Below, piece after piece: positions 1 to 37,464 of a DNA stretch of 37,464 nucleotides. The translations under genes were made by a program, and so were the position numbers. The notes under the pieces were generated by a model. That model did not search any database and was not told the DNA's origin. It saw nothing but the letters and a program-made list of their open reading frames with translations. Positions within the stretch are counted from its first letter, which is position 1. Each line of letters starts with the position of its first letter. The stretch comes from Candidatus Fibrimonadales bacterium (GTDB lineage: Bacteria; Fibrobacterota; Fibrobacteria; Fibrobacterales; Fibrobacteraceae), in the NCBI GenBank assembly GCA_009787645.1, contig WQSZ01000004.1:1-37464 (forward strand), in the 5' to 3' direction.

Positions 1-68
1 TAGCCGGATTCGAACCGACGACATGCAGCTCCCAAAGCTGCCGCTCTACCAGACTGAGCTACACTCCG
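1..68 (-). tRNA. tRNA-Pro(TGG), 3' end truncated by the window edge
   Basis: Reverse complement CGGAGTG-TA-GCTCAGTCTGGTAGAGC-G-GCAGC-TTTGGGA-GCTGC-ATGTC-GTCGG-TTCGAAT-CCGGC-TA: cloverleaf arms present, anticodon loop TTTGGGA gives TGG. Confidence 0.93.
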
Positions 69-76
69 TTTATGGG

Positions 77-109
77 GTGTAGGGGCGGGCACAAGGCCCG
101 CTCCTACAC
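77..109. repeat. REP-like GC-rich palindrome (14-bp stem, 5-nt loop)
   Basis: GTGTAGGGGCGGGC-ACAAG-GCCCGCTCCTACAC; arms complementary with one G-T wobble; lies across the fabF stop codon and next to the tRNA. Confidence 0.6.
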
Positions 110-1342
110 TCTACCTAAAATAAATACGCTGTTATGACCACCGAACCCAAATGAATTTGACATAGCGTATTCAAATTTATGTTCAACTGCGCCTTTTGCG
201 CAGCAATCAAATGGTATTTCGGGATCCTGATTTTCCAAATTCAATGTTTGATGCAATTTTTGATCTGCAAGGGATTTTATGGTTACAATAGCTTCCATTC
301 CGCTTGCAGCGCCTAGCATGTGGCCAGTCATGGACTTTGAGCTGTTGATCTTCACATTGTCTATTTTGCCGCCAAACGCTTTGAGAATGGCTTTGCACTC
401 TGCAACATCGCCTCTCGGAGTGCTTGTGCCATGCGTATTTACATAGCCTATTTGCGAAATATCAAGGCCGGCATCTTTGAGTGCCAAAGAAACTGCCAAG
501 CACACGCCTTCACCGTCTTCTCTGGGAGCGCTCATGTGATATGCATCGCAGCTCGCTCCGTACCCTGCAACTCGTGCTAAAATTTTTGCACCACGTTTTT
601 TTGCATGGCTAAGAGACTCCAAAACCAAAACGCCGGAACCTTCGGCGAGCACAAAACCATTGCGGCCCACATCAAACGGACGGCTTGCCTTTTCAGGAGC
701 ATCGTTGTTTGTGGAAAGTGCTTTCATTGCAGCAAAGCCTGCTAACCCTATGGGGCAAACAGCTTCTTCTGTGCCACCGGCTACAACTATATCTGCCCTG
801 CCCAAACGAATCTGATCTGCGGCGGTGATAAATGAATGATTGGATGTTGCGCAAGCAGATACAGGGCTCCAGTTCGGGCCCATCCAGCCTAAGCGAATGC
901 CAATTTCACCTGCCACCATATTGCCTATGGCTTGAGGCACAAAGAAAGGAGACACGCCACGGGGCCCTTTTGTCTCTAAATTCACAGAGCTTTCTGAATA
1001 AATTTCCATGCCGCCCATGCCGGTTCCAACAATAACGCAAGCTCTGGTGATATCCACAGCGGTTTTAGAGTCTTCTATGCCGGCCATTTTAAGCGCAGTT
1101 TCTGCTGAATGAACGGCATACTGAATATTCCTTGAAATGCGCTTGCGGTCACGCTCGCTGTAATAGGGAGAGGCATCAAATTCTTTTATTTGCCCACCAA
1201 ACTTAACAGAGTAAGCCTCTGTGCTAAAGCGGTCAATAGGCCCAATGCCGGACTTGCCGGCAAGGAGATTATTCCACAATTCATCGGGAGTATTACCCAA
1301 ATTCGTAACACAACCCATTCCGGTAACAACAACTTCTTCCAT
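104..1342 (-). CDS. fabF: Beta-ketoacyl-ACP synthase II
   Basis: MEEVVVTGMGCVTNLG..., active-site SACATSNH, NTHGTSTPRGD, NSFGFGGHN. Start placed at MEEVV rather than the longer ORF start because of the promoter-like box at 1351-1356 and overlap with recR. Confidence 0.96.
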   Translation of the reverse strand: MEEVVVTGMGCVTNLGNTPDELWNNLLAGKSGIGPIDRFSTEAYSVKFGGQIKEFDASPYYSERDRKRISRNIQYAVHSAETALKMAGIEDSKTAVDITRACVIVGTGMGGMEIYSESSVNLETKGPRGVSPFFVPQAIGNMVAGEIGIRLGWMGPNWSPVSACATSNHSFITAADQIRLGRADIVVAGGTEEAVCPIGLAGFAAMKALSTNNDAPEKASRPFDVGRNGFVLAEGSGVLVLESLSHAKKRGAKILARVAGYGASCDAYHMSAPREDGEGVCLAVSLALKDAGLDISQIGYVNTHGTSTPRGDVAECKAILKAFGGKIDNVKINSSKSMTGHMLGAASGMEAIVTIKSLADQKLHQTLNLENQDPEIPFDCCAKGAVEHKFEYAMSNSFGFGGHNSVFILGRV

Positions 1343-1361
1343 GGAAAAGGAATATAGAAAA

Positions 1362-1961
1362 TTATAATTTAACCCGTTCTTCAAATGCTCTAAGCATTGT
1401 CACATCGTCTATGAAATCCAAGTCGCTACCCACAGGTATGCCACGGGCGAGCCTTGTGCGGTGGATTGCTGAGTTTGCGAGAATGCGGTCTATGTACAGG
1501 GCTGTGCTTTCTGCCTCAGGGCTTGACCCCAAGGCTAAGATCAGTTCTTTTACATTTTCCCGTTCTATGCGCTCCATAAGCTCCGGTATGTGCAGGGTTT
1601 CGGGTTTTATGCCGTCAAGCGGTGAGAGAACGCCGCCCAGCACAAAGTAAAGGCCCTTGTGCACGCCGCTGTTTTCAAAGGGCAAAATGTCGCTCGCTCT
1701 TTCCACAACGCAAAGAACCTCCCTGTCTCTGCCGGGGCTTGCGCATATTTGGCAAACTTCTTCTTCTGAAAATCCATAGCAGCGTGCGCAACGAATGAGC
1801 TTGGTTTTAGCCTCCATAAGAGCAGTGGCCAAATGCTCCATTTTTTCTCTATCACCCGATATTAAATGAAAAGCAAGCCTTCGGGCGGTTTTGCGCCCTA
1901 TGCTTGGCAATTTTGAAAATTCCTGCACCAGTTTTTCCAGCGCAGGGGGAGATGAATACAT
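1362..1961 (-). CDS. recR: Recombination mediator RecR
   Basis: LVQEFSKLPSIGRKTARRLAFHL, CxxC zinc-finger-like cluster (CARCYGFSEEEVCQIC), Toprim-like ALGSSPEAESTALYI. Confidence 0.95.
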   Translation of the reverse strand: MYSSPPALEKLVQEFSKLPSIGRKTARRLAFHLISGDREKMEHLATALMEAKTKLIRCARCYGFSEEEVCQICASPGRDREVLCVVERASDILPFENSGVHKGLYFVLGGVLSPLDGIKPETLHIPELMERIERENVKELILALGSSPEAESTALYIDRILANSAIHRTRLARGIPVGSDLDFIDDVTMLRAFEERVKL

Positions 1962-1977
1962 CCGCTAAAATTTAGAA

Positions 1978-2622
1978 TTATTCAGCGCTGCCTTTTTGAA
2001 GCTTAGCCAGAATCTCATCGAATTTGCTCATGGTTAAGCTGTAAGTGTCGTTGAACAACTTGGCCGAGGGGCCAGGTAAATCACCTATGCTTTTTTTGGC
2101 AAGCCTGTAGCCCTCTTCCACAGCAGCACGAACCTGCTCTATGTACTCTTCATCGGAAAGCTCCGGGGCAAGGCCTCTGAAGCTCATAGCAAAGTCAACT
2201 ATTCGCTGAGAGGTGTTTTCCGCATTCCAGTATTCCGGAACTTCTGCAGCTTTGACTTCTCCGCTTTTTTCCAATTCGGAGAGGTCGTAAAGAATGGAAT
2301 TCTCATTGTATTTGGCAAAGCCAACGCCGGCATCCATCAGGGCTTTTTTAGCCTCGTTTATGGACTGCATGAGCGTGGAACGTATTGAGCCTTGGAAAGC
2401 ATCCATGTCAAAATCGGCAAAGCCTTTTCCAACTACGCTGTCTGTGGCGTTTCCGTGGTCTTGTTTCTCTTGAGCCGCATCACTGATTTCCAGCTTGTCT
2501 GTTGGCTGGTTGTGTTTGGCTACTGCCTCGGCAACGGTTTGCGAACCGGTTTTGCTTTCGGTTTTAGTCGGCTCGTAAGTTTTTACAGCCGATGTTGCGG
2601 GTTTATTTGTGCTAACTTCCAT
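1978..2622 (-). CDS. Hypothetical protein, possibly DUF5610-like
   Basis: ORF with AAGGAG 6 nt upstream of the MEVSTNKP start; low-complexity N-terminus and helical C-terminus. Family assignment is weak. Confidence 0.75.
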   Translation of the reverse strand: MEVSTNKPATSAVKTYEPTKTESKTGSQTVAEAVAKHNQPTDKLEISDAAQEKQDHGNATDSVVGKGFADFDMDAFQGSIRSTLMQSINEAKKALMDAGVGFAKYNENSILYDLSELEKSGEVKAAEVPEYWNAENTSQRIVDFAMSFRGLAPELSDEEYIEQVRAAVEEGYRLAKKSIGDLPGPSAKLFNDTYSLTMSKFDEILAKLQKGSAE

Positions 2623-2676
2623 GATACACTCCTTTTTTACCATATATCGGCAGATCTAAAAGAAACCTTTAGCGTT

Positions 2677-4218
2677 TTACCTAACAGGCACCCTTAAAAT
2701 GCGTTTTTCGCTGCCAAACGACACTTTTACTATGTACATGCCTTTTGGCAAGTCATTTAACGGAATGGAATAGGTTCCGTTTGCGAAATTCACAGTTTTT
2801 TGCAATTTTCCGTGAATTGTGTAAATGTCAACACGAACATCGCCTTTAGCTTGCAGCTCCAAGCCGTTTTTTATAAGTGTCGGAGGCTGCTGCTGAATAT
2901 CCTTGGACATGTCTATGTTCCATTTATTGAGTTCATCCCCAAAGAATTTTACACGATCAGTCCACCATTTTTTCAACTTGTCTATTTCCGCATTATACTG
3001 AGTTATTGTAAGAGCAGTCACATTTGCATTTGAACATGTGGCTCCACTACCACAGCCCTGATAATTCTTAGTCGCCGAAGTTTTTATTGCGCCGGTCAGA
3101 GAGTCTATGAATGTTGGCATTTCAGTTGTAAAGACAGTTTTATATTTGTCCCATGTTTTTTTGAATTTGACCAAAAATACGGTGTCTGCCCAAAGCCTTT
3201 GGTAAAAAGCATGTCTCGGATTTATTTGGCCATTGCTCTTAGTGAAATGCGTATAAGTCATCACACCGTTAAATTCTCCTGTGGACAAGTCAAAATCCCA
3301 AAGAGGCCCTGCATGAATTCTCTGCCCAACATCCTTATACGCAAAGTTGGAGCCAGGCAAACCGCCTGATTGTGAATGGCTGTTGAAGTCGTGGTTATCC
3401 ATAAGTTGTTGTATCAATACGTATTTGGCAAAACTTTCCAAATCTATCAAGTTGCGGTAGCCGTTTTCAGGAAATGAATTTAAATACATGGAATCAACCA
3501 AACTGTTGAGATCATTTTTCACAAAACGATAACCTGTAGAATCCGGCAAATCCTCCGGAGATTTTATAAATGTGGTCAGATTATACCTGTTCGTGGTAAA
3601 ATAGTTCTGGCACTCATCCGATGCAGGGGAGTGAAAATCAAATTCCGCCAGCCAACCGGCTTTATTGTCTATGTCAACCCTGCCTGGATTGACTTGAATC
3701 TGTTCCGTAAACAGGTATATTCCCCTGTAAATATTGTTTATATATAGTTCTACGAATTGAAAAGTTGGTGTGTAAGCTAATCCCAAACGCTGACCTAGCG
3801 AAAAAGCCATCGCATTCAAAGTGGAAGTTTTATCATAGTGATTTGCCAACAGAACCCAACTCCTAGCAGCTTCTTTTCCAAAAACTGAGACTTTTTTATC
3901 AAACTTTATTCTGAAAGGTCTCTTTTCCACGGTTGCGGTAGAATTTCCACGTAACCTTATGGAGTCGGGCTGCGCACTTCTCGTTAGATTGTTTCCTTTC
4001 GGATCTGTCAACTTAAATTCTGTTATAGCAACATAATCAAATGCATAGATTTGTGTGAGCGATGGCATACCCCAACCCCAACCGCCGCCACTGTTGCTAT
4101 TGCAGCCATTGTCAGTCTTGTAACTCGGCATCTGGCTATCCTTCGTAGTTACCCTAATTTCGGGAATCTGCGCAAATGAAAGGACGCTTAGAAAAAACAC
4201 TGCGATTATTTGTTTCAT
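2677..4218 (-). CDS. CotH-like kinase family secreted protein with T9SS type A-like C-terminal sorting domain
   Basis: Signal peptide; RLRGNST, QQLMDNHDFNSHSQSGG..NFAYKDVG...AGPLWDFDLSTGE; C-terminal VDIYTIHGKLQKTV...LPKGMYIVKVSFGSEKRILRVPV. SD GGGAGG upstream. Confidence 0.85.
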   Translation of the reverse strand: MKQIIAVFFLSVLSFAQIPEIRVTTKDSQMPSYKTDNGCNSNSGGGWGWGMPSLTQIYAFDYVAITEFKLTDPKGNNLTRSAQPDSIRLRGNSTATVEKRPFRIKFDKKVSVFGKEAARSWVLLANHYDKTSTLNAMAFSLGQRLGLAYTPTFQFVELYINNIYRGIYLFTEQIQVNPGRVDIDNKAGWLAEFDFHSPASDECQNYFTTNRYNLTTFIKSPEDLPDSTGYRFVKNDLNSLVDSMYLNSFPENGYRNLIDLESFAKYVLIQQLMDNHDFNSHSQSGGLPGSNFAYKDVGQRIHAGPLWDFDLSTGEFNGVMTYTHFTKSNGQINPRHAFYQRLWADTVFLVKFKKTWDKYKTVFTTEMPTFIDSLTGAIKTSATKNYQGCGSGATCSNANVTALTITQYNAEIDKLKKWWTDRVKFFGDELNKWNIDMSKDIQQQPPTLIKNGLELQAKGDVRVDIYTIHGKLQKTVNFANGTYSIPLNDLPKGMYIVKVSFGSEKRILRVPVR

Positions 4219-4229
4219 AATTACCTCCC

Positions 4230-5243
4230 TTAAAAGATTACCACAACTTCGCTGTCAAAACGACGATGAGTTTGTTCGCTATCTCTATCAATTACTTTCA
4301 AACGTGTTCCATAAGTGTTTCGCCACTGAAATGCGGAATTCTTCGCAAAACCAAGTGTTATGCCTGCCCTCAGTTGAGCTTCAAAATTCTGGCTTCCCAT
4401 ATCTTCCATGTAAATTGCCGCCTCTGCAATGGGAATTACCTGCCGCAAACTCTTAAGCCCGGTCTCTATGGGAAAATATTCCTGCATCCTGGCTCCCAAA
4501 ATTAAAACATCCCTGTTTTCCCATTTTTTAACATCAAGATTATTGCCAAAAGTAAATTCTGTTTCGCTCACAAAAATCTTTGCCGTATATTTAAAGGAAA
4601 CAGAAGTTGCCCATGTGATTAAATCGTAATCCGAGGCTGTGAAATGCCCTATTATGCCGGCTAAAATCAAATTGGTATTTTGACTTTCGTATTCAACGCT
4701 GTAATTCTGAAGAAAAAGCTCCCGAACATCATCTGCCGGCCACGAAAAACCGCCTATCAAACGCCAGTTTTCATCGAGCTTATGGCGATACTGAATGGTT
4801 AAATCATGCTCTAAAAGCCTAAACGCCTCTAATCTATCGTTTATCACCGAGCGTTTATGAAAATAGCGTTCGTCAACTCCGGCCTTCTCCTCCAACCCAA
4901 AAGCCTTTTTCATATAACCCACACGCACACCGCCAAAATCCGCAAAGTTATATTGCCCAAAAAGCTTGTCTATCACCATTGCGCTGTCTCTGTCTTTGTA
5001 TTCAAAACCTAACTCCGCTCGAACTTTCTTTACAGGACGTGCGGAAATATTAATTTTTCCATAACCGATTTTATTGTATTCGGTTTCATCTTTATGCACT
5101 TTGTTATTTATATCAAAGCCAACTTCGAGAACACCCGACACTTTTATTTCATCTTCATTTTTTCCTTTCTTTTCCTTCTTTTCATCTTCCTGCGCAAAAA
5201 CAGAAACAAAAAACAATGCCAAAATTAAAGTACCGAGACGCAT
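4230..5243 (-). CDS. Outer-membrane porin, OprP/phosphate-selective porin-like
   Basis: Signal peptide, charged linker, alternating beta-barrel strands, FGLEEKAGVDERYFHKRSVINDRLEAFRLLEHDLTIQY segment, terminal ..VVVIF. Confidence 0.65.
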   Translation of the reverse strand: MRLGTLILALFFVSVFAQEDEKKEKKGKNEDEIKVSGVLEVGFDINNKVHKDETEYNKIGYGKINISARPVKKVRAELGFEYKDRDSAMVIDKLFGQYNFADFGGVRVGYMKKAFGLEEKAGVDERYFHKRSVINDRLEAFRLLEHDLTIQYRHKLDENWRLIGGFSWPADDVRELFLQNYSVEYESQNTNLILAGIIGHFTASDYDLITWATSVSFKYTAKIFVSETEFTFGNNLDVKKWENRDVLILGARMQEYFPIETGLKSLRQVIPIAEAAIYMEDMGSQNFEAQLRAGITLGFAKNSAFQWRNTYGTRLKVIDRDSEQTHRRFDSEVVVIF

Positions 5244-5245
5244 AT

Positions 5246-5842
5246 CTAGACCCTCTTATAAACCAGCTTAACCTCTGCGCTATCCGTTAAATAATTCATT
5301 TTTATCAACGCAACTTTAACAACTTCATAACCAAAACGATTTTTTATGTCATCGTAGAGTTCTTGCCTTTTTCCCTTTCCCAGCAATTTGGTATTATCGT
5401 ATAGCAAAACAACGGTGTCCACATTGCCCATAAATGCCTTTTCGCAAATAAACATGCTGCTGACCAGCAAAACGTCTGCCAAAAGAACCGCAAACAACGG
5501 AAGCTCCTCGGTGGCCAATGAATTCATAACACCGAGAATTATTGACGCAAACAGGAATGTCATTTCACGAATTTGTATTTGCTCGGTTCTATAACGCAAG
5601 ATTGAGAGAATTGCAAACAAGCCAAAGGCAAAACCGGTCTTCACTTTTACCGAAGCGAGAAGCGATGTAACCAAGAAAATCAAAACATTGGACATTATAA
5701 AGCTAAAGGAATATTCCCTTATGCGATGTTCCTTTGCATAAATGCCACAAATCAAGACATAAGCAAATATTATATTCATCACAAAGCGTGCGCCAAGCGA
5801 TGTTATAAAACTCCAATCATCCGGACCTATAAATACGTTCAT
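5246..5842 (-). CDS. DUF4956 family membrane protein
   Basis: Multiple TM helices, FGLFAILSILRYRTEQIQIREMTFLF signature; starts 4 bp inside the upstream VTC-like gene. Confidence 0.85.
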   Translation of the reverse strand: MNVFIGPDDWSFITSLGARFVMNIIFAYVLICGIYAKEHRIREYSFSFIMSNVLIFLVTSLLASVKVKTGFAFGLFAILSILRYRTEQIQIREMTFLFASIILGVMNSLATEELPLFAVLLADVLLVSSMFICEKAFMGNVDTVVLLYDNTKLLGKGKRQELYDDIKNRFGYEVVKVALIKMNYLTDSAEVKLVYKRV

Positions 5843-6630
5843 ACTGAACTCCTTTCATAAACTAATTTTTTTATTCTCGGCAAGAATCTGTTTTTCTTTA
5901 CATTCTCATGAGTTAATGCAATTCCAATTGCATATTTGGAAAAACCGGAGGGGTTTTTATGTATTCTGCGGAAAAATTCCTGAGAAACGGTTATGTCGGG
6001 GCTTCTCTCTCTTTTCAATTCTACTATTGCGGTGTTGCTCAGTTTAAATTCCTCATTGTTATAGCCGTATTTAACGCCAAAGTCAAGAGTCATTCTTTCG
6101 GGGAAGTGTTTGTTCAAAAGTGTTATGCGGTTAAAATAAACAAAGAGAGACGGGGCCAAATTTTCAACCTTGTATCCGTTGTTTTGCACCAAAGACAAAA
6201 AGCCGTTATCGAAATTCGCAAGATCTTCAAGTATGGGGATATTTGGTGCTTCTTCTCTGATTTTATCTCTGCGCTGGCGGAACTTAATTGTTTTTCCGGT
6301 ATTGAGCTTTTGCTTTATCTCGTTGAAAATTTTGCCGTTGCTCAAATATTTCCGAGTGCGGAACTTAAATCTGTTTGCCCGCTTGTTGTGATGCAGATTA
6401 AAGCAGAGCAATTCCGGTGTATCAAAATAAACCGTTCTGTAGCTTTGAATAACGCCATTGTTTATTTCAAGCAAGGAGTAGTCGTTTTGAATGTTTTTCA
6501 AAAAATCAAGAGCGGTATCAACTTTTAAAACAAACTTCGTATCAAACCTGTTCAAAAAAGACATAGCCTTGGATTCTTCAAGCGAAGAGCGTGAAAAAGC
6601 CTGCAAGTCATTTTGAAAAAGTTCAAACAT
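5839..6630 (-). CDS. VTC domain (polyphosphate polymerase-like, TTM fold) protein
   Basis: MFELFQND..., FDTKFVL, SYRTVYFDT, RFKFRTRKY, FNEIKQKLNTGKTIKFR, TLDFGVKY, AIVELKRERSPD, GFSKYAIGI: basic/acidic tunnel-type residues of TTM enzymes. TAATG coupling with the upstream gene. Confidence 0.85.
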   Translation of the reverse strand: MFELFQNDLQAFSRSSLEESKAMSFLNRFDTKFVLKVDTALDFLKNIQNDYSLLEINNGVIQSYRTVYFDTPELLCFNLHHNKRANRFKFRTRKYLSNGKIFNEIKQKLNTGKTIKFRQRRDKIREEAPNIPILEDLANFDNGFLSLVQNNGYKVENLAPSLFVYFNRITLLNKHFPERMTLDFGVKYGYNNEEFKLSNTAIVELKRERSPDITVSQEFFRRIHKNPSGFSKYAIGIALTHENVKKNRFLPRIKKLVYERSSV

Positions 6631-7937
6631 TATGAGCCTTCCCTGAGAGTCAGGAACTTTTTTATGTTTTCTATATTGGCACCACTGCAATCTATCGCTG
6701 ATTTTCTCCTTGAAGCCACAGTGCCACTGCCTCCGGTAACAGTTAAAGTGCCGGTTACTTTTATGCCGTCATCGTTAGCTTCAATATTGATATGACCGCC
6801 GATCATGGACATGTTTCCATCTATGTTTATTCCTTTTGACTTATCTCCTGTGCTTTTTATAGTCAAACTTCCACCTTCAATAGATAAATTTCCATCTGCC
6901 TTTATTCCTGCGGCATTGCTGGTAGTATCTTCCTTGGAGTCATCTATGTGCCTGCCACCGCTGGTATGTATATCTATAGTTCCACCTTCAATTTTCATAT
7001 CATTCTTTGACCTTATTCCCTTTGAGCCGTCGCCGGAAACATTCAGTTTAATTTCGGCATTCATACTTATGCTTGTGGAACCGGCACTTGCTATTCCGTG
7101 AGATTTTACGCCTTTAGTGTTAGCAGCAATTCTACCGCCGGAAACTTTAACATTCAAGCGCTCGCTTTGAATTGCATCACCTTTGCTGATAATGTTTATG
7201 GTTCCGCCTTCAACAATGATAGTGTCATTCGCATGAATGCCGTCTCTCTCAGCTTCCGGTATTGTTATGCACCCGTTTTGTATTTTAAAATAGCCGTCCG
7301 AAACTATCGCATGACTGGACTTTCCTTTTACTTCCAATAAGCCACCGCCTTGAAAAACAAGTGACCCTTCGCTGAAAAATGTCGCTTTTTTCGATGAATC
7401 CGGAGTCCAACCGAGCCCGTCTGACAGGCTATTTTCCCCTGCCAAATATACGGATATTCTTTTGCCGTTTTGAATATTGATAGCCGGACCTCTAGGGTTT
7501 GTTATGTTTACTTTGTTCAAATAAAGCCCTATTCTATGCGAACCGTCAATTTTAAGCGAACCGTTGGTTGTGGTTCCGCTTACAATAAAATTGTATTGCG
7601 TCTTTGCCTTTGGAGCATCTACAACCACATCTTCTCCATTTATAACGATTGTAACTGTATCGCTATTTGCAATGACTTTAACTGTATCGCCAGAGGCATT
7701 CTCAACTTTCTTGCCCTCGCTATTCTCTATTGTGGGAGCACTTCCGTTATTATATGTAATTCTAATGATGGAATCCACTTCCATGTCGGCGGTACCTGCT
7801 TTACCACATTCAAATTTAACATTCTCTATGCTACTGCTGCCGCTGCTGTTGCCATTACTCGGTGAATTTGGCGAATCACTGCTGCAGGAGGCGAAAAATG
7901 CTAAGAATGGGAGCGAGAATAGGAGTTTTAACTTCAT
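6630..7937 (-). CDS. Carbohydrate-binding (Cthe_2159/DUF4353-like) right-handed beta-helix lipoprotein
   Basis: Lipobox FFASC; repeated IEGGTIDI / IEGGSLTIKSTGDKSKGINIDGNMSMIGGHINIEANDDGIKVTGTLTVTGGSG beta-helix turns. Confidence 0.85.
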   Translation of the reverse strand: MKLKLLFSLPFLAFFASCSSDSPNSPSNGNSSGSSSIENVKFECGKAGTADMEVDSIIRITYNNGSAPTIENSEGKKVENASGDTVKVIANSDTVTIVINGEDVVVDAPKAKTQYNFIVSGTTTNGSLKIDGSHRIGLYLNKVNITNPRGPAINIQNGKRISVYLAGENSLSDGLGWTPDSSKKATFFSEGSLVFQGGGLLEVKGKSSHAIVSDGYFKIQNGCITIPEAERDGIHANDTIIVEGGTINIISKGDAIQSERLNVKVSGGRIAANTKGVKSHGIASAGSTSISMNAEIKLNVSGDGSKGIRSKNDMKIEGGTIDIHTSGGRHIDDSKEDTTSNAAGIKADGNLSIEGGSLTIKSTGDKSKGINIDGNMSMIGGHINIEANDDGIKVTGTLTVTGGSGTVASRRKSAIDCSGANIENIKKFLTLREGS

Positions 7938-7957
7938 AATAGTAAAACTACATTTTT

Positions 7958-7998
7958 TTTCGGCAAAATGTTACAAAAATGTTAAGATTTTGCCGAAA
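7958..7998. other. 12-bp perfect inverted repeat without a downstream U-tract on the gene strand
   Basis: TTTCGGCAAAAT (7958-7969) / ATTTTGCCGAAA (7987-7998); lspA stop codon lies in the loop. Confidence 0.6.
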
Positions 7999-8482
7999 CT
8001 TGCTTTTTAGCCCAATAAGAACCTATAAACAGCAGGCAAATTCCTATTGTGACCCAGGAATCGGCTAAATTGAAGGTTGGCCAGCGCTGAAAGATGAAGT
8101 CCGGGAAGTCCACATCTATAAAATCCACCACTTTGCCTATGCGCAAGCGGTCGCAGAAATTCCCCAGCGCTCCGGCGATTATCAAAACGATGCCGAGCCT
8201 TGACAGGTAGTCCTGTTTGTGCAATTCTCTGAAAAAATAAATAGCTCCTATGCAGGCTATGGCGGTTAAAATTCCAAAGAACAAAGTTGGCGAAAGCCAG
8301 GGTGCAAGGCTCTGCGGATTCATGGAAAAAGCAGCCCCCTCATTGTAAACAAGCGTAAATCTGAGCAAATCCCCGATAACAGGCATGCTCCAACCCAGCG
8401 TATGAGAGTCTGCCCAGAGCTTGGTAGCCTGATCCAGAAGCAATGCACCGGCAGCGATAGCTATGTAAATGGGGGTTTTCAT
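7982..8482 (-). CDS. lspA: Lipoprotein signal peptidase (signal peptidase II)
   Basis: DQATKLWADSH, VYNEGAAFS, ALGNFCDRLRIGKVVDFIDVDF, FNLADSWVTIG. Confidence 0.96.
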   Translation of the reverse strand: MKTPIYIAIAAGALLLDQATKLWADSHTLGWSMPVIGDLLRFTLVYNEGAAFSMNPQSLAPWLSPTLFFGILTAIACIGAIYFFRELHKQDYLSRLGIVLIIAGALGNFCDRLRIGKVVDFIDVDFPDFIFQRWPTFNLADSWVTIGICLLFIGSYWAKKQVSAKS

Positions 8483-8492
8483 TCTGGTGGGT

Positions 8493-8513
8493 AATATAGT
8501 AATTTACTATATT
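8493..8513. promoter_or_regulatory. Symmetric bidirectional promoter-like palindrome between lspA and the 8520 gene
   Basis: AATATAGTAA-T-TTACTATATT: perfect 10-bp arms; each arm places a TATATT box 10 nt (lspA) or 6 nt (8520 gene) from the start codon. Confidence 0.6.
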
Positions 8514-8519
8514 CAAATT

Positions 8520-8753
8520 ATGGAACTATCACAAAAAATAGGCGAAGCAACAAGCCTTGCGAACAGAAAAACAAGAATGGAAAGAGCACATAGCACCGAA
8601 TTGTTCAAACGTGCTACCGCGAATGCCAACCCCAATTCAGTCGATAAAGTTCTTAAAGCAAAAGAAGAAGAACTCATACACGACAACAAAAACGGCATAA
8701 GCAAAATCGTCGATGAAGCAGCCAGCAGAATGGGTGTTGACATTACGATTTAA
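8520..8753 (+). CDS. Small hypothetical protein (77 aa)
   Basis: MELSQKIGEATSLANRKTRMERAHSTELFKRATANANPNSVDKVLKAKEEELIHDNKNGISKIVDEAASRMGVDITI; TATATT box 6 nt upstream, terminator-like hairpin downstream. Confidence 0.75.
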   Translation: MELSQKIGEATSLANRKTRMERAHSTELFKRATANANPNSVDKVLKAKEEELIHDNKNGISKIVDEAASRMGVDITI

Positions 8754-8778
8754 CCGCTCTTAATCTTGAGTGTGCCAT

Positions 8779-8810
8779 TCCGCATACGCAAATATGCGGA
8801 CTTTTATTTT
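8779..8810 (+). terminator. Rho-independent terminator-like hairpin
   Basis: TCCGCATA-CGCAAA-TATGCGGA followed by CTTTTATTTT. Confidence 0.75.
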
Positions 8811-8823
8811 CTATATTCATTCC

Positions 8824-9888
8824 ATGCGTTTTTTACCACTTATTACACTGCTTTCCTGCGCAGCCTTTGCCGCAGATGTTTCTTTTGAAGGAAGCTTGGA
8901 AGCCGATTACGGAAATTATATTGAAGACGGTTTCTTCAATGGCCATATTAACAATTCCGCAAACCATGACCTGCGGCTGAAAATGAACATCGATATGGAC
9001 GAGAATGTGCGGGTGGTTATTGGCACAGCATCCAAAAGCCCATATTCATTGATGCGCCACCGATACGAAGCTACCCCCATAAGCTCCGAAGACCGCTGGG
9101 CACCATTTGAATTTGACGGAATTTCTTTGGAATGGACCTTTAGCAGAGGCTTGACATTTATCTTTGGCGATCTCTCATATTCCTTTGGCAACTTTAACTA
9201 CTACTTTTGGCGCAACTCCGATTACTACGCTGCCGTTCTTCCAACTCAAGGGCTGCGTGGTTTGGGTGCAAAACTCGGCGAAGACGGATATGTTTACTTG
9301 GGCGCAAGTGATTCAAACGATAAATCCGGCAGAATAGCCGCAAGCTATGCATTTGCCATTCCGGGCTTCAATAAAATCAACAACAAATTTACCCTGGCTC
9401 CCATGTTCGACCTGATAAAAGGCGGTGGCCGTGACCATCGCTATACGGTTGGCTTGGATGCTAACTATTCCCGTAGCTACACGGAATTTAACTACGCTAT
9501 TCGCGGCATTTACGGCCTTTATCCGAGCCACGGAGAACTGGTTAATACCTTCACCGTTGAACCGAGCTTTAACTATAAGAGCTTCAGTTTGGCAAGCACT
9601 TGCTACTGGGCTGTGATTCCCGACTCCTCAAATGTTGATAATACTTATACGCCGGATGAAAAACTTATTTACATTGAACCTTCCATTGCGGCCAACAAAA
9701 AATTCAGCGCAGGCCTAGGCTTTGAATGGCACAAGCCGGAAGGAAAAAATAATGACTGGTATTTAATAGCCCCCACAGGGTATCTTTACCCGACAGCCGG
9801 TGTGGATTTAGCTTTTTGGCTAAGCTATGCCATAACGGAAGGGCCTAACAACCCGGGTTTCGGCATAAGTTCGGCAGTTAAGTTTTAG
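8824..9888 (+). CDS. Outer-membrane beta-barrel protein, unknown function
   Basis: MRFLPLITLLSCAAFAADVSFEG signal peptide, alternating aromatic strands, C-terminal VKF; TATATT 6 nt upstream of the ATG. Confidence 0.8.
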   Translation: MRFLPLITLLSCAAFAADVSFEGSLEADYGNYIEDGFFNGHINNSANHDLRLKMNIDMDENVRVVIGTASKSPYSLMRHRYEATPISSEDRWAPFEFDGISLEWTFSRGLTFIFGDLSYSFGNFNYYFWRNSDYYAAVLPTQGLRGLGAKLGEDGYVYLGASDSNDKSGRIAASYAFAIPGFNKINNKFTLAPMFDLIKGGGRDHRYTVGLDANYSRSYTEFNYAIRGIYGLYPSHGELVNTFTVEPSFNYKSFSLASTCYWAVIPDSSNVDNTYTPDEKLIYIEPSIAANKKFSAGLGFEWHKPEGKNNDWYLIAPTGYLYPTAGVDLAFWLSYAITEGPNNPGFGISSAVKF

Positions 9889-9891
9889 CTT

Positions 9892-10392
9892 GTGATAATC
9901 TCTTTGATAGCAGCCGTAGCGGAAAACGGCGTAATAGGAAAAGACAATAAATTGCCTTGGCATTTGCCGGCAGATTTGCAATTTTTCAAAAAAACAACTC
10001 TTGGCCACCCGATAATTATGGGCAGAAAAAATTTTGAAAGCATAGGCCGTATGCTCCCCGGCAGAACAAATATTGTATTGACAAAAAATCCGGATTTTAT
10101 CGCAGATGGCATAAAGATTGCCAATTCATTAAACGAAGCGTTCAAGATTGCCTCCGATACAGACGCCGATGAATGTTTTGTAATAGGCGGTTCGGAAATT
10201 TACAAAGAAGCTTTGCCGTTTTGCCAAAAACTATACATAACAAAAGTGCATGGAAAGTTTGAGGGAAACACTTATATGCCCGAATTTGAAAATAATTTTC
10301 GCAAGGTTAGCTGCGAAAAACATTTCAAAGACGAAAAGAATGCATGGGACTGGGACTTTGAGGTATTTATTCCAGCTTTCTTTGCTTCCTGA
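9892..10392 (+). CDS. folA: Dihydrofolate reductase (GTG start)
   Basis: ISLIAAVAENGVIGKDNKLPWHLPADLQFFKKTTLGHPIIMGRKNFESIGR, GGSEIYKEALP. Confidence 0.95.
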   Translation: MIISLIAAVAENGVIGKDNKLPWHLPADLQFFKKTTLGHPIIMGRKNFESIGRMLPGRTNIVLTKNPDFIADGIKIANSLNEAFKIASDTDADECFVIGGSEIYKEALPFCQKLYITKVHGKFEGNTYMPEFENNFRKVSCEKHFKDEKNAWDWDFEVFIPAFFAS

Positions 10393-12304
10393 TTCCAACC
10401 AGTTTTGCAATCAAATCGTTCAACTCGCCTTCTGCCAGCAGATCTTCGAGTAAGCATGGCATTCTCCAGCTCCAGTTTTGAGCGCCGATGGTACCGGGAA
10501 CATTCACCCTGTCTTCTTCGGGATTTGCAGGAATGAATTTTTGAGAAAGAGCCATAAAGTCCTGAAGAGGCAATATTGCCAACAAGCTATTGGCGGTGAA
10601 CATATTCTCAATCATCAGCTTAACATGCTCCGCAGCCAAAACCGCAGGAACACGACCGCTCTGCCCCAAATGCTTCCAATACAAATCCTTGTCAAAATCG
10701 TGCTCGTTCCAAAGACCCAAAATTGTGGAAGAGTCGTGGTTGCTGGTTGTGCATACGGAAAGCCTAGGATATTTGTTCAACTGAATATAAGGGCTGCCTT
10801 CCTGCTTCCACTCACGGGTCCACCGCTCAACTCTGAGAGCCAAGATACCCAAATCCTCCAAAATGCCCGGAACACAATTGGGAACTGCACCCAAATCTTC
10901 TGCGCAAACAAGCATGTCTGCTTCCTTGGAAAGAACGCTCAAAAGCTTGCGACCGTTTTCACCCCACAAACCTTCCTGCTTGGCTTCATTGTTCTTCATA
11001 ATTTCTTTAATTACATTTACTTCATGCTCAGGCAATGTGTAAAGCACCGGCGCATTATACCAATACCAATACGGCCACAGAACATCATCGTTGCTGCTCG
11101 GCACAAATATTCTGTTCCAATAAGCATTCAATAACTCATCCTTAATAAACTGCTCCTCTTCCAAAGCCATGATCGCACGCTCGGATTGATACTCTTTGCG
11201 CAAAAGATAACGGCCCGGAGAACCCTGCAACGGCTCAAAATATGTATGCTTCACCCTTTCCGTAACGTTTCCGAACCAGTTGCCCAACTGCTCTTCGCCA
11301 AAATTCGGCGAGGTCAAATAACGCACGGTTTCCCTTGGAATGCCGGCATTGCAAAGTTCATTCATATAAATGGGAACCGCAGGCATAAAATGCCCTAAAA
11401 TACCGGTGTATTCCTGTTCCGGCACAACCCATATACGGAAGAACCCCAGCACATGATCTATGCGGTAAGCGTGGTAAAATTTCTCCGCCTGTTTGATTCT
11501 CGCACGCCACCAGCTAAAGTTTTCCTTTTCAAGATTATCCCATCTGTAAGTGGGAAACGCCCAGTTTTGACCGCTATAGCAGAACATATCGGGTGGTGCG
11601 CCGGCACGATTGTCAAGGCTAAAGAACTGCGGGTAATGCCAGGCATCTGCGCTATCTTCGTTGATCAAAATCGGAATATCGCCTTTTAAACGCACGCCGA
11701 GATTGTTGAGTTCGGCAACAGCTTTCAAGAATTGCTCTTCTGCTATCCACTGCATCCATTCCTGGAATAAATTATCGCTGGTTTTAACCTTGTCCTGTTT
11801 TTTCCACTCTTTCCAGGAGGCTTCATCATTCATCACCTTTAAAGAGCAAAAATGCGCATAAGGACGCAACCATTCGTTTTGCTTAATCCATTTATTGAAC
11901 TGTTCGTCCCTTAAAATTTCCGCTTTTTGATGGTTAAAAATTTTTCGCAGGGCTTTGCGTTTGTAGCGAACAACCTCTACATAAGGAATGCGGGGGTGTT
12001 TTGCAAATTCCTCATTATGCTTTTTAGGTTCATCACCCAAAATCTCCGCTGCGCCGTTAATTTCCTGCAAGCGTATATACACAGGGTTCAGAGCAAAAGC
12101 GGTTCTTGCGCTATAAGGGCTGGATTCTTCACCGGTATCGTTCACCGGCAAAAGCTGAATCAGGTCCAAGCCGCAATTTTTAACCCACTGTGCAAAGGGA
12201 ATGAGATCGAGGAACTCACCGATTCCAATGCTTTCTTTGGAGCGCAGTGAGAATAAAGGAACTACGACTCCGGTTTGATACGAAGATATTTTACCATAAT
12301 GCAT
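10367..12304 (-). CDS. malQ: 4-alpha-glucanotransferase (amylomaltase)
   Basis: GVVVPLFSLRSKESIGIGEFLDLIPFAQW, LLPVNDTG, YRIDHVLGFFRIW, CAEDLGAVPNCVPGIL, TTSNHDSSTI. Confidence 0.95.
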   Translation of the reverse strand: MHYGKISSYQTGVVVPLFSLRSKESIGIGEFLDLIPFAQWVKNCGLDLIQLLPVNDTGEESSPYSARTAFALNPVYIRLQEINGAAEILGDEPKKHNEEFAKHPRIPYVEVVRYKRKALRKIFNHQKAEILRDEQFNKWIKQNEWLRPYAHFCSLKVMNDEASWKEWKKQDKVKTSDNLFQEWMQWIAEEQFLKAVAELNNLGVRLKGDIPILINEDSADAWHYPQFFSLDNRAGAPPDMFCYSGQNWAFPTYRWDNLEKENFSWWRARIKQAEKFYHAYRIDHVLGFFRIWVVPEQEYTGILGHFMPAVPIYMNELCNAGIPRETVRYLTSPNFGEEQLGNWFGNVTERVKHTYFEPLQGSPGRYLLRKEYQSERAIMALEEEQFIKDELLNAYWNRIFVPSSNDDVLWPYWYWYNAPVLYTLPEHEVNVIKEIMKNNEAKQEGLWGENGRKLLSVLSKEADMLVCAEDLGAVPNCVPGILEDLGILALRVERWTREWKQEGSPYIQLNKYPRLSVCTTSNHDSSTILGLWNEHDFDKDLYWKHLGQSGRVPAVLAAEHVKLMIENMFTANSLLAILPLQDFMALSQKFIPANPEEDRVNVPGTIGAQNWSWRMPCLLEDLLAEGELNDLIAKLVGIRKQRKLE

Positions 12305-12313
12305 GATAAGAAT

Positions 12314-13129
12314 TTAGAAAATGGATAGTGATAGCGGAAGAATTACCATTTGCGGGGGTTTGCGGGAGAGTTTTACATCTATGGCTGATTTTACCGCTTG
12401 GCGCTCTTCAAAAGACAGAGTTTCTTTCCACACATACTCATATTTGCCATCCTGACCTTTTTTTCTGTTTAGCACACCATATAGGAGGCCGGCATCGTCC
12501 TGATAAACAATCCACTGATTGCCAATGCGCAGAACATTTGCGTTTATCACTTCGCCGTTGCTGCGGGTTATGGTGCGATTGCTTATTTGCACTTCATCGC
12601 CAAAGCGAATTTCTTCGGCGTAAATTGCCCGCAAACGGGAGAATCCCTCTTCTGCGGTTGCGGCTCCGTTTTCCAAATCATGGCACAAAACCGAGACTCT
12701 TTCGGTTCGGCTTTCGGTATCCCAGGGCAATCCGTTTTTCACAAGTCCTTCCAGATTGCGGCAATGCACAACAAGTTGTGCGGCCAAGGCCTTGCGGGTT
12801 GCATTTACATTTTCAACCCTCATTTGAGAATTAGCAATTGAGCTCTTTTCCCTTCTCATCTCTGCGGCGATTTCGTTGAGTTTTTGATTTAGTTGCTCTA
12901 TTTCATTTTTTCTTCGCTCAACATCTGCTCTTTGCCGAGCTTGCTGTTGTAAGTTGAATTTCTGTTCTGCCTTTGTAAGCGAATCTGTTTGCGATATTTG
13001 CGCATTTATTTTCTTAATATCGTTTTCAAGAGCAGCCTTCTCTGCAAGCAAGGTTGCTCTTTGCTGCAAGGAGTCGGCTTGTCCCGCAGCAAGGGTAATG
13101 AGAAATAGAATTAAAAGCAGAATTTTCAT
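12314..13129 (-). CDS. Periplasmic coiled-coil protein, DUF3450-like
   Basis: Signal peptide, long heptad region, C-terminal NANVLRIGNQWIVYQDDAGLLYGVLNRK resembling DUF3450. Confidence 0.7.
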   Translation of the reverse strand: MKILLLILFLITLAAGQADSLQQRATLLAEKAALENDIKKINAQISQTDSLTKAEQKFNLQQQARQRADVERRKNEIEQLNQKLNEIAAEMRREKSSIANSQMRVENVNATRKALAAQLVVHCRNLEGLVKNGLPWDTESRTERVSVLCHDLENGAATAEEGFSRLRAIYAEEIRFGDEVQISNRTITRSNGEVINANVLRIGNQWIVYQDDAGLLYGVLNRKKGQDGKYEYVWKETLSFEERQAVKSAIDVKLSRKPPQMVILPLSLSIF

Positions 13130-13161
13130 TTGGTGTTAATGTAGAAAACTTTTGCTGAAAA

Positions 13162-14052
13162 CTAATAAATAGGTTCCTTATTGGCGTTTTCCAGAATGTC
13201 TTTCTTTAACTTCATAATCACAGCCCTTTTCTTTTTATCGGAAGCCTTGTCTCCCAAAACATTCTGAATTATAAGCATATCATCATGGCCTGCGGTTTGC
13301 ATCGCTTTTTTCTCGTATAGATGCCAGCGCAATTGAAAATCAAGGTTTTGCTCCGCCTCTACCTGCACGTAATTATGCCACCAGTCTTCAGGATCCTGCA
13401 TCAAATATAATTCCGCAATAACGTCCAAAAGCAAAATGACCCTCACAACGTTGCTTGCGCTTTCGTCCAATGTCTTTGCCCCTTCAAGCCTGTGCAAGGC
13501 AAAATTCCTGTTAAAAATTTCCTTGAACTTGTTTCTGCTGTATTCCTCAAAACCCATGAACAGCATTTTGAAACAATATTTTAAGTATTTAAGGAACTCG
13601 TTTGCTATATGAGCCATTGTATCGTCATAAGACTCAATGTTGCGCTTATAATATTTGCCAAAAGTATAATAAAACTTGTGAAGGCTCTTCAAGGATAAGC
13701 TCGGCTCAAGCTCCATCCACTTTCTAAGGCTAGCCTCAACTGCAGGCAGCAAAGTTAAATATGCGCTAACCCAATCCGTAACTATTGTGGAAAAGGTTCC
13801 ATACTCCAAAACCGGGAGGTAAGGCTTGAAAATCTTGGTTTTTTTATAGCGAAACTCCATTTGAAACGCACGTAGCCTCGGCGAAATCATAATGCCAACC
13901 ACATCATCAACAATGTTCTCATCATTTTTTAGCTTGGCATAAGATCTTTCTATAAAGCTCTCTTCAATAAAATTCCTTGACGGAGGAAGGCAGAGCGCAC
14001 TTCCTTTTAATACGGAATTGATTTCCTCCAGCTTGCTCCACATATCTTTCAT
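13162..14052 (-). CDS. Hypothetical protein (helical, cytoplasmic)
   Basis: 296-aa ORF without recognised motifs; TATATT box 10 nt upstream of the ATG. Confidence 0.8.
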   Translation of the reverse strand: MKDMWSKLEEINSVLKGSALCLPPSRNFIEESFIERSYAKLKNDENIVDDVVGIMISPRLRAFQMEFRYKKTKIFKPYLPVLEYGTFSTIVTDWVSAYLTLLPAVEASLRKWMELEPSLSLKSLHKFYYTFGKYYKRNIESYDDTMAHIANEFLKYLKYCFKMLFMGFEEYSRNKFKEIFNRNFALHRLEGAKTLDESASNVVRVILLLDVIAELYLMQDPEDWWHNYVQVEAEQNLDFQLRWHLYEKKAMQTAGHDDMLIIQNVLGDKASDKKKRAVIMKLKKDILENANKEPIY

Positions 14053-14128
14053 CTTTATTTAAAATATAGTAAACGCCGGGTGAAGAAATTTCTACATTTA
14101 CCCACGAACATTCAAAAACGGAGTTAAT

Positions 14129-15076
14129 ATGTTTAGGGAATCCATTAAGGTTCTAGACTGCTCAATCCGCGATGGCGGGTTGCTCAACAAGCACAAATTT
14201 TCTTTTGAACTTGTGCAAAAGGTTTATAAAGCGCTTGCAGAGGCAGGCATAGATTATATGGAAGCCGGCTATAAAAACTCCGATCAGCTTTTTAGCAGAG
14301 AGGAATTCGGACCTTGGAAATTCTGCGATGACGATTTGCTCTGGAAAATGAAAGAAGGCGTGGAAAACGGCCCAAAAATCTCCGTTATGGCAGACATTGG
14401 CAGAGCCGATATGAGCAAAATCAAGCCGAAATCGGAATCCCCTTACGACATGGTACGTGTGGCATGCTACGCCCGTGAGATTGACAAATGCATAGCACTG
14501 GTAAACGAATTCCACGACCTTGGCTATGAGACCACCATAAACATCATGGCGGCAAGCCGAGACAGCGGGCCCGAACTTGACGAAGCCCTTGACCAGGTGG
14601 AAAAGGAATCAAAAACAGACGTGCTTTACCTTGTGGATTCCTTCGGCTATTTTTACCAGGAAAACATAGACAAGATGATGAAGCGCTACAAGAGATGGGT
14701 TAAATCCAAGAAGTTCGGATTTCACGGGCATAACAACCAGCAGCTCGCATTTTCAAACACAATCCAGGCCATAATAAACAATGTTGATTATCTGGACTGC
14801 ACAATCTACGGCATTGGGCGTGGCGCAGGCAACTGCACAACGGAATTGCTGCTCGGTTTCCTGAAAAATCCCAAGTTCGACATCCGTCCTATTTTAGACA
14901 TAGTCGCAAGCGATTTTATCCCTATGCAAAAAGAACAGGGCTTGGAATGGGGCTACATTATTCCGCAAATGATAAGCGGAATTTTTAATTCACACCCCGA
15001 AGATGCAATCAAATTCCGCAAAAGCGAAGACAAAGAAAATTACCGCAAATTCTGGTTAAAGACTAGCGGTCAGTGA
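14129..15076 (+). CDS. HMGL-like/DRE-TIM metallolyase family aldolase
   Basis: VLDCSIRDGGLLNKHKFS, YMEAGYKNS, FGFHGHNNQQLAFSNTIQAI, DCTIYGIGRGAGNCTTELLL. GGAGTT SD upstream. Confidence 0.88.
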   Translation: MFRESIKVLDCSIRDGGLLNKHKFSFELVQKVYKALAEAGIDYMEAGYKNSDQLFSREEFGPWKFCDDDLLWKMKEGVENGPKISVMADIGRADMSKIKPKSESPYDMVRVACYAREIDKCIALVNEFHDLGYETTINIMAASRDSGPELDEALDQVEKESKTDVLYLVDSFGYFYQENIDKMMKRYKRWVKSKKFGFHGHNNQQLAFSNTIQAIINNVDYLDCTIYGIGRGAGNCTTELLLGFLKNPKFDIRPILDIVASDFIPMQKEQGLEWGYIIPQMISGIFNSHPEDAIKFRKSEDKENYRKFWLKTSGQ

Positions 15077-16421
15077 CCGTCCGTCCGTATTCCTCTAATT
15101 TGCGCCACAACGTTGTGCGGCTAATCCCCAATTTATCCGCAGTCAGAGATACATTCTTGTATTTCTCAAACATGTTTATTATGTGCCGGCGTTCCAATTC
15201 CGCAATCGTCAAATCTTCGCTCTCCGGTTTTGGCGATGGCGAAGACAATAGCAAGCGGTTATCCGGGATGGTAGAGCTTGGGTGCAAGGCCTCCGGCAAA
15301 TCTTCTAGAGTAATTTCCTCGTCTTCTGCCATTACCATAGCATGCTCAATTATGTTTTCCAATTCCCTTATATTGCCCGGATAATCGTAGCTCTTCAAGG
15401 CTACCTGCGCAGGTTGGCTTATGCGCCTTATTGTTTTGCCCGTTGTTTTTTGATGCTTTATCACAAAGTGCTTTATCAAACTGCTTATCACAGAGCGCCT
15501 CTCCCTGAGAGGCGGAAGCGCAATTTGAAATGTGTTGAGGCGATAATATAAATCTTCCCTGAATTTTCCGTTTTTAACGTCTTCCTCAACATTGCGATTG
15601 GTTGCGGCAATAATGCGAACATCAAGGGTTCTGCTCTCCGTTTCTCCAACTCTTCTTATTTCTCTGTTCTGCAAAAATCTCAAAAGCTTAACCTGAACCG
15701 CCTGAGAAAGTTCCGCAATCTCGTCCAAAAAAAGAGTTCCGCCATCTGCTTCTTCAAACAAACCTTTTTTATCCACAGCTCCGGTGAAAGCTCCCCTGCG
15801 GCTGCCGAACAACTCACTCTCAACAATATTCTCAGGGATTGCGCCGCAGTTCACAGCTAAAAAAGGCTCTTCTGCCCTTTTGCTCAAACGATGTATAACA
15901 TTAGAAGCGAATTCCTTTCCCGTGCCGGACTCCCCTGTGATTAAAATAGTGCTTGTGGTAGGAGCTATCTTGTAAATTGTTTTCAAAATTTTTCGCATCT
16001 CGGGAGTTTCGCCAAAAAGCTCTTCAAGAACCTGGCTCTCCATAAGCTGGTAACTCTGTTTATTGCTGCGTTTTTGCAAGGCTTTCCTAACAGCATTCTC
16101 AAGAACAGGTGCCGCTACGGGCTTAAACAGATATTTGCTTGCGCCTCTTGCCAGAGAAGCCTCTGCCACAGGCTGATTTTTCTGTTCGCACAGAATAAAA
16201 ATTTCAATATCCGCATTGAGATCTTTAAGGTAAGAAATTACATCAAGCTCCGCTACCCACAAAAAATCCGCATTTAAAAAAGCAACCGATATTTCGCCGT
16301 TTGCCACAATAGAAATCATATCGGCGGTGTTTGTCACGGCAGATACAGGGATATCGGCGATAGACCAAGATTCCAGGATTTCATTTACAAACTTCTTATC
16401 GGAATCCGCAAGCAGAACCAT
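15063..16421 (-). CDS. Sigma-54-dependent transcriptional regulator, NtrC-like with degenerate receiver
   Basis: ITGESGTGKEFASNVIHRLS, GAFTGAVDKKGLFEEADGGTLFLDEI, RFLQNREIRRVGE, Fis-type HTH SLTADKLGISRTTLWRKLEEYG; receiver-like N-terminus with FLNAD at the phosphosite. Confidence 0.93.
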   Translation of the reverse strand: MVLLADSDKKFVNEILESWSIADIPVSAVTNTADMISIVANGEISVAFLNADFLWVAELDVISYLKDLNADIEIFILCEQKNQPVAEASLARGASKYLFKPVAAPVLENAVRKALQKRSNKQSYQLMESQVLEELFGETPEMRKILKTIYKIAPTTSTILITGESGTGKEFASNVIHRLSKRAEEPFLAVNCGAIPENIVESELFGSRRGAFTGAVDKKGLFEEADGGTLFLDEIAELSQAVQVKLLRFLQNREIRRVGETESRTLDVRIIAATNRNVEEDVKNGKFREDLYYRLNTFQIALPPLRERRSVISSLIKHFVIKHQKTTGKTIRRISQPAQVALKSYDYPGNIRELENIIEHAMVMAEDEEITLEDLPEALHPSSTIPDNRLLLSSPSPKPESEDLTIAELERRHIINMFEKYKNVSLTADKLGISRTTLWRKLEEYGRTVTDR

Positions 16422-16436
16422 GATTGTAAAATCCCT

Positions 16437-17030
16437 TTAAGTGCCTTCCAATTTGAGCGATGCCGTTATCAATTCAACGCACTGAGTCAAAATCTTATCA
16501 TTAAAATCTTTCTTTGACAAATCCATGTAAGATTCTGTTGGCGCATCTTTATACACAAAGTGCAAAAATTCGTCTTTGATCGTTATAAATGTTCTTCCGC
16601 TTTTGTGATCTCTCACTAAGTCTTCATGCAACTCAAGCTGAGGCACTGCCGTCATCAGGCGCTTTACGAAATCTTTCTTTGAATAAAAACCTCTTAAATG
16701 CAATTTAGACAAAATATCATAAACTTTCATCTCCGCTTTGCGCAAAACCAAAAGCGCATGCTTGAGATTATTCTCACTGTATTCGTATTTATCTTTTGTC
16801 ACATAAAAAAAACGATGAACGCACTCATCAAAAGTCAAATCCGAGCGAAGAATAAAATATTCATCATAAAGCTCAAGCAAATATACTTTTTTGCCTTCCG
16901 TCGGCTCATGCATTGTACCGGAATAGAATAAATTTCGGTCATCAGGATCTCTCATAAGAGCCAATCTGTGTGCCGCAATGCCAACTGTCAGCATTGTTTC
17001 AAATTCGATTTTTCTCATATCTCTTCTCAT
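16437..17030 (-). CDS. Hypothetical protein
   Basis: 197-aa ORF; TAAATT box 7 nt upstream of the ATG. Confidence 0.75.
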   Translation of the reverse strand: MRRDMRKIEFETMLTVGIAAHRLALMRDPDDRNLFYSGTMHEPTEGKKVYLLELYDEYFILRSDLTFDECVHRFFYVTKDKYEYSENNLKHALLVLRKAEMKVYDILSKLHLRGFYSKKDFVKRLMTAVPQLELHEDLVRDHKSGRTFITIKDEFLHFVYKDAPTESYMDLSKKDFNDKILTQCVELITASLKLEGT

Positions 17031-17040
17031 TTGAGGAAAT

Positions 17041-18480
17041 TTAGAAAATTTCCTTCCTTATCCTGTTGCTATATGAATCGCCACCCATAAATAAATATCG
17101 ATTAAAAGCTTTTTTCGCCTCTGAGGGGTCAGCTTTGTAATATTTTTGCAAAACTCCTATATTTTTCCAGAAAAACGGATCACGCGCTCCGTTACTCACA
17201 GCCGCTTCCATGGTTCTCAAGGCTCTTTCGTAGTTTGCAGTCCTCATATATATTATGGCAAGCATTTTTCTCGAAGATTCAAATTTGGGATTTAACTCAA
17301 GAGCCTTCATAAAAGCATATTCCGCCGCTCTTGTTTCCCCTACAGATAAATGCAGCATGCCTAACTGCTCCTGCAATAGAGGGTCGTTTTTAGACTGGGG
17401 ATTATCAGCTATTTGCGCACGCCTTCTTTCATATTCGGCAAAAGGCAGAGGCGGCGGACTCAGCTTGTCGAACGGCGGATTAAAATCTCCGAGCATCGCT
17501 GTTGCAAGGTCTGTGCGTAAACTAAAGGAGTCGTGATCCGTAAAAGCATCTTTGTGTTCTAAAAATGCGAACAGATATTTTGCAGCTCTGTCTGCATCCT
17601 TTCTGTAATACAGATTTAATATAGTCATGTTTTTAAGGGCTGCAAAATCATTTTGATCTATTTTCAGCGCATTGTAAAAAGCGAGCTCTGCCTGGCTAAT
17701 CTGCTCCAAATTTATGAGCACGGAACCCAATTGATTCCAGTTATCGGTATCTTGCGGGTCTAAGGCTACAGCTCTGCGTGCTGCGGTTTCCGCCTCGGAA
17801 AATGCTCTTCTCATCTGCTCCGCAATTGAAATCCATCTGGGAATGCTGCTGTTCTTTGGGTTTAGAGATTCTGCCTTGCGAAAGAAAGTCACAGCGCTGT
17901 CTAACTCCGGCATAGCACCGGCTTCGCCAAAAGTTTTCCATTTTTCAGCATCCATTCTTTTGCGTGCTGCGCCTATATAATACTTGCCTTGCAGCACCAA
18001 AAGATCCGTGTTGGCAGGATTTTCTCTGAGCTGCCTTTGTATGCTCCGTTTCGCTTTGTTCATATCGCCTTTTTGCAACTGCTTTTCCGCTTTTTCGGGG
18101 CTAGGCTTAAGCTGAGTCTTGATCCATTCGTATTGCAAGCTGGCAAAAGCCGCAAAAGCCACCATAATGAGCATAATGAACAGCAGGCAACCCAAGGGAA
18201 TTCCTCTTTTGGGCAATTCGGTTTTCGGCTCCCTCAGCGGTTTCGCAAGTTCTTCGTCAAGCGGCGGACTCACGTCTATTTTGGCACCCAAGCTGCTGAA
18301 CATATCCGCCATTAGCGCAGCTTCTTTTTCGGGCAATTTCTCTGCGAGCGTTAAAGGCAAATTCTTGGCCTTTTCAACAGCCGTTCTTTTGTCTATCTCC
18401 AAAACATTGCAGATGGCACCAATAATAGCCCTTAGATCCGACTCGGTAGTTAACTCTGTAAGGATTATCTTGTACATCAA
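17041..18480 (-). CDS. TPR-repeat membrane protein with N-terminal L7/L12-CTD-like module
   Basis: N-terminal RAIIGAICNVLEIDKRTAVEKAKNLP...EAALMADMFSSLGAKIDV, one TM (LLFIMLIMVAFAAFASL), then multiple TPRs (e.g. AEYAFMKALELNPKFESSRKMLAIIYMRTANYERALRTMEAAV). Confidence 0.85.
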   Translation of the reverse strand: MMYKIILTELTTESDLRAIIGAICNVLEIDKRTAVEKAKNLPLTLAEKLPEKEAALMADMFSSLGAKIDVSPPLDEELAKPLREPKTELPKRGIPLGCLLFIMLIMVAFAAFASLQYEWIKTQLKPSPEKAEKQLQKGDMNKAKRSIQRQLRENPANTDLLVLQGKYYIGAARKRMDAEKWKTFGEAGAMPELDSAVTFFRKAESLNPKNSSIPRWISIAEQMRRAFSEAETAARRAVALDPQDTDNWNQLGSVLINLEQISQAELAFYNALKIDQNDFAALKNMTILNLYYRKDADRAAKYLFAFLEHKDAFTDHDSFSLRTDLATAMLGDFNPPFDKLSPPPLPFAEYERRRAQIADNPQSKNDPLLQEQLGMLHLSVGETRAAEYAFMKALELNPKFESSRKMLAIIYMRTANYERALRTMEAAVSNGARDPFFWKNIGVLQKYYKADPSEAKKAFNRYLFMGGDSYSNRIRKEIF

Positions 18481-18860
18481 TCCTCTTTACGGCTCAATTC
18501 TTTTATATTGGCAACCGGAATGCTGAATTTGCTGCCGGCATTTTTTGCCTTTATATTTCCCTCTACGCAAAGAAAACCCTGTTCCGGCACGGAAACCGAG
18601 TCTTCCAGCTTCAGTGTTGCTGGGTAAAATACTTTGCCGTCAATTATTTTCTGCTCCGCATTAGGAATGGAAAGGGAGACTATATCTTTTACGGCAAGCT
18701 CTCTAATCGCATCGCCGGCTCTGTATTCCAAATTGCCCTTTATATCGAGTTCCGGGTTTTCAATCACAAAAACAGCCCCACTCCTGTCCGTAAGGTTATA
18801 AGGCTTGGAACAGGACAGCGGCAGCAAAAAAATAAATGCCAAAATAAAAAAGCGAAACAT
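18477..18860 (-). CDS. Small lipoprotein, hypothetical
   Basis: Lipobox LLPLSC; ATGA overlap with the downstream TPR gene; TAAATT box 6 nt upstream of the ATG. Confidence 0.75.
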   Translation of the reverse strand: MFRFFILAFIFLLPLSCSKPYNLTDRSGAVFVIENPELDIKGNLEYRAGDAIRELAVKDIVSLSIPNAEQKIIDGKVFYPATLKLEDSVSVPEQGFLCVEGNIKAKNAGSKFSIPVANIKELSRKED

Positions 18861-18895
18861 ATATATAATTTAGAAAATTTTGTATTTTTTGGGTA

Positions 18896-20326
18896 ATGAC
18901 AGAAACATTTCCAAGACCCTTTAACTCTGATTACGAACTCATAGGCTTGCTGGGAAAAGGCGGCATGGGGAGTAACGTATACAAGGCCAGGCAAATAAGG
19001 CTGGACAGGCCTGTTGCATTAAAAGTGCTGGACTCAATAGGCGATGAAGAAGCCGAAAAACGCTTTATAAGCGAAGCTAAAGCCATGAAAGGCTTTAACC
19101 ATCAAAACTTGGCATCTATTATAGATTACGGCACCAACGAAGACAAAATGTTCATAGCGATGACCTATATAGACGGTGAATCGCTTGCAGATGTGATAAA
19201 AAGAGAAAAAATTCTGGACACAAAAAAGGCTATGTATATAGCTTGGCAAATAGCCCGCGGTTTGGAGCACGCACACAAGCTAGGCGTTGTGCACAGAGAT
19301 ATAAAACCGTCTAACATAATGATGATGAACGACAAGACAAATGAAATTTGCATTATAGATTTCGGAATTTCAATAGCCGCAGGTTCCCAAAGAGTAACCC
19401 AGGCCGGCATGACAATGGGTACGCCGGAATACATGTCTCCCGAGCAGTGCCAGAACAGAAATGTGACCAAGCAAAGCGATATTTACAGCTTGGGAATAGT
19501 TCTTTACGAAATGCTCTCGGGCGATCCGCCATTTATGCCCAACGGCACAGGCGCAGCGGCATCAATGGCTGTTTTGAACCAGCACATGCATGATAAGCCG
19601 CCATCGCTGAGAAAAAAGAATTCCGAAGTTTCATTGGATTTGGAGAAAATAATAGATAGATGCCTTGAGAAAAAAACAATTGATCGCTATGAGAATCTCA
19701 CTGAATTTATAAAAGAGATAAAAGAAGTTATGAACAACACCGTTAAGGTTGATGTTCCCAAAAACCTTGTGGGCAGGCTTTCGAATTCAGAGCGCATAAT
19801 GTTTGTGCTTTTGTTTCTCTTAATTATTTTGGCGTTTTTTGTATCTCTTATTTTATACAAAAGCATTCCAAAAATCCCGCAGTCTATCAACTCTTTAACA
19901 CCAACGAAATCATGGTCCATAATAAACGAGGTCCGAGCCGGAGAATCAACGGATTCATTGCTTTTCGATAAGGATTACAACACATCTTGGAACATCACCA
20001 GAAAATCCGCACTAACCGGCAATGAAGGAAAACTGATAACCATAAGATTTAAAAAACCAGTTTTCATAAGCCATTTGGGGTTTGCGCCCGGCGATCAGAA
20101 GTCCAGCAAACCAAAAGATGTGTGGGTTCGCTGGGTATATAAGAATTCAAAGTCCGAGCACAGCGACTATCAAAAATTTGCATTGATAGATGCGATTACC
20201 CCCCAATATGTTCCGTGGGTTCCCATGGAAGTAGATGAGCTAACCTTCATAGTAAAAAGCGTTCATAACGCCACAGAAGATATTTTCTCAATGTCTGAAA
20301 TAATGCTTTTTGGGGTGGAGCGTTAA
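18896..20326 (+). CDS. Membrane-anchored eukaryotic-like Ser/Thr protein kinase with C-terminal discoidin-like domain
   Basis: GKGGMGSNVYKA, VALKVL, HRDIKPSN, IIDFGIS, GTPEYMSPEQ; TM at RIMFVLLFLLIILAFFVSLILY; C-terminal LFDKDYNTSWNI...ITIRFKKPVFISHLGFAPGD...FIVKSVHNATEDIFSMSEIMLFG. Confidence 0.93.
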   Translation: MTETFPRPFNSDYELIGLLGKGGMGSNVYKARQIRLDRPVALKVLDSIGDEEAEKRFISEAKAMKGFNHQNLASIIDYGTNEDKMFIAMTYIDGESLADVIKREKILDTKKAMYIAWQIARGLEHAHKLGVVHRDIKPSNIMMMNDKTNEICIIDFGISIAAGSQRVTQAGMTMGTPEYMSPEQCQNRNVTKQSDIYSLGIVLYEMLSGDPPFMPNGTGAAASMAVLNQHMHDKPPSLRKKNSEVSLDLEKIIDRCLEKKTIDRYENLTEFIKEIKEVMNNTVKVDVPKNLVGRLSNSERIMFVLLFLLIILAFFVSLILYKSIPKIPQSINSLTPTKSWSIINEVRAGESTDSLLFDKDYNTSWNITRKSALTGNEGKLITIRFKKPVFISHLGFAPGDQKSSKPKDVWVRWVYKNSKSEHSDYQKFALIDAITPQYVPWVPMEVDELTFIVKSVHNATEDIFSMSEIMLFGVER

Positions 20327-22650
20327 AATCCAATTTTCCGGCTGCCATGCGGGTCTTTTGCGGAAATCATTTTCACAAGTTCCTGCATAACTCTCTGCGC
20401 AGTCAGTTCCTCTTTGGGCAACCATTGCAGCCTTTTATATACCGCATAAAAATCACCGGGAGCAACCCCGTCCATTCCGGTTAAAGTGTCCCAATTTTCA
20501 TCGGCAAAATCCGGGAAAAAATTCTCAGCCATTTTTAAAATGCCGTCTTGCTTTAAGAACCCGAACTGCAAATGGAAATGAAATCTGCGATTGCTCGCTA
20601 CATCTAGGTGACCCTGAAAATTCGTGGAGCACACAACCATGCATTTTGCGCTTTCCAGTTGCACCAAGAACTCGTTTGTTTGCGTGACTTCCCAGCTTCT
20701 CACAGCACCTTTGCGATCTGCGATTAAACTGTCTGCCTCGTCTATGAACAAGAGCTCGCCGGCCTCATTCGCCAGCTTAAACGCCGCTGCCAATTTTTTC
20801 TCGGTCTCTCCAACCCACATTGAGGAAATTTGCCCATAGCTTATCTCACGAAAAGAAAGCCCGCACTCTCTGGCCAAAAATCTTGCAAATTCCGTTTTGC
20901 CGGTTCCCGGAGGGCCGTAAAGAAGCATGGTCATATTGCCTTCGATTTGCTTGTTTTTCAAATGCTCGGAATAGCACCTCGCAGAATGCAGAACCTCTTC
21001 CAAATTCGGAATGTTCAGCACGGAAACATCGTATTTCGGAGCACGGCTCACAGTATGCTTGTTTGTTTTCAATTCCAAAAGCTCAACGTGGTTTTCCAGA
21101 ATTTCTTCGCTTATCTCCTTGTGCATACCGCTTTCCATAAGAGCTACTTCATTCTGCACGGCAAGTTCTATGCCACCTGTGGAAATCTCGTATTTCTGCG
21201 CAAGCTTTGCACGCCTGTCAGCAGAAAATATATTCTCAGCCTTGTGCTTTTCAACAACGCTATCCCAAAGTTTTTTGCGAATGTTCTGATTGCTGAGATC
21301 AAACTTTACGCTGTATTGAAATCTGCGCATGGTTGAACGCTCAATATCGTGGATATTGTTTGTTATCCATATCACAGGCAATCTGAAATTTTCCAAAAAC
21401 CTGTTCAAAATTCCCTTTTCAAAACCGTTCAGCACCAAGTCCGCTTCGTCTGCTACCAGCATGACATTTTTTTCTCTAAGGCAAATCTCAGAAATTTTTA
21501 GCGCTCTTATCCTGTAAGAAATTGCTCCTTCTCTGTGTGTTTGTTTACTGAAAATTCCTTGATTGTTTCTGAACTCAGCACCAACTTCATAAAGAGTTCT
21601 GCCGGTTTCTGCCGCTATGGAACGAGCGAGTTCACTTTTTCCTGTGCCTTCCATGCCGTAGAACAAAAAGTTCAGAGAGCGATTGCCGTTATAGCTTTTT
21701 ATCAAATCGCAAATAAGCTCGGATTCTTTTTCACAATCAAAACGTTCTATGGGCAATGCTTTTTTTGTATCTATCCTTGCATAGTTCTCCAAAAAATTTC
21801 CTGTGCCTATTCCGCTCAAAAAATTCTTCACATCCGGTGGCAAATCTCCGTCTTCGTCAAGAATGCCAAGTTCTATTAGACCTCTTGGCTTTGAAAGGGA
21901 ATTCATTATTGAGTCTCTGGAATGCCCTGTTAAAACCGAGATAACACGATCAAGAAAATTACTTGAACTGTGCCTGCCCTTAAAGGTTTCCATCACACAA
22001 TCGCTGAGGTCATCCATCAACGAATCTTTGGAAGTTGCAAAGATCAATGTCAAAACATCCTGAGAAACCTTGTCCAAGTTCAGAGTTTCATTTAAAATGC
22101 GGAGCCTCTGCTCAAAGGTATCGCTGAAATACATCAACTTGGCTTTGGTTTGCATTTCAAGCGCAAAGTCGAGCATTTTCAAAAACAGAGAGTTCACATC
22201 AAATGGATTCTTAACTTCCGTAATCCAAAATTTGGAACAGAGCAAGTCGTTTAGTATAACCCATGATGTGAGAAAATCCACGGCATAAAGCGTTTTACCG
22301 AGTTTTGTTTCAAAGGTGGTTCTGCTCTTTGATTGCTCGGTACTGTTTTTCAAATGTTCTCTTATAATCTCAATGGCATAATTTAAGCCTTCTACGCCGA
22401 GAAAATCTATAATTTCAATATAGTGTTCGTCTCTTAGGCTGAAATCGTAATGTGTTCTGTGCATGCATATCAAGTATTCAAAATACTTTGCGCATTTATT
22501 TTCACGCAAAGCCTTTGTTGGGCTTGAGTAACGGCTATAGCTGCGTTCATCGCTGTCTTCCAAAAATCTTGCGAAATTTGTCTTTCGTATTTTAGGCTTT
22601 GGAAGGCCTTTTGCATTTTTAATTCTTCTAAGATCCATAATATTCCTCAT
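20323..22650 (-). CDS. Double AAA+ domain ATPase
   Basis: Two Walker A (GMEGTGKS, GPPGTGKT), two Walker B (VMLVADEADLVL, LLFIDEADSLI), and a long unique N-terminal region. Confidence 0.9.
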   Translation of the reverse strand: MRNIMDLRRIKNAKGLPKPKIRKTNFARFLEDSDERSYSRYSSPTKALRENKCAKYFEYLICMHRTHYDFSLRDEHYIEIIDFLGVEGLNYAIEIIREHLKNSTEQSKSRTTFETKLGKTLYAVDFLTSWVILNDLLCSKFWITEVKNPFDVNSLFLKMLDFALEMQTKAKLMYFSDTFEQRLRILNETLNLDKVSQDVLTLIFATSKDSLMDDLSDCVMETFKGRHSSSNFLDRVISVLTGHSRDSIMNSLSKPRGLIELGILDEDGDLPPDVKNFLSGIGTGNFLENYARIDTKKALPIERFDCEKESELICDLIKSYNGNRSLNFLFYGMEGTGKSELARSIAAETGRTLYEVGAEFRNNQGIFSKQTHREGAISYRIRALKISEICLREKNVMLVADEADLVLNGFEKGILNRFLENFRLPVIWITNNIHDIERSTMRRFQYSVKFDLSNQNIRKKLWDSVVEKHKAENIFSADRRAKLAQKYEISTGGIELAVQNEVALMESGMHKEISEEILENHVELLELKTNKHTVSRAPKYDVSVLNIPNLEEVLHSARCYSEHLKNKQIEGNMTMLLYGPPGTGKTEFARFLARECGLSFREISYGQISSMWVGETEKKLAAAFKLANEAGELLFIDEADSLIADRKGAVRSWEVTQTNEFLVQLESAKCMVVCSTNFQGHLDVASNRRFHFHLQFGFLKQDGILKMAENFFPDFADENWDTLTGMDGVAPGDFYAVYKRLQWLPKEELTAQRVMQELVKMISAKDPHGSRKIGF

Positions 22651-22651
22651 T

Positions 22652-23467
22652 TTATAATAAATTTAATGAACTTTCAACTGTCTGCTGAATTAAAGTAGCT
22701 ATCGTCATTGGGCCCACGCCGCCCGGCACAGGAGTGTATGCCGAACACACCGCTTCTAGGCCTTCTTTTTGTATATCGCCTACTGCGCCGTTTGGGGTGT
22801 TGTGATAACCGGCATCTATTGCTACTACGCCGTTTTTTAGCCACTGGGTTTTTATGAATTCCGGTATGCCTACTGCGCCGACTATTATATCTGCTTGCGC
22901 TATTATTTGCGGCAAATTTTGCGTTTTACTGTGGCAAATTGTAACCGTACAGTTTTTGTTCAGCAGCATTGCGGCCATAGGTTTGCCCAGAATTGCGCTC
23001 CTGCCTACTACTACTGCGTGTTTGCCTTCCAAGGGAATTTTATAATGTTCAAGCAAAGTGATTATGCCTTTTGGCGTTGCAGAGCCGTACGCTTGCTCAC
23101 CCATGCTCATAAGCCCAAAACCTAAGGAAGTTACGCCGTCAACATCTTTTTCTATTGCTATCGCATCAAAACATTTGCGTTCGTCTATTTGCTTTGGAAC
23201 CGGATGCTGCAATAAAATTCCCTTCACTTTGGGATTTTCGTTTAGCTCTTTTATTTTTGCGAGTAATTGCTCTGTGGTTGTTGAGGCCGGCAGCAAAACG
23301 GGGAGGCTTTCAAGACCTACCCTTTTGCATGCGTTGCCTTTCATCTTTACATAAGTTGCGCTGGACGGATCGTCGCCTACCAGGATTGTCGCAAGGGCCG
23401 CATTTTGAGCCTTACCCTTGAGCTCCTGCTCAATTTGAGCGGCTAAACTTTTACCGTCTAAAATCAT
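22652..23467 (-). CDS. folD: Methylenetetrahydrofolate dehydrogenase/cyclohydrolase
   Basis: [59 protein letters not shown]. Confidence 0.96.
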
Positions 23468-24336
23468 TTGCCTTTTTCAAAGCGAATGAATTGTGCAACT
23501 ACCAGCTTTGATACGCCCAGCTTCTTTTGCTCTTCGGCAAGTACATCACGGACGATTTTTTTGCTGTCTATGTAAAATTCCTGGTCTAAGAGGCAGAACT
23601 GCTTTAAAGCCTTTTTGACACGACCTTCAACAGCACGGTCAATAAATTCTGGCTTTGTTTTGCCTTCATTTGCTATCTGGTCTTTTGCAATCTCCTTCTC
23701 TTTTTCAATGAGTTCCGGCGCAAGGCCGCTCTCGTCAAGAGCCATGGGGTTAGAGGCGGTTACATGCAATGCGATTATTTTCGCCGCTGCCTGAACTGCT
23801 TCTTTGCCGCCGTTTGGAGTGCCTTCGTAAGCAAGCTTAACAACCGTGCCTATTTTGCCGCCCATGTGTGAATAAGAGGCAACAGCTTCGTTTGCTCCGA
23901 TTGCGGTTGAGGCGAATCTGCGAATTTCAATTTTCTCGCCGATTTTTGCCAAGACTTCTTCTATGCGACCTGCAACAGTTAAGGAACCAACAGAAAGTTT
24001 AAGAACTTCTTCCAAGGATGCGGCGTTGTTTGCCTTTATAGCTTCTGTGATGTCTGAGCCCAGTTTGCCAAAATCATCGCTTTTTGAAACGAAGTCCGTT
24101 TCGCTGGTAAGTTCAAAAGCAAAAGATTTGCTATCTGTTGAGCCAACAAATACTGCGCCTTCTTTTGCCTCTTTGTCTGCGCGTTTTGCGGCAACAGCGG
24201 CACCTTGTTTGCGAAGGTATTCCACAGCTTTATCAACGTCGCCTTCACAGGTGACCAGAGCTTCTTTGCATTTCATCATGCCTACGCCGGTTTTTTCACG
24301 CAAGCTATTTACCATTTGTGCTGTTATTGCGGCCAT
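23464..24336 (-). CDS. tsf: Elongation factor Ts
   Basis: [47 protein letters not shown]. Confidence 0.96.
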
Positions 24337-25097
24337 TATGCTTTCTCCTCAGCCGGTTTGTCGGCATTTTTTTCTTTGTTCTGCGCAGAAGACGGGTTTT
24401 GACGGGCAGTCACGTTTGCGGCAAGGTAATCCACAATCAGGGAAACGGAGCGCAGAGCGTCGTCGTTTGCGGGGATTGGGAATTGAACGAGCTCGGGGTT
24501 TACGTTTGTGTCGCAAATTCCGATGATTGGAATGCGCAAGCGACGTGCCTCAGCTACTGCGATGTGTTCGTGGTTCAAGTCAGTGATCACAATAACGCCG
24601 GGGAGCTGGCTCATCTCTCTGATTCCGCCAAATACATTCAGCAATTTTGTGCGTTCACGGTTTTTGTCCAGAACTTCTTTTTTGCTCATCTGCTTGAAAA
24701 CGCCCTGGTTTTCCATATCGTCTATTTTGTCAATCTGCTTGATTGATTTGCGCACGGTTTGGAAATTGGTGAGCATTCCGCCGAGCCAGCGGTTGGTCAC
24801 ATAAAAATGTCCGCATTTTGCGGCAGCATCTTCCACAGCTTTGCGGGCAGTGGCTTTTGTGCCTACGAAAAGAACAGTGCGGTTATTGCCGGAAATTCTG
24901 GCGATAGCCTGACCTGCAGCCTCTAGGAGAGACTTGGTCTTTTCAAGATTCAGCACATGAATGCTGTTCTTTTCGGTTAAGATGTAGGGTTTCATTTTGG
25001 GATTCCAGCGACGAGTCTGGTGTCCGAAGTGCGAGCCTGCAGCTAGCAGGTCTTCTATAGAGGGCAAATCTGCCCTATGGTTTACTGATTCAGACAT
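24336..25097 (-). CDS. rpsB: 30S ribosomal protein S2
   Basis: DLLAAGSHFGHQTRRWNPKMKPYI, TNRWLGGMLTNFQTVRKSI, PGVIVITDLNHEHIAVAEARRLRIPIIGICDTN. Confidence 0.97.
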   Translation of the reverse strand: MSESVNHRADLPSIEDLLAAGSHFGHQTRRWNPKMKPYILTEKNSIHVLNLEKTKSLLEAAGQAIARISGNNRTVLFVGTKATARKAVEDAAAKCGHFYVTNRWLGGMLTNFQTVRKSIKQIDKIDDMENQGVFKQMSKKEVLDKNRERTKLLNVFGGIREMSQLPGVIVITDLNHEHIAVAEARRLRIPIIGICDTNVNPELVQFPIPANDDALRSVSLIVDYLAANVTARQNPSSAQNKEKNADKPAEEKA

Positions 25098-25109
25098 ATT
25101 GTCTATCTC

Positions 25110-25157
25110 CTATTTGGTTGTTCTACCCGACTGTTTATACATCCGAACCATTTTCAT
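25110..25157 (-). CDS. Possible 15-aa upstream ORF in the rpsB leader (MKMVRMYKQSGRTTK)
   Basis: ATG at 25157; TAG stop overlaps the AGGAG that precedes the rpsB ATG. Confidence 0.25.
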   Translation of the reverse strand: MKMVRMYKQSGRTTK

Positions 25158-25206
25158 GGCCACCTGGGATGCTGAAACGCAATCGGTGATTGTTTATGGG
25201 GAATAA

Positions 25207-25212
25207 AATATA
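25207..25212 (-). promoter_or_regulatory. TATATT promoter-like box for rpsB, implying a leader of about 100 nt
   Basis: Minus-strand AAATTTTCTATATTTTATTCC. Confidence 0.55.
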
Positions 25213-25259
25213 GAAAATTTCTGAGGGATTGTCAAGGATTCTCCCTATAGCCGTTTTCC

Positions 25260-26216
25260 TTAGGGGATCAGACTCTTGGTAAAAAGCGGTATAATATTAA
25301 AAATATCCGTATGTTCCATCACCAATTGGTCGTTGTATGAAAAAAATACCGTTCCGTCTATTCGCGAAACAATCTGGTCAATCACATGACCTTCCAACGG
25401 ATGGATTATTTCACAAAGCAAATTGCCTTCTTTCACCTCATCGCCAACCGAAACATATTTTTTAAGAATGCCGGCCCGATTTGTGCTTATGCGGCATATT
25501 TTTTCTTCGTTTAATATGCAGGTATGCGAACCCGGATGGATGTCGCATTCAAGAATCTCTTTGGCTATGAGAAAACGAAGCGTAGCATTCACAGCGGTTT
25601 GGGTAGATTGCCTCCCTATGTGCTTGGTGTATGCCGCAAACAGAGAAAATGCTTGGCAATGCCACAACTGCCAGTTGTAGTTGAGTGTTACTGTGTCGTA
25701 AGGCATTGGTATTCTTATAAGACCGTAAGGTAAGCCGAAGTCTGAGAGCGATGCGTAGGATTCCTGTTTTCCGTTGGAGGTGTCCATCACTTTGACATGG
25801 GGGAAAAATTCTCCTTTTTGATAAAAACTCGCCATCTGTATGCCGAATGTGTAGTCTTTTATGGACTTGAACAAGCCATCTGCTATGCGCTGGGTTGTTT
25901 CGCCCAAATCGTAGCCGGGGAACATGCGGTTGATGTCGGTGTTGTCCATAGTCCAAAAACGCTTGCCTATGTTCATGGAATAATAATTTGCGCATGGAAT
26001 AACCATTATGCTTTTGTTTTCGGCAATGCTTCCATTTTCTTCTAGGTGCTTTAAGGTGTCCACCAATTGAGCGCAAATTGCCATTTGCTGAATTTCGTTG
26101 CCACGGAGCGCACCGACTATGCAGCACGATGGTTCGCCGGATCCGAATTTATAGCCTATAATATCCATGCTTTGGCGATATGGTGATTTAATTGAGTATA
26201 TGATATTTTTAACCAT
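25260..26216 (-). CDS. AspA/AstE-like (M14-related) family protein, likely catalytically inactive paralog
   Basis: CCIVGALRGNEIQQMAICAQL, TDINRMFPG, C-terminal lipoyl-like barrel AGILKKYVSVGDEVKEGNLLCEI; aligns with the adjacent gene. Start at MVKNII overlaps the upstream stop. Confidence 0.85.
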   Translation of the reverse strand: MVKNIIYSIKSPYRQSMDIIGYKFGSGEPSCCIVGALRGNEIQQMAICAQLVDTLKHLEENGSIAENKSIMVIPCANYYSMNIGKRFWTMDNTDINRMFPGYDLGETTQRIADGLFKSIKDYTFGIQMASFYQKGEFFPHVKVMDTSNGKQESYASLSDFGLPYGLIRIPMPYDTVTLNYNWQLWHCQAFSLFAAYTKHIGRQSTQTAVNATLRFLIAKEILECDIHPGSHTCILNEEKICRISTNRAGILKKYVSVGDEVKEGNLLCEIIHPLEGHVIDQIVSRIDGTVFFSYNDQLVMEHTDIFNIIPLFTKSLIP

Positions 26217-27144
26217 TTTCGTCTCCAAGAATTCTCGCAAGCAATGAGCCGCCGAACACCACAGGATATTCTCTAAGCGTAAACAGAAGTCCATCACAGG
26301 GGGATATCACCTGCTCCACCATGTTACCTGTTATAGGATTCAGTACTTTGCCTATTAGCTCACCTGTATTTACATAGCTACCGTGAGCAACGCTGGGAAT
26401 AAATATTCCGGCAGCATCCGAGTTCAAAAAATCAACTCCACGATCTTTTGAAACCATGGGTTTTCTAATTTCCCGAACAATTCCGTTCCACATACCGAGT
26501 TCATGCAAGAGGTTGAGTATGCCGTCAACAAGCTGAACGCAGTAGCTTTCCGTGATGCGCATTCCAACGCCCATTTCAACCACAAGCGTTTTTACGCCAC
26601 GCATATTGAGCGTGTGCGCAAGCGTTGACTCAAGTACAGTTGCCGCAGAATGTATCCACACAAGATCCACATTGAGCATTAGTGCGTAGTGGAAAAGTTC
26701 GTCTTCGGTTTGCTCGCTAACACGAACTTGTGGTATTTCACGGAGAAATATATTGCTGGAATGAATGTCTATGCAAATATCTGCGCCTTCTATGTCTCGC
26801 ACTATATCGTGCGCAACGGACTCTGCAAGCGAGCCTGTTGTAGAGCCTGGGAAAATACGGTTCATGTCCAGATCGAACATGGGGAAGCCTCTTGTAATGG
26901 AATCTATTCCGAGCGGGTTTATGGCCGGGTAAATATCCACTATGCCGGAGAGGTTATGTTTTTCATCACTTAAAATCTTTGCGAGCTGTGCGCATACATA
27001 TTGGCCTTCAAGCTCGTCGCCATGCGTGCCCGTGACTATGCACACCCGTTTGCAACCGGGCTCTGCATTGTTTTCTATGCGGTTCTTTTGTATAACGAGG
27101 TCTTCCGTGACGGGAAGAGCTGCCACAGATACGGATTTTATCAT
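26209..27144 (-). CDS. Succinylglutamate desuccinylase/aspartoacylase-like zinc hydrolase
   Basis: VCIVTGTHGDELEGQYVCAQL, DLDMNRIFPG, DICIDIHSSNIF, LVVEMGVG, C-terminal barrel AHGSYVNTGELIGKVLNPITG. Confidence 0.9.
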   Translation of the reverse strand: MIKSVSVAALPVTEDLVIQKNRIENNAEPGCKRVCIVTGTHGDELEGQYVCAQLAKILSDEKHNLSGIVDIYPAINPLGIDSITRGFPMFDLDMNRIFPGSTTGSLAESVAHDIVRDIEGADICIDIHSSNIFLREIPQVRVSEQTEDELFHYALMLNVDLVWIHSAATVLESTLAHTLNMRGVKTLVVEMGVGMRITESYCVQLVDGILNLLHELGMWNGIVREIRKPMVSKDRGVDFLNSDAAGIFIPSVAHGSYVNTGELIGKVLNPITGNMVEQVISPCDGLLFTLREYPVVFGGSLLARILGDENG

Positions 27145-27233
27145 TGCAAAATCTCCATCTTCAACCTGCAGTCGAACATTTGTTGCTTTACGCCATCTAC
27201 AACAGCCAAATAATCTTTATTACTAATTAACAT
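27141..27233 (-). CDS. Possible 30-aa ORF translationally coupled to the zinc hydrolase (MLISNKDYLAVVDGVKQQMFDCRLKMEILQ)
   Basis: ATG 9 nt downstream of a TATATT box (27243-27248); ATGA overlap with the 27144 start. Confidence 0.4.
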   Translation of the reverse strand: MLISNKDYLAVVDGVKQQMFDCRLKMEILQ

Positions 27234-27277
27234 TACAGTTTAAATATAGTAATTTAATAATAAGGCTAACTAAAAGA

Positions 27278-27334
27278 GGTAGTGCTGAATCACTGAGGCC
27301 CCAACCCTCAGTTCCCCTCCGACTCAGCACTACC
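27278..27334. other. Nested double hairpin (possible structured RNA or bidirectional terminator)
   Basis: Outer stem GGTAGTGCTGA/TCAGCACTACC (11 bp perfect); inner stem ACTGAGG/CCTCAGT with loop CCCCAAC. Confidence 0.6.
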
Positions 27335-27399
27335 AGATTTTAATAACCAGCAGCGGCTTGCAGCCTGCAAATGAGGGATTTTGAGGAAGTAAAGGAACG

Positions 27400-27555
27400 C
27401 TAGAAAAACAAATAGACACGTACATAAGAAACTGGGTGGACCTTCCACAACTCTAATGGTTGCGATCTCCACAATTCTGACAGTTGCGTTTTGCACAACT
27501 TTGATAGTTGCGCTTTACACGACTCTAATGACTGGAATACTGCTCCCCTAAACAT
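27400..27555 (-). CDS. Possible 51-aa protein built on an 8-aa repeat
   Basis: MFRGAVFQSLESCKAQLSKLCKTQLSELWRSQPLELWKVHPVSYVRVYLFF; TTTACTATATTT box 7 nt upstream of the ATG. Confidence 0.35.
   Translation of the reverse strand: MFRGAVFQSLESCKAQLSKLCKTQLSELWRSQPLELWKVHPVSYVRVYLFF
27442..27537. repeat. Four degenerate 24-nt tandem repeats
   Basis: cttccacaactctaatggttgcga / tctccacaattctgacagttgcgt / tttgcacaactttgatagttgcgc / tttacacgactctaatgactggaa. Confidence 0.8.
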
Positions 27556-27620
27556 GCATATAAATATAGTAAATTTTTTTGAAAAAATCAAGGTTTTTTA
27601 ACTTTTTTTTATATTTTTTT

Positions 27621-28715
27621 TCAATTAATGCTTTTTTTCTGCAAATTTGGCAAATTTTTGTTGGTATCCTCGAAAAAAAGTTTCATCGCCGCCCTGTCTT
27701 CGGGCTTCATTTTATATCCTTTGCAGGGTGGCTCGTTTGCTTTGCAGTCCGGCAACAGGCGAAATGTTTGACCCTTGTCTTTGGTGAACCTGTAAACCCA
27801 AAAAGGCACATAGCCGTGGTTTATGACCTTTGTTCTATGTTCATTTTTTAGCAAAGTGGCCTCAAAGATTATTCCGCCATCTTTGTATCGGTCCCTTTGA
27901 TTTGAGATAAAATTGCCCAAAGAATACATAACAAGTACCGAATCTTTATAGCCGGGAACATAAATTTTGCCAAGGGGTTGTACCACATGCGGATGGCTGC
28001 CTATTATCATATTAACCCCGTTCAAGGCCATGAATTGGGCCAGCTCCCTTTGCGCTTCGTTTTCCTTATTTTCATATTCGTTTCCCCAATGCATAAAGGC
28101 TATTATAAAATCGGGAGATTCATTTTGTGCCTTTTTAATATCAGTGAGAATCTGGGCAGAGTCTATGCGGTTAACTATGTTGGGCTCCTCCTCTACAAGC
28201 ATGTTTGTTCCGTAAGTGTAGTTCAGAAATGCGAGCTTGATATTGTTTTTTTCAACAATAAGCGGATAATTTGCCTTTTTCTCTGCTGTATCTCTATATA
28301 TTCCAAAGTGTTTCATGCCTATGGAATCCAAAACGGAGACTGTGCGCTCCAAGCCCTGCTTGCCTCTGTCCAGCGAATGGTTGTTAGCTGTAGCTACCAG
28401 GTCAAAGCCGGCATCTTTTATTGCAAATATCGATTCGTCGGGAGAGGAGAACTGAGGGTAACCTGCATAAGGAGGCCCTGCTAGGGTATGTTCCAGATTT
28501 ATCACTGCAAGGTCTGCGGCAGAAAAGTAAGATTTAAAGTACTGGTAAAAGGGCTTGTAGTTATAGCCTTTACCCTTAGCTTCCCTTTGGGCAGCATTTA
28601 TTTGCGTGGTGTGCCCCATTAAATCGCCGGCAAAAATTATACGTAACTCGGTTTCCTGCGCAAAAACAGCGAAATAACTGAGAAAAAAAACGAAAATGAT
28701 GGTTCTTATGGACAT
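27621..28715 (-). CDS. CapA family (poly-gamma-glutamate capsule-type) protein
   Basis: Signal peptide; IIFAGDLMGHTTQ, AVINLEHTLAG, DLVATANNHSLDRGKQGLERT, HWGNEYENKENEAQRELAQ, IIGSHPHVVQPLG, YSLGNFISNQ. Confidence 0.92.
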   Translation of the reverse strand: MSIRTIIFVFFLSYFAVFAQETELRIIFAGDLMGHTTQINAAQREAKGKGYNYKPFYQYFKSYFSAADLAVINLEHTLAGPPYAGYPQFSSPDESIFAIKDAGFDLVATANNHSLDRGKQGLERTVSVLDSIGMKHFGIYRDTAEKKANYPLIVEKNNIKLAFLNYTYGTNMLVEEEPNIVNRIDSAQILTDIKKAQNESPDFIIAFMHWGNEYENKENEAQRELAQFMALNGVNMIIGSHPHVVQPLGKIYVPGYKDSVLVMYSLGNFISNQRDRYKDGGIIFEATLLKNEHRTKVINHGYVPFWVYRFTKDKGQTFRLLPDCKANEPPCKGYKMKPEDRAAMKLFFEDTNKNLPNLQKKSIN

Positions 28716-28744
28716 TTCTCTCTAAAATTACTAAATTTTACTCT

Positions 28745-29557
28745 ATGATTATTTACAGTTGGAATGTGAATGGGATTCGCTCGGCAGTTCAAAAAGGGTT
28801 TGCTGAGTGGTTTGCAAAAATGGATCCGGACATTCTGTGCCTGCAAGAGGTAAGAGCAGAAGACGATCAGATACCCGATAATATTCGGGATTTTCCCGGT
28901 TATAATTCTTTTTGGACGGCTAGCCAAAAGAAAAAGGGTTATAGCGGAGTTGGCATTTACACAAAAATTGAGCCCGAAACAGTCAATCACGGTTTTGGCA
29001 TAAAGGAATTTGATGAAGAGGGCCGTGTGGTGCAGCTCGTGTTCCCGGATTGGGTTCTGAACAGCATATACTTTCCAAATGGCGCGCAAAGCGATGAAAG
29101 GCTGGACTACAAGCTCCGTTTTTACGATGCGTTTTTGGAGAACTCCCTTATGTGGGTCTCCCATGGCAAGCACGTGGTGACCGTTGGCGATTACAATACC
29201 TGCCATAAGGAGATAGATATCGCGCGCCCAAAAGAGAACGAAACTATCAGCGGATTTTTACCCATAGAGCGTGCCTGGCTGGACAAATATGTTGAAAACG
29301 GTTTTGTGGATTCGTTCAGAGTTTTGCACCCCACACAAAAAGAGACCTATACATGGTGGAGCAACAGGAGCAGGGCAAGAGATAACAACGTGGGTTGGCG
29401 TTTGGACTACGCTTTTGTAAATGAAGGTCTAAAGAGTTGCATCACGAATGCATCCGTGCATCCTGAAGTTATGATGAGCGACCATTGCCCCATAAGTTTG
29501 GAACTGGAAATGCCGTTTCCACCGCTTGCATTACTTACGCCAGGGGAAGTTGTGTAG
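28745..29557 (+). CDS. xthA: Exodeoxyribonuclease III / AP endonuclease family
   Basis: SWNVNGIRSAVQKGFAEW, DILCLQEVRAEDDQIP, VTVGDYNTCHKEIDIARPKEN, GWRLDYAFVN, MSDHCPISLEL. Confidence 0.94.
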   Translation: MIIYSWNVNGIRSAVQKGFAEWFAKMDPDILCLQEVRAEDDQIPDNIRDFPGYNSFWTASQKKKGYSGVGIYTKIEPETVNHGFGIKEFDEEGRVVQLVFPDWVLNSIYFPNGAQSDERLDYKLRFYDAFLENSLMWVSHGKHVVTVGDYNTCHKEIDIARPKENETISGFLPIERAWLDKYVENGFVDSFRVLHPTQKETYTWWSNRSRARDNNVGWRLDYAFVNEGLKSCITNASVHPEVMMSDHCPISLELEMPFPPLALLTPGEVV

Positions 29558-30880
29558 CCTTCTGGCGTTGTTGCCTTCCTGATAAATGGGAACATCGTAG
29601 TCGAATACGTAAAAGTCGGAGTTTTCTCTGTGGCGAAAGTTGGGGGTAAGGCGTATTGCGGCACCGCTTATCTGCTTTGAAATTGAAAAATCGTATTGAA
29701 AGCTGAGTTCGCCGAATATGCTTTTTCTCTCAAAGTCATAGCCGCTTCCTATTTGCAGGAACTTTCTATCCGTTCCCTGCCTAAAATTCAATTGAGTTGC
29801 GAGATTTTCGCCTAAAAACAGCCCTCCTTCGGCAAACAGCTGGCTATGTGAGAAAAAACCGAAGAATTGGGGGTGCAATGGAATTTGCCCGATTGCGTTT
29901 ATGCCGTCTTGGTCGCCTTTAGTATAGCCCAGCGTGATGGCCAAAGGGATGGCTTTGTTGTAAAACTTTTTTCCAATCTGGGTTTGGCATCCGTAAATAT
30001 CGGTGTTGAGCATGCCGCAGGCGGCCCAGTTGGAGCTTTTTTCTCTATCCCATAGCAGATAGTAGCGGTCAAGGAACTCTCTTTTCGGCATCCGGTCCTG
30101 GTTTTTGGTTTTCAGCGACGGCGAGATTGCCCCTACCATATAGAAATCATAGGGAACAGCCAAAACAGCGTCCATGTCCAAAGCCAGCCGAATCGGGTAA
30201 ATATTTCTGGCAAAGGTGACGCTGTGATCAAAGGCCGGGTTTATATCTATATATACAATGGGATCTTTATCGGTTTGCAAAATAGGAGCTTTTGCTTGAA
30301 CGGATGTGTACAGGGATATTCCTTTTGTATATTCCGGAGAACGCCATGAAACTCCAGTGCTCGCTTCCACGTAAGACGGTATGTTAAATGCTGTTAGAGG
30401 TCTCAGCGTGAATATGGCGGAAGCTCCATAGCGATTTTGGTACCAAAAATTTTCTACGGCAAATACCGCATAGTCAATGTCGAGTTCGGCGGCAACGGAG
30501 CCAACGGGGGTGTTAAGCTTGGAATCATAAACTCCGGCAACTGTGAAACCATGAGCGGAGCCTGTGAAATACCAGTTTTTCCCTGAAAATCCCAGCGCAA
30601 GCTTTTCGCCTTCATCATAAAACGGCAGAATAAATTTAGCTGCAGGCACAGGGCTTTTCTTGATCCCCAACCCCAGTTCCATAAAGGATAATGGCCGCAT
30701 GATAACGGAGTGGCTAATTCCTTCAAAAGACCCTGGTTTAAAATTAAAGCGAATTCCATAGCCTACATTGCCTTCGTCTATGGAATTGGGAGTTGGCGTA
30801 TAGGTATATCCATAATACCCGCCGGGATTTATAAAAGCGAAAGCGTTGGTTATGAGTAATAATGCAAAAAAAACTCTCAA
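29531..30880 (-). CDS. Outer-membrane protein, YjbH-like
   Basis: Signal peptide; GYTYTPTPNSIDEGNVGYGIRF and beta-barrel alternation to the C-terminus. Confidence 0.6.
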   Translation of the reverse strand: MRVFFALLLITNAFAFINPGGYYGYTYTPTPNSIDEGNVGYGIRFNFKPGSFEGISHSVIMRPLSFMELGLGIKKSPVPAAKFILPFYDEGEKLALGFSGKNWYFTGSAHGFTVAGVYDSKLNTPVGSVAAELDIDYAVFAVENFWYQNRYGASAIFTLRPLTAFNIPSYVEASTGVSWRSPEYTKGISLYTSVQAKAPILQTDKDPIVYIDINPAFDHSVTFARNIYPIRLALDMDAVLAVPYDFYMVGAISPSLKTKNQDRMPKREFLDRYYLLWDREKSSNWAACGMLNTDIYGCQTQIGKKFYNKAIPLAITLGYTKGDQDGINAIGQIPLHPQFFGFFSHSQLFAEGGLFLGENLATQLNFRQGTDRKFLQIGSGYDFERKSIFGELSFQYDFSISKQISGAAIRLTPNFRHRENSDFYVFDYDVPIYQEGNNARRLHNFPWRK

Positions 30881-30895
30881 CTCTAACTCTCCGCT

Positions 30896-32131
30896 TTAAT
30901 CCAAAAGGTGCACCAAAAGTCCGTCTCTTAATTTCGGTTCAAACCATGTGCTTTTTGGGGGCATTATTCCATCTGCATCGGCAATTTCCATAAGTTCGTC
31001 CAGCGATGTGGGGAACAATGCGAAGGCGGCAGCGCATTCGCCGGAATCAACTCTTGCCTGTAATTCGCCAAGCCCTCTTATCCCGCCCACAAAGTCTATT
31101 CGCTGCGAGGTGCGGGGGTCATCTATTCCGAGCAATGGCTCAAGTACCAGATTTTGCAAAAGCGAAACATCCAGATTTTCAACGGGATCTTTTTTGTGGT
31201 ACTGCTTTTCTTGGAAATCGCATTTATACCACTGGCCTTTTAAATACAGGCAGAACTGTTTTGCTTTTTCAGGAGCTGTTAGCCCAGGCAATTTTTCAAC
31301 ATTGCAGATTTCCGAGAGATCGTCTAAAAAATCTTCGGGGCTTTGGTTGTTAAGGTCTTTTACAAGCCTGTTGTAATCCAATATGCGGAGTTGAGTTGAC
31401 GGAAAGAGTATGGCTAAAAAGCGGCTGTATTCTTCATTCCCTTTGTGCTCCGAATTTGCGCTTGCTCTGGCTTCTGAGGCTCGTGCGCCGGCAGCGCTTC
31501 TGTGATGTCCGTCTGCGATGTAGGTACAGGGCAATGATGCAAAAGATACACGTAGCCTTTCAATGACGGCTTCATCGTCTATAATCCAAACTGTGTGCCC
31601 TATGCCGTCTTCTGCGGTAAAATCGTAAATGGGCGTTTTTTGAAAAACCGGTTTTAGCAATGCGAACTGGCCTTTGTCTCTGTATGTCAAAAATACGGGC
31701 CCGGTTTGAGCTCCTGTGGCTAAGATGTGGCTCAGTCTGTCTTCTTCCTTGTCTGCTCTGGTGAGTTCGTGTTTTTTTATTGATCCTTTGAAATAGTCAT
31801 CTGCTTTTACGCAAGCTACCAGTCCATACTGTTCTCTTCCATCCATGGTTTGGCGGTAAACATAGAAGCATGGCGTTTCTTCTTGGAATATAACGCCTTC
31901 TCTCTCCATCTTCTTGAGATTCAGTTTTGCGTGTTCATAAACTTCTTTGCTGTGGGGATCCGCATCCGGTAGCTCTATCTCCGAACGAGTTACCCTTAAA
32001 TAGGAGTACGGTTTGCCTTCTGCCATCTTGGCCGCTTCATTGCGGTTCATAACGTCATAGGGCAAGGATGAAATCTCTGCTGCTAATTCGGGTTTAGGTC
32101 GCAGAGCGCGAAATGGGTGTATTGAGAACAT
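30896..32131 (-). CDS. DUF1015 family protein
   Basis: MFSIHPFRALRPKPELAAEISSLPYDVMNRNEA, YVYRQTMDGREQYGLVACV, YIADGHHRSAAG. TATATT box 6 nt upstream of this ATG. Confidence 0.92.
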   Translation of the reverse strand: MFSIHPFRALRPKPELAAEISSLPYDVMNRNEAAKMAEGKPYSYLRVTRSEIELPDADPHSKEVYEHAKLNLKKMEREGVIFQEETPCFYVYRQTMDGREQYGLVACVKADDYFKGSIKKHELTRADKEEDRLSHILATGAQTGPVFLTYRDKGQFALLKPVFQKTPIYDFTAEDGIGHTVWIIDDEAVIERLRVSFASLPCTYIADGHHRSAAGARASEARASANSEHKGNEEYSRFLAILFPSTQLRILDYNRLVKDLNNQSPEDFLDDLSEICNVEKLPGLTAPEKAKQFCLYLKGQWYKCDFQEKQYHKKDPVENLDVSLLQNLVLEPLLGIDDPRTSQRIDFVGGIRGLGELQARVDSGECAAAFALFPTSLDELMEIADADGIMPPKSTWFEPKLRDGLLVHLLD

Positions 32132-32137
32132 GGTGGT

Positions 32138-32161
32138 AATATAGATAAAATTTTCTACATT
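32138..32161. promoter_or_regulatory. Divergent promoter-like boxes between the DUF1015 and PEGA genes
   Basis: AATATA (minus TATATT, 6 nt from ATG) and TTTTCTACATT (plus, 9 nt from ATG) within 24 bp. Confidence 0.55.
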
Positions 32162-32170
32162 CACTTCTCA

Positions 32171-33796
32171 ATGATAAATATGAAAACAAATCGCTTTCTT
32201 TTGGCGACTAGCTTTATTCTCGCCTTAGTTTCTGTTGCTTTTTCACAAAAAACGCTGGATCTGCAGGCTTTCTCTGCTAAAGATACAGCTAGCTTTGAAA
32301 CTTACGCAAAGAGGTTGGCCGTTGTGCAAGACAGCATTAATGCCACGCACAAAGCTATAGAGAATGTAAAGAATAACAGTGCTTCTTCCATGCCTAAATT
32401 TAAGCCTAAAGATGAATTTGAAAAGCAACCGGAATTTGAGGCTCGCAAAATAAAATGGGATAAGGATCTCGCCGATAAAATAAACAACGATACTAAGCCT
32501 TTGGCCGCACGTCTTGCGGAACTTGAGGGAGCTAAGAAAAAAATTGAGGAAAATCAGATTTCGCTCTATGGTTCTCTGAATATAAAATCCAGTCCGGAAG
32601 CGGCTTCAATATGGATAGGTAGAGAAGAGGTTGGTACAACTCCGGCGGAGTACAATTACTTAATTCCGGGTACGGTGAGAATCAGCGTGCGCAAAGAGGG
32701 CTATAATCCTTGGGACACAACATTACTGGCAACCCCAGGCGCAAAGTTAAGGTTTAATGTAACTTTAGATGAGAAAAGCATATTCAGCCAGGAAAATGAA
32801 ATAGATTTTGCCGGCGTTTTGAGCAAAGACACAACGATTGGGGGATACTTGTCCAGAATGGAAATAATCAGAGCACGCAAGGCTCAGTCAGATGCGGAAA
32901 TAAGGGCAATAATGGAAAATTTCGAGAATAATTATCCTGCGCTTGATGCTCAAAAGCCCGGAGAAAGCGCCGATGCTTTCAGCAAGAGGCATGATGCTTG
33001 GTATAAAGAGGGTATGCGGCATGTTATGGAATTTCATAAAAAACACGAGGCATACAAGCAAAAATTGGATCGTTCCTTGGCCGTGCTGAACGACTATATT
33101 GTTTCTGCGCAGAGCACAATTCTAAGCGAGGTCGCATTTGCTGCAAAGGTTGAGCTTGGCACTTATGATCCGGACAAGGAGCTGTTTGAGCTTGTGGCAC
33201 AGGATAGCGCAAGTGGAAAATCACCGTTTTATTTCAAGGGTAAGATAGGCATTCCGAGAGATACGGCGAAGGTGATGAATCGAGCGGCTCCGGGTTTGGC
33301 GGTCAATTTGCAGTTTATCAATTATCCGTTCAATGATGTGAATTTGGCAATGTCGAGCTTGCAACTTTCAAAGAACGGCGTTAATTTTAAGGTTGATGGT
33401 TCTTTTAGCGAGATTGGGCGATACAAATCCGAAGGTGGTTATGCTGAGTGGAAGTTGCGGGCAGATTCTCTGTTGAGCGGTACTTTAAAGGCGCAGGGTT
33501 TGGATTATGCTTTTGCGATGGGCAGGGCGGCAACTAAGGAGGTGGTTGCAACATCATCTGCCAAGGACGAGAGCGGCAGCGGTTTAGGCTGGCGTGGCTG
33601 GACTAGAATTATCACTTACACATTGGCTGCTGCTAGCGGCGGAGCTTCCATATATAAGCATTTTGAGATGGAAGATGGTAAGGACAAATATGGCGCAAAT
33701 GCGGATTTGGTTAAGGAAAGAAAGAATCATCGCAATATTTACACTATTACGGCAGGTACGCTTGCCTTAGTTGGAACCATAACATTTTTATTTTAG
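32171..33796 (+). CDS. PEGA-domain envelope protein
   Basis: Signal peptide; LNIKSSPEAASIWIGREEVGTTPAEYNYLIPGTVRISVRKEGYNPWD; C-terminal TMs. Confidence 0.8.
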   Translation: MINMKTNRFLLATSFILALVSVAFSQKTLDLQAFSAKDTASFETYAKRLAVVQDSINATHKAIENVKNNSASSMPKFKPKDEFEKQPEFEARKIKWDKDLADKINNDTKPLAARLAELEGAKKKIEENQISLYGSLNIKSSPEAASIWIGREEVGTTPAEYNYLIPGTVRISVRKEGYNPWDTTLLATPGAKLRFNVTLDEKSIFSQENEIDFAGVLSKDTTIGGYLSRMEIIRARKAQSDAEIRAIMENFENNYPALDAQKPGESADAFSKRHDAWYKEGMRHVMEFHKKHEAYKQKLDRSLAVLNDYIVSAQSTILSEVAFAAKVELGTYDPDKELFELVAQDSASGKSPFYFKGKIGIPRDTAKVMNRAAPGLAVNLQFINYPFNDVNLAMSSLQLSKNGVNFKVDGSFSEIGRYKSEGGYAEWKLRADSLLSGTLKAQGLDYAFAMGRAATKEVVATSSAKDESGSGLGWRGWTRIITYTLAAASGGASIYKHFEMEDGKDKYGANADLVKERKNHRNIYTITAGTLALVGTITFLF

Positions 33797-33805
33797 GAGT
33801 TACCC

Positions 33806-35572
33806 ATGAACAAGTTCAATCTCATCGCTGTTGTTGTCGCAATGTGCGCAGTTTACACTTTTGCCGCAGTTTCCGATAAATGCCAAAAGGAAATTACCGC
33901 ATTGCCGAATACCAAAAAGGATTTTAACAAACAGGATTTCTCAAAAGACTTGCTGCTTTCAGTTGTAAAAGTACAAGCTTCCTGCAAAGTTAAGATTACT
34001 TGCCCTAAAGACGATAAAAAGACGGATGTCGGTTTGACTGTAGGTTGCGTTAAACAACTGCCTAATGATGCGGAGGGAATACAAGCTCTGCTAAAAGACA
34101 TAGGCATGGAAGCCGGAACATCTGCTGTTGCTCCTGCGGCTGCTCCGGTTGCGGCTCAAACGCCTGCTGCTCAAGGCTTAACTTTTGCCGAGTTTCTCAG
34201 CCAAAAGCAAGCTGTGGCTCCCGAAGCTGCGACTCCCGAAGCTGCGGCAGTGCCGTCGGTTCCTCAACCTCCTCCGCCACCTGCGCGGTTTCCTAATTAC
34301 GAGGCTTTCCTTGACAGCATAGAAATTTACTTGGGAGCTATATTGCCGGAAAAAGAAAAATTGAATATCAAAAAGGAAGAAGTAAAAGCTGAGACCACAA
34401 GCCCAAAAGACGAGTTTGAAAGCACGGCCGCTTATGAGCAGCGCCTTGCAAATTTTGAAAAAACAAAACAGCAAAAAATTGCCGTTTTGGAACAGGAATA
34501 TCAAAGTTTGGTCAAAACGGCGATGGATAAGCTCAAAGCCGGCATAACCTTCAAGGATGACATTCAGCCTAACTGGGAAGGAATGCTTAAAAAAGACGGC
34601 GATGTGGAAGAATACAAAGGGCGCATAAATAAATTCTCCGATAAAATTTCCGCAGGAACGGCTAGAAATGACATGATAGTCGGTTCATTTGTCAAGCTTG
34701 AATTCGGCGCAAAAGAAGGAGAAGATTTGGCAAAACACTGGTTTGGCAAAAAACAGCTTTATATTTCCCGTCTGGAAAAAGCACGCGAGTTAATGCGGGA
34801 TTATATTATTCAGGAACAGTCAAAAATTATAAACACAGGAAAGCAGAAGCCGGAGATGGTCCTTGGTGCTTACGATGCGGATAAAGAGGAGTTTGAATTC
34901 AGCGCAAGCAATGCTCAATCGCAGACTGTTCCGTTTGATTTCGGCGGCATAATTAAAATGTCTTCTCTGCAAGCACGTGAAACAAATCGCCAAACAGATA
35001 ATTTTACCGTAAGCGTTGATTATGTAAATTATCCCCTTATTGCAGACAATGGGGCAAAGCTATATCCCGGCGTAAAAAAAGCCAATGTTTTTTACAAGGA
35101 TCAGGAGATTGCGTTTAATGGTAAGTTCAAAGTAATTCCCGGCTTGGACAAGCATAGCGGTTTTATGGAGTGGGTTATTTATACCGACTCTTTGCTCACC
35201 GGCAAGCTATCTTCCAGAAATCTTGATTCCCTTTATGCGATGGACATAAAGGCTTCGGCTGCTGTTGCAAGCGCAACGGAATCATCAGGTAGCGATTTCT
35301 CCTTGAGCGGGAGAACAGCCTTTCGCATAGCGATGTTCGGGCTTTCCGCAGCAAGTGTGGGTCTTGGCTTGTGGCAAAACGGCGAAGTTGACACTAAGGG
35401 TAAAAATATGAAAAAGGCGTATGAGAATGCACACTCTAATCCGACTCCGGAAAATTATGGAGCTTACAATAAAAGCAAAGACGAGCTAAACACAAGCGAG
35501 AAGTTGAGAACCGTATTTTACGGTAGTGCAATAATGTTCTGCGCAGCCGGAATAGTAAGCTTTTACTTTTGA
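33806..35572 (+). CDS. Envelope protein, paralog of the upstream PEGA protein with an Ala/Pro-rich linker
   Basis: Shared PKDEFE..YE.R, DYI..QS.I, LG.YD.DKE.FE, V.Y.NYP and (Y/E)WxxxxDSLL(S/T)G blocks; AGGAG SD. Confidence 0.8.
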   Translation: MNKFNLIAVVVAMCAVYTFAAVSDKCQKEITALPNTKKDFNKQDFSKDLLLSVVKVQASCKVKITCPKDDKKTDVGLTVGCVKQLPNDAEGIQALLKDIGMEAGTSAVAPAAAPVAAQTPAAQGLTFAEFLSQKQAVAPEAATPEAAAVPSVPQPPPPPARFPNYEAFLDSIEIYLGAILPEKEKLNIKKEEVKAETTSPKDEFESTAAYEQRLANFEKTKQQKIAVLEQEYQSLVKTAMDKLKAGITFKDDIQPNWEGMLKKDGDVEEYKGRINKFSDKISAGTARNDMIVGSFVKLEFGAKEGEDLAKHWFGKKQLYISRLEKARELMRDYIIQEQSKIINTGKQKPEMVLGAYDADKEEFEFSASNAQSQTVPFDFGGIIKMSSLQARETNRQTDNFTVSVDYVNYPLIADNGAKLYPGVKKANVFYKDQEIAFNGKFKVIPGLDKHSGFMEWVIYTDSLLTGKLSSRNLDSLYAMDIKASAAVASATESSGSDFSLSGRTAFRIAMFGLSAASVGLGLWQNGEVDTKGKNMKKAYENAHSNPTPENYGAYNKSKDELNTSEKLRTVFYGSAIMFCAAGIVSFYF

Positions 35573-35647
35573 GCGTTTTTTAAAGCTCAAGGCTGAGGCT
35601 TCATATGGTTAGAATGATGTCAGGAAAATATCTATATTCTAGACATA

Positions 35648-37240
35648 ATGATTAAACCCCTTCTTTTCGCTATTGCCGCCTTTACAAGTGCGGCATTTAT
35701 TTCTTCCTGCTCCAGCAGTACTGATCTTCCCGATTTACCATCGTTGAATCCAGACCCTGATGTTCAGGGTTCCGGTAGCTCTAGCAGTAATGCTGGTTCT
35801 GTGGAGAGATTTTGCGTTTATCTTGATACGCAACGTTGCTTTCCTACAACTATGAATTCTTGCGCATTGGGCGGAGAGTTGAGCCCATTTTGTCCTTTTG
35901 ACGGGCAAAGTAACGGCAGTAACAATAACAGCAGCAGTTCTTTGCAGGAAGTTACTCCCTGTTTGAATACAGGTGTGTTGAGTGATGTTTGTCCGCCCTT
36001 TAGTTCAAGTTCGTCGGTTTTAGATTTAAGTTCATCGTCTGATGATGGCTTAATCAGAAATCCTTTTGAAGTTTCGTCTTCCAGTATTGCTTTGCAGCAG
36101 CAGAGCAGCAGCTCGGTTGTGGGCGGCAGTTTGCTCAGTAGCAGTTCGGTATTTTTGTCATCTTCTTCTGTTGCGTTACCGCAGCAGAGCAGTAGTTCGG
36201 TTTCTGGTGGTGCTTTTGATTTGTGCGGTTCGGAGTTTTATAATACGTCAACGCAGTTCTGCCATTCTACTGGCGTTTATTCTCTTTGCAACGGAGCGAT
36301 TTATAATCCTACAGAGTATGGCTGCGCAGGAAATGCATTGCTTCCTAAATGTGGTTCGACAACATATAATTCAGCAACTCATTTTTGCTCAGGAACAACT
36401 GTTTACGAAAGATGCAACGGAGCGATTTATAATCCTACGGAGTATGGCTGCACAGAAAATGCATTGCTTCCTAAATGTGGTTCGACAACATATAATTCAG
36501 CAACTCATTTTTGTTCTGGTACAACATCTTATGAAAGGTGTAGCGGCGATACTTATACGCCAGCAAGTCAGTTTTGTCTCGGTGGAATAGTTACAGCTAA
36601 ATGCGGTACTCAAACATATACATTAAGTCAATTCTGTCTTGGAACTACGGTAACAAATAAATGCAATGGTTTGACATATGCTGCTGATGAGTTCTGTTCT
36701 GGAAATCAGGTTTATAAGAAATGCAATGGCAAGGTATATACTCCACCAAATCAGGAATGTTTCAATAATCATATGGTGATAGCTTATTGTGCCGGAGCTC
36801 CTTATAATGTGGAAACTCAATTTTGCAGAAATAGCGAAGTTTTATCTGCAAAGGGAGAATTGGATGGTTATAAATACACATTTATAAATGGAGTAATTTG
36901 GATGGCAGAAGATTTGGCAGTTGGTGTATCTCCTGATAATGCAAATAGCGTTTGTCCATTAGGTTGGCATTTACCTAGTGAGGCTGAATGGAAGGCTCTT
37001 ATAAACTATACTGGTATTCAAGCTTTGAAATCAACAAATGGTGGATGGGAACAGAATGGTACGGATACTTATGGCTTAACTTTGTCGCATCCAGGAAGTG
37101 GTAGAGGTAATGCTTTATGGTGCTCTTCTACAAACTATTCTCAGTATACGCAAATACAATTATGGGTTCAGAATAATGGTCATTTTTATGATCTTGTTAG
37201 TTGGCATAATGCTTGTGCCGTCCGTTGCATATTAAATTAA
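35648..37240 (+). CDS. FISUMP-domain lipoprotein with Ser-rich linkers and Cys-rich repeats
   Basis: Lipobox FISSC, polySer linkers, repeated CGSTTYNSATHFCSGTTVYERCNG units, C-terminal WMAEDLAVG...CPLGWHLPSEAEWKALINYTG...WCSSTNYSQ...AVRCI. Confidence 0.92.
   Translation: MIKPLLFAIAAFTSAAFISSCSSSTDLPDLPSLNPDPDVQGSGSSSSNAGSVERFCVYLDTQRCFPTTMNSCALGGELSPFCPFDGQSNGSNNNSSSSLQEVTPCLNTGVLSDVCPPFSSSSSVLDLSSSSDDGLIRNPFEVSSSSIALQQQSSSSVVGGSLLSSSSVFLSSSSVALPQQSSSSVSGGAFDLCGSEFYNTSTQFCHSTGVYSLCNGAIYNPTEYGCAGNALLPKCGSTTYNSATHFCSGTTVYERCNGAIYNPTEYGCTENALLPKCGSTTYNSATHFCSGTTSYERCSGDTYTPASQFCLGGIVTAKCGTQTYTLSQFCLGTTVTNKCNGLTYAADEFCSGNQVYKKCNGKVYTPPNQECFNNHMVIAYCAGAPYNVETQFCRNSEVLSAKGELDGYKYTFINGVIWMAEDLAVGVSPDNANSVCPLGWHLPSEAEWKALINYTGIQALKSTNGGWEQNGTDTYGLTLSHPGSGRGNALWCSSTNYSQYTQIQLWVQNNGHFYDLVSWHNACAVRCILN
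36288..36539 (+). repeat. Near-identical 126-bp direct tandem duplication (42 aa unit) inside the FISUMP lipoprotein
   Basis: gcaacggagcgatttataatcctac(a/g)gagtatggctgc... repeats at 36288 and 36414. Confidence 0.9.
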
Positions 37241-37254
37241 CTTTTGAGGTAACC

Positions 37255-37464
37255 ATGAAAAAAGTACTCCCTATATTCGCACTGCTCGCTTCAAGCGTAG
37301 CATTAATCTTTTCCTGCACAAGCGCAGATACGCTTGAGTTGCCGCCATTGAACAACAGCAGTAGCTCTCTCACAATGGTTCTTTGCGTGTATCAAGATAG
37401 ATGCGAAGAATCCCCTTACGGCACATGCCCCGGTGGCGGTCAAGTGAGCGACTTTTGCCCTCAT
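37255..37464 (+). CDS. Lipoprotein, paralog of the preceding FISUMP lipoprotein (N-terminus only, truncated by window)
   Basis: MKKVLPIFALLASSVALIFSCTSADTLELPPLNNSSSSLTMVLCVYQDRCEESPYGTCPGGGQVSDFCPH; GAGG SD. Confidence 0.85.
   Translation, partial: MKKVLPIFALLASSVALIFSCTSADTLELPPLNNSSSSLTMVLCVYQDRCEESPYGTCPGGGQVSDFCPH

Follow-up and report, generated by a model that had tools for sequence, protein, structure and literature searches.

A five-gene operon of Candidatus Fibrimonadales bacterium (contig WQSZ01000004.1; the whole stretch of DNA analyzed, 37,464 nucleotides, is termed the window) combines a VTC-domain polymerase-like protein, a DUF4956 membrane protein and a CotH-family secreted kinase with a porin and a beta-helix lipoprotein. 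In most other Fibrobacterota, among them Fibrobacter-type genera and many Chitinispirillia, the same core is paired with HlyD and a TolC-like protein, and this recurrence of unrelated outer-membrane conduits supports trans-envelope export of the VTC product more strongly than any other argument. The trio of VTC, DUF4956 and CotH was previously known, without a mechanism in the searchable (open-licence) literature. Since no paper in this literature was found to deal with the trio paired with outer-membrane conduits, nor with VTC paired with HlyD/TolC, its combination with outer-membrane exits of its own seems to be novel.

Organization of the operon

The genes are located on the minus strand and are read from position 7937 to 2677 in the following order: (i) a Cthe_2159-like beta-helix lipoprotein (6630..7937, 435 aa), (ii) a VTC-domain (TTM) polymerase-like protein (5839..6630, 263 aa), (iii) a DUF4956 membrane protein (5246..5842, 198 aa), (iv) a 16-strand porin (4230..5243, 337 aa), and (v) a secreted kinase of the CotH family that carries a T9SS sorting domain at its C-terminus (2677..4218, 513 aa). 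The Cthe_2159 stop and VTC start overlap in TAATG (6628-6632), the VTC stop and DUF4956 start in ATGA (5839-5842), and the two remaining spacers measure 2 bp (DUF4956/porin) and 11 bp (porin/CotH). The VTC gene starts with the ATG at 6630, the TTG at 6690 chosen by the ORF caller falling within the preceding Cthe_2159 gene. Reading of the sequence thus bore out all five genes, their coordinates and their tight junctions as given in the initial annotation, and its assignments to Cthe_2159 (PF14262, 8.8e-47), VTC (PF09359, 4.9e-25; 88.9 bits vs. a 23-bit cut-off), DUF4956 (PF16316, 7.6e-42) and CotH (PF08757, 2.4e-36; 126 bits) are all far over the Pfam cut-offs.

The gene for lipoprotein signal peptidase (lspA, 7982..8482, minus strand; TIGR00077 above cut-off) is located 44 bp upstream of the Cthe_2159 gene on the same strand, so that the transcript may start beyond Cthe_2159 with lspA as its first gene; lspA also adjoins the operon in three more genomes of the genus (L036, L041, L042). 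The promoter scan returned promoter-like sites near background (19 vs. 16.1 ± 3.5), and the terminator scan likewise remained at or near background. The product of an ORF at 1978-2643, 33 bp downstream of CotH, falls just under the DUF5610 cut-off; this gene was not found next to the operon in relatives.

Predicted properties of the encoded proteins

The VTC protein contains neither a signal nor a TM segment and is therefore predicted to be cytoplasmic. Its single sequence retrieved nothing useful from the PDB; a profile built from 37 VTC relatives found yeast Vtc4 at 2.2e-15. Matches 1-13 of the AF2 model (pLDDT 92) to PDB folds are all Vtc2, Vtc3 or Vtc4. Loss of tunnel residues, which the initial annotation had named as a point on which its interpretation could fail, was not observed, since every Vtc4 tunnel residue examined is kept: K32, R91, R93, E104, K106, K116 and R168 correspond to Vtc4 K200, R264, R266, E279, K281, K291 and R361, and R179, D183, E204, K206, S231 and K232 to Vtc4 R373, D377, E426, K428, S457 and K458. 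The basic tunnel residues and the equivalents of the metal-site Glu426 and of Lys458 are all aligned and identical. In yeast Vtc4, R264, R266 and E426 were changed in the triple mutant of the complex structure (PMC9911596), and K458 is termed catalytic (PMC4641920). TTM hydrolases carry an acidic patch at sites that are basic in Vtc4 (PMC4641920). Two of the four sites described there are basic as in Vtc4 (R28, K206), the equivalent of AtTTM3 Glu-4 is, unlike in Vtc4, acidic (Asp30), and the fourth is unaligned; these residues lean towards a polymerase without deciding the assignment.

Hydropathy of the DUF4956 protein indicates about 4-5 hydrophobic helices followed by a soluble C-terminal domain. 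R83 and R85 form the sole invariant columns across 35 divergent relatives and may parallel the basic TM-helix residues which line the polyphosphate channel of yeast VTC (PMC9911596). A DUF4956 profile search of the PDB yielded no solved relative; likeness to MgtC has been proposed (PMC12345266).

The porin carries a signal peptide, and its terminal Phe is present in all 19 aligned sequences. Its description as OprP-like stands with respect to fold, but not with respect to sequence membership in PF07396 (Porin_O_P; E 0.0068, 16.1 bits, under the 20.9-bit cut-off). The AF2 model (moderate pLDDT of 75.5) comprises 16 strands, of which strands 5 and 6 are joined by a long conserved loop predicted at the L3 constriction-loop position of classical porins. 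Foldseek matched it to OmpT, Omp32, OprO and OprP, the latter having the highest query-normalised TM-score among the matches listed (0.70), and a profile search of the PDB provided no sequence relative. The protein would thus share fold and constriction loop with the phosphate and polyphosphate porins OprP/OprO at about 10 % identity. With regard to the arginine ladder and anion selectivity of OprP/OprO, invariant basic and acidic residues were counted in the alignment and are about balanced. General 16-strand porins are normally passive channels, and a porin of this kind could act in uptake.

The sorting tail noted for CotH was confirmed by PF18962 (1.7e-6) and TIGR04183 (T9SS type A sorting domain; 30.3 bits vs. 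a 23-bit cut-off), and sorting via T9SS is plausible because the operon's own genome encodes SprA (SprA_N). K99, D277, D308 and D310 are kept in 31 of 31 aligned relatives; an equivalence to D228 and D251 of the catalytic site of Bacillus subtilis CotH (PMC7821199) is probable. In common with this spore-coat kinase, the protein has the CotH domain and the conserved Lys/Asp, but it is secreted with a T9SS tail, and CotB/CotG-like substrates were not identified. Searching the PDB with the single CotH sequence gave nothing useful. Relatives often possess two or three tandem CotH genes, some bearing CBM6. Contig C20 of the same genome (L072 1-4416) contains two tandem genes for LTD-CotH lipoprotein-like proteins.

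The Cthe_2159 protein has a short signal followed by Cys (FASC) and a linker rich in Ser/Asn/Gly, and matches 4peu/4phb in phmmer (2.8e-10). A lipoprotein-like N-terminus with Cys is also found in most of its relatives.

Distribution in Fibrobacterota and relation to Pel

When the porin profile was run against about 85,000 species genomes, it hit 21 loci, all in Fibrobacterota. VTC and DUF4956 are located immediately upstream of the porin in 18 of the 18 loci with enough flank, the remaining three being short contigs or a fragment, and the complete order Cthe_2159-VTC-DUF4956-porin-CotH recurs in other members of the genus as well as in f10, a family that belongs to a different class. Co-occurrence of the porin with its neighbours in relatives, on which the initial annotation had made its interpretation depend, is thereby established, and the order, being kept across genera and in two classes, reflects more than chance. 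CotH adjacency counts based on the CotH profile are understated, since LTD-CotH fusions downstream of the porin in L044, recognized by Pfam, were missed by this profile. In Fibrobacterales bacterium MS499-38 (L046 7957-9528), CotH is located between Cthe_2159 and VTC, not after the porin.

The nearest named relatives of the porin belong to 'Candidatus Fibrimonas' and Fibrimonadaceae assemblies, followed by Chitinispirillales. One of these records bears the name 'Candidatus Fibrimonas termitidis', and most of the other Fibrimonas/Fibrimonadaceae assemblies are presumably likewise derived from termite guts. In the VTC tree, the operon's genus groups with the Chitinispirillales genera g22 and g23 (support 96/95), and other genera of both families, which carry the second form, are placed far off; this points to a transfer of the cassette from one class to another, with the deep branches being long and uncertain.

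The second form has the order DUF4956-HlyD-TolC-VTC-LTD in 24 of the 24 second-form loci inspected. These loci include L054, L069-L071, L074 and L103-L121 and extend across Fibrobacterota families with or without CotH, which often precedes the operon. HlyD was confirmed by Pfam; the TolC-like protein matched Pfam OEP at 0.0015 in L054 and at 3.7e-25 in L162, with no match in L103. L162, from the phylum of G195, represents the second form outside Fibrobacterota. Neither an HlyD adaptor nor a TolC-like protein is encoded in the five-gene porin operon. Further VTC operons encode other outer-membrane proteins, namely a DUF2490 barrel in L048 and, in L067, a protein that passes the Porin_O_P cut-off. 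HlyD/TolC systems are exporters, and the association of one core with unrelated outer-membrane conduits supports export of the VTC product across the envelope. The earlier proposal of an envelope system that makes, exports or anchors a polyanion is partly supported, its export part being strengthened by the HlyD/TolC form. A thymidylate-kinase-like protein (PF02223) is encoded beside VTC/DUF4956 in G195-phylum genomes and in one Fibrobacterota genome (L067), the loci being L065, L067, L170, L171 and L172.

Among 201 genomes, 136 contain both VTC and CotH, 2 VTC alone, 11 CotH alone and 52 neither; VTC and DUF4956 co-occur in 134 and are discordant in 6 (4 with VTC only, 2 with DUF4956 only; 61 with neither), these genome-level counts being inflated by relatedness. 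A table of 74 genera, which lessens but does not remove this inflation, gives 29 with both VTC and CotH, 1 with VTC only, 5 with CotH only and 39 with neither (p about 2e-14). The statement of the initial annotation that these families co-occur in bacteria agrees with the literature (PMC7112168, PMC12345266, PMC2879425). PPK1 is ruled out as partner of CotH, as the two show no association by genus (16/12/18/28 in the same order; p 0.15). Equally ruled out is a strict dependence of secreted CotH on VTC, since three good-quality genomes (G143, G170, G184) encode secreted or lipoprotein-like CotH without VTC. B. subtilis, from the control set, has CotH without VTC; Corynebacterium glutamicum and Methanosarcina acetivorans carry all three families. 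The operon's own genome also encodes a PPK1-type polyphosphate kinase (G000:C179:2474-3007), so that VTC is not its sole route to polyphosphate; most Fibrobacter-type genomes searched (genus g2) contain VTC without a PPK1 match. In two unrelated genomes, Na/Pi cotransporter genes adjoin VTC (L045 4930-6723, L155 1870-3561).

The trio has been published as an accessory set of Pel, which in streptococci, clostridia and bifidobacteria adjoins pelDEADAFG (PMC7112168), and the three-gene arrangement was stated not to be found outside Pel loci (PMC12345266). This absence is contradicted for Fibrobacterota, where the trio is common outside Pel; it also occurs at loci of another phylum, the Pel search having covered the 201 genomes. 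PelG above cut-off was detected in 4 of these, none of which contains VTC or CotH, ruling out a linkage of the trio to Pel in Fibrobacterota. PelG was found neither in the operon's own genome (62 % complete) nor in the 11 others of the genus, and no pel genes are located beside the five-gene operon. With the Pel cassette of CotH, poly-P polymerase and DUF4956 (PMC7112168; SIR_1592-1594, PMC12345266) the operon shares the families, their adjacency and a secreted CotH; it differs by the lack of pel, by the additional porin, T9SS tail and beta-helix lipoprotein, and by its occurrence in a two-membrane bacterium. A role of the trio as accessory set for a Pel-like or other exopolysaccharide, regulating or modifying a secreted glycan with polyphosphate being incidental, is considered unlikely. 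It would agree with the published pel neighbourhoods, with the altered amount of Pel upon deletion of DUF4956 or CotH in Streptococcus intermedius (PMC12345266), with the carbohydrate-binding nature of the beta-helix family and with CBM6 on some CotH relatives, but it is opposed by the PelG distribution and by the fact that no glycan synthase was seen within either operon form.

A possible export route for polyphosphate

Our tentatively preferred reading, possible though somewhat short of probable, is that VTC makes polyphosphate, DUF4956 together with the porin or HlyD/TolC exports it, and CotH phosphorylates surface components. The cytosolic VTC protein would form polyphosphate from ATP, and DUF4956, as inner-membrane partner replacing the yeast Vtc1/Vtc3 channel, would pass the chain to the periplasm. 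Exit across the outer membrane would be provided by the porin, and by HlyD plus the TolC-like protein in most relatives. T9SS-sorted CotH may then phosphorylate envelope or matrix components at the cell surface, and the beta-helix lipoprotein may bind or organise the resulting anionic material. Gene order, family assignments, tunnel residues, folds and the association with two unrelated outer-membrane conduits are observed, and what we infer is polyphosphate as product, its outward direction, the translocator role of DUF4956, and the substrate and donor of the kinase. The yeast VTC complex (Vtc4/Vtc3/Vtc1; PMC9911596) likewise combines a TTM-fold polymerase, having the same tunnel residues, with a membrane protein; in contrast, the operon lacks an SPX domain and a Vtc1-type subunit (Pfam scan), has DUF4956 as partner and would act at the envelope rather than the vacuole. 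VTC and CotH genes are also found together in NELoc-2 of Clostridium perfringens (PMC2879425), a Gram-positive cluster with other neighbours.

Several observations speak against this reading: Asp30 in VTC, the normally passive nature of general 16-strand porins, the balanced charges of the porin's invariant residues, secreted or lipoprotein-like CotH in three genomes devoid of VTC, and the presence of PPK1 in the operon's own genome. Moreover, in S. intermedius neither aggregation nor Pel was reported to change upon deletion of VTC, whereas deletion of DUF4956 or CotH had an effect (PMC12345266), so that the trio does not act as one pathway there under the tested conditions.

Phosphate uptake or homeostasis, with the porin importing phosphate or polyphosphate, VTC storing it and an MgtC-like DUF4956 acting as regulator, is regarded as quite unlikely. 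The nearest porin folds include OprP and OprO, VTC adjoins Na/Pi cotransporters in L045 and L155, and the proposed MgtC likeness (PMC12345266) would fit; but the same core occurs with the export architecture HlyD/TolC in relatives, and the surface CotH, LTD and beta-helix proteins would be left without a role.

Exported polyphosphate could, in addition, serve CotH as phosphoryl donor, an attractive idea because ATP is not available extracellularly. By genus, CotH indeed follows VTC and not PPK1, and other bacteria and archaea are in agreement: C. glutamicum and M. acetivorans carry all three families, and in B. subtilis, which has no VTC, the targets of CotH are spore-coat proteins whose assembly takes place in the ATP-containing mother cell. 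Such a donor function is nonetheless improbable, given secreted CotH without VTC in G143, G170 and G184, the S. intermedius VTC mutant without the phenotype of the CotH mutant (PMC12345266), and the use of ATP as donor in CotH assays (PMC7821199). That polyphosphate exported via VTC, DUF4956 and a conduit powers extracellular phosphorylation of proteins or glycans by surface CotH, where ATP is lacking, is very doubtful.

With respect to polyphosphate export itself, the two unrelated conduits allow a specific model open to testing to be drawn up for what were "unknown phosphate genes". The supposed dependence of the trio on Pel is removed, and Gram-negative relatives carrying it, the Fibrobacter-type genera, are identified. 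If the model is true, bacteria possess a route dedicated to bringing polyphosphate to their surface, and possibly an energy source for secreted kinases.
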